This document shows, in pieces, positions 1 through 64,000 of a stretch of DNA of 64,000 nucleotides; position 1 is the stretch's first letter, and the number at the start of each line of letters is the position of its first letter. The DNA comes from Algoriphagus sp. (lineage in GTDB: Bacteria > Bacteroidota > Bacteroidia > Cytophagales > Cyclobacteriaceae), in assembly GCF_024305035.1 (NCBI RefSeq), contig NZ_JAMWZB010000023.1, positions 1-64,000 on the forward strand. The letters run 5' to 3'. The notes below the pieces were generated by a model. That model did not search any database. It had not been told where the DNA came from and saw nothing but the letters and a program-made list of their open reading frames with translations. A program made the translations under genes and the position numbers.

Positions 1-100
1 TGCTCGATTTCATCTGTTTATAATTTGTTTTTTAGCCATCAGATGGAATCTCGCAACTAATCATCCCCGTGTGTGATGGCCACATCATGCTCGATTTCAT
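1..100 (-). repeat. ATGAAA-bounded dispersed repeat, one full unit plus start of a second
   Basis: Read on the minus strand, a unit begins at base 100 with ATGAAATCGAGCA and runs 87 bases to base 14, where ATGAAATCGAGCA starts again at bases 13-1 and leaves the window. The unit contains TTGCGAGATTCCAT, partly complementary to its first 13 bases (10 of 13 pair), so it can fold back on itself. The same unit occurs at 3288-3377, 15883-16059 and 42313-42400. Here it overlaps the end of the gldA-like gene: the stop codon TGA (99-97) lies inside the ATGAAA that opens the unit. Confidence 0.85.
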
Positions 101-1002
101 TTGGTGATTTCTCTAAATAATTCTTCCAGGTTTTTCCTTGATTGACCGAGATTAACCAAGCTTAGGTCTCGCTCTTGTAAGAGCGTCAATATAGCTTTTC
201 GGGCTTGAATCGCATTTTCAACTTGGATTCGGATTTCTCTTTTTCCTTTTTGACCATAGTGAACCTGCCCAAACTGCTCAAACCAAGCTAAGTCTAATTC
301 TTCCTCTGTCTCCAAAACTAATTGGATCTCTTGATTGGTGGTCTGAAGGTTTTCTAAGCTATCTGCCGCTAGGATTTTGCCTTTATTGATGATGACGACA
401 TCCTTGCAGATGGCTTCGACCTCCTGCATGATGTGGGTAGAGAGGATGAGTGTTTTGTCCTGAGCTACGTCCTGGATGAGTTTTCGGATATCGGCTAGCT
501 GATTGGGGTCGAGTCCGGTCGTGGGCTCATCCAAAATCACGACTTTAGGATCGTGAATGAGTGCCTTGGCCAATCCAACCCGTTGCTGATAGCCCTTGGA
601 GAGCTGTCCGATTTTTTTGTGTTGTTCCGGCCATAGTCCGGTTTTCTCAAGCATCTCCCCTAGACGACTTTTTAATTTAGCGCCGGATAGCCCATATACT
701 CCGCCTGCAAAAGTCAAAAATTCCCTTACATACATCTCTGAGTATAATGGATTTTTCTCCGGCAAATAGCCAATCAAAGGAGCTATTTTTTTGGGATGAA
801 GTAGGGCATCTTCTCCGAGAACGTTGACTTGGCCACCATCGGCGGGGACATAGCCGGTGATGATTTTCATCGTGGTGGATTTGCCTGCTCCGTTTGGACC
901 CAGAAATCCCAAAATACGCCCCGGTTTGGCAGTGAATGAGACTTCATCCAAGGCTTTTTGGGAACCGTAATTTTTACATAATAAAGAGACTTCTAAGGAC
1001 AT
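97..1002 (-). CDS. gldA: GldA-like ABC transporter ATP-binding protein
   Basis: ATPase subunit of an ABC exporter of the GldA/NatA type, 301 residues, acting at the cytoplasmic face of the inner membrane. Walker A GPNGAGKST is at residues 35-43, the signature LSKGYQQ at 134-140, Walker B VVILDEP at 154-160, and an H-loop histidine sits in the STHIMQEVE segment. The C-terminal ~80 residues form the extra domain usual for GldA-type proteins. In gliding Bacteroidota GldA works with the membrane proteins GldF and GldG; neither is in the window, so the partner and substrate are unknown and the gliding assignment rests on family resemblance. A clean promoter and a structured leader lie upstream, and the stop codon is part of a repeat unit. 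Confidence 0.8.
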   Translation of the reverse strand: MSLEVSLLCKNYGSQKALDEVSFTAKPGRILGFLGPNGAGKSTTMKIITGYVPADGGQVNVLGEDALLHPKKIAPLIGYLPEKNPLYSEMYVREFLTFAGGVYGLSGAKLKSRLGEMLEKTGLWPEQHKKIGQLSKGYQQRVGLAKALIHDPKVVILDEPTTGLDPNQLADIRKLIQDVAQDKTLILSTHIMQEVEAICKDVVIINKGKILAADSLENLQTTNQEIQLVLETEEELDLAWFEQFGQVHYGQKGKREIRIQVENAIQARKAILTLLQERDLSLVNLGQSRKNLEELFREITK

Positions 1003-1014
1003 AGGCGATAAAAG

Positions 1015-1071
1015 AGACCAACCGGGAGTTCACCCGCATGGCAAAGGGCAAAAACCCGGTTGAGAAGGTCT
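1015..1071 (-). promoter_or_regulatory. Structured 5' leader of the gldA-like gene
   Basis: On the minus strand the predicted transcript starts close to base 1071 and opens directly with a stem: AGACC (1071-1067) pairs with GGTCT (1019-1015) and AACCGGG (1061-1055) with CCCGGTT (1026-1020), with a 5-base bulge on one side. The 28-base apical part holds a possible inner CCC/GGG pairing. About 12 bases separate the stem from the ATG and no Shine-Dalgarno sequence is visible. It could be a cis-acting regulatory or protective structure; I do not recognise a known riboswitch. Confidence 0.5.
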
Positions 1072-1075
1072 AGAG

Positions 1076-1105
1076 CAAAAATAGACAATGAGCATGGAAA
1101 GGCAA
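1076..1105 (-). promoter_or_regulatory. Bacteroidota-type promoter for the gldA-like gene
   Basis: Minus strand: TTG (1105-1103), 19 bases, then TATTTTTG (1083-1076), which matches the -33 TTG / -7 TAnnTTTG pattern of the Bacteroidota primary sigma factor. A perfect 18-bp palindrome (1104-1121, AAGGTTTTTAAAAACCTT) overlaps the -33 end and could be an operator or simply AT-rich symmetry. Confidence 0.6.
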
Positions 1106-1155
1106 GGTTTTTAAAAACCTTTCACATTCAAATTGTACTTGGAGAATACCCAGTA

Positions 1156-2442
1156 TTAATCCAACCCTTCCATATAATCTACTGCGAAATAGCTCAGTGC
1201 ACGAACTCCCAAAACAAACCCGCTTTCATCGATGAAGAAATCAGGCGTGTGATGAGAAGGGGTTTTGAGTGGATCACCGCCTTTTTTCATTCCTCCCAGA
1301 AAGATAAAGAATCCGGGTTTTTCCCGTTGGAAAAAGCTGAAATCCTCCGCTCCGGTGACTGGCGGCATGGCAATGACATTTTCTTGTCCTGCCACAGCGA
1401 TCATGGAGGGGGTGATTTTTTGGGTGAGCTCCGGAGGATTTACCGTGGAGGGATAGAGTTTTCCGATCCGTACATCAGCTTTTGCTCCAGCACTTTCTGC
1501 AATGTTTGTAATGACTTCTGAAATGCGACGATGGACTAGTGCTTGCTGTTCATCACCGAAAGTTCGGATGGTTCCGATCATTTCGACCTCCTCGGGGATA
1601 ATGTTATGTCTGATTCCACCGTGGATTGCGCCAATAGTGACTACAGCTGGGTTTTCAGTGATATTGACATTTCTGGAAAGGATAGTTTGCAGGCCCATTA
1701 CTGCCTGGGAAGCTGTGACAATAGGATCCACACTTGACCAAGGGGAGGCACCGTGAGCCTGGGTTCCGGATATGGTCACTTCTAGATTATCCACAGCTGC
1801 CATAAATGGCCCTGAGCGATAGCCGATTTTCCCTGCCTCCATTTGCGACCAAATATGCAATCCAAAAATAGCATCCACATCTTCCATCACGCCTTCTTTG
1901 ACCATCAACTCCGCTCCAAAACTATCCACGTCATAGACTCCCTCCTCGGCAGGCTGGAAAATAAATTTGATGGATCCTTTGAGGTCCTCTTTCATTCCGG
2001 CCATGACTTCAGCTACTCCCATCAAAATCGCCACATGAGAATCATGTCCGCAAGCATGCATAACACCGGTTTGCTGTCCATTATAAGTGGCAGTATTGAC
2101 GGATTTGAAAGGGAGGTCATTTCGTTCCGTTACGGGCAAAGCGTCCATATCTGCCCGCAAGGCGACGGTTGGGCCAGGTTTTCCGCCTTTCAAAACGCCC
2201 ACTACTCCTGTGACGGCGACATTTTCGGTGACTTCCATACCAAGTGAACGAAGGTGATTTGCGACGATTTTGGCGGTTCGTGTTTCCTGATTTCCCAACT
2301 CAGGGTATTGATGAAAGTCCCTTCGCCACTCGATGACTTTGGATTCTATTTCATTGGCTTTTTCGTCAATTTTGGGGCGGAGATTGCTTTGAGCTACTGC
2401 CGAAAAGGACAGCAATAGCAGGAGAAGGAGAATAGTTCTCAT
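1156..2442 (-). CDS. Secreted M20-family amidohydrolase/peptidase
   Basis: A 428-residue metal-dependent hydrolase of the M20D (IAA-amino-acid hydrolase / hippurate hydrolase / N-acyl-amino-acid amidohydrolase) type. A signal peptide (residues 1-17, a leucine-rich core ending AVAQ) points to export to the periplasm. Metal-site motifs are visible: RADMDALP at 96-103, HACGHDSH at 129-136 and the catalytic glutamates in QPAEEG near 165. A late GAEDFSFF segment carries the family's second histidine-region metal ligands. The likely reaction is hydrolysis of an amide bond in N-acylated amino acids or small peptides; the substrate cannot be read from the sequence. It is divergent from the SDR gene at 2584 and appears monocistronic. 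Confidence 0.88.
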   Translation of the reverse strand: MRTILLLLLLLSFSAVAQSNLRPKIDEKANEIESKVIEWRRDFHQYPELGNQETRTAKIVANHLRSLGMEVTENVAVTGVVGVLKGGKPGPTVALRADMDALPVTERNDLPFKSVNTATYNGQQTGVMHACGHDSHVAILMGVAEVMAGMKEDLKGSIKFIFQPAEEGVYDVDSFGAELMVKEGVMEDVDAIFGLHIWSQMEAGKIGYRSGPFMAAVDNLEVTISGTQAHGASPWSSVDPIVTASQAVMGLQTILSRNVNITENPAVVTIGAIHGGIRHNIIPEEVEMIGTIRTFGDEQQALVHRRISEVITNIAESAGAKADVRIGKLYPSTVNPPELTQKITPSMIAVAGQENVIAMPPVTGAEDFSFFQREKPGFFIFLGGMKKGGDPLKTPSHHTPDFFIDESGFVLGVRALSYFAVDYMEGLD

Positions 2443-2583
2443 TTTGATGAAAGTTGGTGGTTTGTACTAATGTAAAATACAATTTATGGATTTTAGGGGA
2501 AGTAAAGTTGGATGACGATAAAAAAGGAAGATAAACGAACCAAAATGGATTTTTGAGCTTTTTAATGCAAACAGAAAATTACT

Positions 2584-3282
2584 ATGGAACTTAAAAATAA
2601 AATAGCAGTAGTCACAGGAGTCAGCAAAGGCATCGGTTTGGAATTGGTCAAATTATTGGTGGAAAAAGAAGTCGTTGTTGCTGGTTGGGGTAGAACCAAA
2701 CCTGAATTGGCTCATCCAAACTTCCACTTCTTCACCTGTGATGTTTCCCAAGAAGAATCCGTGGAAGATGCTTACCAAGAGACGATTCAAAAGTTAGGCT
2801 CAGATATCCGAATTTTGGTGAATAATGCGGGATTTGGAGTGGCTGGAGCGACTGAGACCTTTTCCACTGCCGATTGGAAAGCCATGTTTGATACCAATGT
2901 ACATGGGATTTTTTACACCACGAAGCGATTGATTCCTGGGATGAAAAAAGCCGACGAAGGCCATATTCTTAATGTCGCCTCGATTGCTGGATTAAATGGA
3001 GTGAATCAATTTGCCGGATATGTGGGGACCAAACACGCGGTTCGGGGAATTTCGCATTCGCTATACATGGAGTTGCGGGACTTTGGAATTAAAGTTTCGA
3101 CGATCTATCCCGGTTCGATTCAGACCAATTTCTTTGATGATATCGAAGGCATGCAAGCCCATGAAAATATGATGCGACCCATCGATGTGGCGATGACCAT
3201 GCTTCAGACCTTGGAGACCCACCCCAATTATTTTGTGGCTGATGTAGAGTGCCGACCACTTAGACCTAGAGGGAAAAAGTAA
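2584..3282 (+). CDS. Short-chain dehydrogenase/reductase
   Basis: Classical SDR oxidoreductase of 232 residues with a Rossmann fold that binds NAD(P)H. Visible motifs are TGVSKGIG (11-18), NNAG (80-83), catalytic Ser133, Tyr146 and Lys150 (YVGTK). The closest general class is the cytosolic YdfG/serine-dehydrogenase-like SDRs, but the substrate is unknown. The gene stands alone, divergent from the amidohydrolase, and is followed after five bases by a copy of the dispersed repeat and then by a terminator shared with the converging glycerol operon. It is intact, unlike the unrelated SDR pseudogene at 15.6 kb. Confidence 0.88.
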   Translation: MELKNKIAVVTGVSKGIGLELVKLLVEKEVVVAGWGRTKPELAHPNFHFFTCDVSQEESVEDAYQETIQKLGSDIRILVNNAGFGVAGATETFSTADWKAMFDTNVHGIFYTTKRLIPGMKKADEGHILNVASIAGLNGVNQFAGYVGTKHAVRGISHSLYMELRDFGIKVSTIYPGSIQTNFFDDIEGMQAHENMMRPIDVAMTMLQTLETHPNYFVADVECRPLRPRGKK

Positions 3283-3287
3283 TCCAG

Positions 3288-3377
3288 GTGAAATCGAGCA
3301 CGACGCGAGCGACACACAGAGGCATGACTTTCAACCCTGCGAGATTCCATGTGACCGCTAAAAAAAATTACAAACAC
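3288..3377 (+). repeat. ATGAAA-bounded dispersed repeat, single unit
   Basis: A 90-bp unit that starts GTGAAATCGAGCA (first base diverged from A), contains TGCGAGATTCCATGTGACC, and is followed by ATGAAA at 3378. It begins five bases after the SDR stop codon and reads in the same direction as that gene. It is the most diverged copy, with an altered middle segment (3301-3340). Confidence 0.8.
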
Positions 3378-3388
3378 ATGAAAAAAAA

Positions 3389-3414
3389 GCTCAGAATTGG
3401 AAAATATTCTGAGC
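3389..3414 (-). terminator. Rho-independent terminator, end of the glpDKF operon
   Basis: GCTCAGAAT (3389-3397) and ATTCTGAGC (3406-3414) form a perfect 9-bp stem with an 8-base loop. On the minus strand it is followed by eight Ts (3388-3381) and lies just beyond the glpF stop. CTCTTTT follows on the plus strand, so it may also stop SDR transcripts. Confidence 0.85.
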
Positions 3415-3424
3415 CTCTTTTGAA

Positions 3425-4159
3425 TTAAAACCCAACTATAAAATACAATCCTGAAGCCAAAGCTGCCCCGACAATCGGGCCGAAAATAGGTACCCAAGCA
3501 TAGCCCCAATCTGAATCTCCTTTTCCTTTGATAGGTAGGATTTGATGGATAATTCGAGGGCCTAAGTCCCGAGCCGGATTGATGGCGTATCCAGTGGTAC
3601 CGCCAAGTGATAGGCCGATGACCCATACTAAAAAGGCTACTGGAATCGCTCCAATGGAGCCAAGTCCAATGGGTGTTTGGTTTTCATCGGCGATTTCAGC
3701 TCCGGTGATGTAAAGGATGACAAAAATCAAAACAAAGGTCCCGATCACTTCGGAGAGGAAATTATTTTTCAAATTTCGGATGGCAGGACTGGTCCCGAAA
3801 GGTGCCGCGATTTCTCCAGGGTCTGAGGTTGCTTTGAAATGGTCGATATGCAGAAGATAGGAAATTAATGCACCCAAGGCAGCTCCCAAAACCTGTGCAC
3901 CGATGTATCCAGGTGCCATGGCCCAGTCAAATTTTCCAGCAAAAGCCAATCCTACCGTCACTGCCGGATTTAAATGCGCTCCGCTGTAGGGACCAGCAAC
4001 GACTACGCCGGTAAAAACTGCCAAAGCCCATGCCGTGGTAATGACTAGCCAACCGCCATTATTTCCTTTGGTTTGAGGCAAAACGACATTGGCAACTACT
4101 CCCGAACCCAAAAGGATAAGCAGTCCGGTTCCAATTATTTCTGCTATGTATGGATTCAT
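3425..4159 (-). CDS. glpF: Glycerol uptake facilitator (aquaglyceroporin)
   Basis: MIP-family channel of 244 residues with six membrane segments and both pore loops: NPA at 64-66 (AHLNPAVT) and NPA at 194-196 followed by Arg-Asp (NPARD). The aspartate after the second NPAR is the mark of glycerol facilitators as opposed to water-selective aquaporins. It should let glycerol diffuse across the inner membrane, to be trapped by the kinase encoded one base upstream. It is the last gene of the glpD-glpK-glpF transcript, directly ahead of the terminator. Confidence 0.93.
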   Translation of the reverse strand: MNPYIAEIIGTGLLILLGSGVVANVVLPQTKGNNGGWLVITTAWALAVFTGVVVAGPYSGAHLNPAVTVGLAFAGKFDWAMAPGYIGAQVLGAALGALISYLLHIDHFKATSDPGEIAAPFGTSPAIRNLKNNFLSEVIGTFVLIFVILYITGAEIADENQTPIGLGSIGAIPVAFLVWVIGLSLGGTTGYAINPARDLGPRIIHQILPIKGKGDSDWGYAWVPIFGPIVGAALASGLYFIVGF

Positions 4160-4160
4160 T

Positions 4161-5660
4161 TTATTCTACCCAGTTTTTAGATCGTTCGACTGCTTTGTGC
4201 CAAAAATGCAATAAATTTTCCCGTTTTTCATCTTCCATTTGGGGTTGAAAGCTTTTGTCCGCTTTCCAAAGCGCTTTGATCTCGTCTAGATCCTTCCAAA
4301 ACCCGACGGCCAAGCCTGCCAGAAATGCCGCTCCGATGGCTGTAGTCTCGATGATTTGGGGTCGTTTGATTTCGCATTCCAGAAGGTCGGATTGAAACTG
4401 CATCAAAAAATTATTAGCAGTAGCCCCACCATCCACACGAAGTTCTTTGGTTTTTTTTCCAGCATCTTTTTCCATGGCTTTGAGCACATCATAGACTTGA
4501 TAGGCGATGGCTTCCAATGCTGCCCGGGTAAAATGTGCAATGGTCGTACCTCGAGTTATGCCGAAAAATGCCCCTCGTGCATCCTGATCCCAGTGCGGTG
4601 CTCCCAGCCCTGCTAATGCAGGCACAAAATATACCCCTTCATTATCCGGTAGGCTCATGGCAAGCTTCTCGGACTCTTTGGCATGCCCAAATAATTCGAT
4701 GCCGTCGCGTAGCCATTGAATCGCTGCCCCACCGATAAAAACCGATCCCTCCAAGGCATAATTGATTTCATCTCCGATTTTCCATGCAATGGTAGTCAAG
4801 AGTTTGTTTTCTGAGCGTACGGCTTCTTTTCCGGTATTCATCACCAAAAAGCATCCAGTTCCATACGTGGTTTTAGCCATGCCAGGTTCGGTGCAAAACT
4901 GCCCAAAAAGTGCCGCTTGCTGATCTCCTGCAATTCCAGCGATGGGGATCCTGCTTCTCAAAACATCTCCGGCTGTTTCGCAAAATATTTCCGAGCAACT
5001 TTTCACTTCGGGAAGCATGGATTTTGGGATCTCCAACAGCTCACAGAGTTCATCATCCCATGCTTGGGTATGAATGTTGAAAAGCATGGTTCGACTGGCA
5101 TTGGTGATATCGGTCAGGTGATGCTTCCCTTTAGTTAGCTTCCAGATGAGCCAAGAATCTACCGTACCAAAAGCCAATTCTCCAGCTTCTGCTTTTTCTC
5201 GGGCTCCTTCTACGTTTTCAAGAATCCAGCGGATTTTAGTTCCCGAAAAGTAAGCGTCAATGATAAGGCCGGTTTTGGAAGCAATAAGCTCCGCATGACC
5301 TTTATCTTTTAAACTATCGCAAAAATCAGCGGTTCGACGATCCTGCCAGACGATGGCATTAAAAAGTGGTTTACCGGTTTTCCGATCCCAAACGATAGTG
5401 GTTTCCCGTTGATTGGTGATGCCTATGGCGGCGATTTCATCAACCGATACCCCCTGATCTACCATGCATTCAATCATCACAGAAGATTGGGTTTTCCAGA
5501 TTTCTTCGGGATCATGCTCCACCCAGCCTTGTTTGGGAAAATGCTGCTTAAACTCTTTTTGGGCGACCGAAACGATCTGGCCTTTTTTGTCAAAAATAAT
5601 GGCTCTCGAACTCGTTGTTCCTTGGTCGAGGGCCATGATGTAGGGTTTGCTTTGGGTCAT
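4161..5660 (-). CDS. glpK: Glycerol kinase
   Basis: FGGY-family kinase, 499 residues, phosphorylating glycerol to sn-glycerol 3-phosphate with ATP. The N-terminal phosphate loop [10 protein letters not shown] (11-20), the glycerol-kinase segments EHDPEEIW and ITNQRET, and the C-terminal [12 protein letters not shown] block match the family over its full normal length. It lies between glpD (54 bases upstream) and glpF (one base downstream), so the three genes cover uptake, trapping and oxidation of glycerol. Confidence 0.96.
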
Positions 5661-5714
5661 TTTTTGGGTTAATTGATGGTTTTGACTTACTCTACTTTCA
5701 ATCTTGTAAGTAAC

Positions 5715-7280
5715 TCAGCCTTTAATTAAATACTTTTCGGCCACTTTTCTAAAATCTTCCAGCTCTTGCTTAATCCATCCCTCATCTTTTTGGAGCAGGT
5801 GAGCTAATAATTTTGCAATTTTCTCAGCTGAATCCAAAGCGGCTTGTGCATCCAAAATCAGCATGCGGATTCGTCGTGAAAGCACATCTTCTACTTTAAC
5901 GGCCATTTCGTTTTCTACGGCCCAAACTACCTCTGCCATTAAATTGGGAAAATCCGGATGAATTTTTTCAGCTAATTCTGCCTGGCTTTTTGCCAAGTCT
6001 TGGATCGCTTTTGCATCTGAACCGTAACCGGCCCAATGCCCAGTTGGGATCTTCGTAGTATGTCCGTGCAGTTTCATATCAAGTGATGCACTGGGGGCAA
6101 GATACGCTTCGGTAATTTGTTGAAAATAGTTCACCGTGTCTTCACCCATTTTTCGGAAAGTGGTCCATTTCCCTCCAGTCAGAGTTACTAGGTTACTTTC
6201 GGAGACGATTACCTTATGAGACCGGGATATTTCTTTGGTTTTTGCTCCTTCCTCTTTGGGTCGTGCTAAGGGGCGAAGTCCGGCAAAAACAGCTTTCACA
6301 TCCGCTCTTGTCGGGGCCTTGGTTAGGTAGCCGGCCGCCGTTTCGAGCACAAAATCGATTTCTTTTTCCAGAGCTTCGGGTTCCAATTTGGCTTTTTTTC
6401 GCAGGGTATCCGTGGTACCCACAACCAATTTGTTATGCCAAGGAACTGCAAAAAGGACGCGGCCGTCTTTAGTTTTGGGGATCATTAGCGCATCTTTTCC
6501 TCCTAAAAAATCCAAGTCCATCACCAGGTGGATTCCCTGACTGGGCTGGATCATTTTGTCACATCCCGGTTTATCCATTTGGAGGATTTTATCTGCAAAA
6601 ACTCCTGTAGCGTTGACCACCATTTTTGCCTTGAGGGTATAGTTCTTTCGATCGAGTTCATCACGAATTTTCAGTCCGGTGACTTTCCCATTTTCGTTTT
6701 TGACCAATCCTTTTACTGCTGTATAATTGAGGATACAAGCTCCTGCATCATCGGCAGTTTGGGCGATGGCCAAGGCGAGCCTGGCGTCGTCAAACTGTCC
6801 GTCGTGATAGACTACCCCGCCTTTGAGTCCTTTTTGTTTTACCGCGGGAAGACGTTTGATCGTTTCTTCTTTTGATATAAAGCGGCTTTTCCCAAGTCTT
6901 AATTTGCCGGCCATCCAATCGTAGATTTTCAGACCTACGCTGTACTGAACCCGATCAAACCAGGAAAAAATCGGAATAATAAAGGGTTGGTTTTGGGTAA
7001 GGTGAGGAGCGTTTTGGAGTAGTTTTCCTCGCTCTTTGAGAGCCTCGAATACCAATCCTACATCGCCCTGAGCTAGGTAGCGTACGCCGCCATGGACCAG
7101 TTTGGTACTTCGGCTGGAGGTACCTTTGGCAAAATCCGCTTTTTCTAAAAGAATTACTGAAAGTCCTCTGGAAATTGCATCGAGGGCTACTCCCAAGCCG
7201 GAAGAACCTCCGCCGATCACGGCAATATCCCAAGTTTTAGAACTGTCAACTAGTTGTTTTAAGTTTTCTTCTCTATTCAT
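5715..7280 (-). CDS. glpD: Aerobic glycerol-3-phosphate dehydrogenase
   Basis: FAD-dependent enzyme that oxidises glycerol 3-phosphate to dihydroxyacetone phosphate and passes electrons to the quinone pool at the inner membrane. I place the start at 7280 (MNREENLK), giving 521 residues: the open frame extends 24 codons further, but that stretch is a low-complexity Phe/Leu/Lys run read from AT-rich promoter DNA. FAD-binding IGGGSSG is at about 21-27 and the family segment STKLVHGGVRYL follows. First gene of the glpDKF operon, divergent from a DeoR-type regulator across a repeat-rich control region. Confidence 0.93.
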   Translation of the reverse strand: MNREENLKQLVDSSKTWDIAVIGGGSSGLGVALDAISRGLSVILLEKADFAKGTSSRSTKLVHGGVRYLAQGDVGLVFEALKERGKLLQNAPHLTQNQPFIIPIFSWFDRVQYSVGLKIYDWMAGKLRLGKSRFISKEETIKRLPAVKQKGLKGGVVYHDGQFDDARLALAIAQTADDAGACILNYTAVKGLVKNENGKVTGLKIRDELDRKNYTLKAKMVVNATGVFADKILQMDKPGCDKMIQPSQGIHLVMDLDFLGGKDALMIPKTKDGRVLFAVPWHNKLVVGTTDTLRKKAKLEPEALEKEIDFVLETAAGYLTKAPTRADVKAVFAGLRPLARPKEEGAKTKEISRSHKVIVSESNLVTLTGGKWTTFRKMGEDTVNYFQQITEAYLAPSASLDMKLHGHTTKIPTGHWAGYGSDAKAIQDLAKSQAELAEKIHPDFPNLMAEVVWAVENEMAVKVEDVLSRRIRMLILDAQAALDSAEKIAKLLAHLLQKDEGWIKQELEDFRKVAEKYLIKG

Positions 7281-7351
7281 TTGAATCAAAAATAGAAATA
7301 AAAGAAAGTAAAAAGAAATAAAAAGAAAGTGAATATTTATTTTTTTCTTCA
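7281..7351. promoter_or_regulatory. glp control region with phased GAAA repeats and an inverted repeat
   Basis: Between glpD and the divergent DeoR-type gene, GAAA occurs at 7295, 7304, 7315 and 7325, about one helical turn apart. The last forms AAAGTGAA (7326-7333), mirrored by TTCACTTT downstream and followed by CCTTTC. Repeated purine tracts of this kind resemble operators of DeoR-family proteins such as AgaR. On the minus strand TATTTTTG (7294-7287) fits a -7 element, but it is so close to the glpD ATG that the message would be nearly leaderless. Confidence 0.45.
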
Positions 7352-7394
7352 CTTTTCCTTTCTTTTTTTAATTTAGTAAAAAAATTCTAGCTGA

Positions 7395-8156
7395 ATGACC
7401 CTAGCAGAGCGACATCGTTACATTTTAGATCAGTTGGCCAAAACGGGGATGGTGACCGTTTCGGATTTGGCTAAGGAACTGAATGTCACGATGGTGACCG
7501 TACGAAAGGATCTTAAGCTGTTGGAAGATAAAGGTTTACTTTTTCGTTCGCATGGAAGTGCCACTTCGGTGTCACCTTATGTGTCGGACCGCTCTGTTCA
7601 AGTCAAAAAGTTGGAACAGGTGGAAGAAAAAAGAAAAATTGCACAGAAAGCTTTGGATTTTTTGGAGCCGAATGAGGCGATCATCATTGGCTCGGGCACG
7701 ACGGTTGGGGCATTTGCACAGGCAATCCCCAGAAATTATCCGCTTACTGTACTGACGTCGGCGATGAACGTGGCCTTGGCACTGATCGATACCACTGAGC
7801 TCGAACTCGTGCAACTCGGAGGGGTGGTACGAAAGAGCAGCAGTTCGGCCGTAGGATATTTTGCAGAAGAGATGCTGAAGAGTTTTGCCTGCAGCAAGCT
7901 TTTCTTAAGTGTGGATGGGATCAGTCTGGAGCATGGCTTGACCACTTCGAATATGATGGAAGCCCATTTAAATGTCGAGATGATTCGGTCGGTGCAGAAG
8001 ACCATTGTGCTGGCCGATAGTCAGAAATTTGGGAAGAAAGGCTTTGGAAAAATTTGCGAACTTGAGGATATCGATGTTATTATCACCGATTTGGGGATTC
8101 CTGAAATCTACCGGGAGAAGCTGGAAGAGAAGGGGATAGAAGTCTGGGTAATTTAA
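7395..8156 (+). CDS. DeoR-family regulator, likely repressor of the glp operon
   Basis: A 253-residue DeoR/GlpR-type regulator. The N-terminal winged helix-turn-helix (about 5-57, with TVSDLAKELNVT and TVRKDLKLLE) binds DNA; the C-terminal sugar-phosphate-binding domain contains the GSGTTVGAF anion loop near residue 99 and a late VLADSQKFGK segment. Its position divergent from glpD suggests that it senses glycerol 3-phosphate or a related sugar phosphate and controls both directions from the shared intergenic region; this is inference from context. The stop codon shares a TTAA with the stop of the converging phosphatase gene. Confidence 0.87.
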   Translation: MTLAERHRYILDQLAKTGMVTVSDLAKELNVTMVTVRKDLKLLEDKGLLFRSHGSATSVSPYVSDRSVQVKKLEQVEEKRKIAQKALDFLEPNEAIIIGSGTTVGAFAQAIPRNYPLTVLTSAMNVALALIDTTELELVQLGGVVRKSSSSAVGYFAEEMLKSFACSKLFLSVDGISLEHGLTTSNMMEAHLNVEMIRSVQKTIVLADSQKFGKKGFGKICELEDIDVIITDLGIPEIYREKLEEKGIEVWVI

Positions 8157-8653
8157 TAATCTTTATATAGCTTCCTCACCACGGAGCTACCATTTTTCTC
8201 CAAGCGGACCTCATAGATAAAATCATATTCGATGTCTTGGAGATCTTTGAATTTTTCGCCCTCATCCACAAAGTAATTGGCTAGTCGGCTAACCGTATTA
8301 CTATGTCCGACCACCAGGATATTGCCTTCTAAGCTTCGCAATTGCTCCACGAGCGAATCATGGTTGCTGGGGTCATAGAACTGAATATCCACTTTAGCTT
8401 GCTGAGCAGTAGGCTGCACAGTCAATCGGGTTCGCTTGTAATCCGTGCTAAAGACATGCTTGATTTCTTGGTTTTCGAGAATCTGGGCTAGTTTTTTTGC
8501 TCGGAGCTGACCCACTTGTAGTAATTCAGGGTCTGGATCATTTACGAGTTGCTTTTCGGCATGCCGGACAATGTATAGGGTTTTGGGATTATTTTGGGAA
8601 GTGCAGGATGCCAGTAAACCGATCAGGATGAAAAAGACGATTAAGTTTTTCAT
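8153..8653 (-). CDS. SixA-like histidine phosphatase lipoprotein
   Basis: A 166-residue member of the histidine phosphatase (phosphoglycerate-mutase-like) superfamily. The catalytic RHAEK lies at 30-34, and a second active-site histidine is in VVGHSNT. The lipobox LLASC puts the modified cysteine at residue 17, so the protein should be anchored in an envelope membrane, unlike cytoplasmic SixA. The substrate is unknown. It converges on the DeoR-type gene with a four-base overlap. The 164 bases between it and the next minus-strand gene hold nothing I recognise beyond a near-match -7 element (TATATTTC). Confidence 0.8.
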   Translation of the reverse strand: MKNLIVFFILIGLLASCTSQNNPKTLYIVRHAEKQLVNDPDPELLQVGQLRAKKLAQILENQEIKHVFSTDYKRTRLTVQPTAQQAKVDIQFYDPSNHDSLVEQLRSLEGNILVVGHSNTVSRLANYFVDEGEKFKDLQDIEYDFIYEVRLEKNGSSVVRKLYKDY

Positions 8654-8817
8654 GAGGAAGAAATGGTTGCTTTGCGAAATATAGTAGAAATGAATTGTGC
8701 TTTATTCGTGTTCTGTTTGGCTAGGTCTCTAGTGAAAGGCTCCAAGAAACACCCTTTGCGACGTGGTACTATTGCGGGTAATTTTTGTCTTTTCCATGCT
8801 TTAGGGGAGAAAATAAA

Positions 8818-9552
8818 TTATCCCGAGAAAGTATTGTCCAAATGCTGATCCTTGGCTTTGATTTCCTCAAATTCCAAAAACTGCTCCCAAAACTCATTTT
8901 CCAGAAGTGCAGCCCGTAAATACAGCTTTTCCTTTTTGATTGGATGGACAAAAACCAAATTAAAAGCATGCAGATTGATGCTGGCGTCGGGATTGGGCTT
9001 GGCAAACCCATACTTTAGATCTCCTCGGATCGGACATCCCATCGAGGCTAATTGCACGCGAATCTGATGCGGGCGACCGGAGACAGGCCGGACCTCAAGT
9101 AGCCAGTGGTCGTTGAGTTTGCCGAGAGTCTTGTAGTTGAGTTCGGCTTTTTGTGAACCCGGTACTTCTCGCTCATGCGCCGTGACGATGTTTTTGTTTT
9201 CGTCTTTGGTCAACCAATGGGTGAGTTTGCCCATTTCCTCCTGAGGACGTTTTTTAACCACCGCCCAGTAAACCTTATGAATATCCCGCTTGCGGAAAAG
9301 CTCCATCATGCGCTCCAAGCCTTTGCTGGTCCGGGCAAAAACCACCAAACCGCTTACCGGCCGATCCAATCGATGTACGGGATGCAAAAAAACCGCTCCA
9401 GGCTTATCGTATTTTTTGGCGATATAATCCTTGCAATAATCGGTGAGCGTTTTGTCTCCGGTTTTGTCCCCTTGGACCAGAATTCCCGCGGCTTTATTGA
9501 CCACGAGTAAATGATTGTCTTCGTAAACGACGTTGAAGGGCTTCTTTTTCAT
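8818..9552 (-). CDS. RluA-family pseudouridine synthase
   Basis: RNA pseudouridine synthase of the RluA/RluC/RluD family. With the start at 9552 (MKKKPFNVVYEDNH) it has 244 residues; the frame extends upstream but that part overlaps the promoter. The catalytic aspartate is Asp63 in HRLDRPVSG, and the RPVSGRPHQIRVQL segment is the family's RNA-binding block. There is no N-terminal S4 domain, as in the short single-domain forms. Target RNA cannot be assigned from sequence. Confidence 0.88.
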   Translation of the reverse strand: MKKKPFNVVYEDNHLLVVNKAAGILVQGDKTGDKTLTDYCKDYIAKKYDKPGAVFLHPVHRLDRPVSGLVVFARTSKGLERMMELFRKRDIHKVYWAVVKKRPQEEMGKLTHWLTKDENKNIVTAHEREVPGSQKAELNYKTLGKLNDHWLLEVRPVSGRPHQIRVQLASMGCPIRGDLKYGFAKPNPDASINLHAFNLVFVHPIKKEKLYLRAALLENEFWEQFLEFEEIKAKDQHLDNTFSG

Positions 9553-9560
9553 AACTTTTG

Positions 9561-9568
9561 CAAAGGTA
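9561..9568 (-). promoter_or_regulatory. -7 element upstream of the pseudouridine synthase
   Basis: TACCTTTG on the minus strand, an exact TAnnTTTG match, nine bases upstream of the chosen ATG at 9552. No clear -33 TTG at the expected distance. It supports the shorter start. Confidence 0.45.
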
Positions 9569-9661
9569 GGGAATTTGTGGGGGAGTAATTGACAGACTTC
9601 TTTTTTACCCAAGAAATGTTAATTATTATTTTGTATGTTAGTCGTTTAAATCCAGGACTCT

Positions 9662-10846
9662 ATGAAGTTACTATTGATTATTTCAGCCCTTTTTTTGATT
9701 TTTTCCTGTTCACCTTCACAAAAAGAAGAAAACACGAATCTCCGCACACCTCAGGTAACGCTCGAAAAGACTGACTCTGTTGTTGTCAAGGATATTTTGG
9801 CGACTGTATTTTTATTTCAGGGGAAGATAGACAATCGTTTCATTTTTAGAGATCTGGCATCTTCCGAAGTTTATGTTTTTGATGAAAAGGGAACGTTTTT
9901 GAATCAGTGGAATAAGGAAGGTGATGTTCCAGGCAAGTTTTCCATGTCTTCTGGGAACTTTCACTTTGACCGAGAAGGTCGTGCCGTGGTACTGGATATC
10001 ATGCATGGATTAAAAGTCTTGGAATTGGATGGAGATGTGGTGCAGGATTTTAATATCTACCAAAATCAAGTTAGTCTTGCTGGGGGATTTTCACTTTTTG
10101 ATAGTGAACAATTAATGGAGAAAAATGGCCAAGAATATTTGCTTTATTCATTAGATATCATCGAAGAATACGATGGGGAATACAATCCGGAGTTTCTGAA
10201 AGAAAGAAAAAATCTCTTGCTGACTAATCTGAAAACCAATGAAACAGAAAAACTTATTTCTTTTCCTGAGGACTCTCAATTTCGGAATGGACAAGTCTTC
10301 TATTTTCGGGATTTCAGACCGATTTTTCATTATGATCAAAAGCAAGAAAAGTTGTATTTGATGTTTCAAGGTGAAAATATTCTTTATACCTATGATTGGT
10401 CCGGAGATCAGCCACAACTGGTCGAGTCAAAGGATCTACAACTTGAAGGTTTTGAACGAGCTGAGGGTTTTGAGCCTGGTTCTATTCAGCTTGGAAAGTT
10501 TTCCGATTTTAAGAAAAGGCCATTTCCTTCCAGCATTCTTAATTTAACAACGTATGGGCCCAATTTGCTGATTAGCTACGCTGGGACTCCTCAGGACAAA
10601 TCAGCTATTGCAAGGGTTGTGAATGGTGAAGCCTCTAATGAAACAATGACTAAATTGAGAAATGAAACTCCTGCTGGAATTATGCTCTTGCGGCCTGATG
10701 GGGAGCTTATTCCTGTGGACTTTCCTCCCATGCATTACGGAAGCTTTAAAGTAATTGGAGACGATATTTATTGGATGAAAAAGCCCAATCCCGAAGAAGA
10801 AGCTGAAGAATTTACGGTCTATTGGGGAAAGCTTCGAATTGAGTGA
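9662..10846 (+). CDS. DUF4221 lipoprotein, probable six-bladed beta-propeller
   Basis: A 394-residue envelope lipoprotein. The signal peptide ends in a lipobox (IFSC, Cys16). The rest, with repeated short beta-strand segments such as VYVFDEKGTFL and VLELDGDVV, looks like the DUF4221 / 6-bladed propeller lipoproteins that are numerous in Cytophagales. No enzymatic motif is visible and the function is unknown. The gene is alone on its strand and its stop lies one base from the stop of the converging ypdA. Confidence 0.75.
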   Translation: MKLLLIISALFLIFSCSPSQKEENTNLRTPQVTLEKTDSVVVKDILATVFLFQGKIDNRFIFRDLASSEVYVFDEKGTFLNQWNKEGDVPGKFSMSSGNFHFDREGRAVVLDIMHGLKVLELDGDVVQDFNIYQNQVSLAGGFSLFDSEQLMEKNGQEYLLYSLDIIEEYDGEYNPEFLKERKNLLLTNLKTNETEKLISFPEDSQFRNGQVFYFRDFRPIFHYDQKQEKLYLMFQGENILYTYDWSGDQPQLVESKDLQLEGFERAEGFEPGSIQLGKFSDFKKRPFPSSILNLTTYGPNLLISYAGTPQDKSAIARVVNGEASNETMTKLRNETPAGIMLLRPDGELIPVDFPPMHYGSFKVIGDDIYWMKKPNPEEEAEEFTVYWGKLRIE

Positions 10847-10847
10847 T

Positions 10848-11822
10848 TTAGCTTAGTTTTTTTGCAATATCTCCCATGATCGACTCGGCATGCACAATGG
10901 AGTTTTCGATGAAAAACTCCCGTGTATTCAATCCTCCGCAGACCACTCCTGCAAGATAAACGCCGGGCACATTGGATTCCTGATTGGCTTGGTCGTAGCA
11001 AGGCTGGCGCTTTTCGTCCAGCGACAATTCTACGCCCAACTGATCCAAAAGTGCAAAATTGGGTTTGTAGCCCGTCATGGCCAGTACAAAGTCGTTTTCG
11101 ATCGTGACCTCACCCTCGGGAGTCGAGATGACTACTTCTTTTTCCCGGATTTCCTTGACTTTGGAGCGGATAAAGGCCTTGATGCTTCCTTCCTTGATGC
11201 GGTTCATGATGTCAGGGCGAACCCAGTATTTTACATTATCATCCACTTCATCGCCGAGCAAAACCATACTTACCTTAGCTCCTTTGCGCCAAGTTTCCAA
11301 TGCGGCATCCACGGCCGAATTGGCCCCACCGACCACTAAAACTTTTTGGGCGATAAATGGCCAGGGCTCCTTATAATAATGCATCACTTTGGGGAGATCT
11401 TCGCCGGGAACATTCATTAAGTTGGGCAAATCATAAAAACCGGTGGCCAGGACGATTTTCCGGGTTTGGTAATTACCTTTTTCTGTGGTGATCAGAAAAT
11501 TTTCCCCAGATTTCTCCAAGGTTTTTACCCCTTCGTAGAGATTGACTTTAAGCTGAAAATGGGAATAAATGCGACGGTAATATTCTAAGGCCTCCGTGCG
11601 GGTAGGCTTATTTTCGATGGACATAAACGGAATCCCTGCCATTTCCAAGCGATCCGAAGTGGAAAAAAATCGCATATTGATCGGATAATTGTAAATGGAA
11701 TTGGTCAAAGCACCTTTCTCCAAAATCAAATAATCCAAGCCGTTTTTTTGGGCTTCCACACCACAGGCGAGTCCGATGGGACCTCCGCCCACGATAATGA
11801 CATCAAAAATTTTTTCGCTCAT
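10848..11822 (-). CDS. ypdA: YpdA-family bacillithiol disulfide reductase
   Basis: FAD/NADPH-dependent flavoprotein of 324 residues, thought to reduce oxidised bacillithiol (BSSB) to bacillithiol. The FAD-binding GGGPIG is at 12-17, a second nucleotide-binding VVGGANSAVDAALE lies mid-protein, and the NSIYNYPINMRFFSTSD region is typical of YpdA and differs from thioredoxin reductase: no redox CxxC is present. The bacillithiol-synthesis gene bshC at 53.2 kb supports the assignment. The start overlaps the stop of the NRDE gene (ATGA), so the two are translationally coupled. Confidence 0.88.
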   Translation of the reverse strand: MSEKIFDVIIVGGGPIGLACGVEAQKNGLDYLILEKGALTNSIYNYPINMRFFSTSDRLEMAGIPFMSIENKPTRTEALEYYRRIYSHFQLKVNLYEGVKTLEKSGENFLITTEKGNYQTRKIVLATGFYDLPNLMNVPGEDLPKVMHYYKEPWPFIAQKVLVVGGANSAVDAALETWRKGAKVSMVLLGDEVDDNVKYWVRPDIMNRIKEGSIKAFIRSKVKEIREKEVVISTPEGEVTIENDFVLAMTGYKPNFALLDQLGVELSLDEKRQPCYDQANQESNVPGVYLAGVVCGGLNTREFFIENSIVHAESIMGDIAKKLS

Positions 11823-12583
11823 TTCTTTTCTAATTTAAATTGCTCAAGCGCGTCGCTGAAGATTTGCTCGTTCCATTCATAGCTTCTTTCAGTAATAGAA
11901 ATATCTCCCGATTTGTTCCAAATTATCGAGCTTGCCGAGCGTGTCCCGTAGTTTCCATTGGCTCGAATGAGTTGGGCAGAAAGTGCGATTTCCAGATCTT
12001 TGGGTGCTCCGGTGTTGGGAAGCTTTTCTAGAGGATAGGTTTCTTTCGACTTTAGGATTTCTAACAGGGCTGCATGAGAAAATTCAGTATCCAGAGTCCT
12101 TTCAAGTTGGTTTTTTGCCAATTCGGTTTTTGGCCAAGGCTCATCCATCAGTCCATTGCTCAAGCCATAAAGTCCAGGCTGAACCTCTTTTATTCCGGTT
12201 CCAAAATTACTCAAATAGAAAAGGTCTTGCCCATCTGAAACGAGTAGATTAAATCCTTCGTAGCGATCGTTTTCTTTTTCGATCTCCTTTAAATAATCCT
12301 TTGGAGCGATGGAGTCCTCCAAAAAATCCTTCACCAGTTTGCCCCGACTAATTTCACCATAACCCATTTTTCGGAAATCCCGAAAATTGGTCAGCAGAGA
12401 CCAGCGCCCATTGGGATGAAAACCCATCCAAGTGCCTCCGCTTTTTAGGTCTTTTCCACCAAAAAATCCAGTTTCCCACTGATGCACCTTTGCCGTAGGC
12501 CGCTCAAAAAACTCATCCCTATTGGCCGAGATGATTAAGGGATAGTCAGATTGTTCTTTCCAAGAAAAGGCTACAAGGCACAT
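11819..12583 (-). CDS. NRDE (TANGO2-like) family protein
   Basis: A 254-residue protein of the NRDE/TANGO2 family. It opens MCLVAF with Cys2 and carries the naming motif NRDE at 21-24 (SANRDEFFERP), then GGTWMGFHPNGRW. The family resembles N-terminal-nucleophile hydrolases, with Cys2 as the candidate nucleophile after removal of Met1; eukaryotic TANGO2 has been linked to haem and lipid metabolism, but bacterial roles are not settled. Upstream and coupled to ypdA. Confidence 0.85.
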   Translation of the reverse strand: MCLVAFSWKEQSDYPLIISANRDEFFERPTAKVHQWETGFFGGKDLKSGGTWMGFHPNGRWSLLTNFRDFRKMGYGEISRGKLVKDFLEDSIAPKDYLKEIEKENDRYEGFNLLVSDGQDLFYLSNFGTGIKEVQPGLYGLSNGLMDEPWPKTELAKNQLERTLDTEFSHAALLEILKSKETYPLEKLPNTGAPKDLEIALSAQLIRANGNYGTRSASSIIWNKSGDISITERSYEWNEQIFSDALEQFKLEKK

Positions 12584-12599
12584 GGCTTAAAGATAAAAT

Positions 12600-12622
12600 A
12601 AAGGCCGGAAAAACCGGCCTTT
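12600..12622 (-). terminator. Terminator downstream of the old yellow enzyme gene
   Basis: AAAGGCCGG and CCGGCCTTT form a perfect 9-bp stem around a 5-base loop. On the minus strand it follows the stop at 12631 and is trailed by TATTTTATC. It separates the alkene reductase from the NRDE-ypdA pair. Confidence 0.8.
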
Positions 12623-12630
12623 GAGGTGAA

Positions 12631-13737
12631 TTAATCAACTTTTGCCTCTTCGAGGCTCGGGTAATCGGTATATCCTTTTTCACCGGGAGTGTAAAAGGTT
12701 TCTTGGTCCCAATCTGCCAACGATGCATTTTGCGCAAAGCGTTCCGGCAAGTCTGGATTGGAGATGAAGGGTTTTCCGAACGCAACTGCATCAGCTAAAC
12801 CGTCTTCAATTACTTGGTTTCCGCTTTGCTGATCAAAATTGCTATTGATAATCAACGTTCCCTTATACATCGGGCGGTAGCGTTTTGCGATATTGGATTC
12901 CAAAAACGCTACGTCAGAAACATCTGTAAATGGCTCAGATAAATGTAAATAAGCCAGATTGTATTCATTGAGTTTATTCACGATATAATCAAAAGTGGGG
13001 ATGGTCTCCTCATCGGCTTCCATTCCAAAAGCCCCGTGAAGTGATGGGTTTAGACGTAAACCAATGCGGTTTTCGGGCATGACTTCTTTGATTGCATCGA
13101 TGACTTCGAATAAAATTCGAGCCTTATTTTCGATACTTCCCCCATATTGGTCATTCCGCTGATTGGAAGAGTTATTGAAAAATTGATGGAGTAAATAGCC
13201 ATTAGAAGAGTGAATTTCCACTCCGTCAAAACCAGCTTCCATCGCATTTTTAGCTCCATTTTTAAAATCTTCAATGGTTTGCTTGATCTCTTCTAAGGTC
13301 ATTTCTTTCGGAGCGACTGTCTCTTTGAACCCCTGCGGAGTGTAGGATTTGGAATTAGGATTAATTGCCGAAGGGGCATGGGGCAATTCACCATTGTGAA
13401 AGTCAGGGTGCGAAATCCGACCCACATGCCAAAGTTGAATGAAAATATGTCCTCCTTTTTCGTGGACAGCTTCGGTTACTTTTTTCCAACCCTCAACTTG
13501 GGCTTTTGAGTAAATACCTGGCGTATTGATGTAACCGACTGCTTTTTTTGAGATCTGCGATCCTTCAGTGATAATCAAGCCAGCAGATGCCCGCTGTTGG
13601 TAGTAGTCGACATGTATGTCATAAGGGGCATTTTCTGGATTATCTGCCCGACTTCGGGTCATGGGCGCCATAAATACCCGATTTCGTAAATTCAAATCTC
13701 CCATCACTAGCGGAGATAAAAGTGCTTGCTTGCTCAT
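12631..13737 (-). CDS. Old yellow enzyme, NemA-type alkene reductase
   Basis: FMN-dependent NAD(P)H oxidoreductase of 368 residues with a TIM-barrel fold, reducing activated C=C bonds (enones, nitro esters, maleimides). Family landmarks are FMAPMTRSRA near the N-terminus, ITEGSQIS, the substrate-binding LWHVGRISH, and the long SNGYLLHQFFNNSSNQR block. Full normal length. The physiological substrate is unknown; a detoxification role is usual. Flanked by terminators on both sides, hence a single-gene transcript. Confidence 0.92.
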   Translation of the reverse strand: MSKQALLSPLVMGDLNLRNRVFMAPMTRSRADNPENAPYDIHVDYYQQRASAGLIITEGSQISKKAVGYINTPGIYSKAQVEGWKKVTEAVHEKGGHIFIQLWHVGRISHPDFHNGELPHAPSAINPNSKSYTPQGFKETVAPKEMTLEEIKQTIEDFKNGAKNAMEAGFDGVEIHSSNGYLLHQFFNNSSNQRNDQYGGSIENKARILFEVIDAIKEVMPENRIGLRLNPSLHGAFGMEADEETIPTFDYIVNKLNEYNLAYLHLSEPFTDVSDVAFLESNIAKRYRPMYKGTLIINSNFDQQSGNQVIEDGLADAVAFGKPFISNPDLPERFAQNASLADWDQETFYTPGEKGYTDYPSLEEAKVD

Positions 13738-13822
13738 AAAATCTATGTTGGTTTAGCTTTGTAGAATCTATGTCTATACAACTAATTTGGTCCGGGGATA
13801 GTTCGAGAATTGAAAAATAAAA

Positions 13823-13850
13823 AAGCCATCAGGATAATTCCCGATGGCTT
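13823..13850 (-). terminator. Terminator of the subtilase gene
   Basis: AAGCCATC (13823-13830) and GATGGCTT (13843-13850) pair around a 12-base loop that can extend by GG/CC. On the minus strand six Ts follow directly after the stem. It lies about 20 bases beyond the protease stop codon. Confidence 0.85.
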
Positions 13851-13871
13851 GTAATGAAATTTTGAATGGAA

Positions 13872-15401
13872 TTAGAAATTAACCGTCACTTCATTAGAGC
13901 AAGTCGAAGTTCCTGCTTCACATACTCGATAAGTGAGGGTGCCGCCACCACGATTATTGGTTTGGTCGGTATAACTGGTACCGGATACCGTAGCGATTTT
14001 ACTTCCATTTCTGTAGATGTCCACATTTCCGGTGTTTCCAGACCAAGAGAGGTTGGTTCCCCAGCGACCCTTTTCTTTAAATCCATTGGCAGCTAAATCG
14101 ATTGAGGCAGGATTTTCCGGTTCTGGGTCTGGTTGAGGATCAGTTCCTCCTCCGCCATCGGTGGTGCCTAGCGAATAAAGCAAGTGATTGTTTGCAGAAT
14201 TTGCGTTGGTCACTACTCCTTTGGTAGAAGTGGTGCTGATAAAATCATAAACTTCTTGGGCGCTTGCATTTGGATTGGTTTCCAAAAACAAAGCCGCTAC
14301 CCCAGCTACATGAGGAGAAGCCATAGAAGTACCGCTGATAGTATTGGTACTAGTTGTGCTGGTGTACCAAGCGGCTGTAATACCGCTGCCTGGTGCAAAA
14401 ATATCCACACAGCTTCCATAATTAGAAAAACTAGACCGTGCATCGGTATTGGTAGATGATCCCACCGTGTAAGCGTTGGCTGCACTGGAAGGGGAGTAAT
14501 TGCATGCATTTGCATTTGAATTGCCCGCAGCGACCATGACTGGAACCCCAGCATTGTACATTTTGGTGACGGCATCATTTACCGAAGTGCTTGCTCCGCC
14601 TCCCAGAGACATATTAGCGACAGATGGCCCGTTGGCATTAGCTGCCACCCAATCCATTCCAGCAATCACTCCGCTGAATGTCCCTGATCCATTGCAGTCT
14701 AATACTCGTACTGCTACAAGATTGACATTTTTGGCGACGCCGAAAACTGTGCCCCCTACTGTTCCTGCCACGTGAGTGCCATGCCCGTCGCAGTCTTCGG
14801 AGTTTCCTCCAAAGGCATCAAAACCTCGCTGAGCACGCCCCCCAAATTCCACGTGATCGGTACGGATTCCTGTGTCAATAATGTAAGCGGTAACTCCCTG
14901 TCCTGTGGCATTGTAGGTGTAGGATCCATCAAGGGGGAGGTTGGTTTGATCGATCCGGTCGATTCCCCAGGTGGCTTGATTTTGTGTGGTAGAAGATTTT
15001 CTGACTATTCCGTCTGGTTCGATGTAGCTGACTTTTGGGTCACTTTCCATCCTTCGCAGCTGTTCTTGATCAAGCTCAGCGGCAAAGCCAGAAATCAAAC
15101 TTCCATAAACTCGATCAATTTGAGATTCTTCCAAATCATATCGGGCTGCAAAATCATTGGCTACTACTCTCATCCCCGCTTGGGCACTTTCATAGTCTTT
15201 GGTTTTTCTAAACTGAATGGTACTCTCATTCAATACCACAATGTATCGTCCCGGAATAAGCTCTGACTCTTGGTTGTTTACTGCCAAGTCAGCATCCGTC
15301 AAATTAACCGTCTGCTCCGTATCCGTACAGGCAAAAACTGATAATGCGAGACCAAAGAGGAAGAACCATTTGGTCTTGGTGAAATTTCTAAAATGCTTCA
15401 T
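13872..15401 (-). CDS. Secreted subtilisin-like serine protease (S8, proteinase-K type)
   Basis: A 509-residue exported protease. An N-terminal signal ends near VFAC (Cys25, a possible but atypical lipobox). An inhibitor-I9 prodomain (about 50-132, [10 protein letters not shown] through SYIEPDG) should chaperone and block the enzyme until it is removed. The catalytic triad is Asp176 (IIDTG), His207 (DGHGTHVAG) and Ser359 (GTSMASPH), with oxyanion Asn294 (AAGN). A Gly/Asp/Pro linker (about 415-430) leads to an ~80-residue beta-sandwich, fibronectin/Ig-like, with a late Cys pair. No type IX secretion C-terminal signal is evident. Single-gene unit; 192 AT-rich bases upstream. Confidence 0.92.
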
Positions 15402-15593
15402 CTTGTTTTAAGTTGATGGTTTAGGATAGTAATTTATATTTAATTTTGAGAAAAAGGTAAAAAATGAAATAAAAATATGTTTAAAATTATTTTGACGAAT
15501 TATATAATGTTTTCATTTACGTTTTTTGGTTTTTTATCTAGGAAAAATGGACTTTCATATTTTTTACGAACTTGATTTTTGATCACCCCAACT

Positions 15594-16472
15594 ATGAACC
15601 CAACCCTAATCCTCATCACTGGTGCCGGTAGTGGCATCGGCAAAGCTCTTGCGAACTATTTTCAGGGCTTAGGATTTTCTATGATTCTCATCGATCGCTC
15701 CGAGCAATCACACGCTGAAAATTTCTGTTCAAGAAATGCATAAGCCGGTTTCTCCTTTGATTCATGCTGCCGCCGTTTTGCAACCAGGTTTTATGACTGA
15801 TTTTGATCTATCCTCGATTGACTTTCATCTAAACATCAATGCCAAGGCATGTATGCTAGGCAGTACGTTGCTAGGTAAGGAGATGAAATCGAGCATGACT
15901 AAAGCGACACACAGCGGGATGATTAGAATTGCGAGATTCCATCCGACCACTAAAAACAAATTATAATCGGATGAAATCGAGCACGACGTACCCGTCACAC
16001 ACCGGGATGATTAAAATTGCGAGATTCCATATGACCTCTGAGAAACAAATTATAAACAGATGAAAAATCAAGAGTTTGGACATAACTATTACCATGTCTT
16101 CTTTGGCGGGCTTGGCTCCAATTCCAGGTTTGAATTTGGCTACAGCCTCCAAGTTTGCAGTTCGTGGATTTTCGATGGTCATCCCTTAGGAGCTGAAAGA
16201 TTATGGCGTGGAAGTATCATTTCTTTGTCCTGACTTGGTGGATACACCTATGCTGGATTTGCAGCTTCAGTTTTCGGATGAGGCAGCCTTGTCTTTTAGT
16301 GGCTCCTCAAAGGTTCTAAGGGTAGAAGAAGTGCGGATGCGATACTAAAACTGATGAAAAAGCCACAACCTCTGGCGTGTATCCCAAAAAGGAGAGGTTG
16401 GCTGGCTAAAATTGCCGGAAGCTGGCCCCTTAGGGCTGATGTTTTTAAGGAAAAGTTCCATCAAAAAGGATA
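15594..16472 (+). pseudogene. SDR oxidoreductase pseudogene split by two repeat units
   Basis: Remains of a short-chain dehydrogenase different from the one at 2584. The 5' piece reads MNPTLILITGAGSGIG and stops at 15743. A shifted frame then gives HAAAVLQPGF and NINAKA up to GKEMK at 15888, with roughly 40 codons missing between the pieces. At the ATGAAA encoding that MK, 177 bp of tandem repeat are inserted. After them SSLAGLAPIPG, TASKFAVRGF, a stop, ELKDYGVEVS and CPDLVDTPM continue to 16472 with a further frameshift. The catalytic YxxxK tyrosine reads as Ala. Several independent lesions show it is dead. Confidence 0.88.
15883..16059 (+). repeat. ATGAAA-bounded dispersed repeat, two tandem units
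   Basis: Unit 1 is 15883-15970 (88 bp) and unit 2 is 15971-16059 (89 bp); ATGAAA resumes at 16060. Both open with ATGAAATCGAGCA and contain TTGCGAGATTCCAT. Removing 177 bp rejoins GGTAAGGAG-ATGAAA-AATCAAGAG and restores the line of the SDR pseudogene, so this locus shows the element as an insertion at an ATGAAA. Confidence 0.88.
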
Positions 16473-16528
16473 AAATAGAATAAATGTGATGCATAAAAGA
16501 TGTTATTCAGGCATTTAAGATTTTTTAA

Positions 16529-16597
16529 TACGATAATTATCGTACTTTTTTTGAAATTACGATATGCTTCGTATAACTTTGTACGAAAGCTATCGTA
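16529..16597 (+). promoter_or_regulatory. BlaI-type operators (three) around the blaI promoter
   Basis: Three palindromes of identical design, TACGA-N6-TCGTA, lie at 16529-16544 (a perfect 16-bp palindrome), 16558-16573 and 16582-16597. The promoter is interleaved: TTTG at 16549-16552, 21 bases, then TAACTTTG at 16574-16581, matching the Bacteroidota -33/-7 pattern. Box 2 fills the spacer and box 3 covers the expected start site, so bound repressor should exclude RNA polymerase. This implies autoregulation of the BlaI-M56 pair. Confidence 0.8.
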
Positions 16598-16606
16598 TAA
16601 TGCGTT

Positions 16607-16981
16607 ATGAATAAACCCACCGAAGCAGAATTAGAAATTCTTTCACTCCTCTGGGAGATGAAAGAAGCCAGTGTCCGGCAAGTCCACGAGCGATTGGCTG
16701 AAACTAAGGAGACCGGTTACACTACGACCTTGAAAATCATGCAAATCATGCATGCCAAAGGATTGCTGGAAAGAGATGATCAGAGTCGATCTCACATCTA
16801 TCGGGCCAAGATCAAAAAAGGGGACACTCAAAAGTCCCTGCTGAAAAATCTGATGACCACCGCTTTCGGAGGCTCTGCAAAAAATTTGGTCATGCAGGCC
16901 TTGGGTCAGGATAATCCTTCTCGTGAGGAACTGGACGAAATTCGCGCGTTTTTGGATGATTTAGAACAAAAGAAATCATGA
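16607..16981 (+). CDS. BlaI/MecI-family transcriptional repressor
   Basis: A 124-residue winged-helix repressor of the BlaI/MecI/CopY family. The N-terminal domain contains PTEAELEILSLLWE and a recognition-helix region ending TTLKIMQIMHAKGLL; the C-terminal ~45 residues form the dimerisation part, where family members are cut on induction. Its own promoter carries three palindromic operators. The stop overlaps the start of the M56 gene (ATGA), the standard arrangement of a repressor with its sensor protease. The inducing signal need not be a beta-lactam: no beta-lactamase gene is near and the partner lacks a penicillin-binding sensor domain. Confidence 0.9.
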   Translation: MNKPTEAELEILSLLWEMKEASVRQVHERLAETKETGYTTTLKIMQIMHAKGLLERDDQSRSHIYRAKIKKGDTQKSLLKNLMTTAFGGSAKNLVMQALGQDNPSREELDEIRAFLDDLEQKKS

Positions 16982-18906
16982 ATTTATTGAACGACTGGTT
17001 ACCTGAAAGTTTGCTGCAGGTCCTGGGTTGGACTTTAGTGCATTCCGTCTGGCAATGGATTGTCCTAGCCGCATTGCTCTGGGGAGGATTGAAAATCTTT
17101 GCCCACAAATCCCCGCAATTCAAATACAAGTTGGCCTTGGCAAGTCTAGGTGTCGGATTTTTGACAAGTGTGGGCACGCTATGGTACGAATTGAATTTAA
17201 ACTCCCTGAGCAGTGCTTCTCCGGTGGCTGTTTTGATCGATTGGAATAATCAATTGGGAGCTTCTGATAGCCCATCACTGCTTTCGGATTTTACCGCTAG
17301 GATAGAAAGTTTATTGCCCTTTTTGGTCAATGTCTGGTTTTTTGGGGCGGTGCTATTTTTAGTCCGTTTGTTTACCAATTTGTCAGCGGTAAGAAATCTC
17401 CGGCTCAGTAGTCAAACCAATAAAGATCAAGGACTTCAAAAATTGGTTTCGGATATTTCCTCTAAAATGGGGATGGTTCAAATTCCGCAATTGAAAATCA
17501 CCGCCGAGGGTCTTTCTCCCCTGGCCATGGGTGTATTTAAGCCGATGATTTTGATTCCGGCGGGTTTGATTTTTCAGCTTTCGCCAATGCATTTGGAAGC
17601 TATTTTGGCGCACGAACTCGCCCACATCAAGCGAAATGATTATCTGATTAACCTGATTCAGTCGATACTGGAAGTGGTGTTTTTCTACCATCCTTGCTTT
17701 TGGTGGGTCAATCAGACCGTCAAGGAGCTTCGCGAAAATGCCACGGATGACTTGGCCATTTCCTGTGGAGTAGCGCCTCGGGTGCTGGCAGAGGCATTGG
17801 CAGAAGTGCTTAATTATACGAAGGAACAAAATCCCGAACTGGCTTTGGCGGCAGCCAAAAAAAGAAATCCAACCCTAAATCGAATCCGAAGAATGCTGGG
17901 ACTTCCAGCCCAAAACTATCCACAAAACCCTATAATCACTATTCCTATGATTTTGTCTTTGATTATCAGTGCGAGCTTGATTACAGCAGCGCAGCAAGTG
18001 GACCACGAGTCCCTAAATGAAATCCTTCCCGAGATTGCTCTGGAAAATCCCATGTTGGAGGCGTTTTCCAGCATAGCTCCCCTGCAAGCTGCTATTCCAT
18101 CGGACACGACATCCGAGGAAAAGAAAAAAATCGTCGTCATCAGTAAAGAAGACGGGAATCAAGCATGGACGGATGAAAATGGAAACCAGGTGGTCATCCG
18201 TCAGCGTGGAAACAATAATTCCTTTGTATATCGGATTAATGGAGATACGCTTATCGTAAATGGTGACACTACCTTCAATTTCAGCAAAATGATGAACAAT
18301 TTCAGCAAAATGATGAAGCTGGATGAAATTCCGACGGTGGATTTTGAAGATTTTCCTGAGATCGCCATGGCACCAATGCCGCCAATGCCTCCTTTCCCGG
18401 AAGAATTTATGCCGGATTTTGATATGGATTTCTTTCCCCCTGATGCACCTTTTATTTTCGAGTTTGAAGGTGAATCACCCGGTGTGTTTTTCTTTTCAGA
18501 CACTACCAAAATGACTGCCGAAGAACGCAAAGATTGGCAGAAAAAGCATGAGGAGCGCATGAAGGAATTCAGCGAGCGAATGGCAGAAAGGTCTGCCGAA
18601 TGGAAGGAACGAATGGCGGAACTCCAAGTGCGTCAGCAGGCCCGAATGAAAGAGTGGGAAGCCGAAATGGCTCCAAAAATGAAAGAGTGGGAAGAAAAAA
18701 TGAAAGCTTGGCAAGAAGAGCAAGAGCCTCGGATGGAGGAGTTTCGGGCCAAAATGAAAGAATGGCAGGAAGCCAACGAACCGAAAATGGAGGAATTCCG
18801 AAAAAAAATGGAAGCCTGGGAAAAGGAAAATGCCGAAAAGATGGCGGAGTTTAAAAAATCACTCGAAGCCGAACTTGAAAAAATAAAGAGAGAAAAAGAT
18901 AATTAA
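16978..18906 (+). CDS. M56 (BlaR1-like) membrane metallopeptidase with helical repeat tail
   Basis: A 642-residue inner-membrane zinc peptidase and probable signal sensor for the BlaI partner. Membrane segments lie near 12-41, 52-72, 112-132 and 320-341; the zinc site is HELAH at 212-216, followed by the usual second metal region ELRENATDDLA. Beyond the last membrane segment, where BlaR1 has a penicillin-binding domain, this protein has ~300 residues without one: a Met/Pro-rich acidic patch (464-490) and, from about 512, a highly charged helix. Residues 557-628 are four exact 18-residue repeats (11+7) starting MKEW/MKAW/MEEF. The ligand is unknown. Terminator follows. Confidence 0.87.
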   Translation: MNLLNDWLPESLLQVLGWTLVHSVWQWIVLAALLWGGLKIFAHKSPQFKYKLALASLGVGFLTSVGTLWYELNLNSLSSASPVAVLIDWNNQLGASDSPSLLSDFTARIESLLPFLVNVWFFGAVLFLVRLFTNLSAVRNLRLSSQTNKDQGLQKLVSDISSKMGMVQIPQLKITAEGLSPLAMGVFKPMILIPAGLIFQLSPMHLEAILAHELAHIKRNDYLINLIQSILEVVFFYHPCFWWVNQTVKELRENATDDLAISCGVAPRVLAEALAEVLNYTKEQNPELALAAAKKRNPTLNRIRRMLGLPAQNYPQNPIITIPMILSLIISASLITAAQQVDHESLNEILPEIALENPMLEAFSSIAPLQAAIPSDTTSEEKKKIVVISKEDGNQAWTDENGNQVVIRQRGNNNSFVYRINGDTLIVNGDTTFNFSKMMNNFSKMMKLDEIPTVDFEDFPEIAMAPMPPMPPFPEEFMPDFDMDFFPPDAPFIFEFEGESPGVFFFSDTTKMTAEERKDWQKKHEERMKEFSERMAERSAEWKERMAELQVRQQARMKEWEAEMAPKMKEWEEKMKAWQEEQEPRMEEFRAKMKEWQEANEPKMEEFRKKMEAWEKENAEKMAEFKKSLEAELEKIKREKDN

Positions 18907-18929
18907 TTTGTGTGTTGATGCATTTGAAA

Positions 18930-18958
18930 AAGCCTCGGTCAATGACCGGGGCTTTTTT
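18930..18958 (+). terminator. Terminator after the M56 gene
   Basis: AAGCCTCGGTC (18930-18940) pairs with GACCGGGGCTT (18944-18954) with one T-G wobble and a 3-base loop; further Ts follow. It ends the blaI-M56 transcript. Confidence 0.88.
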
Positions 18959-19050
18959 GTGACTTTTGGTGAATTTTTTGGGAAAATCTCCCACTTTTTT
19001 TCAAATCCTTTTTTTAGCTTATTACCTGAAATCCATTTCTTTCTCAAAAG

Positions 19051-19086
19051 CCCTGAAATCCACGTTAAATCAGGGATTTTTTTTTG
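19051..19086 (+). terminator. Possible second terminator before mraZ
   Basis: CCCTGA (19051-19056) pairs with TCAGGG (19070-19075), 13-base loop, followed by ATTTTTTTTTT. A weaker backup stop between the M56 gene and the division cluster. The 370 bases between the two genes otherwise hold the mra promoter region described separately. Confidence 0.5.
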
Positions 19087-19187
19087 CCTTGCCTTGATTC
19101 TAAGCAATTGAGAACCAAGTAAAAAATCCAATAAATTTTTTTAAAACTATTGGGTAGAATCAATCTTTTGGCTACTTTTAGTCAAAA

Positions 19188-19274
19188 GTGGGAAAAAGTG
19201 GGGTAAAGTGGTAGAATGTGAAAATCATTTTATTACTTTTGTTTTTACTTAAAACTCGAAAAAGCACGAAGGAG
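19188..19274 (+). promoter_or_regulatory. mraZ promoter with four MraZ-type boxes and a strong RBS
   Basis: GTGGG (19188), GTGGG (19198), GTGGT (19208) and GTGAA (19218) recur at exactly 10-bp spacing, the layout of MraZ binding boxes (TGGG repeats) that mediate autorepression of dcw clusters. TACTTTTG at 19234-19241 fits the -7 consensus. AAGGAG at 19269-19274 is a good Shine-Dalgarno sequence, rare in this window, and fixes the mraZ start at 19277. Confidence 0.75.
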
Positions 19275-19276
19275 AA

Positions 19277-19711
19277 ATGTTCAATAGCCATTACGATTGT
19301 AAGCTAGATCCGAAAGGTCGTCTGGCGCTGCCGGCAAAAATTAAGGCAGCGATTCCAGAGGCTAATGGGACTGCTTTGATGCTTCGGATGGCAGAGGATC
19401 GATGTTTGGCGCTGTACCCCATGGTGGAATACAAAAAGCTGGAGAATCAGATCAAATCCCTGAACATTAACAATCCTGAGCAGCGCGCTCTTCAGCGAGC
19501 ATTTTTCAATACGGTAGTCGATGTGGAGCTGGATAGTGCAGGAAGGCTTTTAATCCCCAAGACTTTTCAGGCTTATGCAGGTCTGGAAAAGGAAGTTGTA
19601 GTTGCCGGAAACGGAACCCGAATAGAAATTTGGAATCCTGAAAATCATGCAAAACACGTCATGCCGGATCCGGCTGATTTGTCTGCATTGATGGAAAAAT
19701 ACCTCTCATAA
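19277..19711 (+). CDS. mraZ: Transcriptional regulator MraZ
   Basis: DNA-binding protein of 144 residues with two AbrB-like half-domains, seen as the paired motifs DPKGRLALPAK and DSAGRLLIPK. MraZ forms a ring-shaped multimer that binds tandem TGGG boxes in its own promoter and represses the dcw operon; such boxes stand 60-90 bases upstream. First gene of the division and cell-wall cluster, three bases from rsmH. Confidence 0.95.
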   Translation: MFNSHYDCKLDPKGRLALPAKIKAAIPEANGTALMLRMAEDRCLALYPMVEYKKLENQIKSLNINNPEQRALQRAFFNTVVDVELDSAGRLLIPKTFQAYAGLEKEVVVAGNGTRIEIWNPENHAKHVMPDPADLSALMEKYLS

Positions 19712-19714
19712 GCC

Positions 19715-20626
19715 ATGACAGCAGCTGTTTACCATATCCCAGTGATGCTTGCCCAATGCACTGAAGGCTTGGCTATTGATCCCAATGGAATCTATGTGGA
19801 CTTGACTTTTGGAGGAGGAGGACATTCCAGATCGATCTTGAATCAATTGGAGGGAGGACATCTCTATGGGTTTGATCAGGATGAGGATGCCTTGGCCAAT
19901 GTGCCAGATGATCCGAGATTCACGTTCGTTCAGGCCAATTTTCGAGATCTTAAAAAGTACCTCAGACTTTATGGGGTGAAGCAAGTGGATGGAATTTTAG
20001 CGGATTTGGGGATTTCCTCACATCAGATTGACGAACCCAGTCGAGGGTTTTCGACCCGATTTCAAGGTGAATTGGACATGCGGATGAATCAGTCGGCCGC
20101 ATTAAGTGCCAAGGAGGTGCTAAATACTTATGATGAAGGAAAGCTTCATCGCATTTTAGGAATGTATGGAGAGGTGAAAAATGCGAAGACTTTAGCTCAG
20201 GCTATTGTCTCTGAGCGGAATCAATCGCCTTTTTCCTCAACGGAAAGCTTCACGGTTTTTCTGAAAAAATTTGCTCCACGAGGAAAAGAATTCAAATACT
20301 TCGCACAGGTTTTTCAAGCCCTACGAATTGAAGTAAATGATGAAATGGGAGCGTTGGAAGAAATGCTTTTGGGGGCAGTGGAGGTATTGAAACCGGAAGG
20401 AAGGCTGGTGGTGATGAGTTACCATAGCCTAGAGGATCGATTGGTCAAGAATCTGATCCAAAAAGGCAAATTCCATGGGGAATTGGAAAAAGATTTTTAC
20501 GGAAATCCAATTCGCCCATTAGAGCCGATCAGTCGTGGGGCTCTAGTTGCAGATGCTGAGGAGATCGAGGCAAATCCGCGAGCACGTAGTGCCAAGTTGA
20601 GAATTGCAAAAAAGGTAAAATTATGA
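19715..20626 (+). CDS. rsmH: 16S rRNA m4C1402 methyltransferase RsmH
   Basis: S-adenosylmethionine-dependent methyltransferase (formerly MraW), 303 residues, that N4-methylates C1402 in the 16S rRNA decoding centre. It begins with the family HIPVML-type segment, has the SAM-binding DLTFGGGGHS near 29-38, GFDQDEDAL and the late MSYHSLEDRLVK block. Second gene of the cluster; its stop overlaps the start of the FtsL-like gene. Confidence 0.95.
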   Translation: MTAAVYHIPVMLAQCTEGLAIDPNGIYVDLTFGGGGHSRSILNQLEGGHLYGFDQDEDALANVPDDPRFTFVQANFRDLKKYLRLYGVKQVDGILADLGISSHQIDEPSRGFSTRFQGELDMRMNQSAALSAKEVLNTYDEGKLHRILGMYGEVKNAKTLAQAIVSERNQSPFSSTESFTVFLKKFAPRGKEFKYFAQVFQALRIEVNDEMGALEEMLLGAVEVLKPEGRLVVMSYHSLEDRLVKNLIQKGKFHGELEKDFYGNPIRPLEPISRGALVADAEEIEANPRARSAKLRIAKKVKL

Positions 20627-21006
20627 GTCAAAATACCTTTCGTAAGAAACTGAAAACTGGAAACAAGCCCAAAGCTGGGTCTGGGAAAACCATTTTCACC
20701 TGGATCGAGGAGAAACTCGATGTGACTAAACTTCTTGGTGAGGGCGTTCCCGTGCAGTTTGTTCCACCTGTTTCATTCGTGGTGCTTTTGGGACTCATTT
20801 ATATCTGGGGGAATCATCGGGCGGATAATATGGTCCGCAAAATTGAAATAGTACAACAAGAAGTGGAAGATCTTCGGGCTGACGTCACTACGCTGGAGGC
20901 AGAATATATGCTGAGCAGCATGCAATCCGAGCTGGCCAAAAAAGTAGCCAATCAAGAAATCGTCGAATTAGAACAACCACCAATAAAAATAACTCTGAAA
21001 GATTGA
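20623..21006 (+). CDS. FtsL-like cell division protein
   Basis: A 127-residue bitopic membrane protein: about 45 basic cytoplasmic residues, one membrane segment (roughly 49-66, VSFVVLLGLIYIW), then a periplasmic coiled coil rich in Glu, Val and Leu. Size, topology and place between rsmH and ftsI match FtsL, which joins FtsQ and FtsB to activate FtsW/FtsI. Sequence similarity to proteobacterial FtsL is slight, as is usual, so the call rests on context. No separate ftsB is present here. Confidence 0.8.
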   Translation: MSQNTFRKKLKTGNKPKAGSGKTIFTWIEEKLDVTKLLGEGVPVQFVPPVSFVVLLGLIYIWGNHRADNMVRKIEIVQQEVEDLRADVTTLEAEYMLSSMQSELAKKVANQEIVELEQPPIKITLKD

Positions 21007-23111
21007 ATATTAAGCGTTCCATAGTGCTCCGAGTAAGGATAGTTTTTATCCTGATTGCGCTTGCGACAGCGGCAATACCGATGCGTATTGCCACGATTCA
21101 GTTTGAGCAGGGAGATAAATGGCGGGCAAAAGCCGAAACGATAAACTTTCAATATCGAGAGGTTCCAGCCACCCGAGGGAACATATATGCCGGTGACGGA
21201 AGTTTACTGGCAACTAGTCTTCCTTTTTATCGTGTGGCGATGGATCCCACCATGGCTAAGGCTGAGCGCTACAATGCAGGAATTGATTCTTTGGCCAGAT
21301 TATTATCCGGATACTACAAAGACAAATCGGCTAGCGCGTACAAGCGCTTGATTACCGATGCCCGTCGGGATAATAAGCGATACATTGTCCTGAATCGTAA
21401 GCAGGTGGGGTATCAGGATATGCAGAAAATGTCCCAGTGGCCGATTTTCCGCGATGGCCGATTGGGAGGAGGGGTTCTCTTTGAGAAAGTTGAAAAACGC
21501 TACCGGCCTTTCAGTTCGTTGGCAAGTAGGACAGTGGGCTTTTTGAATGAAAATGACTATGGGGCAGGAATCGAATACAGCTTCAACGAATACCTTCAAG
21601 GTCAGGATGGGAAAGCACTTTTCCAGCGCTTGGCTGGAGGGGTTTGGAAACCGGTGTTTGACGCAGAGGATGTCAAGCCTGAGGATGGCTATGATATCCT
21701 TACTACGTTGGATGTCAATATTCAGGATGTAGCAGAGAAAGCTCTGCTTCGCCAATTGATGGACCGGGATGCAGCTTTTGGATCCGTCATTGTCATGGAG
21801 GTGAAAACCGGTGAAATTAAAGCGATTACGAATCTTCAGAAAAATAAGGGCAGCAATACCTACGGTGAAAACTACAATTTTGCCATCGGAGATCAGGGAA
21901 ATACCGAGCCTGGATCCACTTTTAAGCTCTTGTCGATGCTGGCACTTTTGGAAGAAAATAAAGTGAGTTTGGAGGAAAAAATAGAGACGGGTAACGGTTC
22001 TCATAGATTTTATAATCAAACCATGCGGGATGCCAAGAATGGAGGATTTGGAACAATTACTGTTCGTGAGGCTTTCGAAAAATCTTCTAATGTGGCTATT
22101 TCCAAATTGGTAGATGCCCACTTTGGTTCCAGTCCATCCAAGTTTATGGCCTATATCGAAAAGGTTGGGCTCGATCAACCTTTTGGATTTCAATTGGCTG
22201 GTGAAGGGAAACCGTTTTTCAAAAAACCAGGAGCCAAAGATTGGTATGGAACATCACTTCCTTGGATTTCTATAGGTTACGAAAGCAAAGTCAATCCAAT
22301 TCATACGCTGGCACTTTACAATGCTGTAGCCAATGATGGAGTGATGGTCAAACCCTACATTGTTAGAGCAATTGCCAAAGGAAATACAATCGAAAAGCAA
22401 TTTGGTACAGAATACATCCGCAAGCGAATAGCCTCTGAAAAAACGATTAAAAACCTTCAGGATTTGCTAGTCGGGGTAGTGGAGAATGGTACTGCAAAAA
22501 ATATTGCAAATGCCAATTACAAAATCGCTGGGAAAACAGGAACTGCTCAAAAAATTAGCAATGGAAAGTACACCCAAAAATACTACACCAGTTTTGCAGG
22601 CTACTTTCCAGCGGATCGGCCTAAGTATTCCATGATCGTCGTGATTGATAGTCCTACCGGTTTTGCTGCCTATGGGGGAGATGTTTCGGCTCCGGTTTTC
22701 AAAGAAATCGCGGATCGAATTTATGCCTTGGACATCGAGTTGAATCCAAGCAATCAGGAAGGAATCCTTCGTGCAGAAGCCTCCCTATCGACTTTGCCGC
22801 AAGTAAAGGCTGGACGAGCGGAAGAACTTTACCAAATCTTGGATCAGCTGGGGATTAAATCCAGTCCAGTCCAGTCCGAAGAATGGGTTAAAACGGTCGC
22901 TCAAAATGACCAGGTGCAGTGGAAGGTCAATGATACCGACCAGGCAACCGTTCCCGATGTATCAGGATTGCCGCTCCGAGATGCGCTTTTCATTCTCGAA
23001 AACAAAGGAATAAATGTGAATTACAGTGGAAAAGGGCTGGTTCGTAGTCAGTCAATCCTTCCGGGGACCAATTTGGTCCCAAATACTACCATTAAACTCG
23101 TCTTAGGATAA
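21003..23111 (+). CDS. ftsI: Septal peptidoglycan transpeptidase (PBP3/FtsI) with PASTA domain
   Basis: Class B penicillin-binding protein of 702 residues that cross-links septal peptidoglycan. After a short cytoplasmic stub and one membrane helix (about 10-28) come the dimerisation region (ATRGNIYAGDG) and the transpeptidase: SxxK with Ser305 and Lys308 (GSTFK), the SSN motif in FEKSSNVAIS, and KTG at 511-513. A single PASTA domain occupies about 648-702, starting TVPDVSGLPL. The frame starts at TTG (21003), overlapping the FtsL-like stop as TTGA; no better ATG exists ahead of the membrane helix. The stop overlaps the murE ATG. Confidence 0.95.
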   Translation: MNIKRSIVLRVRIVFILIALATAAIPMRIATIQFEQGDKWRAKAETINFQYREVPATRGNIYAGDGSLLATSLPFYRVAMDPTMAKAERYNAGIDSLARLLSGYYKDKSASAYKRLITDARRDNKRYIVLNRKQVGYQDMQKMSQWPIFRDGRLGGGVLFEKVEKRYRPFSSLASRTVGFLNENDYGAGIEYSFNEYLQGQDGKALFQRLAGGVWKPVFDAEDVKPEDGYDILTTLDVNIQDVAEKALLRQLMDRDAAFGSVIVMEVKTGEIKAITNLQKNKGSNTYGENYNFAIGDQGNTEPGSTFKLLSMLALLEENKVSLEEKIETGNGSHRFYNQTMRDAKNGGFGTITVREAFEKSSNVAISKLVDAHFGSSPSKFMAYIEKVGLDQPFGFQLAGEGKPFFKKPGAKDWYGTSLPWISIGYESKVNPIHTLALYNAVANDGVMVKPYIVRAIAKGNTIEKQFGTEYIRKRIASEKTIKNLQDLLVGVVENGTAKNIANANYKIAGKTGTAQKISNGKYTQKYYTSFAGYFPADRPKYSMIVVIDSPTGFAAYGGDVSAPVFKEIADRIYALDIELNPSNQEGILRAEASLSTLPQVKAGRAEELYQILDQLGIKSSPVQSEEWVKTVAQNDQVQWKVNDTDQATVPDVSGLPLRDALFILENKGINVNYSGKGLVRSQSILPGTNLVPNTTIKLVLG

Positions 23112-24574
23112 TGACCGTGCTCAAAGACATCTTATACAAAGTATCCTTGATTTCTACCACCGGTGATATGGAGGTGGAGATCAAAAATATTGTCTTCGAC
23201 AGCAGGAAGGTTGAAGAGGGTTCGCTCTTTGTCGCTATTCCTGGTACACAGGTAGATGGGCATGAATTTATTCCAAAGGCTATTGAAAATGGTGCCAAAG
23301 TGATTGTATGCCAAGAGCTACCTGAGGAGAAATCAACCTCTGTCACCTGGGTGCAGGTGAAGTCAGCGGCACAAGCCTTGGGTATCATGGCATCCAATTT
23401 TTACGACAATCCATCTCATCAAATTAAAGTTGTAGCCGTCACCGGTACTAATGGTAAAACCACTACCGTCACCTTGCTTCATCAACTTTTTACTGCGATG
23501 GGTTACAGTACAGGTTTGCTTTCAACGGTTGAGAATAAAATTAAGGAAGAAGTGATTCCTGCGACCCATACCACTCCGGACGCCATCAGTGTGCAGGCCT
23601 TGCTTCGAAAAATGGTTGATGCTGGCTGCACGCATTGTTTTATGGAAGCAAGCTCTCATGCAATTGTTCAAGAGCGGATCGCTGGACTGAAATTGATCGG
23701 TGCGGTTTTCACCAACATCAGCCACGATCACTTGGATTATCATCAGACTTTTGACGAATACATCAAGGCTAAAAAGAAGTTATTCGACGAACTGCCCAAA
23801 GATGCTTTCGCTCTAATCAACGGTGACGATAAGCGGGGGGCGGTCATGCTGCAAAACTGCAAGGCAGCCGGTCAATTCTTTGCTTTGAAAAGTCCTGCAG
23901 ACTTTAAAGCAAAAATCCTATCCAATACGCTTGAAGGTCTGGAATTGGATATCAACGGACGTCAAGTTTGGTTTCGGCTGATCGGGGCATTTAATGCCTA
24001 TAATATTCTCGGAGTACTCGGTACGGCTGTCCTTTTGGGCGAAGATGAGGAGGATGTGATGCAAGTATTATCGGGAATCAGAGGGGCCAAAGGAAGATTT
24101 GATCGGATTTCTATTGGTGGCGTGACTGCGATCGTGGATTATGCGCATACGCCGGATGCCCTAGAAAATGTGCTTAAAACCATTAATGGGGTTCGCACCG
24201 GAGGAGAGCAGCTGATTACAGTAATTGGCTGTGGGGGAAATCGGGACAAGACCAAGCGTCCAATCATGGCGAAGCTGGCGGTGCAGGAAAGTGACAAAGC
24301 TATTTTGACTTCTGATAATCCTCGGTTTGAGGAGCCTGAGGCCATTCTTGAGGATATGCAAGCTGGCGTTGGTCCAAGTGATTTCCGTAAAATGCTGACC
24401 ATTGTAGATCGAAAAGAAGCCATTAAAACTGCATGCATGCTTTCTCAAGCGGGTGATATCATTTTAATCGCGGGAAAGGGGCATGAAGATTACCAAGAAA
24501 TAAAAGGAATAAAACACCACTTTGATGATGCAGAAGTGGTTAGTGAATTTTTAAACCAATTGACAAAAAAATAA
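23111..24574 (+). CDS. murE: UDP-MurNAc-tripeptide synthetase MurE, meso-DAP type
   Basis: ATP-dependent ligase, 487 residues, that adds the third amino acid to UDP-MurNAc-L-Ala-D-Glu. The ATP loop GTNGKTT, the carbamylated-lysine region, and the substrate motif DNPR at 402-405 are visible; DNPR marks meso-diaminopimelate-adding enzymes, in line with Gram-negative peptidoglycan. Its ATG shares a base with the ftsI stop (TAATG). The next ligase, murF, is not in this cluster. Confidence 0.96.
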
Positions 24575-24575
24575 T

Positions 24576-25787
24576 ATGCTAGAGCCGATTTTTAACTATT
24601 TGGATCGAGTACTGGACATCCCGGGTGCGGGGGTGTTTCGCTATATCTCCTTCCGAGCAGGAATGGCCGCGGTTCTATCGTTGATTATCACGATTACCTT
24701 TGGTCATCGGATCATTAATTGGATACGAAATCGTCAAATCGGTGAAACCGTCAGGGATCTTGGTTTAGAAGGCCAAAATCAGAAAAAAGGCACTCCGACG
24801 ATGGGAGGCTTGATGATGATTGCTGCAATTTTGATCCCGACCTTACTTTTTGGCGATTTAGATAATATCTACATTATTCTGCTCCTAGTGACTACGGTTT
24901 GGTTAGGCGGAATTGGCTTTTTGGATGACTACATCAAAGTATTCCGTAAAAACAAAGAAGGACTTGCAGGAAAATTCAAAATCATCGGTCAGGTAGGCAT
25001 TGGGATTATAGTCGGAGGAACACTCTATTTCCATGAAGATGTGGTAATTAGGGAATTTCAAAATCCTGTCTCCATTGAGGAAGGGGTGGTTGAAACTCCG
25101 GCCTACCAAGATGTAAAAGTCGCCAGGACTACCATTCCTTTTGTCAAAAATAACGAGCTCGATTACGAAGTTATTTTGGGCTTTTTAGGAGAAAGCATGA
25201 CTCCGGTACTCTACATTTTGGTGGTAATTTTCATCATTACCGCTGTTTCCAATGGCGCCAACATCACTGACGGGATCGATGGATTGGCAGCGGGTACCTC
25301 GGCAATTATCGGGTTGACCATTGCAATTTTTGCCTACTTAAGCGGAAATGCCATTTTCTCCCAATACCTCAACATCATGTACATCCCCAACTCTGGGGAG
25401 CTAGTGATTTTTGCCTCTGCTTTTATTGGAGCTTGTATCGGGTTTCTTTGGTACAATGCCTATCCGGCTCAGGTTTTTATGGGAGACACGGGATCTCTGA
25501 TGCTAGGAGGAGTGATTGCGGTTTTGGCGTTGACCCTGCGCAAGGAACTTCTCATTCCGATCATGTGCGGAATTTTTGTCATCGAAAATCTCAGCGTCGT
25601 GATGCAAGTGAGCTATTTCAAGTACACGAAGAAAAAATACGGGGAGGGTAAACGGATTTTCCTGATGTCACCACTTCATCACCACTATCAAAAGAAAAAT
25701 ATACCGGAAGCAAAAATTGTCACGCGGTTTTGGATCGTAGGGATACTCCTTGCAGTCATCACCTTGGCCACGTTAAAATTGAGATAA
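24576..25787 (+). CDS. mraY: Phospho-N-acetylmuramoyl-pentapeptide transferase MraY
   Basis: Polytopic membrane enzyme, 403 residues, that transfers phospho-MurNAc-pentapeptide to undecaprenyl phosphate to make lipid I. Motifs: [10 protein letters not shown] near the first loop, [31 protein letters not shown] and PLHHHYQ. It is about 40 residues longer than the ~360-residue norm; the extra length lies between membrane segments at about 150-208 and is charged, probably a periplasmic loop as seen in Bacteroidota. One base downstream of murE. Confidence 0.95.
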
Positions 25788-25794
25788 GAAACAA

Positions 25795-27147
25795 ATGAAA
25801 ACCATCGCCATCATAGGAGCCGGAGAAAGCGGATTGGGAGCAGCAATGCTAGCCAAGCGGGTGGGGTATGGCCTTTTTGTTTCTGAAAAGGGAATGATAT
25901 CAGCGGAACGTAAAAACCTCCTTGAAGCGAATGGTATCCCTTATGAAGAGGGGGGGCATTCGGAAGAAAAAGTACTCGACGCAGATATGATTATCAAAAG
26001 TCCGGGAATCCCCAATCAAGTATCAATTATCAGCAAAGCACTAGACAAAGGAATTGCGGTGGTTGATGAATTGGAATTTGCACATCATTTCTCCAATGGA
26101 AAAACCATCGCCATCACCGGAACTAATGGAAAAACCACCACTACACTACTTACCTATCATCTTTTGAAGTCTGCTGGAATCGATGTGGGGTTGGCAGGAA
26201 ATGTAGGCAAAAGCTGGGCAGGTCAGCTGATTCAAGGAGATCATGACTGGTGGGTGATCGAGTGTAGTAGCTTTCAGATAGATGGAATGCAGGCCTTTCG
26301 ACCAGATGTGGCCATCTTGACCAATATCACCCCCGATCATTTAGATCGATACGAGTATCAATTTGATCACTACATCGCTTCTAAATTCAGGCTTTTTCAA
26401 GCCCAAAAGCAAAAAGACTATTCCATTTTTCATGCTCAAGATGAAGGCAGTAAAACGGGGATTAACCGTCAGAAAATTCGCTCCCAGAAATTATGGATTT
26501 CGCTGGAACATGAAGTGGAAAATGGAGCATTCGTTCAGGATGGTGAATTTGTGATTCGTCTCAAAGGCGAGGAAATACGGGTTCCGGCCAATGTACTCTC
26601 CATTAAAGGAAAGCACAATCAGCTGAATGCGCTTTTTGCCCTCACGGCTGCACGCATCGCAGGTGCGAGCCAAGAGCAAATCCAAGCTGGAATCCAATCC
26701 TTTGAAAACGCGCCTCACCGGATGGAGTTTGTCGGTGAAGTGGATGGTGTCCGGTTTATCAATGACAGTAAAGGTACCAATGTGGAGGCAACCACTTATG
26801 CATTGGAAAGCTTTGATCAACCCATCGTGTGGATTGCCGGTGGAGTGGACAAGGGGAATGATTATACCAGACTAAAAGAACTCGTCAAAAATCGGGTCGT
26901 AGCCTTGATCTGCTTGGGAAAAGAAAATCAAAAGTTAAAAACTGCTTTTGAGCAGGTCATTCCTGAGGTCAGCGAAACAGAGGATATTCAAGAAGCAGTG
27001 CGTCGAGGCCTAGAGCTCGCCGGTAGTCAAGGCTTGGTATTGCTTTCTCCTGCCTGTGCCAGTTTTGACTTATTTAAAAACTATGAAGATCGCGGTAATC
27101 AGTTTCGGGAAGCGGTACAAAAATTAAAAATAGAATTAAACGCATGA
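25795..27147 (+). CDS. murD: UDP-MurNAc-L-alanine--D-glutamate ligase MurD
   Basis: Cytoplasmic Mur ligase, 450 residues, adding D-glutamate to UDP-MurNAc-L-Ala. An N-terminal nucleotide-fold start (IIGAGESGLGAA), the ATP loop GTNGKTTTT near 110, ITPDHLDRY and the HRMEFVGE / NDSKGTN blocks are all present. Its stop overlaps the ftsW ATG (ATGA). Confidence 0.95.
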   Translation: MKTIAIIGAGESGLGAAMLAKRVGYGLFVSEKGMISAERKNLLEANGIPYEEGGHSEEKVLDADMIIKSPGIPNQVSIISKALDKGIAVVDELEFAHHFSNGKTIAITGTNGKTTTTLLTYHLLKSAGIDVGLAGNVGKSWAGQLIQGDHDWWVIECSSFQIDGMQAFRPDVAILTNITPDHLDRYEYQFDHYIASKFRLFQAQKQKDYSIFHAQDEGSKTGINRQKIRSQKLWISLEHEVENGAFVQDGEFVIRLKGEEIRVPANVLSIKGKHNQLNALFALTAARIAGASQEQIQAGIQSFENAPHRMEFVGEVDGVRFINDSKGTNVEATTYALESFDQPIVWIAGGVDKGNDYTRLKELVKNRVVALICLGKENQKLKTAFEQVIPEVSETEDIQEAVRRGLELAGSQGLVLLSPACASFDLFKNYEDRGNQFREAVQKLKIELNA

Positions 27148-28319
27148 ACCAGTTTAAAACTTGGATAGATGAGCATTTCAAGGGTGACCCGATTATCTGG
27201 GCCATCGTGATCTTGCTGTCTCTTTTCAGTATTCTGGTCGTGTATTCGGCCACGGGCTCTTTGGCTTACAAGTATGCCGGAGGCAATACCGAGTTGTACC
27301 TTTTTAGACACGCTGCTTTAGTTTTTGCCTCTTTGGTGGTGATGTGGTTTGCCCATAAAGTACCTTATAGAAGCTATGCGCTTTATGCTCGATTAGCCAT
27401 GTATTTGTCCATGCCGCTCCTTTTGATTACTTACCTTTTTGGTTCTAATATCAATGAAGCCAATCGTTGGCTGACCATTCCGGTAATCAATCAAGCTTTT
27501 CAGCCTTCAGATTTGGCAAAGTTAGCCTTGATCGCTGCTCTTGCTGCCATGTTGGCCAAGCGCCAAAACAACATCAAAGATTTCAAATCTACATTCTTGC
27601 CCATTATTATCGCTATTGGATTCATTTGTGCATTAATCGGGCTGGCTAATATGTCCACAGCCATTTTATTGCTTTGTACCTGCCTTTTGATCATGTTTAT
27701 CGGTCGTGTTCCGGTTAAATATTTGGTAATGGTGGTGATGGTGGGCGTTTTGGGATTGACCGCTGCTATTTTTCTCGGACAGCGGGGAGACACCTTCCGT
27801 TCTCGAATTGAAGATTTTACCGCTTCTTATTCTGATGAAAGTAAAATTCCTTTCCAAGCCGAACAGTCATACATCGCGATTGCAACCGGTGGTGTGACAG
27901 GAAAAGGTCCCGGAAATTCGGAGCAGCGCAATTCACTACCTCACCCTTATTCTGATTTTATCTATGCGATTATTATCGAAGAATATGGCATGATCGGAGG
28001 CGTGACAGTTTTGTTTCTCTACCTGGCTTTGCTGTATCGAGGGATGCGGATAGTGGCCAATTCAAATAAAGCATTTGGAGGGCTTCTTTCAGCTGGGTTG
28101 AGCTTTGCGCTGGTGATTCAAGCCCTGATTAATATGGCTGTGGCGGTAGGATTGGGACCGATCACAGGATTACCCTTGCCTTTGCTAAGTATGGGCGGGA
28201 CTTCCTTGGTCTTTACCGGGATTTCGCTGGGGATCATTCTCAGTGTTAGCCGCGGAGATCACCAAGATGAAATGCAGACAGGTTCTGCCATGCATAGACC
28301 TAAAATGAAAATAGCCTAA
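27144..28319 (+). CDS. ftsW: Septal peptidoglycan polymerase FtsW
   Basis: SEDS-family glycosyltransferase of 391 residues with about ten membrane segments, polymerising lipid II at the septum together with FtsI. Recognisable blocks include RWLTIPVINQAFQPSD, QAEQSYIAIATGG, GPGNSEQR and the late GLGPITGLPLPLLSMGGTS stretch typical of the family. It lies between murD and murG with overlapping or abutting frames. Confidence 0.95.
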   Translation: MNQFKTWIDEHFKGDPIIWAIVILLSLFSILVVYSATGSLAYKYAGGNTELYLFRHAALVFASLVVMWFAHKVPYRSYALYARLAMYLSMPLLLITYLFGSNINEANRWLTIPVINQAFQPSDLAKLALIAALAAMLAKRQNNIKDFKSTFLPIIIAIGFICALIGLANMSTAILLLCTCLLIMFIGRVPVKYLVMVVMVGVLGLTAAIFLGQRGDTFRSRIEDFTASYSDESKIPFQAEQSYIAIATGGVTGKGPGNSEQRNSLPHPYSDFIYAIIIEEYGMIGGVTVLFLYLALLYRGMRIVANSNKAFGGLLSAGLSFALVIQALINMAVAVGLGPITGLPLPLLSMGGTSLVFTGISLGIILSVSRGDHQDEMQTGSAMHRPKMKIA

Positions 28320-29429
28320 GTGAGTACGCCTATTACATATCGTCTATTGATCAGCGGAGGAGGGACTGGCGGGCATATTTATCCAGCCATTGCGATAGCC
28401 AATGCCTGGATGGAACGTCATCCGGATACGGAGATTCAGTTTGTAGGAGCTTTGGGCAAAATGGAAATGCAAAAAGTGCCTGAAGCAGGTTTTCCCATTA
28501 TTGGATTGCCGGTGGCTGGTCTTCAGCGAAGCTTGACAGTAGCTAATCTCAGCTTTCCGATCAAGTTATTTAAAAGCCTTCGAAAAGCTTTCCAGATTGT
28601 GAAGGAGTTCAATCCTCATGTGGTCATTGGTGTAGGAGGATATGCAAGCGGACCGGTTTTGTATGCTGCTCAAAAGAAAGGTATCCCCACCTTGATTCAG
28701 GAGCAAAATTCCTATGCGGGGCTTACTAATAAAATTCTGGCAAAAAGGGCCAAGAAAATATGCGTAGCCTATCCAGACATGGAGCAGTTTTTCCCAATTC
28801 AGAATTTGGTTTATACCGGAAATCCTGTGCGAAAGGATTTATTGAAGTTGGATGGAAAGCGTGAAAAAGCACTGCAACATTTTGGACTGGATTCAGAACG
28901 TAAAACGGTTTTGATACTGGGTGGATCACTGGGTGCGAGAACGCTGAATCAAGGAGTCCTAAAGGACATGGCAGATTTTGACCGAGATGGTTATCAAGTG
29001 CTTTGGCAGTCGGGTAAATTCTATTTTAAAGAAATGCGCTCAGAAGTGGAAAAATCGGGCTTAGCGCATATTCAGTTAAGAGAATTTATCCGCGAAATGG
29101 ATTTGGCTTACGCGGTTGCTGATGTAATTATTTCCCGAGCAGGTGCTTTGTCAGTTTCGGAACTGGCACTAGTCGGCAAACCTGTCATTTTCATTCCTTC
29201 ACCCAATGTGGCCGAAGATCATCAGACCAAGAATGCCATGGCTTTTGTCAATCACCAGGCCGCCTTGCTCTTAAAGGACGCCGAAGCGGTTGGGCAATTA
29301 AAATCGACCATTGACCGAGTCATGGGAGATCCTGAGCTCGAAAGAAATCTCGGAAAAAATATAAAAAGTCTAGCAAAGCCGGAGGCGGCCGAAGCCATTA
29401 TAAATGAAATTGAAAAACTAGTAGCGTGA
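28320..29429 (+). CDS. murG: UDP-GlcNAc transferase MurG
   Basis: GT28 glycosyltransferase, 369 residues, adding GlcNAc to lipid I to form lipid II at the inner face of the membrane. Donor and acceptor motifs GGGTGGHIYPA (about 14-24), GVGGYASGPVL, EQNSYAGLTNK, LGGSLGAR and a C-terminal SRAGALSVSEL are clear. The start is GTG at 28320, directly after the ftsW stop; no ATG is available before the glycine-rich loop. Confidence 0.96.
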   Translation: MSTPITYRLLISGGGTGGHIYPAIAIANAWMERHPDTEIQFVGALGKMEMQKVPEAGFPIIGLPVAGLQRSLTVANLSFPIKLFKSLRKAFQIVKEFNPHVVIGVGGYASGPVLYAAQKKGIPTLIQEQNSYAGLTNKILAKRAKKICVAYPDMEQFFPIQNLVYTGNPVRKDLLKLDGKREKALQHFGLDSERKTVLILGGSLGARTLNQGVLKDMADFDRDGYQVLWQSGKFYFKEMRSEVEKSGLAHIQLREFIREMDLAYAVADVIISRAGALSVSELALVGKPVIFIPSPNVAEDHQTKNAMAFVNHQAALLLKDAEAVGQLKSTIDRVMGDPELERNLGKNIKSLAKPEAAEAIINEIEKLVA

Positions 29430-30832
29430 GTTTTAAAAATATACATAGCGTTTATTTTCTGGGTATCGGTGGGATCGGGATGAGTGCCCTAGCCCGTTGG
29501 TTCCGAAAGGAAGGCTATGCCGTCGCTGGTTATGATAAAACACCTTCGCCATTGACTGATGAACTCATTGCAGAAGGAATTGAAATTAGTTTTGAGGATA
29601 ATTCAGAATTGCTGCCCAAGTCGTTTTTGGCTGAGAAGACTAAAGTATTGGTAGTATGGACCCCTGCTGTACCTAAAGATTTGCAACTTTTGCAATTTTT
29701 TCAGGAAGAGCAATTCACATTGAAAAAGCGCTCGGAAGTTTTAGGATTGCTGACTGAAAACCACTACAGTATAGCCGTTGCCGGTACTCATGGAAAAACG
29801 ACTACCTCCTCCATGATTGCCCATATTTTCAAAGCATCTGGCAGATCAATCGTGGCATTTTTGGGTGGGATTACCCAAAATTATCAAACCAACCTTGTTC
29901 TTCATAAGCAAAAAGGAGAACCTGTAATGGTAGTTGAGGCAGATGAGTTTGATCGCTCTTTCCTGCGACTCAATCCCAATGAATCGGTCATTACCAGTGT
30001 TGATGCGGATCATTTGGATATTTATGGGGATGAGGATCATTTGCTCGATGGTTTTAAGGAATTCATTAAAAAATTAAAGAAAAAAGGGCGTCTGTATATT
30101 CAACAAAATGCTGCTCAAAAAATGGGTTCGGAAGCCCTTCCATCCAAGAGATTGACAATTTACGGCCTACGAAGTGAAGCCATTCACGCCGATAATATTC
30201 AAGCGAGACCAGGTTCTTTTGTCTTTGATTTTGTTAGTCCTAAAGTCAGCATCAAAGGCTTGGAGCTTTTCATTCCAGGGTTTCACAATGTGGAAAATGC
30301 CTTAGTAGCCATCAGCATCGCTTTAACTAATGAAATTCATCCGGATCAGATCCGTGAGGCATTGAGCACATTTAAAGGAGTAAGAAGACGATTTGAAATT
30401 CATGTAAATGAAGGAGGGAAAATCTTCATTGATGACTACGCACATCATCCCGAAGAGATCAGGGCATTTCTAAGTTCTGTCCGAGCAATGTTTCCGACTA
30501 AGTATCTGACCGTGGTTTTTCAGCCTCATTTATTTACTCGGACGCGAGATTTTGCACCGCAATTTTCCGAGAGTCTTTCCTTGGCCGATGAAGTCATTCT
30601 CTTAGAAATTTATCCTGCAAGGGAGCTCCCCATTTCAGGTGTAGATTCTAGTTTGCTTTTGGACGGAATTCAGTCTCAAGTAAAGCAGGTGGTAGAAAAA
30701 AGAGACTTGATGGGCCTTTTAGAGGCAAGGGACCCTGAATTGTTGGTGACACTTGGAGCTGGTGATATTGATCGATTGGTCCCTGCTATAGCCAAATGGA
30801 CACGTTCACGTACAAACCTCAATGAAGCATGA
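29426..30832 (+). CDS. murC: UDP-N-acetylmuramate--L-alanine ligase MurC
   Basis: First Mur ligase, 468 residues, adding L-alanine to UDP-MurNAc. It has the N-terminal GIGGIGMSALAR, the ATP loop GTHGKTTTSS, EADEFDRSF and the C-terminal DDYAHHPEEI segment. The GTG start at 29426 overlaps the murG TGA as GTGA. Stop overlaps the ftsQ ATG. Confidence 0.96.
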   Translation: MSFKNIHSVYFLGIGGIGMSALARWFRKEGYAVAGYDKTPSPLTDELIAEGIEISFEDNSELLPKSFLAEKTKVLVVWTPAVPKDLQLLQFFQEEQFTLKKRSEVLGLLTENHYSIAVAGTHGKTTTSSMIAHIFKASGRSIVAFLGGITQNYQTNLVLHKQKGEPVMVVEADEFDRSFLRLNPNESVITSVDADHLDIYGDEDHLLDGFKEFIKKLKKKGRLYIQQNAAQKMGSEALPSKRLTIYGLRSEAIHADNIQARPGSFVFDFVSPKVSIKGLELFIPGFHNVENALVAISIALTNEIHPDQIREALSTFKGVRRRFEIHVNEGGKIFIDDYAHHPEEIRAFLSSVRAMFPTKYLTVVFQPHLFTRTRDFAPQFSESLSLADEVILLEIYPARELPISGVDSSLLLDGIQSQVKQVVEKRDLMGLLEARDPELLVTLGAGDIDRLVPAIAKWTRSRTNLNEA

Positions 30833-31587
30833 AGAAAGCCAGGTTAAAAAAGGTCGTGACATTCGTAACACTCAGTCTGGTATTGATTGGCTTTATTGGC
30901 TTTGTCGAGAAACAAAGTTTGTACAAGACCTATCAAGGTCTGGAAGTATCAATTGATGGAGAAAGTGGGGTGTATTTCGTAGAAGAATCCGAAGTAAGGA
31001 AAATAATCGAAGAGGCTTTTCCAGAATTAAAAGTCGGGTTGAGGCTGGAGGACATTCCACTTAAAAGTATAGAAGATCGAATTTCAGGTCACCCCTTCGT
31101 TAAATTGACCGAGGCCACTGTCGGGCAGAAGGGGATTCTTCATCTTCGAATCAATCAATATCAGCCAATCGCTCGGATTGCTCGGCCCACTGCTGCGGAC
31201 GGTTATATTACCAGCGAGGGAAAAGTGGTTCCTACCTCACCTTCTTATACTAGCCGAGTATTAATTCTGGAGGGGGCTCATGCCGAAAAATTAATGGAAA
31301 AGGGAGATGTGGCCAGTGAAATGCCAGAGTTGATGGACTTGATTCACTTCATTTCAGAAGATGAATTTTGGAGGGCCCAAATCACCAGTTTGGAGATCAA
31401 TTCTCCAACAACTATTCGAATGTATCAGCAGGTAGGCAGTCAGGTGATCGATTTTGGAGATGCAAGGAATATTGAGGACAAGTTCAATCGAGTCAAAATT
31501 TTCTACGAGGAAATTCTCCCGAGAAAAGGTTGGGATGCCTATGATCGGGTCAGTGTAAAATTTAAGGATCAAATAGTTTGTGAATAA
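30829..31587 (+). CDS. ftsQ: Cell division protein FtsQ
   Basis: Bitopic division protein of 252 residues: a short basic cytoplasmic N-terminus, one membrane helix (about 9-25), then a POTRA-like domain (about 38-105, with VSIDGESGVYFVEESEV and HPFVKLTEATV) and the FtsQ beta domain. It links early and late divisome proteins through FtsL/FtsB. Assigned by topology, the POTRA region and its place between murC and ftsA, since FtsQ sequences diverge strongly. Confidence 0.88.
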   Translation: MKKARLKKVVTFVTLSLVLIGFIGFVEKQSLYKTYQGLEVSIDGESGVYFVEESEVRKIIEEAFPELKVGLRLEDIPLKSIEDRISGHPFVKLTEATVGQKGILHLRINQYQPIARIARPTAADGYITSEGKVVPTSPSYTSRVLILEGAHAEKLMEKGDVASEMPELMDLIHFISEDEFWRAQITSLEINSPTTIRMYQQVGSQVIDFGDARNIEDKFNRVKIFYEEILPRKGWDAYDRVSVKFKDQIVCE

Positions 31588-31597
31588 TAGCTTGGAT

Positions 31598-32908
31598 ATG
31601 GAAAACGAAAAATTAATTGTCGGTTTGGACATCGGTACCACAAAAATTTGTGCCATCGTAGGTCGGAAAAATGAATACGGAAAACTGGAGGTTCTCGGTA
31701 TGGGAAAGGCGGTCTCTGATGGAGTGGAAAGAGGCGTGGTGACCAATATAGACAAGACTGTCCATGCCATCCAAAAAGCTGTGGAAGAAGCATCTGAAAT
31801 GGCGGATGTGGAAATCGCCGAGGTAATTGTTGGGATTGCCGGTCAGCATATCCAAAGCAAAATTCAAAGTGGAAGCATCATGCGTCCCCCGACCGAAGAT
31901 GAGATTACTGTTGAAGATGTGCGGAGACTTTCTTCCGAAATGGAAAACATCCTTGTGCCTCCGGGTAACCGGATCATCCATGTGATGCCTCAGGCATACA
32001 CGGTAGACTATGAAGGAGGAATCAAAGATCCTGTAGGAATGTCTGGATCTAAGCTAGAGGCCGATTTTCATATCATTACCGCACAAACTACCGCCATAAA
32101 TAACATTAATCGCTGTGTTCGCAGAGCGGATTTAACTTCCAAGCAGTTGATCCTAGAGCCTTTAGCGAGTTCCCTTTCCGTTCTTAGTGATGAGGAAAAA
32201 GAAGCAGGGGTTTGTCTAGTGGATATCGGTGGAGGTACGACGGATATTGCGATTTTTTATGAGAATATTATTCGCCATACCGCTGTGATTCCGCTGGGTG
32301 GTAACATCATTACTAAAGACATTAAAGAGGGCTGCATGGTGATGCAAAATCAAGCCGAGTTGCTGAAAACCCGCTTTGGTAAGGCAATTGCTGAGGAAGC
32401 AAATCCCAATGAAATTGTCTCTATTCCCGGTTTAAGAAACAGGCCTCCGAAAGAAATTTCTATACGGAACTTGGCTTCTATCATACAGGCACGAATGGAG
32501 GAAATCATCGAGATCGTTCAGAATGAAATCATGCAAAGCCACCATTACAATAAACTGGCAGGGGGGATAGTCATCACTGGAGGAGGTTCTCAGCTTCAGT
32601 GTATTTCTCAGCTTTTCGAATACCTCACTGGATTGGATACCCGAATCGGATATCCCAATGAACACCTTGGAAAATCAGTGATCGATGAAGTCAAAAGTCC
32701 CATGTATGCCACTTCTGTAGGGCTTGTTTTGGCCGGATTCAAGGCACTGGATGACCGAGAGGAAAACTATAACAAACGAATCGCCAATGGTGGGAATACC
32801 ATCCGAAAATCTAAAAAAGAATTTAATCCAAAAGATATTTTCCGAAACATCGGCGACAAGCTCAAAAGCATCATTCACGATGATATCGGAGACGATAACG
32901 ATTACTAG
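31598..32908 (+). CDS. ftsA: Cell division protein FtsA
   Basis: Actin-like ATPase that tethers FtsZ filaments to the inner membrane. From the ATG at 31598 (MENEKLIVGLDIG) it has 436 residues; an in-frame GTG at 31580 would add six and overlap ftsQ. Phosphate-binding GLDIGTTKICAIVG, VDIGGGTTDIAIF and GGGSQLQ motifs are present, as is the 1C domain around IVGIAGQHIQS. The C-terminal ~40 residues are basic and end in a segment that could form the membrane-binding helix (FRNIGDKLKSIIHDD). Confidence 0.95.
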   Translation: MENEKLIVGLDIGTTKICAIVGRKNEYGKLEVLGMGKAVSDGVERGVVTNIDKTVHAIQKAVEEASEMADVEIAEVIVGIAGQHIQSKIQSGSIMRPPTEDEITVEDVRRLSSEMENILVPPGNRIIHVMPQAYTVDYEGGIKDPVGMSGSKLEADFHIITAQTTAINNINRCVRRADLTSKQLILEPLASSLSVLSDEEKEAGVCLVDIGGGTTDIAIFYENIIRHTAVIPLGGNIITKDIKEGCMVMQNQAELLKTRFGKAIAEEANPNEIVSIPGLRNRPPKEISIRNLASIIQARMEEIIEIVQNEIMQSHHYNKLAGGIVITGGGSQLQCISQLFEYLTGLDTRIGYPNEHLGKSVIDEVKSPMYATSVGLVLAGFKALDDREENYNKRIANGGNTIRKSKKEFNPKDIFRNIGDKLKSIIHDDIGDDNDY

Positions 32909-32921
32909 GGCTTATGATTGG

Positions 32922-32952
32922 GGGAGATAAGCGGTCCTGCTGCTTATTTCCC
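32922..32952 (+). promoter_or_regulatory. Intercistronic hairpin between ftsA and ftsZ
   Basis: GGGAGATAAGC (32922-32932) and GCTTATTTCCC (32942-32952) form an 11-bp stem with one G-T wobble and a 9-base loop. No T-run follows (TTATTACTC), so it is not a standard terminator; it may protect or process the ftsZ message or lower read-through. Confidence 0.6.
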
Positions 32953-33004
32953 TTATTACTCATTCCTTATCAATACGAAATTCTAATTCACCAATACAAT
33001 AAAT

Positions 33005-34642
33005 ATGTCAGATAACATGAAAGATTACAGATTTGATCTTCCAAAAAATCAAAAATCGATTATCAAGGTAATCGGTGTGGGTGGAGGCGGCTCCAATGCC
33101 GTAAACCACATGTTTGCTCAGGGAATTAAAGACGTAGAGTTTGTTGTAGTCAATACCGATGCACAAGCGCTAAAATCCAGTCCAGTTCCGCTTAGGCTTC
33201 AGCTCGGTGCAAATCTAACCGAAGGTCTAGGTGCCGGAGCTAATCCTGAACAGGGGAAAAATGCGGCCATTGAATCTCAGGATGAAATCCGGGAGCTTTT
33301 GGCCGATAACACCAAAATGGTATTCATTACCGCAGGAATGGGGGGAGGTACCGGTACAGGTGCAGCTCCTATTATCGCTAAAATTGCAAAAGAACTCAAC
33401 ATTCTTACGGTAGGCATTGTGACTGCCCCATTTATGTTTGAGGGTAAAAAGAAAATGTCTGTCGCTCAGTCCGGCATCGAAGCGCTTCGCGAAAACTGTG
33501 ATACGGTATTGGTTATTTTAAATGACAAACTTCGAGAAATCTACGGTAATTTGGCAATCCGTACGGCCTTTGGAAAAGCGGATGATATCTTGACCACAGC
33601 GGCTAAATCGATCGCGGAGATCATTACGATTCATCAGGATGTCAATGTGGACTTTGAAGATGTGAAGACTGTGATGAAGGAAGCTGGAGCGGCGGTAATG
33701 GGTTCTTCAACCGAGGAAGGCGAAGGTCGTGCAATTCGGGCAGCTGGAGCTGCGATTTCTTCTCCTCTTCTTAACAATGTCGATATCAAAGGTGCTCAGA
33801 AAATTCTCCTTTCTATTATGTCTGGCGAGGATGAAGAACTTTCAATGGATGAGTTAAGTGAGATCACAGAATACATTCAGGAAAAAGCAGGAGACAATGC
33901 TGAGGTGATTTTTGGCCAGGGTATTGATCCTGAACTAGGTAAGGCTATCCGGGTGACTGTCATTGCGACGGGATTTGAAATGGATAGACTTTCGGGTACG
34001 CTTCCCAAAGTAGAGCAAGAAACAAAAGCTGCTCTCGCTCCAGCAACTCCAAAACCTGAACCAAAAGTGGAAGAGGGGGATGTGAAAACAGTAATCAATT
34101 TGGATTCGGGAAAATCTGAAAAAGTCAAAGAGGAACCGATTGGAAATACCTTTATTTTCAATAGTCCAAAAAATCCAGCGCCTGCAAAAATGGAGCAGGA
34201 ACCTACCATGCCTGCTCCAAAGCAAGAGTCATTTACGTTCGATTTCAAAAAAGTGGAGTCTAAGCCTGAGGCAAAGCCAAGTGCTCCGGAGAAGATTGTC
34301 CATGACCTGTATGAAGAAGAAGTTGAAGAAAATACCACGCCTGCCAAATCTGAAAAATCAGAACCAGTCAAGCCCGGATATGCCAATGACTATTACGAGC
34401 AGATGAAGCAGAAAGCTATTCAGCGGGCGCATGAGCGATTTGAAAAACTGAAGGGTAGCAGGTCCATTAATCCTACCCCTGAGGAATTGAAAGAAAAACT
34501 GGAAGTGCCTGCCTACTTGAGGAAAAATGTTTCTCTCAGTGAGCCTACCCATAGTTCAGAGAATAATATCAGTAAATTCAATGTCAGCGATGACAATGAA
34601 ATTCTGGGGAATAACCGATTTCTACACGACAACGTAGATTAA
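33005..34642 (+). CDS. ftsZ: Cell division GTPase FtsZ
   Basis: Tubulin homologue of 545 residues forming the Z ring. The GTP-binding tubulin signature GGGTGTG is at 113-119 and the synergy loop region NVDFEDVKTVM follows. The globular core ends near residue 320 and is followed by an unusually long acidic, Pro/Glu/Lys-rich linker (~180 residues). The conserved C-terminal peptide that binds FtsA (VPAYLRK, 501-507) is not at the end: 38 more residues follow. The gene starts 96 bases after ftsA, the only gap in the cluster, which contains a strong hairpin. Confidence 0.97.
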   Translation: MSDNMKDYRFDLPKNQKSIIKVIGVGGGGSNAVNHMFAQGIKDVEFVVVNTDAQALKSSPVPLRLQLGANLTEGLGAGANPEQGKNAAIESQDEIRELLADNTKMVFITAGMGGGTGTGAAPIIAKIAKELNILTVGIVTAPFMFEGKKKMSVAQSGIEALRENCDTVLVILNDKLREIYGNLAIRTAFGKADDILTTAAKSIAEIITIHQDVNVDFEDVKTVMKEAGAAVMGSSTEEGEGRAIRAAGAAISSPLLNNVDIKGAQKILLSIMSGEDEELSMDELSEITEYIQEKAGDNAEVIFGQGIDPELGKAIRVTVIATGFEMDRLSGTLPKVEQETKAALAPATPKPEPKVEEGDVKTVINLDSGKSEKVKEEPIGNTFIFNSPKNPAPAKMEQEPTMPAPKQESFTFDFKKVESKPEAKPSAPEKIVHDLYEEEVEENTTPAKSEKSEPVKPGYANDYYEQMKQKAIQRAHERFEKLKGSRSINPTPEELKEKLEVPAYLRKNVSLSEPTHSSENNISKFNVSDDNEILGNNRFLHDNVD

Positions 34643-34644
34643 GG

Positions 34645-35169
34645 TTAAAATTCAATCAGCATTTCAGCTTGGGTGTGCAGTAGTTCTGTATACAGCCTGT
34701 TGGTGAGCAGGTTATCTGACATATTTTGCTCGATTTTGGCAAGCTTTGGCTTGAGAGCAAGAACATGCATTCCCAAGTAATGAAATATATCGGTGAGGTG
34801 GCTCAATGCGATGCCACCTCCTCCGATACCTGAAGAAAGGCCAACCAGAGCGGCCTTCTTATTTCTAAAAGTATTGGGATAGGTCATCCCATCAATGAAG
34901 GTTTTCAGTATTCCCGGAAAAGATCCATTGTACTCAGGGACTATGAAAACATACTTTTTCCCTGCTGCTATTCGGTCGTGAAAATCATTAAAATCTTTAT
35001 TTTTTCCAGAGTTTTCATACAATGCTGTGTGGGAGAAATCCTCTGGCAAGTCTTTCAATTCTAAAATTTCCGATTCTTGTCCTTTTTCATTCAAAACCTC
35101 TTGGTAGATTGAGGCGATTACTCTGGAGACTGAATTTTTTCGGTTTGTCCCGACGATGATTTTGATCAT
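34645..35169 (-). CDS. NADPH-dependent FMN reductase family protein
   Basis: Flavodoxin-fold oxidoreductase of 174 residues. The N-terminal KIIVGTNRKNSVSRVIA is the FMN phosphate loop; VPEYNGSFPGILKTFID and the GIGGGGIALSHL stretch are typical of the NADPH-dependent FMN reductase / chromate reductase family. It probably reduces quinones, azo or nitro compounds, or FMN itself; the real substrate is unknown. It converges on ftsZ with two bases between stops and no visible terminator. Confidence 0.85.
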   Translation of the reverse strand: MIKIIVGTNRKNSVSRVIASIYQEVLNEKGQESEILELKDLPEDFSHTALYENSGKNKDFNDFHDRIAAGKKYVFIVPEYNGSFPGILKTFIDGMTYPNTFRNKKAALVGLSSGIGGGGIALSHLTDIFHYLGMHVLALKPKLAKIEQNMSDNLLTNRLYTELLHTQAEMLIEF

Positions 35170-35266
35170 TTTTCAAAATAATTTGAAAGTGATACAAGCT
35201 AAGTGGGGTAAAAGTTCGTAGATAGTCCAAGATTCCTATCTTTACCGTCCAAAATTGAGATATCCT

Positions 35267-36085
35267 ATGAACTATTTGACTCAAATCAGCGAGGCCAGCA
35301 ATTTTTTAAAAAATCTTCATCCTGAAGCCGTAGAAAACCTAATCATTTTAGGTACTGGATTAGGTAGGTTGGGGGACCAAATTGAGGTGGATTTAGAGGT
35401 GGATTACGCAGATATTCCACATTTTCCAGTGGCTACTGTGGAGAGCCATTCTGGGAAATTATTGTTTGGAAAGCTAAATGGAAAAAGTGTGGTTGCCATG
35501 CGGGGAAGGTTTCATTATTATGAGGGATATGCAATGAAGCAAGTAACTTTTCCCGTTCGCGTGGCAAAGGAGTTGGGTGCCAAACGACTTTTTGTTTCCA
35601 ATGCATCCGGAGGACTCAACCCGGCACAGGAGGTCGGAGAAGTAATGATTTTGAGTGATCATATTGATCTTTTCCCCGAAAATCCACTTCGAGGTCCCAG
35701 TCCGGAGGAGTTTGGTCCGCGATTTCCGGATATGAGCGAAGCCTATTCGAAACGACTGATTAAAATGGCATTGGAAATCGGTTCAGAATTAGGTTTAAAG
35801 TTGCATACTGGTGTCTATGTGGGAGTGACCGGGCCCAATCTAGAGACTCCCGCCGAATACAAATACCTTCGAATTATAGGAGGAGATGCGGTTGGCATGA
35901 GCACTATTCCCGAGGTGATCGTGGCCAAACAGGCTGGTTTGGAAGTTTTTGGGATTTCGGCCATTACAGATCTAGGGGTAGAAGGCAAAATCAAAGAAGT
36001 CAGCATTAAGGATGTGCTCGAAGCCGCAGCCAAAGCAGAACCTATCATGGCAAAAATAATGACTGAGTTGATCGGGAGATGTTAA
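35267..36085 (+). CDS. Purine-nucleoside phosphorylase
   Basis: PNP/MTAP-family phosphorylase that splits inosine, guanosine and their deoxy forms into base and (deoxy)ribose 1-phosphate for purine salvage. From the ATG at 35267 (MNYLTQ) it has 272 residues, the trimeric-type length; a TTG at 35255 is less likely. Phosphate and substrate motifs LGTGLGRLG, ESHSGKL, GRFHYYEGY, VSNASGGLNP and GMSTIPEV are all present. The -7-like TATCTTTA at 35237-35244 suggests its own promoter. Confidence 0.93.
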   Translation: MNYLTQISEASNFLKNLHPEAVENLIILGTGLGRLGDQIEVDLEVDYADIPHFPVATVESHSGKLLFGKLNGKSVVAMRGRFHYYEGYAMKQVTFPVRVAKELGAKRLFVSNASGGLNPAQEVGEVMILSDHIDLFPENPLRGPSPEEFGPRFPDMSEAYSKRLIKMALEIGSELGLKLHTGVYVGVTGPNLETPAEYKYLRIIGGDAVGMSTIPEVIVAKQAGLEVFGISAITDLGVEGKIKEVSIKDVLEAAAKAEPIMAKIMTELIGRC

Positions 36086-36236
36086 ATTAAGAGACTTTGT
36101 CCTAAAAAAATCCATTCTTTTGTTCTGAACTAACTAGAACCCGTTAAGAAAAGCGGCCGTTTTGGCCTACCTGTTTTCTTTCTACTTCAATAAAACGTTG
36201 ATTTAGAAGCTTAAAATTCCAATATTTCAAGCAAAT

Positions 36237-38666
36237 ATGAATTTTATGTGTTTTAAGCGAATTTTTTTTCTTTCGGCTTTTCTTTTGAATGCAGGCATGT
36301 GCTTTTCACAGACTGACTCAGATTCCCTTCGGTTTACTTTCGGCAAAATCGAAGGGCCTCATCCGGAATCCTATATTTTGACGGGGAAAATTTTGGATAT
36401 CGACAGCCAAGACGCAGTTGAAGGGGTGGGGATCCATGTAGATGGACTCTATACTGGGGTTAGCTCGGATCGCTTTGGAACATATTATTTGGCTTTAACC
36501 CCTGGTGAACATCGCGTTACTTTTAGGCATGTTTCCAAAATTTCCGTAGCCACGACTATTTTCCTTTTTGACAATGGGGTAGTCAATTTGAAAATGAAGG
36601 AGAAAAACTTTGAATTGGATGGGGTGGTGGTGATGTCCGAGGAGCCGGACCGAAACGTAAGAAATCCCATTACCGGAATCACCAAATTGACTACTCGGGA
36701 ATTAAAAGCTATTCCTGCCTTTCTTGGAGAAGCTGATATTTTTAAAGGACTACAGCTGTTACCAGGGGTCAGTTCGGTAGGGGAAGGTACTTCAGGTATC
36801 AATGTTCGCGGTGCCAAAACTGATCAAAACTTGCTGTTGATGGATGAGGCACTCGTGCTCAGTTCCAACCATGCGCTGGGGTTTCTTTCTGGATTTAATA
36901 CCGATGTTACAGAAAACTTCACTTTGTACAAAGGGAATCTTCCTTCAAGCTTTGGGGGAAGAACAGGTTCGGCATTGAATATTCAGATGCGTCCAGGAAA
37001 TTTGGAAGACTGGCGAGGCCAAGTCGGCTTGGGTAGTTCCAATGGTAAATTACTCTTGGAAGGACCGCTGAAAAAAGACCAAGTAAGTGTGATTTTTGGA
37101 GGAAGAATTTCCAATACCAATTGGCTACTTAGGCAGGTGCAGGATTTTGATATTCAAAACTCCCAACTGGATTTTTATGATGGTTATTTGGGGGTGAGTT
37201 GGAGAATTAGGCAAGGTCACAGTTTGGAGGTAAACACTTTGATGACAGGAGATTATTTCAAGTTCTCGGATAATTTTGGGTATGATTGGGCCAACCGAGT
37301 GAGTTCGCTGCGCTACCGAGGGATTCTTGGAGAAAACTGGGCCTTCCAGGCCTTATTTGCAGATGGGGATTTTGACAATTCCTTTTTTGACCCGGAGGGA
37401 TTGGATGCAGCAAGTGTCAGCAATGGAATGCGGTATCAGCAGGGAAAGATCTCCGCCACTTGGGCTAACGAAGAACTTTCAATTCAATCTGGAATTGAGG
37501 GGATTTTATACCGAGGAAAAGATGAGCGCCGAAGCCCTTACCATTCCCAATCTTCCATCTTACCGGAGCGAGTAGGAAAGGAGCAGGGCGGAGAAATTGC
37601 TTTTTTTTCAAGTTTGGAATGGGATTTAAGTCCAGAAACTGGATTGGTTGCGGGTCTACGCTGGAGTAATTACCAGCAATTTGGACCTGATACGGTGTAT
37701 CAATATCGGTTTGTCGACCGATTGACAGCAGACCAAATTACTGGTTCTTCCCCAGAAACCGGAATTATACAGCGTTATTCCGGTTTGGAGCCACGCATTT
37801 CCGTTCGCCATTCGATCACTGGTAGCACTTCGATCAAAGGTAGCTATTCTCGCCTATTTCAATACATTCAATCAATTAGTAATACATTTGGTCCTACCCC
37901 CATTGATTTATGGCAGCTGAGTACCCGATATATTGCTCCTCAACGGTCGGATAATTTTTCTTTGGGAATATTTAAAAACAGCAGGGAAAACCGATGGGAA
38001 TATTCAATGGATTTCTTTTATCGAAAATCAGCAAATCAGGTAGAGTATCGGGATTTTGCCCAGATTTTTCTCAATCCGCATTTAGAAACCGAGCTTGTAT
38101 TTGGGGAGGGCGAAGCCTACGGTGGTGAGTTTTTGATTAAAAAGAATTTTGGACGAACGACCGGTTGGCTGGCTTATACCTATTCGAGGGCATTTTTTAG
38201 AAGTCAGGAACAGTTCGCAGACAAGCAAATTAATGGGGGAGCTTGGTTTCCTTCTAATTATGACAAACCGCACGAAGTTAATTTTATTTTAAGCCATAAA
38301 ATCTACCCAAGAGGCCTGTTTAATTTTACGGTAAACTACAGTACGGGACGACCTGTAAGTGCAGTTAATAGCAGCTATATTATTAATGAGTTGATTATCC
38401 CAGAATATAGTCAACGAAACCGATACCGAATACCCGATTATTTCCGAATCGATCTATCCTATACCGTCGAAAAGGTTTTTGCCAAAAAGGGGGACAGTTT
38501 GAATTTTAGCATTTACAATTTGCTGGGGAGAAGAAATGCTTATTCCGTTTTTTGGCAAAAAGATGGGGATAGCAGACAGCTCCGGCCTTATCGTTTGGCT
38601 ATTTTGGGTTCGATATTCCCATCGATTACGTATACTTTAAATTTTGGGGGAGATGGTAATGACTAA
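36237..38666 (+). CDS. TonB-dependent receptor with carboxypeptidase-like domain
   Basis: Outer-membrane receptor of 809 residues. A signal peptide (1-25, ending CFSQ) is followed by a carboxypeptidase-D regulatory-like domain (about 46-120, LTGKILDIDSQDAVEGVGI), a plug domain (about 160-260, IFKGLQLLPGVSSVGEG, INVRGAKTDQN) and a 22-strand barrel to the end. The gene overlaps a DUF4249 lipoprotein gene by eight bases. This pairing is common in Bacteroidota, and the lipoprotein is thought to cap the receptor much as SusD does for SusC. The imported ligand is unknown. 151 bases upstream show no recognised signal. Confidence 0.9.
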   Translation: MNFMCFKRIFFLSAFLLNAGMCFSQTDSDSLRFTFGKIEGPHPESYILTGKILDIDSQDAVEGVGIHVDGLYTGVSSDRFGTYYLALTPGEHRVTFRHVSKISVATTIFLFDNGVVNLKMKEKNFELDGVVVMSEEPDRNVRNPITGITKLTTRELKAIPAFLGEADIFKGLQLLPGVSSVGEGTSGINVRGAKTDQNLLLMDEALVLSSNHALGFLSGFNTDVTENFTLYKGNLPSSFGGRTGSALNIQMRPGNLEDWRGQVGLGSSNGKLLLEGPLKKDQVSVIFGGRISNTNWLLRQVQDFDIQNSQLDFYDGYLGVSWRIRQGHSLEVNTLMTGDYFKFSDNFGYDWANRVSSLRYRGILGENWAFQALFADGDFDNSFFDPEGLDAASVSNGMRYQQGKISATWANEELSIQSGIEGILYRGKDERRSPYHSQSSILPERVGKEQGGEIAFFSSLEWDLSPETGLVAGLRWSNYQQFGPDTVYQYRFVDRLTADQITGSSPETGIIQRYSGLEPRISVRHSITGSTSIKGSYSRLFQYIQSISNTFGPTPIDLWQLSTRYIAPQRSDNFSLGIFKNSRENRWEYSMDFFYRKSANQVEYRDFAQIFLNPHLETELVFGEGEAYGGEFLIKKNFGRTTGWLAYTYSRAFFRSQEQFADKQINGGAWFPSNYDKPHEVNFILSHKIYPRGLFNFTVNYSTGRPVSAVNSSYIINELIIPEYSQRNRYRIPDYFRIDLSYTVEKVFAKKGDSLNFSIYNLLGRRNAYSVFWQKDGDSRQLRPYRLAILGSIFPSITYTLNFGGDGND

Positions 38667-39753
38667 GAAAATTTGGATTGGATTATTGCTGGTATTGATT
38701 TGTTTTCCCTTTGCCTGCGTAGAGCAAATCAGTTTTCCTTTAAATCGTCAAGTAGGAAAACTAATTGTTTTTGGGCAAATTACCAATCTTGCCGAGGAAA
38801 AGACCATTTACCTTTCATCAACTACCTCGGAAGACCGTCAGCCGCTTCCTTCGGGAGATTACTTGGTTTTGAATGATTTGCCCAGACCGGTAACCAATGC
38901 CCAAGTTTTTTTAATAGGGAGTGATAATTCTTTTGTGCCCTTTATTCATCGATCAGAAGGAAGGTATGAGTTGGATCGGAATGTTCCGATTTTGAACGGG
39001 GTCGCTTATGGGGTCGAGATCCGAGTAAATGGAAAAATCTACCGAAGTAGCCCAGAAGAATTACCTTCGGCGGTAGGTTCGGATGAATTGAGTTATGAAT
39101 TTAGTCGTGGGGAATTGGATGGAACTCCCGATTTGGCTATGATCTCAATTTACTCAGAGGTTACCTTACCGGATACCTCAGAACCCTATTATTTGAAATG
39201 GGAAGTCTCGGAGGCTTATTTTTGGCAGTTAACCTTTTTTCCCAACCCGTTTAATCAAGCACCTCCGCTTTGTTTTGTTTTTGAAACCCCAGATCCGGAG
39301 CGAATCCCACTGTTAAATGGAGAGTCCTTAAGTGAAACTGCCCTAGGAGGGCGGCAACTTTTGGCCAAAAGACAGGTGGATCAATCTTTTCTCAGCAGGC
39401 ATTATTTTACCATCAGGCAGGTTAGTTTAAGCGAATCTGCTTTTGAATACTGGAGAAATGTTCGGGAATTGGTTAATAATACGGGTTCTGTTTTCGATAC
39501 GCCGCCTGCCCCTATCCGGGGAAATATTGTCAATGTCGAGGATGAAAACGAGCAGGTTTTGGGCTATGTCGAGGTAGCGAGAGTATCCCAAAAGAGGATT
39601 TATACCACCTTGGCCGATGTTCCTTTTGAGCTGGAGGAGGTTTGTCTCTATGACCCAAACAAACCTGTGATAGACTATCCGCAAACCTGTAGAAATTGTA
39701 ATGCATTTGGCAACAGTAGCAACGAAATCCCAGAATGGTGGTTTGATCAGTAG
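38659..39753 (+). CDS. DUF4249 lipoprotein, partner of the TonB receptor
   Basis: About 364 residues from the ATG at 38659 (MTKKIWIG); another ATG at 38653 is also in frame. A signal peptide ends in FPFAC, so the protein is lipid-anchored, probably on the outer membrane surface. LIVFGQITNLAEEKTIYLS near the N-terminus and the beta-rich body are typical of DUF4249. It ends with a Cys cluster (CRNCNAF). Translational overlap with the receptor gene implies joint function in uptake, as an inference from the recurring pair. Confidence 0.85.
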   Translation: MTKKIWIGLLLVLICFPFACVEQISFPLNRQVGKLIVFGQITNLAEEKTIYLSSTTSEDRQPLPSGDYLVLNDLPRPVTNAQVFLIGSDNSFVPFIHRSEGRYELDRNVPILNGVAYGVEIRVNGKIYRSSPEELPSAVGSDELSYEFSRGELDGTPDLAMISIYSEVTLPDTSEPYYLKWEVSEAYFWQLTFFPNPFNQAPPLCFVFETPDPERIPLLNGESLSETALGGRQLLAKRQVDQSFLSRHYFTIRQVSLSESAFEYWRNVRELVNNTGSVFDTPPAPIRGNIVNVEDENEQVLGYVEVARVSQKRIYTTLADVPFELEEVCLYDPNKPVIDYPQTCRNCNAFGNSSNEIPEWWFDQ

Positions 39754-39843
39754 CCTCTGTTTGCCGATTACATAAAAAGTTGGTTTTCACCCTATCCATT
39801 TTGTACTTTGGTTTTTGATTCTAACATCAAACCCAATAAACCT

Positions 39844-40581
39844 ATGAAACTAAAATTCAATTTGATCCTAGCCATGATCGGCTTTTTTTTCATGACTGAC
39901 CTTCAAGCTCAACAATTTAGAGCCTTGGTGTTTAGTAAAACAGCTGGCTTTCGTCATCAATCCATCCCAGATGCTGTGGTTGCTTTAAAAAAAATGGCAA
40001 AGGATCAGGTTTTTTCGGTTCATACTACCGAGGATGCCAGTTATTTTACGGATGAAAATCTATCGAAATTTGATGTAATTATTTTAGCGAGTACAACCGG
40101 AACAATTCTAAATGAGGAGCAAAAAGCTGCATTTCAAAGATTTGTTCAGAGTGGGAAAGGCGTAGTAGGGATCCATTCTGCGACCGATACCGAATACGAT
40201 TGGCCTTGGTACAATCAATTGATCGGAGCGTATTTTTTGGCACATCCTCAGCAGCAGACCCTAAGGCTTCAAGTGATGGATCCAAGTCACCCTTCCACAT
40301 GGCATCTTCCCAAAAATTGGCTTTGGACTGATGAGCTTTATGAATTCCGTGATATTAATCCCAATATCAAGGTGCTGATCAATGCCGATGAAACAACTTA
40401 TGAGGCTGCAAGACCCATGGGTGCAAGCCATCCGATGGCTTGGTACCATGAGTTTGATGGCGGTCGAGTCTTTTATACCGCTTTGGGGCACGTAGAGTCG
40501 GCGTATCAGGACGCGGATTTTTTAAAGCATCTTTATGGGGGAATTTGGTATGCGGCAACCGGCCAAAACCCAACTCAATAA
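39844..40581 (+). CDS. Secreted ThuA-domain protein
   Basis: From the ATG at 39844 (MKLKF) the protein has 245 residues, with a signal peptide ending DLQAQ. The rest is a ThuA-like trehalose-utilisation domain of the glutamine-amidotransferase-like fold: LVFSKTAGFRHQSIP, VVGIHSATDTEYDWPWY, HPMAWYHEFDGGRVFYTALGH. In Bacteroidota such domains occur in exported proteins linked to sugar metabolism (3-ketoglycoside-type pathways), but the activity of this one is not known. Not clearly in an operon. Confidence 0.85.
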   Translation: MKLKFNLILAMIGFFFMTDLQAQQFRALVFSKTAGFRHQSIPDAVVALKKMAKDQVFSVHTTEDASYFTDENLSKFDVIILASTTGTILNEEQKAAFQRFVQSGKGVVGIHSATDTEYDWPWYNQLIGAYFLAHPQQQTLRLQVMDPSHPSTWHLPKNWLWTDELYEFRDINPNIKVLINADETTYEAARPMGASHPMAWYHEFDGGRVFYTALGHVESAYQDADFLKHLYGGIWYAATGQNPTQ

Positions 40582-40650
40582 AAAAAAGGAAGTCGGAATA
40601 GGAACTTTCGACCACAACTTTGGTTTGTATCATCAAAAAAGAAACTGATT

Positions 40651-41232
40651 ATGCTTCAAGCTCAAGCCAAACCTGTTCACCTCTATATGGAGGCAAATCC
40701 CAACCCGAATTCCTTGAAATTTGTAGCTAATTTCATGTTGACAGAAGACGGGGTAAGTTTCGACTATCCTGATTTGGAAAGTGCTGAAAACAGTCTTTTG
40801 GCTCAGGAGCTGTTTAATTTTGCCGCTGTTAAGCGCGTTTTCATCGCTTCCAATTTTGTTACGGTGACCAAGTCAGATGAGGTCGAATGGCCAGAAATCC
40901 AGACCATTATCAGAGATCATATCAAACAATATTTGGAAAGTGGCAAGAAAGCTGTGACAGCTAAGTTTGACAAAGATCCACTATTTGACGAAAGTGACTC
41001 AGAAGTCGTGAAGAAAATCAAAGGTATCCTTGATGAATATATTCGTCCGGCAGTAGAGCAGGATGGTGGAGCAATTGTCTTTCATTCGTTTAGGGACGGC
41101 GTGGTAAAAGTATTATTGCAGGGGTCCTGTTCGGGATGTCCCTCCAGTACGATTACCTTAAAAGCGGGCATTCAGAATTTATTGACTCGAATGCTTCCTG
41201 AGGTTAAAGAGGTAGAGGCCGAGGGAGTTTGA
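40651..41232 (+). CDS. Nfu-type iron-sulfur cluster carrier
   Basis: A 193-residue NifU-like scaffold/carrier. The N-terminal Nfu_N domain (about 8-95, YMEANPNPNSLKFVAN) is followed by the C-terminal NifU domain with the cluster-ligating CSGC at 160-163. It should receive a [4Fe-4S] cluster and deliver it to target apoproteins in the cytoplasm. It is followed after ten bases by the DUF3810 gene and may be co-transcribed with it. Confidence 0.92.
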   Translation: MLQAQAKPVHLYMEANPNPNSLKFVANFMLTEDGVSFDYPDLESAENSLLAQELFNFAAVKRVFIASNFVTVTKSDEVEWPEIQTIIRDHIKQYLESGKKAVTAKFDKDPLFDESDSEVVKKIKGILDEYIRPAVEQDGGAIVFHSFRDGVVKVLLQGSCSGCPSSTITLKAGIQNLLTRMLPEVKEVEAEGV

Positions 41233-41242
41233 TCCTAGCATT

Positions 41243-42313
41243 ATGGCCAAAAAAGACTGGTCTTGGGCCATTTTAGGACTTTTGGCCCTGGGAATTCGAT
41301 GGCTAGCCATTCGTCACCCTGAAGCTACCGAAGAAATCTATTCACACACTTTTTTTCCTGTGATCAGGAATGTGTTTGATTTGACGCTGGGAAATCTTCC
41401 TTTTCCCAGCGTCTATTTATTTATTTTCTTGATCTTTTTTTTGTTGGGGAGGTTTATCCTTCTTCTAAGAAAAAAGAACAGTTTGAAACGAAAGTCCCTG
41501 TTCACTCTTCGGGCTTTTTTGAATTTCGCAGGAGGATTGATTTTTTTCTTCTTGGTCTTGTGGGGGTATAATTACCATAGGGTGCCAGTTTTTAGACAGT
41601 TAGGGTTGGAGCCAAAAGCTTTGAATTTGGATAAACTGACCCAAGAAATTCAAATTACCCATCGATTGGCACGACAAAATCGCTATCAATTGACCAGGGA
41701 TACAATCGCCATTGAGGAGATTTTAGGCTACTCGGATTTGGAGCAGGTGGTCAGGGAAAATATGCATGAAAACTTGGAGTTGCTGGGGTTGAATTTCACA
41801 GGGAATCCTAGGACCAAACTTTTTCCTCCACCGGGATTCATGCGAAAAATGGGAATTTTAGGTATTTATTTTCCTTTTACAGGAGAAAGTTATATTGATC
41901 CCACACTTCATCCTTTAGAGCAGCCTTTTACGGTCGCTCACGAAATGGCGCACAGCTACGGAGTCACTGATGAGGGGGAAGCCAATTTCATCGCTTGGGT
42001 AATCAGTACCAATTCTCCAGATCCACTGTTACGCTATTCGGGGCATTTGAGGTTGCTGTTGTATCAGATTCGGGATTTTTACCGCATGGACTCCGAGGGG
42101 TATAAAGACTGGTTGAAAAATCTTGATATCGGAATCCGAAATGACATTCAGGCGATTCAGATGCGAACGGCACAATACCAGCCTTTTTCGATCGAACTTA
42201 GTCGAAAAACCAACGATGTGTTTTTGAAATCACAAGGTGTCAAAGCAGGAATCAATAGCTATCAACAGCTTCCCATGCTTGCCTATGCCTGGAGGGAGCG
42301 CATGAATAATTGA
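41243..42313 (+). CDS. DUF3810 membrane protein with HExxH motif
   Basis: A 356-residue protein with about three membrane segments in the first ~115 residues, followed by a soluble domain. HEMAH at 233-237 with SYGVTDEGEANFIAW directly after is a gluzincin-like zinc-peptidase signature (second glutamate in EGEAN), so a membrane-bound metalloprotease is likely, though DUF3810 is not experimentally characterised to my knowledge. The stop codon TGA lies at the start of a repeat unit. Confidence 0.82.
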   Translation: MAKKDWSWAILGLLALGIRWLAIRHPEATEEIYSHTFFPVIRNVFDLTLGNLPFPSVYLFIFLIFFLLGRFILLLRKKNSLKRKSLFTLRAFLNFAGGLIFFFLVLWGYNYHRVPVFRQLGLEPKALNLDKLTQEIQITHRLARQNRYQLTRDTIAIEEILGYSDLEQVVRENMHENLELLGLNFTGNPRTKLFPPPGFMRKMGILGIYFPFTGESYIDPTLHPLEQPFTVAHEMAHSYGVTDEGEANFIAWVISTNSPDPLLRYSGHLRLLLYQIRDFYRMDSEGYKDWLKNLDIGIRNDIQAIQMRTAQYQPFSIELSRKTNDVFLKSQGVKAGINSYQQLPMLAYAWRERMNN

Positions 42314-42400
42314 TGAAATCGAGCACGACGTACCCGTCACACACCGGGATGATTAGAATTGCGAGATTCCATGTGACCTTTGAAAATCAATTATAAACAC
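42313..42400 (+). repeat. ATGAAA-bounded dispersed repeat, single unit
   Basis: An 88-bp unit from ATGAAATCGAGCA (42313) to just before ATGAAA at 42401. The middle contains CCCG-TCACACAC-CGGG, a short stem that is also present in the second unit at 15971. The last base of the DUF3810 stop codon is the first base of the unit, and both read in the same direction. Confidence 0.87.
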
Positions 42401-42471
42401 ATGAAATAACCTGAGGTATTTTTGGATTGGTAGTTACCTGTCTATATTTTTAGCTAAAATATCAAATTATC

Positions 42472-43365
42472 ATGAAGTCTTTTTTTTCACTTGTTTTAAT
42501 TTTCATTTCTCTTCATTCCTTTGCCCAAATCCAAGTTGAAAGTGAACGGGATAACGAAGGAAATGTGATCATCACTGCGACAAATACGAGTTCGATTCCT
42601 TACACGCTGCAGTTTGATTTTTCCAATTTACAGAATCTGACTCCTGTGGGCGGAAGTAGTCCAATAGGCATTGCAAACCCAGGTACGAGCCGAGTAGCTA
42701 CTCTTAAGCGAGTAAGTTCTTCTCAAAGCACTAATTTTTCCTTCCGATATGCCTATATCAAAGGGAATATTTATGGAAAGCGAACAAAGGAACCCATTTA
42801 CCTAATACCACTTCCGGCGGGCACCCAAGTCAGGGGTGTTTCAATGACTCACATAGAAAACCGCCTCCAGCCCGATGAGCAAAATGATGCGCATGTTGGT
42901 GTGTCCTTTTTTATGCCTGAGGAGCTGACCATCCTGGCCCCGAGGAAAGGCTACATTTCGGATATGAAGATGGATTATACGGCTGGGAAAAATGACCTGG
43001 ATTTTTCCAGGTCAGAGAATTTTATTGAGATTTATCATCAGGACGGTACCCTTACCCAACTCAAAGTTTTGAAAGCCAATTCTCAATTGGTAAAAATCGG
43101 TCAGGAGGTTTTTCCAGGCGATCCCCTCGCTGTTTCGGCGGGAGAAAATTACCAAAATGGCAGACATATCCGCGTAATTTGTACCCGAGTAAGCAAAAAC
43201 AGTCAAGGGAAAATCTATGCTGAAATTTTCCCGTCAACCTTTGTCATCGAAGAAAATTTCAGCACGCTAAGTAAACCAGTTGAGGCTACCGTGACGCATC
43301 CTGAGGAGGTGATTACTATGGAAATGAGCAAACGAGAGTTGAAAAATAGAAGTAAAGCGAACTGA
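42472..43365 (+). CDS. Exported M23-like (LytM fold) protein, apparently inactive
   Basis: A 297-residue exported protein (signal peptide ends SFAQ). The C-terminal half follows the LytM plan: ILAPRKGYISDM, NFIEIYHQDGTLTQL, VKIGQEVFPGDPLAVSAGENYQNGRHIRV. The zinc histidines appear missing: the usual Y-x-HL is LTQLKVL, and the final HLHFE reads HIRVI. It is therefore probably a degenerate LytM protein, which elsewhere act as regulators of cell-wall amidases rather than as peptidases. The N-terminal ~120 residues are beta-rich with no recognised domain. Its stop abuts the stop of the converging EamA gene. Confidence 0.72.
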   Translation: MKSFFSLVLIFISLHSFAQIQVESERDNEGNVIITATNTSSIPYTLQFDFSNLQNLTPVGGSSPIGIANPGTSRVATLKRVSSSQSTNFSFRYAYIKGNIYGKRTKEPIYLIPLPAGTQVRGVSMTHIENRLQPDEQNDAHVGVSFFMPEELTILAPRKGYISDMKMDYTAGKNDLDFSRSENFIEIYHQDGTLTQLKVLKANSQLVKIGQEVFPGDPLAVSAGENYQNGRHIRVICTRVSKNSQGKIYAEIFPSTFVIEENFSTLSKPVEATVTHPEEVITMEMSKRELKNRSKAN

Positions 43366-44259
43366 TTATTTTTTGCGATTGCCTATCCAAACTCCAAAAA
43401 TTACCGCTGCGATACCTAGGTAGTGTCCTAAGAGCAGAACTTCCCCATCCCAAACTCCCCACAGGATAGCGACAATGGGAATAAGGTAGGTCACCGAACT
43501 TGCAAAAACCGGACTTGCCACTTTGACCATCATGTTAAATAAAATTAGGGCCAGTGCAGTTCCCAAGACACCCAACAAGGTCACGTAACCTAACGCGCGC
43601 CATGCCCCATCTACTGCGGCTAATTTGTAGGCAAACTGAGTTCCTGCCATCAGATAAATCAAGGCAACGGGAAGGACCATCAGCAGAGAAATGGCGGTGA
43701 TTTCCACGGGCTTGAGTTCGACAAACCGGTATTTGATCAGATTGAGGTTAAAGCCATAACATAAACAGGCCAACAGTACAAAAAACGCGTAAGTATTAAT
43801 ATCCCCGAAACCACCAAACCCGTTTCCTTCTTTTACCATCACCAGTACGATCACCCCTAGAAATGCGATCAATAGCCCCAAAGCATTCCTTCGGGTGATT
43901 CTGGCTTTGAAGAAAACTGCTCCGACCATAACTACAAAAAGTGGAGTCAAGGCATTGAGTACTCCAGTGAGTGAACTGCTGAGTTGGGTTTGAGCTTTCG
44001 CAAATAAAAAAGCAGGAATAAAGCTGCCTACCAATCCAACCAAAATCAAGTTTTGGACTTGCTGACTTTTTAGAAATTTGACCCTAGGAAGTGAAAGGGG
44101 CAAAAGAAAGGTCGCTGCAGCTACAATCCGGTATGCTCCTAGTTCACCGGGCGAAAAGACTCCCAAGCCACGTTTGATCAAAATAAAAGAGCTTCCCCAA
44201 ATCAGGGCAAGGATGATCAGAAATCCCCAGTTTTTAGCGGTATTCTCAGAGCTGTGCAT
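43366..44259 (-). CDS. EamA-family (DMT) transporter
   Basis: A 297-residue inner-membrane protein with ten membrane segments made of two EamA repeats (ALIWGSSFILIKRG in the first, TSLGVLGTALAL-like segment in the second). Drug/metabolite-transporter superfamily, RhaT/YdcZ-type exporters of small metabolites or amino acids. The substrate cannot be predicted. It stands between dusB, whose terminator is upstream, and the converging LytM-like gene. Confidence 0.88.
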   Translation of the reverse strand: MHSSENTAKNWGFLIILALIWGSSFILIKRGLGVFSPGELGAYRIVAAATFLLPLSLPRVKFLKSQQVQNLILVGLVGSFIPAFLFAKAQTQLSSSLTGVLNALTPLFVVMVGAVFFKARITRRNALGLLIAFLGVIVLVMVKEGNGFGGFGDINTYAFFVLLACLCYGFNLNLIKYRFVELKPVEITAISLLMVLPVALIYLMAGTQFAYKLAAVDGAWRALGYVTLLGVLGTALALILFNMMVKVASPVFASSVTYLIPIVAILWGVWDGEVLLLGHYLGIAAVIFGVWIGNRKK

Positions 44260-44329
44260 GGCTTGGGTTGACTATTCGAGAGCTTTGTAAAAGAAAGCGC
44301 AAAGAAGAATAAAAGTTTTCTAAAAAAAG

Positions 44330-44353
44330 ACCTCAGGTAATAATTCCTGAGGT
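44330..44353 (-). terminator. Terminator of dusB
   Basis: ACCTCAGG (44330-44337) and CCTGAGGT (44346-44353) form a perfect 8-bp stem with an 8-base loop; on the minus strand a C and seven Ts follow. Located 17 bases past the dusB stop. Confidence 0.87.
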
Positions 44354-44370
44354 TTGGTCATTAGCTGATT

Positions 44371-45360
44371 TTAAAATTCATAATCCGCATAAATATGGGC
44401 CACTTGATCTAGGATTTCACAGACCTGTTCATAGGTTTCTGCAGTGACCATTTCGGTTCGGAATGGTTTGAAATTGGGCATCCCTCTGAAGTAATTGGTA
44501 TAGTGTCGACGCATCTCCAGAATTCCCAGCTTTTCCCCTTTCCACTCTACCGAAAAGTCCAAATGTTTTTTTGCTATGGCGATCCGCTCCTCCAAGTCTG
44601 GTCCCGGAAGTTTTTCTCCCGTCAAGAGGTAGTGTTTGATTTCATTGAAAATCCAAGGATAACCAATGGATGCTCTTCCAATCATCATGCCGTCTACGTG
44701 GTACTTTGCCTTGTATTCAGCTGCTTTTTCAGGGGAGTCGATGTCTCCATTGCCAAAAACAGGGATATGAAGTCTTGGATTTTCTTTGACCAGATTAAGA
44801 TAAGACCAATCAGCCTCTCCTTTGTACATCTGCTGTCGAGTTCGAGCATGAATCGAAATGGCTTGAATTCCCACATCTTGAAGTCTCTCGGCAACTTCTA
44901 CGATGCGGATGGTATCCTGTGACCAGCCTAGACGGGTTTTCACGGTCACGGGAATATTGACAGCCTTGACGATTTCAGCGGTCATGGAGACCATTTTTTC
45001 GATATCCAGTAAGATTCCTGCACCCGCCCCTTTGCAGGCAACTTTGTGTACGGGACAGCCATAATTTATGTCTAAAATATCCGGTCCAGCCTCCTTGGCG
45101 ATAGCAGCTGCCTCCCGCATGGATTCAATTTCGTTTCCAAAAATCTGAATTCCAATGGGGCGCTCATAGTCAAAAATATCCAACTTCTGCACACTTTTGG
45201 CCGCATCCCGTATCAGTCCCTCCGAACTGATAAACTCGGTGTACATTAAATCCGCACCATTTTGTTTGCAAACTGCACGAAAGGGAGGATCACTCACATC
45301 TTCCATGGGTGCCAGCAAAAGGGGGAACTCTCCTAACTCTAACTTTCCGATCTTTACCAC
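44371..45360 (-). CDS. dusB: tRNA-dihydrouridine synthase DusB
   Basis: FMN-dependent enzyme, 329 residues, reducing a D-loop uridine in tRNA. APMEDVSDPPFRA starts the TIM barrel, NYGCPVHKV holds the catalytic cysteine, VKTRLGW and SIHARTRQQMYKG bind tRNA and FMN, and NGDIDSPEKA follows. The length and KVACKGAGAG segment fit DusB. Divergent from the CPBP protease gene across 37 bases containing a perfect palindrome. Confidence 0.92.
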   Translation of the reverse strand: MVKIGKLELGEFPLLLAPMEDVSDPPFRAVCKQNGADLMYTEFISSEGLIRDAAKSVQKLDIFDYERPIGIQIFGNEIESMREAAAIAKEAGPDILDINYGCPVHKVACKGAGAGILLDIEKMVSMTAEIVKAVNIPVTVKTRLGWSQDTIRIVEVAERLQDVGIQAISIHARTRQQMYKGEADWSYLNLVKENPRLHIPVFGNGDIDSPEKAAEYKAKYHVDGMMIGRASIGYPWIFNEIKHYLLTGEKLPGPDLEERIAIAKKHLDFSVEWKGEKLGILEMRRHYTNYFRGMPNFKPFRTEMVTAETYEQVCEILDQVAHIYADYEF

Positions 45361-45369
45361 TGCTTATTC

Positions 45370-45391
45370 TAAATTTGGCGTAAATTTACGC
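45370..45391 (+). promoter_or_regulatory. -7 element and 14-bp palindrome between dusB and the CPBP gene
   Basis: TAAATTTG (45370-45377) matches TAnnTTTG for the rightward gene and is followed at once by the perfect palindrome GCGTAAATTTACGC (45378-45391), which covers the expected start site and ends six bases before the ATG. Both promoters in the 37-base gap could be affected by a protein bound there. Confidence 0.5.
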
Positions 45392-45397
45392 TCAAAT

Positions 45398-46342
45398 ATG
45401 GAGATTTACGAAACCCAATCCGAAATAGCCAAAAGAAAGAATTGGCTTTTGTCACTGGTAGTCACAGTTTTAGTTGCATTTGGAGTCCTGATTCTGCTTC
45501 AGGGGATAGCTTTAGCACTGACCCCATTTTTGTTCAATATGGAGTTTAATGAGGTCCTAGGCTTGTTTTCAGGAGATTATTCTGTTCCCAATGGCCGAAT
45601 GGCCATGCTTTTTGTGCAGGGAGTTGGTTCTGGTATTGGATTTTGGGTGGCAGCTTGGATTTTAATCCGTTGGATCGATCGAGCTGATCTAAAATGGGGA
45701 ATTCAATTGAAACGTTATGATTCCAAAAAAATGGGGTTGACCGTGTTAATCACTTTAGGAGCCATGTTTTTTAATGCTTTGCTGGTGTATTGGAATTCGC
45801 AAATGAGTTTGCCCGGTTTTATGTCTGGACTGGAAGGTTGGATGAAAGCGATGGAAGATCAGTTGATGGAAATGACCAAGTTTCTGACCGATTTTCAATC
45901 CATTCCCGAATTGTTTATGGGAGTGCTCGTGATTGGAGTATTGGCAGGCATTGGAGAAGAAGTGTTCTTTAGAGGGTTTTTGCAGCCTAAAATGCATCGA
46001 TATACTGGATCTGTCCATTTGGGGATATGGCTTACCGCAATTATTTTTTCTGCGATTCATGTGCAGTTTTATGGGTTTTTCCCCCGGATGTTTTTAGGGG
46101 CGCTGTTTGGATATTTATATGTGTACTCCGGGAGTTTAACCTATCCGATATTGGCTCATATTTTCAATAATTCCTTTACCGTAATTTTGGTTTATGCAGC
46201 GGGTCAGGGGATGGTTGACTTTGATATCGAATCAAGTGATTCCTTTTCCTACCCGCTTTCAATTTTGGGATTTTTGGTTCTTTTGGGAGGAATCTATTAC
46301 TTTAAGAGAAACAAGCCTCAAGAATATGAACGATTGGATTAA
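45398..46342 (+). CDS. CPBP-family intramembrane glutamic endopeptidase
   Basis: A 314-residue polytopic membrane protein. The start is placed at the ATG at 45398 (MEIYETQ), because the longer frame runs back into dusB. The CPBP/Abi motif 1 is GEEVFFRGFLQP, with Glu187-Glu188 and Arg192; motif 2 corresponds to SAIHVQFYGFFPRMFLGALFGY and motif 3 to LAHIFNN. Relatives process CAAX-type or bacteriocin-related proteins, but the substrate here is unknown. Its last 17 bases overlap the DUF2007 gene. Confidence 0.88.
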   Translation: MEIYETQSEIAKRKNWLLSLVVTVLVAFGVLILLQGIALALTPFLFNMEFNEVLGLFSGDYSVPNGRMAMLFVQGVGSGIGFWVAAWILIRWIDRADLKWGIQLKRYDSKKMGLTVLITLGAMFFNALLVYWNSQMSLPGFMSGLEGWMKAMEDQLMEMTKFLTDFQSIPELFMGVLVIGVLAGIGEEVFFRGFLQPKMHRYTGSVHLGIWLTAIIFSAIHVQFYGFFPRMFLGALFGYLYVYSGSLTYPILAHIFNNSFTVILVYAAGQGMVDFDIESSDSFSYPLSILGFLVLLGGIYYFKRNKPQEYERLD

Positions 46343-46532
46343 AGTTTTTGAAAGTCCTCAGCAAATCCGCTGCGAAATTGTCAGGGGCGTGTTGGAAGAG
46401 CATGGAATTGCTGCGGTAGTTTTAAGCAAAAAAGAGGTAGCTTATCAATTTTTGGGTCAATATGAAGTTTTGGTGAATGAAGTATCCATCGAAGAAGCCA
46501 ATAATCTGATCAAGAATGAGATCTCGTTTTAA
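46326..46532 (+). CDS. DUF2007 small protein
   Basis: A 68-residue protein starting at the ATG at 46326 (MNDWIKVFES), in a frame overlapping the ends of both neighbours. The whole sequence is one DUF2007 domain (WIKVFESPQQIRCEIV, VLVNEVSIEEANNLI), a fold related to PII-like signal proteins and annotated as putative signal transducing. No function is established. Placed between a membrane protease and CdsA with overlaps on both sides, so the three are surely co-translated. Confidence 0.82.
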   Translation: MNDWIKVFESPQQIRCEIVRGVLEEHGIAAVVLSKKEVAYQFLGQYEVLVNEVSIEEANNLIKNEISF

Positions 46533-47355
46533 TATCAACAACTACAGCAACTTGGGTCAGCGGGCCATTACTGCGGCAGTGGGTGCGGTGGTGGTGATTT
46601 CTTCAATCCTATTTTCCGACTGGACTTATTTTTTGGTATTTGCTGCAATTTTGGGCTTTGCTCAAATGGAATTTTACAAGCTTTGTGGCTTAGATGGTAT
46701 GTTGCCGCTAAAAAGTTTTGGAACCATTTTAGGCCTGATGATTTTTTCTTTGACCTTCTTGATTGAAAAGGAGCAATTTCCCAATGAATATTTGTATCTG
46801 ATCTTCCCGATTGTCTCACTAACCTTCTTTATCAAACTTTACAAAAAAACAGATAAAAAGCCCTTTACGGGGGTGGCTTTTACCTACCTGGGGATATTCT
46901 ACGTAGCGGTTCCTTTTTCGCTCATCAATCTGGCGGTTTTTTCAGTAGATCAGACCTATCATTATGAAATTATCTTAGGCTGTTTATTGATTTTGTGGGC
47001 TAGTGATACCGGAGCCTATTTTGCAGGAACCAAGTTTGGAAAGACCAAGTTATTTGAGCGGGTATCTCCCAAAAAATCCTGGGAAGGTTTCCTGGGGGGA
47101 GCTTTCTCTGCGATAGCTGTGGCATTTTTGGTGGCACGATATTTTCACACCATACAGGATTGGAAGTGGTTGGTTATCGCAGGAATTATTATCATCGCGG
47201 GTACCTATGGAGATCTCATTGAATCCTTGTTTAAGCGTTCGATCGAGATCAAAGACTCCGGTCAGGGATTGCCAGGTCATGGAGGATTTATGGATCGATT
47301 TGACGGATTGTTATTATCGGCACCTTTTATTACCGCTTTTTTGAAAATCTTCTAA
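46516..47355 (+). CDS. cdsA: Phosphatidate cytidylyltransferase
   Basis: Membrane enzyme of 279 residues making CDP-diacylglycerol from phosphatidate and CTP, the branch point of phospholipid synthesis. About eight membrane segments; the CdsA signature near the C-terminus is visible as SPKKSWEGFLGG and GDLIESLFKRSIEIKDSG with HGGFMDRFDG. It overlaps the DUF2007 gene by 17 bases. The phosphatidylserine decarboxylase gene 1.4 kb downstream belongs to the same pathway. Confidence 0.94.
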   Translation: MRSRFNINNYSNLGQRAITAAVGAVVVISSILFSDWTYFLVFAAILGFAQMEFYKLCGLDGMLPLKSFGTILGLMIFSLTFLIEKEQFPNEYLYLIFPIVSLTFFIKLYKKTDKKPFTGVAFTYLGIFYVAVPFSLINLAVFSVDQTYHYEIILGCLLILWASDTGAYFAGTKFGKTKLFERVSPKKSWEGFLGGAFSAIAVAFLVARYFHTIQDWKWLVIAGIIIIAGTYGDLIESLFKRSIEIKDSGQGLPGHGGFMDRFDGLLLSAPFITAFLKIF

Positions 47356-47425
47356 TTCTATCCTGCCTTATCTGAAAAACTACTTAATTTCGCATTGCAT
47401 TTCACTACTCAAATAAAAACCCAAT

Positions 47426-48703
47426 ATGGCTTACATTGAACCGGCTCCAATTAAGGATAAAGAAAATCCTTTGGAGTCAATGATGGAACGATTCAACATT
47501 GCAGCGGAAAAGCTGGGACTTTCGGATGAAGTTTACAATGTTTTGAAGAATCCGGCAAAGCAAGTGATCGTTTCGCTTCCGATAACGATGGATAATGGTA
47601 AAATTCAAGTTTTTGAAGGTATCCGAGTAATTCATTCCAATATTCTTGGCCCGGCCAAAGGCGGAATTCGTTTTGCCCCGGATGTGCACATTGATGAGGT
47701 TCGCGCACTTGCCGCTTGGATGACTTGGAAATGTGCCGTAGTGGATATTCCCTATGGTGGAGGAAAGGGTGGGGTGCGATGCAATCCCCGTGAAATGTCC
47801 AAAGGTGAAATCGAGCGATTGATGAGAGCCTATACCATGGCAATGATAGACGTTTTTGGTCCGGATAAAGATATTCCAGCTCCTGATATGGGAACTGGTC
47901 CCCGTGAAATGGCCTGGTTGATGGATGAATATTCCAGGGCAAGAGGGATGACCGTAAATTCAGTCGTGACAGGTAAGCCTTTGGTTCTGGGAGGTTCTTT
48001 AGGGCGAACGGAAGCAACCGGACGAGGCGTAATGGTATCAGCGCTTGCTGCAATGCAGAAGCTTAAAATCAATCCATTCCAAGCCACCTGTGCTGTCCAG
48101 GGCTTTGGAAACGTAGGGTCTTGGGCCGCTCGATTACTGGAGGAAAGAGGGCTTAAAATTGTGGCTATTTCAGACCATACAGGCGCATTTTACAATGAAA
48201 ATGGCATCAATATCCTAGAAGCAATCGAATATCGCGACACAAACAATGGAACCTTAGATGGATTTAAAGGTGCTGACCGATTGGATGATCCAGGAGAACT
48301 TTTGGAATTGGATGTGGATGTGCTGGTTCCTGCAGCTGTGGAAGATGTGATTACTGTTCGGAATGTGGATAAAATTAAAGCCAAACTGATCGTAGAAGGA
48401 GCTAATGGACCGACTTCTGCCAAAGCAGATGCGATCATCAATGAAAAAGGAATTATGGCTGTTCCTGATATTTTGGCTAATGCAGGCGGAGTGACCGTGT
48501 CCTATTTTGAGTGGGTACAAAACCGTCTCGGCTACAAGTGGACTGCTGACCGAGTCAACAGACGATCTGACCGAATCATGAAAGATGCCTTTGAGCATGT
48601 CTATGAAGCTTCCAAAAAATACGATGTGCCCATGCGGATAGCAGCCTACATCGTGGCCATCGATAAAGTGGCCAAAACTTATACCTTCCGGGGAGGATTC
48701 TAA
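47426..48703 (+). CDS. Glutamate dehydrogenase (Glu/Leu/Phe/Val family)
   Basis: NAD(P)-dependent dehydrogenase of 425 residues interconverting glutamate and 2-oxoglutarate plus ammonia. Substrate-binding KGGIRFAPDV, catalytic-lysine region AAWMTWKCAVVDIPYGGGKGG, APDMGT and the Rossmann AVQGFGNVG are evident. Length and motifs fit the hexameric small-subunit type. It is a single gene; a TAATTTCG element upstream is a near-consensus -7, and a strong hairpin follows the stop. Confidence 0.92.
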   Translation: MAYIEPAPIKDKENPLESMMERFNIAAEKLGLSDEVYNVLKNPAKQVIVSLPITMDNGKIQVFEGIRVIHSNILGPAKGGIRFAPDVHIDEVRALAAWMTWKCAVVDIPYGGGKGGVRCNPREMSKGEIERLMRAYTMAMIDVFGPDKDIPAPDMGTGPREMAWLMDEYSRARGMTVNSVVTGKPLVLGGSLGRTEATGRGVMVSALAAMQKLKINPFQATCAVQGFGNVGSWAARLLEERGLKIVAISDHTGAFYNENGINILEAIEYRDTNNGTLDGFKGADRLDDPGELLELDVDVLVPAAVEDVITVRNVDKIKAKLIVEGANGPTSAKADAIINEKGIMAVPDILANAGGVTVSYFEWVQNRLGYKWTADRVNRRSDRIMKDAFEHVYEASKKYDVPMRIAAYIVAIDKVAKTYTFRGGF

Positions 48704-48728
48704 TCGGGAAGCATTCGAAAGAATACCT

Positions 48729-48759
48729 TATCTTTGAGGCGTGAAAGTGATTTCACGCC
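48729..48759 (+). promoter_or_regulatory. Hairpin and -7 element between glutamate dehydrogenase and psd
   Basis: TATCTTTG (48729-48736) is an exact -7 match for psd. Two bases on, GGCGTGAAA (48738-48746) and TTTCACGCC (48751-48759) form a perfect 9-bp stem with a GTGA loop, then TTTTCTTATTT. The hairpin looks like the terminator of glutamate dehydrogenase, yet it would also be the very 5' end of the psd message, so one element may serve both. Confidence 0.65.
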
Positions 48760-48778
48760 TTTTCTTATTTATCTGCTT

Positions 48779-49441
48779 ATGACTATTCACCGCGAAGGAC
48801 GTGTTTTGTTGTTTTGGCTGATGATCATTTTGGTTGCCGGCAATTACCTACTGTATTATTTTTTACCCGATGAGCGGCTTTGGCTTAATGTCAGCATGCT
48901 TGCTAGTATTATTTTTTATTTATTGATTCTCCAGTTTTTTAGAAATCCGATCATACAGCTGCCCAATGAGGAGGGAGTGATTTTTGCTCCTGCTGATGGG
49001 AAAATTGTGGTCATTGAGGAGGCTTATGAGGATGAATATTTGAAGGAAAAGCGAAAGCAAATCTCGATTTTCATGTCTCCGGTCAATGTACATATCAACC
49101 GATCTCCGATTAAAGGGGTCGTGGAATTTTTCAAATATCATCCCGGTAAATACTTAGTGGCTTGGCATCCGAAATCAAGTACGGAAAACGAGCGAACCAC
49201 TATGGTTTTAAAGACAGAAAATGGAGTCAAAATTCTTGTCCGTCAAATAGCAGGGGCATTGGCAAGAAGGATCAAATGGTATGTAAAGGAAGGCTCAATT
49301 TTGGAGCAGGGAGGAGAGTTTGGCTTTATTAAATTCGGCTCACGGGTGGATGTTTACCTTCCCCTGGATGCAGAAATTCTCTGTGAGATGGATCAAAAAA
49401 CGAAGGCTGGAAAAACGCGATTGGCACGATTGAAAAATTAA
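48779..49441 (+). CDS. psd: Phosphatidylserine decarboxylase family protein
   Basis: From the ATG at 48779 (MTIHREGR) a 220-residue proenzyme of the short PSD class. Two membrane segments (about 7-25 and 33-52) precede the catalytic domain: VIFAPADGKIVVIEE, IFMSPVNVHINRSPI and the self-cleavage site FGSRVD, in which Ser188 should become the pyruvoyl group. It makes phosphatidylethanolamine. No phosphatidylserine synthase gene lies in the window. Confidence 0.92.
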   Translation: MTIHREGRVLLFWLMIILVAGNYLLYYFLPDERLWLNVSMLASIIFYLLILQFFRNPIIQLPNEEGVIFAPADGKIVVIEEAYEDEYLKEKRKQISIFMSPVNVHINRSPIKGVVEFFKYHPGKYLVAWHPKSSTENERTTMVLKTENGVKILVRQIAGALARRIKWYVKEGSILEQGGEFGFIKFGSRVDVYLPLDAEILCEMDQKTKAGKTRLARLKN

Positions 49442-49509
49442 AATTTGAGGAGAATGTATCGTTTTAGAAGTGAGTTGCGTAATACGTAATGTCAACCAAT
49501 TATTCGTTT

Positions 49510-50019
49510 ATGAAAACTTTTCAATCCTTTGCGCTCGTATTTCTACTTTTCGGTTTGTTCTCTTGCCAAGAAGATGAGCTGCCGAGATCTCCTTTACTGG
49601 GAACCTGGGAACACCGAACTTTTGACCAAACTCATCAACTTTGGTTTGTGGAGTCTTTGACTTTCAGGAATGACAGCATCATGGGTGTTGAACACACGGT
49701 GAGAGAAACAGAAACTGGCCCGACACTAGGCTACCGAATGATCTCCGAAGGTTGGTACAATTTGAAAGGGAATACCTTTCAATATTATTACTCCGATGCA
49801 TTAATTTATTTTGGGGAAGGATCAGACTCAGATGTGCTTCCCTACGCTCCCAAAGAAGAATTGAGTGCTGGGATTGTAGATTTCTTTAGAATACCAAAAG
49901 GAGATTTAATTTTTTCTCAGGATAATAGAAAATTCGAATTTCAGGAGGAATGTTTGCGAGCAAATTCTGAGGGTGATTGTACGGAGTTTCCACTCAGAGA
50001 GTATATTCGGATTAATTAA
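49510..50019 (+). CDS. Uncharacterised lipoprotein
   Basis: A 169-residue protein from the ATG at 49510 (MKTFQSF). The signal peptide ends in a lipobox (LFSC). The segment PLLGTWEHRTFDQTHQLW and the strand-rich body resemble lipocalin-like (DUF4923/5004-type) lipoproteins of Bacteroidota, but I cannot assign a family firmly. No enzymatic motif. The stop shares a TTAA with that of the converging gene. Confidence 0.7.
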   Translation: MKTFQSFALVFLLFGLFSCQEDELPRSPLLGTWEHRTFDQTHQLWFVESLTFRNDSIMGVEHTVRETETGPTLGYRMISEGWYNLKGNTFQYYYSDALIYFGEGSDSDVLPYAPKEELSAGIVDFFRIPKGDLIFSQDNRKFEFQEECLRANSEGDCTEFPLREYIRIN

Positions 50020-50486
50020 GTGTTTTTTCTATTTCTGTAGATTCCATAACCCAGCCCTACTGTACTGAGGAACAATATCAGCGTACTCCATTCAAAGGTT
50101 CTTCTTGAGGAGGATATTTTCTCTATGGTTTTGTCGCGCTCATTTAGGGCTCGCTTGAGTGCTTGTACATCCTGCTCCAGACTTAAGGTAATTGTTTTGT
50201 AATCATCCTTTTCCTGGCCGATGACCGCAGTTTCGATTCTTCCGCTGAGTTTGAGTTCTTCAATGATTTGGGTGTCTTTGGCTAAAATTCGTTTGAGCCA
50301 TTCATTCGTCTCTGTCATGTCTTTTTTGGTGCGATTACCAAAAATGCCTGATTTTTTTGATTCAGAAGACTGCCATTGCTTCATCAATATTTCCCGTTCG
50401 TTAACCAGTTTTTCCAGTTTAGCGCCACCTAATTTTTCTTCCTGAAATGGACTGAAAAACAAGAGTAAAATCAATAAAAACGTCAT
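50016..50486 (-). CDS. Hypothetical coiled-coil protein with C-terminal membrane anchor
   Basis: A 156-residue protein: a hydrophobic N-terminus (1-14, probable signal peptide), a charged helical middle with heptad-like Leu/Ile spacing (about 75-122), and one C-terminal membrane segment (about 131-148) with a short basic end (YRNRKNT). The shape suggests a periplasmic coiled coil anchored at its C-terminus. I recognise no family. Confidence 0.65.
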   Translation of the reverse strand: MTFLLILLLFFSPFQEEKLGGAKLEKLVNEREILMKQWQSSESKKSGIFGNRTKKDMTETNEWLKRILAKDTQIIEELKLSGRIETAVIGQEKDDYKTITLSLEQDVQALKRALNERDKTIEKISSSRRTFEWSTLILFLSTVGLGYGIYRNRKNT

Positions 50487-50554
50487 GGTTGTTCTTTTTG
50501 GGGAAGAAAAACAAATCCTAAGCCAAGCTTAGGATTTTGCAATAAAAACTAAAA

Positions 50555-51259
50555 TTATCCCCTCGGATGGATTGGATTGATCTTCCAAGCTCTGGTCATT
50601 TCTTTTTTGCCGGGAGGGCCGGGAGGGTTTTCTACAAAAAGTCCCAGTTCTTTCAGATCCCGTTTGAATTGCCCCATGGCCGAATAGGTGGTAAGTACTC
50701 CCCCCGGTCTTAGGGCATCGGTTACTTTTCGAATCGAATCGATATGCCAAAGTTCGGGCTGCTTACTTGGAGCAAAGGCATCGAAGAAAACTACATCCGA
50801 TTGATAAAGTTGTGCATCCTCTAGGGGGACTTGATCTTTTTTGAAATTGAAATATTCCGAAATCGGACCGCCTTGATTCCAAGCTATCTCATGGAGGGCT
50901 TGAAAATACTTGTGGTAGTGCCAAATCGCATCATTTTGATCAATATAATTGAGCTGAGAATAGATGTCTTTTGAAATCGGAAACGGCTCAATCGTATGAT
51001 AGAGCACAGGGATTTGATTTTGCTCTGCCCAAACCAAGGTTAGCCAGGCGTTTAACCCGGTGCCAAAACCGACTTCAAATATACGGATCGGGTATTTTTT
51101 GGGATTTTGCGCAAGCCAAGAATCAAGCCCGTAAATCAAAAACACATGGAGGGATTCTCGGTACGCGCCGTGAAAACTGTGGTAGCTCTCCTTCAGTTCC
51201 TCATGGTAAAGAGAGTGTGAGCCATCTTCTGTGGTGATGATCTTTAGCGGCATGGTCAT
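50555..51259 (-). CDS. mnmD: tRNA wobble-uridine methyltransferase MnmD
   Basis: SAM-dependent methyltransferase, 234 residues, corresponding to the N-terminal domain of MnmC and finishing the mnm5s2U34 modification of tRNA. EDGSHSLYHEELKESYHS, the SAM loop EVGFGTGLNAWL and VVFFDAFAPSKQPELW are typical. The oxidoreductase domain of MnmC is absent, as in stand-alone MnmD. It is last in a coupled series: M16 peptidase, ispF, mnmD, each overlapping the next by ATGA. Confidence 0.9.
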   Translation of the reverse strand: MTMPLKIITTEDGSHSLYHEELKESYHSFHGAYRESLHVFLIYGLDSWLAQNPKKYPIRIFEVGFGTGLNAWLTLVWAEQNQIPVLYHTIEPFPISKDIYSQLNYIDQNDAIWHYHKYFQALHEIAWNQGGPISEYFNFKKDQVPLEDAQLYQSDVVFFDAFAPSKQPELWHIDSIRKVTDALRPGGVLTTYSAMGQFKRDLKELGLFVENPPGPPGKKEMTRAWKINPIHPRG

Positions 51260-51738
51260 GGCTTATAAATTAAGGCGGTACAATAGGCTGAAACGCCTTC
51301 TTCTCGACCCACAAAACCAAGCCATTCGGTGGTGGTAGCTTTGATGGATAGTTGGTCCTCGCTTACCTTCATTACCTCGGCTAGGCAAGTTTTCATTGCG
51401 GGAATGTGGGGGTTGATTTTAGGGTTTTGTAGGCAAAGGGTACTATCGAGATTTCCGATTTCAAAACCTGCATTTCGGAGTAATTTCATGACCTCTTTTA
51501 GCAAAATTTTACTGTCGATTCCCTTGTATTTGGGATCTTTGTCTGAAAAATGATAGCCAATATCCCGCATGTTCGCTGCCCCAAGTAAGGCGTCACAAAT
51601 GACGTGAATCAACACATCTGCATCCGAATGCCCCACTGCTCCTTTTTCATGGTCGAGTTTGATTCCCCCGAGCCAAAAATCGTAACCCGCTTTGAGTTGA
51701 TGGACGTCATATCCAAATCCTATTCGAAATGTGTTCAT
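51256..51738 (-). CDS. ispF: 2-C-methyl-D-erythritol 2,4-cyclodiphosphate synthase
   Basis: Trimeric zinc enzyme of 160 residues in the non-mevalonate isoprenoid pathway. Metal ligands appear in GFGYDVHQL (Asp, His) near the start and GHSDADVLIHVICDALLGAA; IKATTTEWLGFVGREEG closes the protein. The presence of ispF implies a MEP route. Coupled by 4-base overlaps to the M16 peptidase upstream and mnmD downstream. Confidence 0.96.
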   Translation of the reverse strand: MNTFRIGFGYDVHQLKAGYDFWLGGIKLDHEKGAVGHSDADVLIHVICDALLGAANMRDIGYHFSDKDPKYKGIDSKILLKEVMKLLRNAGFEIGNLDSTLCLQNPKINPHIPAMKTCLAEVMKVSEDQLSIKATTTEWLGFVGREEGVSAYCTALIYKP

Positions 51739-52979
51739 GAGTGCTTGGGTTGATAGTACAAGACAGAAGCTTGATTTTCCCGGATCAATTGATCAGCCCA
51801 GGTTTTAACTTCTTCTGCTGTGATTTTTGATTTTGTTTGGTATTCTCTCCAGTACAGATCGGGATGACCCAGATTAGCATAAAATGCCAAATTCATCACC
51901 CGGTTGATTAGCTGAATGGATTCATAGGTTTTCATGGCTTCACCTTGATTTTTGACTTTTTCGAGCTCATGCCCGGCGACTCCTTTTGTCAAAAACTCAC
52001 CAACTACTTCATCCAGTGCTTTTTCGGCTTCCCTGGCATCGATGCCACTTTCCATTTTCCCAGAAAAAACCAATAATCCCGGGTCAATAGAACCCAAAAC
52101 ATAGGCACCCACCGAGGCGAAGAGTTTTCCAGACTTGACCAATCGTTGCTCTAAAATAGAAGATTTTCCAAATCCCAAAACATCAGAAATCAAGTCCGCT
52201 TGTAGATAGCCAGGTTCGTTTTTTCCGGGCATTTTATACGCCTTATACAGAGCAGCGGTGGGTACGGGATAAAAGACCTCTTTTTCTCGCTTGCTTTCCT
52301 GAGTGGGTTCTTTCAAAACCGAACGTGCGTGTATTTGGATTGGTGGAATAGGACCAAACCACTTTTCGGCTAGTATCTTTACCTGTTCTGTGTTTACGGC
52401 TCCACCTACGACTAAAATAGCGTTGTTCGGGCCATAATTTTTCTGATAAAAATCCCATACATCGTCTTGGGAATAGCCTTCGATGTCGGCAAGTTTTTCG
52501 CCGATGGTCGGCCACCTGTAAGGATGTGTCCGATAAGCTAAATCGCGGAGGTGATGCCAAATATCTCCGTAGGGCTGGTTGAGGTAGCGCTGTTTATACT
52601 CTTCAATAACGACTTTTCGCTGGGTTTCTATGGTTTTTTCACTCAAGGTAAGCTGAAGCATGCGATCTGATTCCAGCCAAAAAGCCGTTTCCAAATTGGC
52701 TGCAGGTAAACTCATGTAATAATTGGTAATGTCTGGACTCGTAAAAGCATTACAGCTCCCTCCAACCCGCTCCAGTTCCCGATCAAATACGGGGACATTT
52801 TTGGACGAACCAAACATCAAGTGTTCAAAAAAGTGCGCCAAGCCGGTTTTTCCGGGAACTTCATTTTTAGAACCTACTTTGTACAAAAGATTGAAAACGG
52901 CCATTTTGCTGCTGGAGTCTTCATGGACAATCACTTCGAGTCCATTCTCCAGAAAAAAGCGTTGGTAGGGTAACATCAT
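51735..52979 (-). CDS. M16 family zinc peptidase
   Basis: From the paired ATGs at 52979 the protein has 414 residues; the longer frame reads into the promoter. The inverted zinc motif HFFEH is at 49-53, with the distal glutamate in VVIEEYKQR. It corresponds to the catalytic half of a pitrilysin/PqqL-like two-protein protease; no inactive partner lies next to it. There is no signal peptide, so a cytoplasmic location is likely unless a longer start is used. TAGCTTTG (52993-52986, minus strand) is an exact -7 match just upstream. Confidence 0.88.
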   Translation of the reverse strand: MMLPYQRFFLENGLEVIVHEDSSSKMAVFNLLYKVGSKNEVPGKTGLAHFFEHLMFGSSKNVPVFDRELERVGGSCNAFTSPDITNYYMSLPAANLETAFWLESDRMLQLTLSEKTIETQRKVVIEEYKQRYLNQPYGDIWHHLRDLAYRTHPYRWPTIGEKLADIEGYSQDDVWDFYQKNYGPNNAILVVGGAVNTEQVKILAEKWFGPIPPIQIHARSVLKEPTQESKREKEVFYPVPTAALYKAYKMPGKNEPGYLQADLISDVLGFGKSSILEQRLVKSGKLFASVGAYVLGSIDPGLLVFSGKMESGIDAREAEKALDEVVGEFLTKGVAGHELEKVKNQGEAMKTYESIQLINRVMNLAFYANLGHPDLYWREYQTKSKITAEEVKTWADQLIRENQASVLYYQPKHS

Positions 52980-53175
52980 AGGGGGCAAAGCTAAGTTTTT
53001 TGAAATTAAGCATGCTGAAAAAGAAATGCGTTTCTGGCTCTTTTGTTCCAAAAATATGGGATTTGTCATTTATTTTTTCCCGTTGGTGGAAGATTCCCGA
53101 TTTTTAAGAAAAAAGTCGAACTTTGGTCAAAACCAAAAAGTTTGAAGCTAAGACCATCATCCTCCCCCTATTCGC

Positions 53176-54735
53176 ATGAAGAAGCACTTGATTGACTTTG
53201 AGAAAACCGGCCAATTTTCCTCGTTTTTTCTGGATTACATCCAGGGTAAGGAAGAACTCAGGCCGTTTTATCGTCATTTGCCAAAACTCGGGAGTTTTCC
53301 GGATGCGATAAAGGAGAAAAAATTTACTTCTCAAAACCGAATGATTCTCTGTCGAAGTCTTGAAAATCAATATGAGGGTATTTCTCTTTTTGAAGCAGAA
53401 AAAAAGCAGCTCTCCCGACTGGCTTCCGAAAATACATTTACCGTTACCACAGGGCATCAGCTTAATCTTTTTACTGGGCCGCTTTATTTTATATACAAAA
53501 TCGTCTCTACGATAAATTTAGCTGAAAAACTCAACCACGAATACTCCGACTACCACTTTGTCCCCATGTATTGGATGGCATCTGAGGACCATGATTTTGA
53601 CGAGATTAATTATTTTAAACTGGATGGAAAAAAATACCGCTGGCAAAGTGATCAGGCCGGGGCAGTGGGAGATTTTAAATTGGATGAATCGTTTAAGGAA
53701 TTTCTAAAGACGGTTTCTTTTGCACCAGAGGTTTTTAGGAATGCCTATTCGAATTCAAAAACACTCAAAGAAGCGGTTAGGAAATATATCCATGAATTGT
53801 TCGGCGAAAAAGGATTGCTCATCATTGACGGACATGACCTTCCCCTCAAAGCAGAGTTTAAGGAAGTGATGAAGGAGGATCTATTGAATCACGGTCCTTA
53901 CAAAGCGGCTATCCAAAAGACCGAATCCCTGGAATCTCTTGGTTACGGAGGTCAAATTTTTCCCAGGGAGATTAATTTTTTCTATTTGAAAGAAGGCATT
54001 CGTGAACGGATTGAAAAACGGAAAGATCGGTATTATGTCTTGAATTCTGATTGGACCTTTTCTAAGGAAGAATTGAATTTGGAAATCGAAAACCATCCCG
54101 AGCGATTCAGTCCTAATGTGGTGCTGAGACCGTTATATCAAGAAATGATTCTACCCAACATAGCTTATTTGGGGGGACCAGCTGAAGTGGTATATTGGTT
54201 GCAGTTGCGCGGTGTTTTTGAGTTGTTTCAGGAAGCATTTCCCATTCTTTTACCTCGAAATTTTGCTTTAATTCTAGGCACTGAAATTCAGCGAAAAATT
54301 CAACAATTGGAATTCACTCCTGAGGACCTCTTTGGGGATATGGATCGCTGGAGGAGGGATTTTGTCTGCAAACACGCTCAGGAAGACTTGGCAATGACTG
54401 TGGAGCGGGAGGCGATCGAATCCTTGTTTGATGCCCGAGGTGAAAGTGCTGCGCTGTTGGAAAAAAGTTTGAAAGAGTCTTTTGAGGCAGCCAAAGTGCG
54501 AGCCTTTAAAATTTTGGACCAGATGGGGAATAAAATCCGAAAAGCAGAGGAGCGAAAGCAAAAAGTTATGCTGGATCGATCTGTCGCAGTAGAAGAATAC
54601 ATCAAACCGGACGGATCTCCTCAAGAGCGGGTGGTAAATATGATGCAATTTTATTTGGCAGATGAGCAGCTGATCGAAAAATTACAAGCAAGTTTTGATC
54701 CTTTGGACTTTAGAATGGTGGTTTTGGAATATTGA
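53176..54735 (+). CDS. bshC: Bacillithiol biosynthesis cysteine-adding enzyme BshC
   Basis: A 519-residue enzyme that joins cysteine to glucosaminyl malate in the last step of bacillithiol synthesis. FTVTTGHQLNLFTGPLYFIYK, YWMASEDHDFDEIN and the coiled-coil C-terminal part are characteristic. With ypdA at 10.8 kb it shows that the host uses bacillithiol; bshA and bshB are not in the window. The gene lies divergent from the M16 gene, and its stop is two bases ahead of the next ATG. Confidence 0.93.
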   Translation: MKKHLIDFEKTGQFSSFFLDYIQGKEELRPFYRHLPKLGSFPDAIKEKKFTSQNRMILCRSLENQYEGISLFEAEKKQLSRLASENTFTVTTGHQLNLFTGPLYFIYKIVSTINLAEKLNHEYSDYHFVPMYWMASEDHDFDEINYFKLDGKKYRWQSDQAGAVGDFKLDESFKEFLKTVSFAPEVFRNAYSNSKTLKEAVRKYIHELFGEKGLLIIDGHDLPLKAEFKEVMKEDLLNHGPYKAAIQKTESLESLGYGGQIFPREINFFYLKEGIRERIEKRKDRYYVLNSDWTFSKEELNLEIENHPERFSPNVVLRPLYQEMILPNIAYLGGPAEVVYWLQLRGVFELFQEAFPILLPRNFALILGTEIQRKIQQLEFTPEDLFGDMDRWRRDFVCKHAQEDLAMTVEREAIESLFDARGESAALLEKSLKESFEAAKVRAFKILDQMGNKIRKAEERKQKVMLDRSVAVEEYIKPDGSPQERVVNMMQFYLADEQLIEKLQASFDPLDFRMVVLEY

Positions 54736-54737
54736 CT

Positions 54738-55304
54738 ATGGATAAAACGGAAGTCCGTAAAAAATACACCCTTCAGCGCGCGATGCTTTCCGGGCAAGAC
54801 CGGGCGGCCAGGAACAAAAGAATTCAGGAAAAAGTTTTTGATTTTTTGAATAAACGACCTGATGTCAGTGGGATTCATATTTTTTTGCCCATTGAGCGAC
54901 AAGTGGAAGTAGATACGCTGCCAATTCTTCAGTTTCTTTGGGATAAAGGCTTGATGCTTTTCACTTCTAAAGTAAAGCGGGGAAGCTTGGAGATGGAAGT
55001 ATTGACGATTCCACGGGGGGTGAAATTGATCCCAGATCATTGGGGAATTCCGATTCCTGAAACCTTTGATGTGGTGGGTATTGAGGCCATCGATTTGGTA
55101 TTTGTCCCTTTGCTCGCCTATGATTTAGAAGGGGGAAGAATTGGTTTTGGAAAAGGTTATTATGATGTGTTTTTAGCAAAATTAAGCCCAAAGGTCTTAA
55201 AAATCGGTTTAAGCTTTTTCCCCCCAGAGGATCGGCTTCCTAAAGAATCACATGATATTTCTCTGGACTATTGTATAAGCCCGGAAAAAGTTTTTACTTT
55301 TTGA
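54738..55304 (+). CDS. 5-formyltetrahydrofolate cyclo-ligase
   Basis: A 188-residue enzyme from the ATG at 54738 (MDKTEVRKKY), converting 5-formyl-THF to 5,10-methenyl-THF with ATP. IHIFLPIERQVEVDT and the ATP-binding VPLLAYDLEGGRIGFGKGYYD block are typical. The start lies two bases after bshC, so the two are co-transcribed, though their pathways have no obvious link. Confidence 0.92.
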   Translation: MDKTEVRKKYTLQRAMLSGQDRAARNKRIQEKVFDFLNKRPDVSGIHIFLPIERQVEVDTLPILQFLWDKGLMLFTSKVKRGSLEMEVLTIPRGVKLIPDHWGIPIPETFDVVGIEAIDLVFVPLLAYDLEGGRIGFGKGYYDVFLAKLSPKVLKIGLSFFPPEDRLPKESHDISLDYCISPEKVFTF

Positions 55305-55328
55305 CCAAATTGTGAAAAATCAAGCTTT

Positions 55329-55826
55329 ATGAAACGAGTTTTATATCTATCATTTGCAGTCAGTTTCCTTATTTTTTGGAATAGCCAAGAGGCAAAAGCT
55401 CAAGTAGGCGCATACAACACGATGGTTGGAGTCACCGGTGGCACCAATGTAGGAGGCACCGTAAAGCAATTTATTTCTGAGCAGGGGGCTATTGATCTTT
55501 TGGTTTACAATCGCTGGAAAGGCTGGGTTGGAGCTCTGTTATATGAGCATCACATGGACATTCGGGAGTTTGAAGGGTTGGAATGGTATTTAGGGGGAGG
55601 AGCGCATTACGGGATATGGAAGGATGGTAAAGGAGAACCACCTTGGGTGTATAAAATTGATCAGGATTATCAAGTATTTGGGGTAGATGCGATCGTGGGG
55701 CTAGAATATAATATTAATCGAAGTAATTTTTATGTAGGTTTTTACTGGAAACCCGCATATAATTTTGAAGACTTTACTACACTTTGGGAAGATGAGGCAG
55801 CCTTTACTTTAAGATATTCCTTTTAA
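55329..55826 (+). CDS. Hypothetical exported beta-rich protein
   Basis: A 165-residue protein with a signal peptide ending AKAQ. The mature part has Gly/aromatic-rich alternating strands (WYLGGGAHYGIW, GLEYNINRSNFYVGFYW) and ends in a Phe-terminated strand (TLRYSF), as small outer-membrane beta-barrels do. I recognise no family. It follows the cyclo-ligase by 24 bases and may share its transcript. Confidence 0.68.
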   Translation: MKRVLYLSFAVSFLIFWNSQEAKAQVGAYNTMVGVTGGTNVGGTVKQFISEQGAIDLLVYNRWKGWVGALLYEHHMDIREFEGLEWYLGGGAHYGIWKDGKGEPPWVYKIDQDYQVFGVDAIVGLEYNINRSNFYVGFYWKPAYNFEDFTTLWEDEAAFTLRYSF

Positions 55827-56404
55827 ATTGGTAATAATGGTTAGAAATGAGCCCAAAAATTCTGATTTTTTCAATGAATTGCGATTTTACTGTTTGAATT
55901 TTTATCAGGATTGAGAAAAATTTAATTTTTTTTCAAAAAAGATCTTTTTGAGAGGTTGAATTACAAAATTTTTTTTGTTAAAAACACCTTCTTCTTAGAT
56001 GAAATTTTATATTTTCAAGTAAGATGTAAATTTTGGTAAATGAAATAAAGATATACCAAGGAAAATTTTTTTTTGAAATAATTTACGATTCTCCTTAATA
56101 CAGAATAATATTCTGTGAAAGTTAAATTATAAGGATGATTCAGTTAATTTTTGTTAATAATCCAGTTTATTCAGAATAATCAATTACTCTCGCCGTTTAA
56201 ACAAACTTTTAACCGCCTGCCTGCAAAAAATCTTAATAAAGTAATATAGGGGTAACATGATATAACTTAATCAATTTTTTATCTAAAAAAATATAAATAA
56301 AAATATAAAAATTAGTATTAAAAATATTTTTTTGAGAATATGAGCTCATTTTGAAATTCAATTGAAAGGGATTTTATTTACGTATCAACTAAACTAAATA
56401 CCTT
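55827..56404. other. AT-rich 578-bp intergenic region ahead of the susC-like gene
   Basis: No credible coding frame. Very AT-rich, with runs of T and A, a 14-bp palindrome AAAAAGATCTTTTT, and no exact TAnnTTTG at a useful distance. It presumably holds the promoter of the susCD operon and possibly a long leader. No SusR-type or ECF sigma/anti-sigma gene lies beside it. Confidence 0.5.
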
Positions 56405-59400
56405 ATGAGAAAAGCTTTACTCTTTGTTGTTGCGCTTTTCACCCTGACACTCAGTTATGAGGTGTCTGCGCAGCAGCGGGTAATTACCGGAACGGTAATT
56501 TCCGACGAAGATGGACTAGGCTTGCCAGGTGCAACTGTCCTCGTAAAAGGTACGACAGTGGGTACTACCACCGATTTGGATGGTAATTACTCTCTTGAAG
56601 TACCTGCGGGTTCTGATGTCCTGATTTTCTCTTTTGTGGGCCTAGAGCCTAAAGAAGAGGTGATCGGAAATCGAACCGTGATCAATGTTACCCTTACCGC
56701 CGATGCGGCTCAACTATCCGAGGTGGTAGTAACAGCGATTGGGATCGAAAGGGAAAAGAAAGCCTTGGGTTATGGAGTTACCTCTGTGGGTAGCGAGCAA
56801 CTCGAGAATCGTCCAGAGCAAGACGTTGCCCGCGTATTGCAAGGAAAGGTGCCGGGTGTTAACATTACTTCCACTAACGGGATGTCAGGTTCGGGAACGA
56901 ACATGGTGATCAGAGGGTATTCCTCTGCAACCGGTTCCAATCAGCCTTTATTCGTTGTGGATGGAGTGCCATTTAACACCAGTACTAATGCTGAGAATGG
57001 ATTTACTACAGGTGGAGCGACGACCTCCTCTCGTTTCTTGGATATTGACCCGAATAATATCGAGTCCATGTCAGTGTTGAAAGGCTTGTCTGCTACGGTT
57101 CTTTACGGTGACCAAGGACGAAATGGTGTAATTTTAATTACCACCAAGTCTGGTGCATCTAAAAGAAAAGCTGCCGAAGTAACCATCAATCAATCTGTAT
57201 TTACCAATGAGGCAGCTTCTTTGCCTACCTACGGTCAAATTTACGGTAATGGATTTCAGCAGGCACCAGGATTCTTCTTTTCCAATTTTGGACCAAGAAT
57301 GGATCAGGGATTAACTGTTAATCATCCTTATGCTACCTCATCCCTTGCATCTATCCGAAATGCATTCCCTGAGTTCTTCAATGCGGATGGGACTCCAGTT
57401 CAATATGAATACAAGGCTTATGCTGATCCCTCTGAAGTGTTCTTCCGTCAGGGACTAATCAGCAATACTTCGATTCAGGTTGCTGGGGGGTCGGATAACA
57501 CCAGTTACAATGCAAGTTTCGGATACACTGATGAGGAAGGCTTTACTCCAGGAAATGAACTGAAGAAATACAATTTTGGGTTGGGAATCAATTCAGCAGT
57601 AACTGAAAAATTATCCGTTAAATCTTCGTTTACTTTTGCGATTACCGATCTACAGTCGCCACCTGTTAATGCGGCCTTTGGTTCAGGTCCATCCGGAGGT
57701 ATTCCTTCAGTTTTTGCCCACGTGTTATATACTCCTAGATCTGTGGATTTGGGGGGATTGCCTTGGGAAAATCCAGTTGACAGAAGTTCTGTTTATTACA
57801 GAGGCGGGAATGATATCGTCAACCCCATCTGGTTGGTGAATAATTATCAAAACACTTCTGATGTTCAGCGTTTCTTTAATTCAACTTCCATCAATTACGA
57901 TATTAATGATGATTTCTTTATCACCTATCGAATTGGACTGGATACCTACACCGAATTGCAGGAAGCGCGATACAATAGAGGGGGGCCTTCTTCAAGTTTG
58001 GCTACCCAAACGGGTTATTACCGATCTACCAATATTACCAATACCATCTGGAACCAAGATTTAATCATCAATTGGAGTAAGGAATTCTCCGATGATTTTG
58101 GGATGACAGCGTTGATTGGTGGAAACTCCCGCTATGATACGTATCGTCAAAACGGAGTAGCTTCTCAGGGGCAATTAGCTTTTGATTTGTTCCGTCACTC
58201 TAACTTTGCCCAATCCTCTTCCAATGACGCCTATACTGGTAATAACCTCAATAGAACACAGGAGGAGCGAAGAATGGGGGTTTATGCCAATGTGACCTTG
58301 GATTATAAAAATTACCTGTATTTGAATCTTTCGGCCCGAAATGACTGGACTTCTACTGTAGAACCAGAAAATAGAAGAATCCTGTATCCGGGAGCTTCGG
58401 TTTCCTTTATTCCTGCTTCGGCCTTTGATTGGAATTCCAATGTGGTCAATGATTTGAAAATTCGATTAGGGTATGGTACCTCAGCAGGATTCCCATCTCC
58501 CTACCGGACACGAAATATTCTTGCCCAAAGCGCTAGAGCTTTTGATCGCGACGGTGCCGTGACAGCTACTCACTCCGTTTCCAATTTATTGGGAAATGCA
58601 AATTTGAAGCCTGAGCTGCATGAAGAGACTGAATTGGGAATCGAGGCGGTGATGTTTAATAATAAGTTGACTTTTGATCTTTCGTTGTATCAAAAGAATA
58701 CCCAAGACTTGATTACGCAAGCTCCAATTGATCCCTCTACTGGATTTACATCCACTGCGATTAACATTGGTAAGATCAGAACTCGCGGTGTAGAATTCCA
58801 GGCAACGGTAACTCCAGTATCTACGGCTTCAGGATTCCTTTGGAACTCCACGGTTAACTGGGGATTGTATCGCTCAGTGACTGTTGAGCTAGGTGGTGGA
58901 CTGGAGGAAATCGTAGTAGCAGGATTTACAACCTTAGGTAATTTTGCGATCCCTGGAGAGCCTTTTAACATTATTAAAGGGATTGGTTTTGAACGTGATG
59001 AGCAGACTGGACAACCCATTATATTGTCAAATGGTCTTCAAAAGCCAGCGGCAGATCTACAGATTCTTGGTGATCCCAATCCACGATGGAATGGATCCTG
59101 GATCAATTCGTTCTCATATAAGGGATTCACGCTTTCTGCCATGATGGAATACCGTCATAAGGGAGCTATTTTCTCCAATACGGTAACGGCCACCTTGGCT
59201 CGAGGGGTAACCAAAGATCCAGTTGCCGATCGCGAGTTGACCTTTATTATGCCGGGCGTGAAAGAGGATGGTACTCCTAATGACATCCAAATCACCGCAT
59301 CGGATTACTTCTTTGCCGGATATCAGGGAGCCACTGATGAGCCTAATGTATTTGATGGCTCCATGATCCGATTGAGAGAAGTTTCACTTGGATATGCCTT

Positions 59401-59611
59401 GCCTTCTAGCTTGGTCTCTAAGACTCCTTTTAAGAGAGCTTCTCTTGCCCTTAGCGGGACCAACCTTTGGTTTCTCGCGTTAAATTTCCCGCCAAACATG
59501 AATTACGATACCGATGTGTTGGGAACTGGTGTAGGGAATGGTTTAGGATTTGACTTCGTAACTGGACCTAGCTCCAGAAGATTTGGTGGAACCTTAACAT
59601 TGGCATTCTAA
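56405..59611 (+). CDS. SusC/RagA-family TonB-linked outer-membrane transporter
   Basis: A 1068-residue importer. The signal peptide ends VSAQ; a carboxypeptidase-like domain (about 27-105, GLPGATVLVKGTTVG and DLDGNYSLEVP) precedes the plug (about 115-245, VARVLQGKVPGVNI, FVVDGVPF, SVLKGLSATVLYGDQGRNG) and a 22-strand barrel ending in Phe. These are standard for SusC. It should pair with the SusD-like lipoprotein encoded 19 bases downstream to bind and import a polymer or peptide fragment with TonB energy. No glycosidase, peptidase or sulfatase is encoded nearby, so the ligand cannot be guessed. Confidence 0.95.
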   Translation: MRKALLFVVALFTLTLSYEVSAQQRVITGTVISDEDGLGLPGATVLVKGTTVGTTTDLDGNYSLEVPAGSDVLIFSFVGLEPKEEVIGNRTVINVTLTADAAQLSEVVVTAIGIEREKKALGYGVTSVGSEQLENRPEQDVARVLQGKVPGVNITSTNGMSGSGTNMVIRGYSSATGSNQPLFVVDGVPFNTSTNAENGFTTGGATTSSRFLDIDPNNIESMSVLKGLSATVLYGDQGRNGVILITTKSGASKRKAAEVTINQSVFTNEAASLPTYGQIYGNGFQQAPGFFFSNFGPRMDQGLTVNHPYATSSLASIRNAFPEFFNADGTPVQYEYKAYADPSEVFFRQGLISNTSIQVAGGSDNTSYNASFGYTDEEGFTPGNELKKYNFGLGINSAVTEKLSVKSSFTFAITDLQSPPVNAAFGSGPSGGIPSVFAHVLYTPRSVDLGGLPWENPVDRSSVYYRGGNDIVNPIWLVNNYQNTSDVQRFFNSTSINYDINDDFFITYRIGLDTYTELQEARYNRGGPSSSLATQTGYYRSTNITNTIWNQDLIINWSKEFSDDFGMTALIGGNSRYDTYRQNGVASQGQLAFDLFRHSNFAQSSSNDAYTGNNLNRTQEERRMGVYANVTLDYKNYLYLNLSARNDWTSTVEPENRRILYPGASVSFIPASAFDWNSNVVNDLKIRLGYGTSAGFPSPYRTRNILAQSARAFDRDGAVTATHSVSNLLGNANLKPELHEETELGIEAVMFNNKLTFDLSLYQKNTQDLITQAPIDPSTGFTSTAINIGKIRTRGVEFQATVTPVSTASGFLWNSTVNWGLYRSVTVELGGGLEEIVVAGFTTLGNFAIPGEPFNIIKGIGFERDEQTGQPIILSNGLQKPAADLQILGDPNPRWNGSWINSFSYKGFTLSAMMEYRHKGAIFSNTVTATLARGVTKDPVADRELTFIMPGVKEDGTPNDIQITASDYFFAGYQGATDEPNVFDGSMIRLREVSLGYALPSSLVSKTPFKRASLALSGTNLWFLALNFPPNMNYDTDVLGTGVGNGLGFDFVTGPSSRRFGGTLTLAF

Positions 59612-59630
59612 ACCACAAACAGACAATACC

Positions 59631-61280
59631 ATGAAAAAGAAAATATATAGCTTAATGCTGGCATTCAGTACCCTGTTTGCGGTTTCCTGTGATCTTGATC
59701 TTCTGGAAAACCCTAATGCGGTCAATGCCGATACAGCATCTCCTGATTTTCTATTAAACAATATTCAGCTCGATTACCAAAATTTGTTTAATACCATTGG
59801 CAACCACGGCATGCGGTTGACCAGAATGCTCAATCAGGGTTCAGCACAATACGAGGGAGCTTATACTCCGACGACAACAAACGGATATTGGTCAAATGCC
59901 TATGCCAATATTTTACAGGATATTCAGTTTCTTGAGCCATTGGCTGAAGAGGGGAATTTTCAAAGACATCTGGGGATCGCCAAAACCATCAAGGCTATGG
60001 TCTTATTCAACCTGGTGGATTCTTATGGAGACATTCCTTTTTCTCAAGCCTTGGATCCGACTGAATTTAATCCAGCTACTGACTCTGGTGAATCCGTTTA
60101 CGATGCCGCTTTAGCCGCTCTTAATGAGGCTGCAGGGCATTTTTCTGCAGAATCAGCCGGTGAGCCTAATGACTACTATTATGGTGGAGATTATGACAAG
60201 TGGGTCAGAATGGTCAATACCTTAAAGCTGCGCTATTACCTTAATCGGCGGTTGATCGATGCCAGTGGTTCTACTTCAGGGATCAATGCCTTGATTTCCG
60301 AGGATAATTTATTGCAAGAAGGCGATGATTTTGTGTTCCAGTTTGGGACTAGAAATGCTGACCCGGATTCCAGACATCCTCGATTTGCTGGGCAGTACAC
60401 ATCTGGTGGAGGCGATTATCAGTCTACTTATTACATGTGGCATTTGACTGAGCAAAAAGGATTTGATGATCCTAGAGCACGTTTCTATTTCTATCGTCAA
60501 ACACTGGTTAACTCCACCAATTCGGATGAAATTGAGTGTATCACCCAATTACCTCCAGCTCACTATTTGGTCGGTGGCTTCATTTATTGCCTTCCAGGTG
60601 ATAGAGGCTATTGGGGGCGTGATCACCTGGATCCGGATGGTATTCCACCAGATGGATTGTTGAGAACTGCTTGGGGAGTATACCCTGCCGGGGGTCGGTT
60701 TGATGATGATTCGGCTACTCCTGTAAATGATCCTTCATTAGGAGCACAAGGAGCGGGTATCCATCCAATTATGTTGGCAGCTTATGTTGATTTTATGCTA
60801 GCTGAAGCAGCCTTCACTTTGGATACTTCCGGTGATGCTAAGGAATACCTTCTTTCTGGGATCGAGAAGCAAATGAATTATATGATTGATTGGAGTTTAG
60901 CCTCCGCTGATGCAGGTAACATCAGTGCGTTCTTGACTGAAGAAGAAATCGACCTGGAGGAAGAAGTAATGGATTATCTAGCTTATGTAGATGATGAATT
61001 TGATGGTGCCGAAGATGACGATGAGCGTTTAAACATCATCGGGCGTGAATACTGGCTAGCCCTTTATGGAAATGGAATAGAGGCCTATAACCTTTACAGA
61101 AGAACTGGGAAGCCTGACAATATGCAGCCGGGCTTGGAGCCAAACCCTGGGGTTTTTCCTCGCTCATTCTTCTATCCAAACAATTATATGGTAACCAATA
61201 TCAATGCTCAGCAAAAAGCCGATCAATCGGTACAGGTGTTTTGGGATAATAATCCTTCTGGAAACGCTTGGGTTTACTAA
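59631..61280 (+). CDS. SusD/RagB-type nutrient-binding lipoprotein
   Basis: A 549-residue surface lipoprotein; the lipobox is VSC with the Cys at residue 20. The helical TPR-like scaffold can be seen in repeated amphipathic segments (GIAKTIKAMVLFNLVDSYGDIPFSQAL is the family hallmark region) and the C-terminal GREYWLALYGNGIEAYNLYRR block. It resembles the SusD-like_2 subgroup. It should form the lid of the SusC-like channel encoded directly upstream. Confidence 0.92.
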   Translation: MKKKIYSLMLAFSTLFAVSCDLDLLENPNAVNADTASPDFLLNNIQLDYQNLFNTIGNHGMRLTRMLNQGSAQYEGAYTPTTTNGYWSNAYANILQDIQFLEPLAEEGNFQRHLGIAKTIKAMVLFNLVDSYGDIPFSQALDPTEFNPATDSGESVYDAALAALNEAAGHFSAESAGEPNDYYYGGDYDKWVRMVNTLKLRYYLNRRLIDASGSTSGINALISEDNLLQEGDDFVFQFGTRNADPDSRHPRFAGQYTSGGGDYQSTYYMWHLTEQKGFDDPRARFYFYRQTLVNSTNSDEIECITQLPPAHYLVGGFIYCLPGDRGYWGRDHLDPDGIPPDGLLRTAWGVYPAGGRFDDDSATPVNDPSLGAQGAGIHPIMLAAYVDFMLAEAAFTLDTSGDAKEYLLSGIEKQMNYMIDWSLASADAGNISAFLTEEEIDLEEEVMDYLAYVDDEFDGAEDDDERLNIIGREYWLALYGNGIEAYNLYRRTGKPDNMQPGLEPNPGVFPRSFFYPNNYMVTNINAQQKADQSVQVFWDNNPSGNAWVY

Positions 61281-61299
61281 CCAATAAATTTTAGACAAG

Positions 61300-62265
61300 A
61301 TGAAAATAATTAAATATAGTTTCGGATTATTGGTAGGAACCTTAGTTATGCTGAGCTCTTGCCGAGACTTCGTTGAGCCTAATATTCCTTATTCGGAGTT
61401 TGACACTGGAGCTTACCTGAGGACTATTGATCGTACAAGTACTACTTTCAATTTCTTTGATTTGACCAATTCAAACTTTGCCTTGACTTTGGAAGCTGTA
61501 GATATCGAAGATGGAGGGACCGTGGAAACGGTTGAAATCCGAGTTCGCCATAGACGATTGATTCCTGGAGTAGGTTTGGAATTTACTCCTCAGGAAGATG
61601 TGTTGGTTAGAACGTTGGAAGCATCAGATTTTGCTCCAAACTCCGAATCCAGGTTTTTAAGAGCAAGCTTTGATATTCCGGCTTCAGAGGCTGTAGAAGC
61701 TGTCGGGCTAACATTCGACGAACTTGAAGGTGGGGATGTGTTTGAGTTTAGGCTGGTGTTAAATGACCGCTTTGGTCGGTCTTTTAGTACAAACAATGTA
61801 ACTACAAACGTCGCTGGAGCGCCATTTTATGATTCTCCTTTTCAATATAATGTGAGTGTAGTCTGCCCGGTTGGGGATGATTATGCCGTGGGTGAATACG
61901 AGCTTACTCAAACTCAGGGCGGAGCAGATCCTTTCTTTGGTAACCCGACCCGATTTGTTGAAGAGACTGTAACTCTTGAGCCAGTTTCAGGAAACGCAAC
62001 AAGAAGATCATTTACTGTAAATTATCTTGGTGGATTTACTACAAGGACTTTTACGATTGAATTTTCATGTGGCAATATTGTAAAACCTGAGGAGGGAGCT
62101 GGGGCTGGCTGCACAGATACCATATTGTGGGAGTCGGATAATAGTGATTTGGCAACTTATGATATTAGCGATGATTCTGTCATTACAATTAAGTTTATTG
62201 ACGATGTAACAGGAGATTGTGGTGTTACCTCGCCTGTGGAGTTAACTTTGACAAAAGTTGATTAA
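61300..62265 (+). CDS. Uncharacterised lipoprotein of the susCD operon
   Basis: A 321-residue protein with lipobox LSSC (Cys21). The body is acidic and strand-rich, with an immunoglobulin-like first half (RVRHRRLIPGVGLEF) and a second half containing four cysteines (CPVGDDYAVG, FSCGNIV, GAGCTDTIL, GDCGVTS) that may form disulfides. Third gene of the operon, 19 bases after the SusD-like gene, in the position of SusE-type surface glycan-binding proteins; that role is inference. A terminator follows. Confidence 0.75.
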   Translation: MKIIKYSFGLLVGTLVMLSSCRDFVEPNIPYSEFDTGAYLRTIDRTSTTFNFFDLTNSNFALTLEAVDIEDGGTVETVEIRVRHRRLIPGVGLEFTPQEDVLVRTLEASDFAPNSESRFLRASFDIPASEAVEAVGLTFDELEGGDVFEFRLVLNDRFGRSFSTNNVTTNVAGAPFYDSPFQYNVSVVCPVGDDYAVGEYELTQTQGGADPFFGNPTRFVEETVTLEPVSGNATRRSFTVNYLGGFTTRTFTIEFSCGNIVKPEEGAGAGCTDTILWESDNSDLATYDISDDSVITIKFIDDVTGDCGVTSPVELTLTKVD

Positions 62266-62287
62266 TTATTTAACTTAGAATTCTACT

Positions 62288-62322
62288 AATCGGCGTCTAA
62301 TTTTTAGCGCCGATTTTTATTT
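62288..62322 (+). terminator. Terminator of the susCD operon
   Basis: AATCGGCG (62288-62295) and CGCCGATT (62308-62315) pair perfectly around a 12-base loop, followed by TTTATTT. It closes the SusC-SusD-lipoprotein transcript. Confidence 0.85.
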
Positions 62323-62377
62323 AAAACGTATATTTGCAAAAGCAAATAAGCGGTTTTTTTATACCAATAATCTCATG

Positions 62378-62385
62378 TAGTTTTG
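62378..62385 (+). promoter_or_regulatory. -7 element of sucA
   Basis: TAGTTTTG, an exact TAnnTTTG match, 20 bases ahead of the sucA ATG. A T-rich stretch about 21 bases upstream stands where a -33 TTTG would be. Confidence 0.5.
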
Positions 62386-62405
62386 TAGGTATCTAAAAAA
62401 CTGTC

Positions 62406-64000
62406 ATGGACAAATTTTCATACATCGCCAACGCTCATGTTTCCTACATCGATGAGCTGTATCAATCCTTCAAACAAGACCCAGATTCCATTGACCCAAG
62501 TTGGAAAGAATTTTTCCAAGGCTTTGATTTTGCTTTGACCAATTATGGGGAAGAGGAGAATGGGCAACTTACCGCCCAACCTACACCAAAAAACGGTTCC
62601 TTAGCTACTCCGGGTACCATCATGGATATGGAGCAGCTGCCCAAAGAAATAAAAGTTAGGGCTTTAATTCATGCTCATCGTTCGAGAGCTCACTTACGTT
62701 CTAAAACAAATCCTGTAAGAGAAAGAAGAGATCGAAAGGCCTTGATCGATCCTCAGGATTTTGGATTGAGTAAAGAGGATATGGACTCCGAATTTCAAGC
62801 AGGGAATGAGATCGGAATTGGAAAAGCGAAACTCTCTTCCATCATTGAGGCGCTAAAAACCATTTACGAAGGCCCAATGGGTTTTGAATATCTTTACATT
62901 CGTGACCCGGAAATTTTGGATTGGTTAAAAACCAAGATTGAAAAGGAGGCTTTAGCTTTCAACCCATCCACGGAGGAGAAAAAACGCATTTTGTTTAAGC
63001 TAAATCAAGCCGTGGTCTTTGAAAACTTTTTGCACACCAAATACCTCGGACAGAAAAGATTTTCATTGGAAGGCGGAGAAAGTACAATACCTTTCCTTGA
63101 TGCCGCAATCAATACTGCTGCAAAGGGGGGAGTGGAAGAAGTCATGATTGGTATGGCTCACAGAGGCCGACTAAATGTTTTAGCCAATATCATGGGCAAA
63201 ACCTATGAGCAGATTTTTTCTGAATTTGAAGGCACGGCCAAGCCAGACCTCACTATGGGTGATGGGGACGTAAAATACCATATGGGCTACTCCTCTGACA
63301 TTGTGACTCCAGATGAGAAAAAAGTTCACCTTAAACTCGCTCCCAATCCATCCCACCTTGAAGCTGTAAATCCGGTGGTAGAAGGATTTATTCGTGCAAA
63401 AATTGATTCTCAGCATCAGGGTGATGCGACGAAAGCTCTGCCGATTTTAATTCATGGAGATGCTGCGGTAGCAGGACAGGGAATCGTTTATGAAGTAACC
63501 CAAATGGCTGGGTTAAAAGGGTATCACACTGGGGGGACTATCCATTTTGTCATTAATAATCAAGTTGGTTTTACCACTGATTTTGATGATGCTCGAAGCT
63601 CTATTTATTGCACCGATGTAGCTAAAATCATCGATGCCCCGGTGATTCACGTCAATGGCGATAATGCAGAAGCCGTGGTATTTGCAGCCAGACTCGCTGC
63701 TGAATTCCGTCAAAAATTTGGCAAGGATATTTTTGTAGATATGGTCTGCTATCGCCGGCACGGACACAATGAATCGGATGAACCGAAATTTACCCAGCCC
63801 GAACTTTACAACATCATTTCAAAACACCCCAATCCAAGAGAGGTATATATTAAGCGATTGACCGAGCGAGGAGACCTAGATGCCAAGATTGCCAAACAAA
63901 TGGATGAGGAGTTTCGTCAATTGCTTCAGGACCGATTAAATATGGTAAAGGAAAAACCTTTGCCCTATCAAGCCACCAAATTTGAGCAAGAATGGGGAAG
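62406..64000 (+). CDS. sucA: 2-oxoglutarate dehydrogenase E1 component (5' part)
   Basis: Thiamine-diphosphate enzyme of the TCA cycle. The frame is open from the ATG at 62406 through the window end, 531 codons of an expected ~930. The N-terminal E2-binding segment (ANAHVSYIDELYQSFKQDP), IGMAHRGRLNVL (about 246-257), the ThDP-loop GDAAVAGQG near 352 and RRHGHNESDEP near 450 are clear. The substitution GDAAV replaces the GDGAF-type loop of pyruvate dehydrogenase and is normal in SucA. sucB probably follows outside the window. Confidence 0.95.
   Translation, partial: MDKFSYIANAHVSYIDELYQSFKQDPDSIDPSWKEFFQGFDFALTNYGEEENGQLTAQPTPKNGSLATPGTIMDMEQLPKEIKVRALIHAHRSRAHLRSKTNPVRERRDRKALIDPQDFGLSKEDMDSEFQAGNEIGIGKAKLSSIIEALKTIYEGPMGFEYLYIRDPEILDWLKTKIEKEALAFNPSTEEKKRILFKLNQAVVFENFLHTKYLGQKRFSLEGGESTIPFLDAAINTAAKGGVEEVMIGMAHRGRLNVLANIMGKTYEQIFSEFEGTAKPDLTMGDGDVKYHMGYSSDIVTPDEKKVHLKLAPNPSHLEAVNPVVEGFIRAKIDSQHQGDATKALPILIHGDAAVAGQGIVYEVTQMAGLKGYHTGGTIHFVINNQVGFTTDFDDARSSIYCTDVAKIIDAPVIHVNGDNAEAVVFAARLAAEFRQKFGKDIFVDMVCYRRHGHNESDEPKFTQPELYNIISKHPNPREVYIKRLTERGDLDAKIAKQMDEEFRQLLQDRLNMVKEKPLPYQATKFEQEWG

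What the first reader, a model, noticed from the sequence alone, without database searches (positions are those of the whole stretch)
15594..16472. Repeat units inserted inside a former SDR gene
The 177-bp double unit sits precisely at the ATGAAA coding for Met-Lys of GKEMK, and removing it rejoins the SDR reading line. This is direct evidence that the element moves or expands into coding DNA. The gene also has a ~40-codon deletion, frameshifts, an in-frame stop and a lost catalytic Tyr, so the insertion may have come before or after inactivation.
Basis: partly seen in the sequence, partly recalled or inferred. Interest (0 to 1): 0.6.

Follow-up and report, generated by a model that had tools for sequence, protein, structure and literature searches.

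The report
Start-codon-seeking mini-transposons inside a gene
A decayed enzyme gene in a marine Algoriphagus bacterium was hit by two copies of a roughly 90-base jumping DNA unit found about 130 times in that genome; the units insert at the letters TGAAA, very often exactly at gene start codons, and resemble at both ends a transposon of the RNA-guided IS110 family.

Summary
Window 15884-16060 is a 177-nt insert of two head-to-tail units in a decayed SDR gene; 7 of 7 examined homologues read straight through with one ATGAA(A/G) there. The unit is mobile: 134 matches in this genome, more in other Cyclobacteriaceae and, thinly, the order. Insertion at TGAAA is shown by two units in one otherwise open gene of a relative and an exact empty site. 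Of 83 inspected arrays, 40 end on the ATG of an ORF of at least 100 aa, against 13% expected. One conserved stem pairs that right-end ATG.

The likely parent is an IS110-family (bridge-RNA class) transposon with unit-like ends and the same target: 6 of 6 fetched right ends in genome G235 stop at a gene's ATGAAA. Two guide-like loops in its right end covary with its end and target; a relative with other loops hits terminator-like sites. That IS110 moves the units is inference: seven unit-rich genomes lack a match to it. New variant of a known kind.

The parts
15594..16472 (+). Decayed short-chain dehydrogenase (SDR) gene, interrupted
15884..16060 (+). 177-nt insert (position ambiguous within the shared ATGAAA): two head-to-tail mobile units
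15882..15976 (+). Unit 1 with its flanking GATGAAA; stem P3 is CATCCG/CGGATG, a compensated pair
15970..16065 (+). Unit 2 with its flanking GATGAAA; 98% identical to copies at G000:C28:31370 and C8:20183
15973..15978 (+). Unit 2 stem P1, 5' arm GAAATC; 3' arm GATTCC at 16023-16028
16028..16033 (+). Unit 2 stem P3, 5' arm CATATG; 3' arm CAGATG at 16057-16062 includes the right-end ATG; position N/N' covaries across the genus (here A opposite G, unpaired)
16041..16065 (+). Right end of unit 2, 96% identical over 25 nt to the right end of the IS110 element of genome G235
8..101 (-). Further unit at the window edge; with contig C47:24-122 it fills one TGAAA site that is empty in G060
3287..3383 (+). 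Further single unit, 4 nt behind the stop of a 232-aa ORF
42312..42406 (+). Further single unit at the stop codon of the ORF 41243-42313; absent at the same place in G060 (site diverged there)

Best explanation
The insert consists of two copies of a miniature, non-coding mobile element of about 88-92 nt. SHOWN: it is dispersed, absent from homologous sites, inserts as whole units at TGAAA, occurs in head-to-tail arrays, and has a conserved single-strand fold whose last stem pairs the right-end ATG. SHOWN: an IS110-family transposon in three genomes of the genus has a unit-like left end, the same right end, and ATGAAA (in the six fetched G235 copies always a start codon) as its target. INFERRED: the units are non-autonomous relatives of that IS110 transposon. 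An IS110 recombinase, guided by an RNA whose loops spell the target (N)ATGAAA, joins the closed-circle junction of the element (...ACANATG/AAATC...) to a genomic (N)ATG/AAA site, so that one crossover inside the shared letters leaves TGAAA at both borders. The right end of an inserted unit is again a target, which would explain head-to-tail arrays. Insertions at start codons survive because the gene keeps its ATG behind an A-rich leader supplied by the unit; insertions inside genes, as in this SDR, are rarely kept because they kill the gene. Estimates: mobile insertion into the SDR gene 0.95; IS110-type mobility of the units 0.65.
For: Uninterrupted homologues 7 of 7 examined. 134 units in 88 arrays. 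Exact empty site CGAAATGAAAAGTC in G060 where G000 has an array; two units against one at C67:34673. Two insertions in an otherwise open gene of G023. In G058, 8 of 8 fetched sequence-identical units each follow what reads by eye as the tail of a different resident unit. Start-linked 40 of 83 arrays against 78 of 594 eligible TGAAA sites, p 1e-14. Fold: 25 double-change cells against 9.5 +/- 2.2 shuffled, 0 of 500; covariation score 0.086 against 0.037, 0 of 500; N-N' pairing 75 of 89 scored units against a shuffled mean of 40, 0 of 5000, and 13 of 13 scored among 14 divergent units, 2 of 5000. IS110: NCBIfam NF033542 'IS110 family RNA-guided transposase', 282 bits; unit-like termini in G000, G129, G235; 6 of 6 fetched G235 right ends (of 7 found) are identical up to ATGAAA and then enter six different ORFs of 148 to over 500 aa at their start. 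Loop bases before ATGAAA are G,G with right end G (G000, G129) and C,C with right end C (G235) inside an otherwise nearly invariant stretch; the base in the one left flank seen per genome follows too. A related IS110 in G014 has loops without ATGAAA (the second reads GTAGAAAAAAC), and its 6 of 6 fetched right ends run CAGAAAAAAAA into terminator-like hairpins.
Against: Trans-mobilisation is not shown. Seven genomes with at least 16 unit matches (G016, G019, G023, G039, G045, G048; G060) have no match to this transposase at E 1e-3. G058, with its identical young copies, has only distant ones (at most 37%); the only unit-type end in its fetched IS110 loci belongs to an ordinary unit nearby (L409). 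Sequence shared by unit and IS110 is short (about 25 nt at the right, a loose core at the left). The loop covariation rests on two states, possibly one event. The fold of the IS right end is only weakly better than shuffles (z -2.0, -2.2, -0.6) and its left end not at all (z 0.3). For the unit fold, two of five measures do not beat shuffling (pairs with a double change 4 against 2.8, 85 of 500; pair types 12 against 11, 176 of 500), and RNAalifold on the main unit type predicted P1 only.
Confidence: 0.65

Rival explanations
1. The units are an unrelated repeat family, and the IS110 element merely uses them or their ends as its preferred target (as IS1111 does with QMITE2/REP sequences in Coxiella).
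For: IS110-type elements are known to target repeats (PMC5896051, PMC11208160, passages read); in G000, G129 and G235 the one left flank seen of the IS is a complete unit; seven unit-rich genomes lack a match to this IS.
Against: The right-end stretch before ATGAAA is identical in 6 of 6 fetched G235 copies that abut six different genes, so it travels with the IS; flanking remnants of different units would vary. The IS also starts with a unit-like left end.
Confidence: 0.2
2. An IS200/IS605 or REP-type element moved by a Y1 (HUH) single-strand transposase; guide bases in the unit pair with both TGAAA borders.
For: TTCCA in the unit can pair with both borders (P1 and P3), as guides do in IS200/IS605 (PMC8266576, passages); Y1 transposases are common in the genus, 37 of 40 genomes.
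Against: Of 50 Y1 loci scanned with the model (31, 20, one shared) one had a clear unit nearby, antisense at the gene's 3' end. G014 carries 113 units but no Y1 match; the two own copies are broken and have no unit nearby. No strand bias in G000: 11 of 25 non-start arrays agree with GC skew.
Confidence: 0.07
3. A cis-acting RNA (riboswitch or start-codon switch) spread by recombination; CAU of the unit pairs either with its left AUG or with the right AUG, the start codon of the next gene.
For: Start-codon linkage; conserved fold with the start codon in P3; among hits picked from the order-wide search 18 of 21 array ends sit on the start of an ORF, 15 of 18 outside the genus.
Against: About half of the arrays in this genome are not at starts and lie in mixed orientation to neighbours; insertions inside genes; no common function seen downstream by eye; no Rfam match over threshold. 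It may still be a secondary role.
Confidence: 0.08

Closest known systems
IS110/IS1111 family with bridge RNA / seekRNA (PMC11208160, PMC11187229; passages read)
   Same: DEDD + Transposase_20 protein, long non-coding end, loop letters matching own end and target, fixed short target; natural reprogramming and an engineered 'mini IS' are reported in PMC11187229
   Different: Target is ATGAAA, a start codon in all six fetched G235 copies; an accompanying swarm of about 90-nt non-coding units. In the main text of both papers the terms 'MITE' and 'non-autonomous' have no occurrence, and 'start codon' only one, in a methods section (term search)
QMITE2 and IS1111 in Coxiella burnetii (PMC5896051; abstract and passages)
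   Same: Short dispersed non-coding element physically linked to IS1111-type copies
   Different: There IS1111 inserts into the element; here the IS carries unit-like ends as its own termini
REP/REPIN with TnpA_REP (PMC8266576 passages; PMC3116915 and PMC3733652 from the search listing only)
   Same: High-copy, structured, mostly intergenic, miniature mobile DNA
   Different: No Y1 partner found, no simple palindrome, about 90 nt, arrays seen head to tail
TAACTGA direct repeats before start codons in Beggiatoaceae, Cyanobacteria and some Bacteroidetes (PMC4679880; abstract and passages)
   Same: Repeat arrays just before start codons, occasional copies within ORFs, no gene-function pattern
   Different: 7-nt units without a known partner

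Membership tests
IS110/IS1111 family (for the transposon in G000, G129, G235) | DEDD_Tnp_IS110 and Transposase_20 domains | tested here: met
   100.8 and 88.1 bits, over the cut-offs; NF033542 282 bits (G000 copy; the others are judged by identity to it)
IS110/IS1111 family (for the transposon in G000, G129, G235) | Long non-coding end giving a structured RNA | tested here: inconclusive
   right end about 200 nt, conserved in 3 genomes; fold z-scores -2.0, -2.2, -0.6
IS110/IS1111 family (for the transposon in G000, G129, G235) | RNA loop letters match target and donor end and change with them | tested here: met
   two loop bases and right-end base G in G000/G129, C in G235, left flank likewise; G014 relative with different loops and a different target; few independent states, no transcript shown
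IS110/IS1111 family (for the transposon in G000, G129, G235) | Circular intermediate; recombinase needs the RNA | not testable with these tools
   needs experiment
Miniature derivative of IS110 (for the units, including the SDR insert) | Shares termini with an autonomous element | tested here: met
   right end of unit 2 96% over 25 nt; left start TGAAAT and core ACACACAGGGGGATGATTAT similar by eye
Miniature derivative of IS110 (for the units, including the SDR insert) | Same target as the autonomous element | tested here: met
   TGAAA, often start codons, for units; ATGAAA for the IS
Miniature derivative of IS110 (for the units, including the SDR insert) | Autonomous partner present where units move | tested here: inconclusive
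   present in G000, G129, G235; no match in seven unit-rich genomes
IS200/IS605 or REP (Y1 transposase) | Y1 transposase gene bordered by the same ends | tested here: not met
   50 loci scanned, none bordered by units on both sides; not all Y1 genes of the genus were fetched
IS200/IS605 or REP (Y1 transposase) | Strand bias of insertion relative to replication | tested here: not met
   11 agree, 14 disagree of 25 in G000; in G058 15 of 20 regions agree by eye, not separable from gene direction
Known Rfam RNA family | Match at the gathering score | tested here: not met
   window, 0 matches; three loci, E up to 5: 4 matches, none over its gathering score

The most novel reading that the evidence does not exclude
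The roughly 90-nt unit is itself a minimal guide-RNA gene: its folded transcript, with the unit's own right end and the target ATGAAA written into it, is used in trans by an IS110 recombinase, making it the smallest RNA-guided mobile element known to the author. The target is in effect the bacterial start codon itself, so each jump installs a ready-made leader whose stem holds the new start codon and can place the gene under the element's structural control.
Probability: 0.3. Interest if true: 0.88.

Novelty: new variant of a known kind. Interest (0 to 1): 0.72.

Why it matters
It links a high-copy, folded, start-codon-seeking repeat of a marine bacterial family to the IS110 bridge-RNA recombinases now used as programmable DNA tools. 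It supplies natural examples of guide and target changing together (ATGAAA with G or C before it; A-tracts at terminator-like sites), a possible natural miniature substrate, and a testable case of a mobile element that avoids damage by re-creating the start codon it lands on.

Tried and rejected
Peptide-coding unit: the reading frame is not kept between unit types, although many units read ATGAAA... for 20-30 codons. Y1/REP transposition: see rivals. Replication-strand bias: suggested by G058 but absent in G000. Start-linked copies being older: no difference in nearest-neighbour similarity (median 0.88 against 0.92, p 0.48). Long elements between split unit halves, searched by motif in 112 loci: none recognised; that scan did not reveal the IS110, which was found through the array at C7. 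Viral contigs, plasmids, phages: no match. Rfam: none. A catalogue of 104 candidate structured RNAs (PMC2864571, passages and motif table seen in part): nothing I could equate with this unit.

Full report
1. What is there. The reported stretch holds a decayed SDR gene and, inside it, two head-to-tail copies of a roughly 90-nt repeat. The insert measures 177 nt, 15884-16060, and is bordered by ATGAAA on both sides. Seven homologous loci from relatives (those fetched, of 14 relatives with a match) run through the site without a break and have one ATGAAA (4) or ATGAAG (3) coding Met-Lys. They are 45-54% identical over the middle piece; in G060, the closest relative I compared, the syntenic interval has no SDR gene. 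The gene also shows a deletion of about 25 codons, frameshifts, a stop, and Ala where homologues have Tyr.

2. How common it is. A DNA search found 52 matches in the same genome; a covariance model found 134 (150 of 2169 first-look candidates were scored, so this is a lower bound), in 88 arrays: 61 single, 13 double, 11 triple, 2 of four, 1 of six. In a draw of 58 genomes, own included, 23 had DNA matches. In an even draw of 194 genomes of the order, own included, 15 had model matches with the stricter filters. An exact-pattern scan of public genomes gave 107 stretches; the 80 listed are mostly titled Algoriphagus, also Pleomorphovibrio, Cyclobacterium, Lunatibacter, Lunatimonas, Aquiflexum and a few family- or order-level MAGs, one of them titled Flavobacteriaceae. 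No match in viral contigs (pattern), plasmids or phages.

3. It inserts at TGAAA. (a) The SDR case. (b) In G023 an otherwise open glyoxalase-type gene (named by eye) carries two units, 91 and 89 nt, each at TGAAA; with the flanks joined the frame is open throughout. (c) The array split between the left edge of this window and another contig corresponds to a single uninterrupted CGAAATGAAAAGTC in G060, where one gene's stop overlaps the next gene's start. (d) At C15:38073 G060 has one ATGAAA start codon and no unit; at C67:34673 it has one unit where G000 has two. (e) In G058 eight sequence-identical units (of nine with that score) each sit behind 30 nt that read as the tail of a different unit (8 of 8 by eye; the model itself scored the resident unit in two of the eight, L244 and L248). 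That is hard to explain by local duplication.

4. Where it sits. Of 83 arrays inspected, 40 end exactly on a start codon opening at least 100 codons (41 if CTG is allowed). Among TGAAA sites in 464 kb (the window and 20 stretches chosen around non-start arrays), 78 are at starts and 516 elsewhere in intergenic DNA, so 13% would be expected under that simple null (p 1e-14). The other 43 lie in mixed orientation to their neighbours. Start linkage does not depend on how similar a copy is to its nearest relative. In named contigs 36 of 74 scorable units were start-linked (some of the rest are inner units of arrays). Among hits picked from the order-wide search 18 of 21 array ends sit on ORF starts (15 of 18 outside the genus), counting a 56-codon ORF that I recognise by eye as ribosomal protein L34; the other 17 are open for at least 100 codons.

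5. Fold. Hand-drawn stems P1, P2 and P3 are kept in 88.6% of cells, with 25 double-change cells against 9.5 on shuffling (0 of 500); but the number of pairs with a double change (4 against 2.8) and of pair types (12 against 11) do not beat shuffling. RNAalifold on the second unit type (11 sequences) found P1, P2 and P3 by itself, 5 of 21 pairs with compensatory change. On the main type (39 sequences) it found only P1, lengthened onto the left ATG, and no compensated pair. The base N in CATNTG pairs with N' in CAN'ATG in 75 of 89 scored units from named contigs (shuffled mean 40, 0 of 5000) and in 13 of 13 scored divergent units (two of those 14 sequences are from the genus; 2 of 5000). In a pooled set of this genome and relatives the commonest single combination is the mismatch A opposite G, 43 of 108. 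Single-sequence folds of the two SDR units are unremarkable (z -1.3 and -1.1).

6. The IS110 link. Behind the array at C7:91740 lies an intact 414-aa IS110-family gene. Upstream of it the DNA starts TGAAATATCCATGACGGGAGCGCGACACACAGGGGGATGATTAT, close to a unit; downstream the element ends AAAAAACAATTATAAACAGATGAAA at the start of a further ORF (95 aa). G235 carries at least 7 right ends of a near-identical element; the six fetched share the sequence up to ATGAAA and then enter six different ORFs at their start (148, 194, 209 aa, and three open for more than 500 codons). G129 has a frameshifted copy with the same ends, followed by a 43-codon ORF. The right-end non-coding stretch has two loops reading AGATGAAA in G000 and G129 and ACATGAAA in G235, and the element's own last bases before ATGAAA are CAG, CAG and CAC; the one left flank seen per genome shows the same base. 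A relative in G014 (55-57% identical over its start) has different loops, and its six fetched right ends run CAGAAAAAAAA into hairpins that look like terminators. This is what guide RNAs of IS110/IS1111 elements are reported to do (PMC11208160 and PMC11187229, passages); the longer right end suggests the IS1111 side of the family.

7. Mechanism. Host variation is seen left of TG on the left border and right of ATGA on the right border, as expected if one crossover within the shared letters joins a circular element to the target. That is my inference; circles were not tested. Each inserted right end re-creates the target, which would give head-to-tail arrays. The SDR insert would then be two such events.

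8. Weak points. Seven unit-rich genomes have no match to this transposase. The shared ends are short. An IS110 that targets the repeat, as in Coxiella (PMC5896051), remains possible. Movement of units by the enzyme is untested.

9. Print. Searches of the held library listed no paper whose title or abstract start describes this repeat; the listings were capped and the library lacks most subscription journals.

Noticed in passing
window 8-101 and locus L155 (G000:C47:24-122): Two contigs of the assembly break inside the same repeat array; in G060 the two flanks are adjacent, so C16 and C47 are neighbours.
   Followed up: yes
L041 (G000:C16:86516-86611): A unit interrupts a small gene lying upstream of a gene that looks like a PIN-domain toxin by eye; G060 has the small gene uninterrupted (L227). 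The contig ends inside what reads as the left end of another IS110 copy.
   Followed up: partly
L208 2665-2763 (G009): A unit in antisense at the 3' end of a Y1 transposase gene.
   Followed up: partly
L141 4363-4456 and L151 4662-4760: Units before the start codon of what looks like the same gene (phosphosulfolactate synthase-like, by eye) in two different families of the order.
   Followed up: no
L018 and L313: A coaD-like gene (by eye) carries units at its start codon in both the window's genome and Algoriphagus resistens.
   Followed up: no
L069, L072, L075, L244-L260: Extra hairpins (for example CCTGCCTGAGGCAGACAGGC types) sit in the unit loops of several relatives without disturbing the stems.
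   Followed up: no
L426, L431, L437, L442, L446, L451 (G014): Related IS110 copies end at A-tracts before terminator-like hairpins, 6 of 6 fetched.
   Followed up: partly
window 18276-18317 and 18675-18717: Two short 21-bp tandem repeats inside the long ORF 16978-18906.
   Followed up: no
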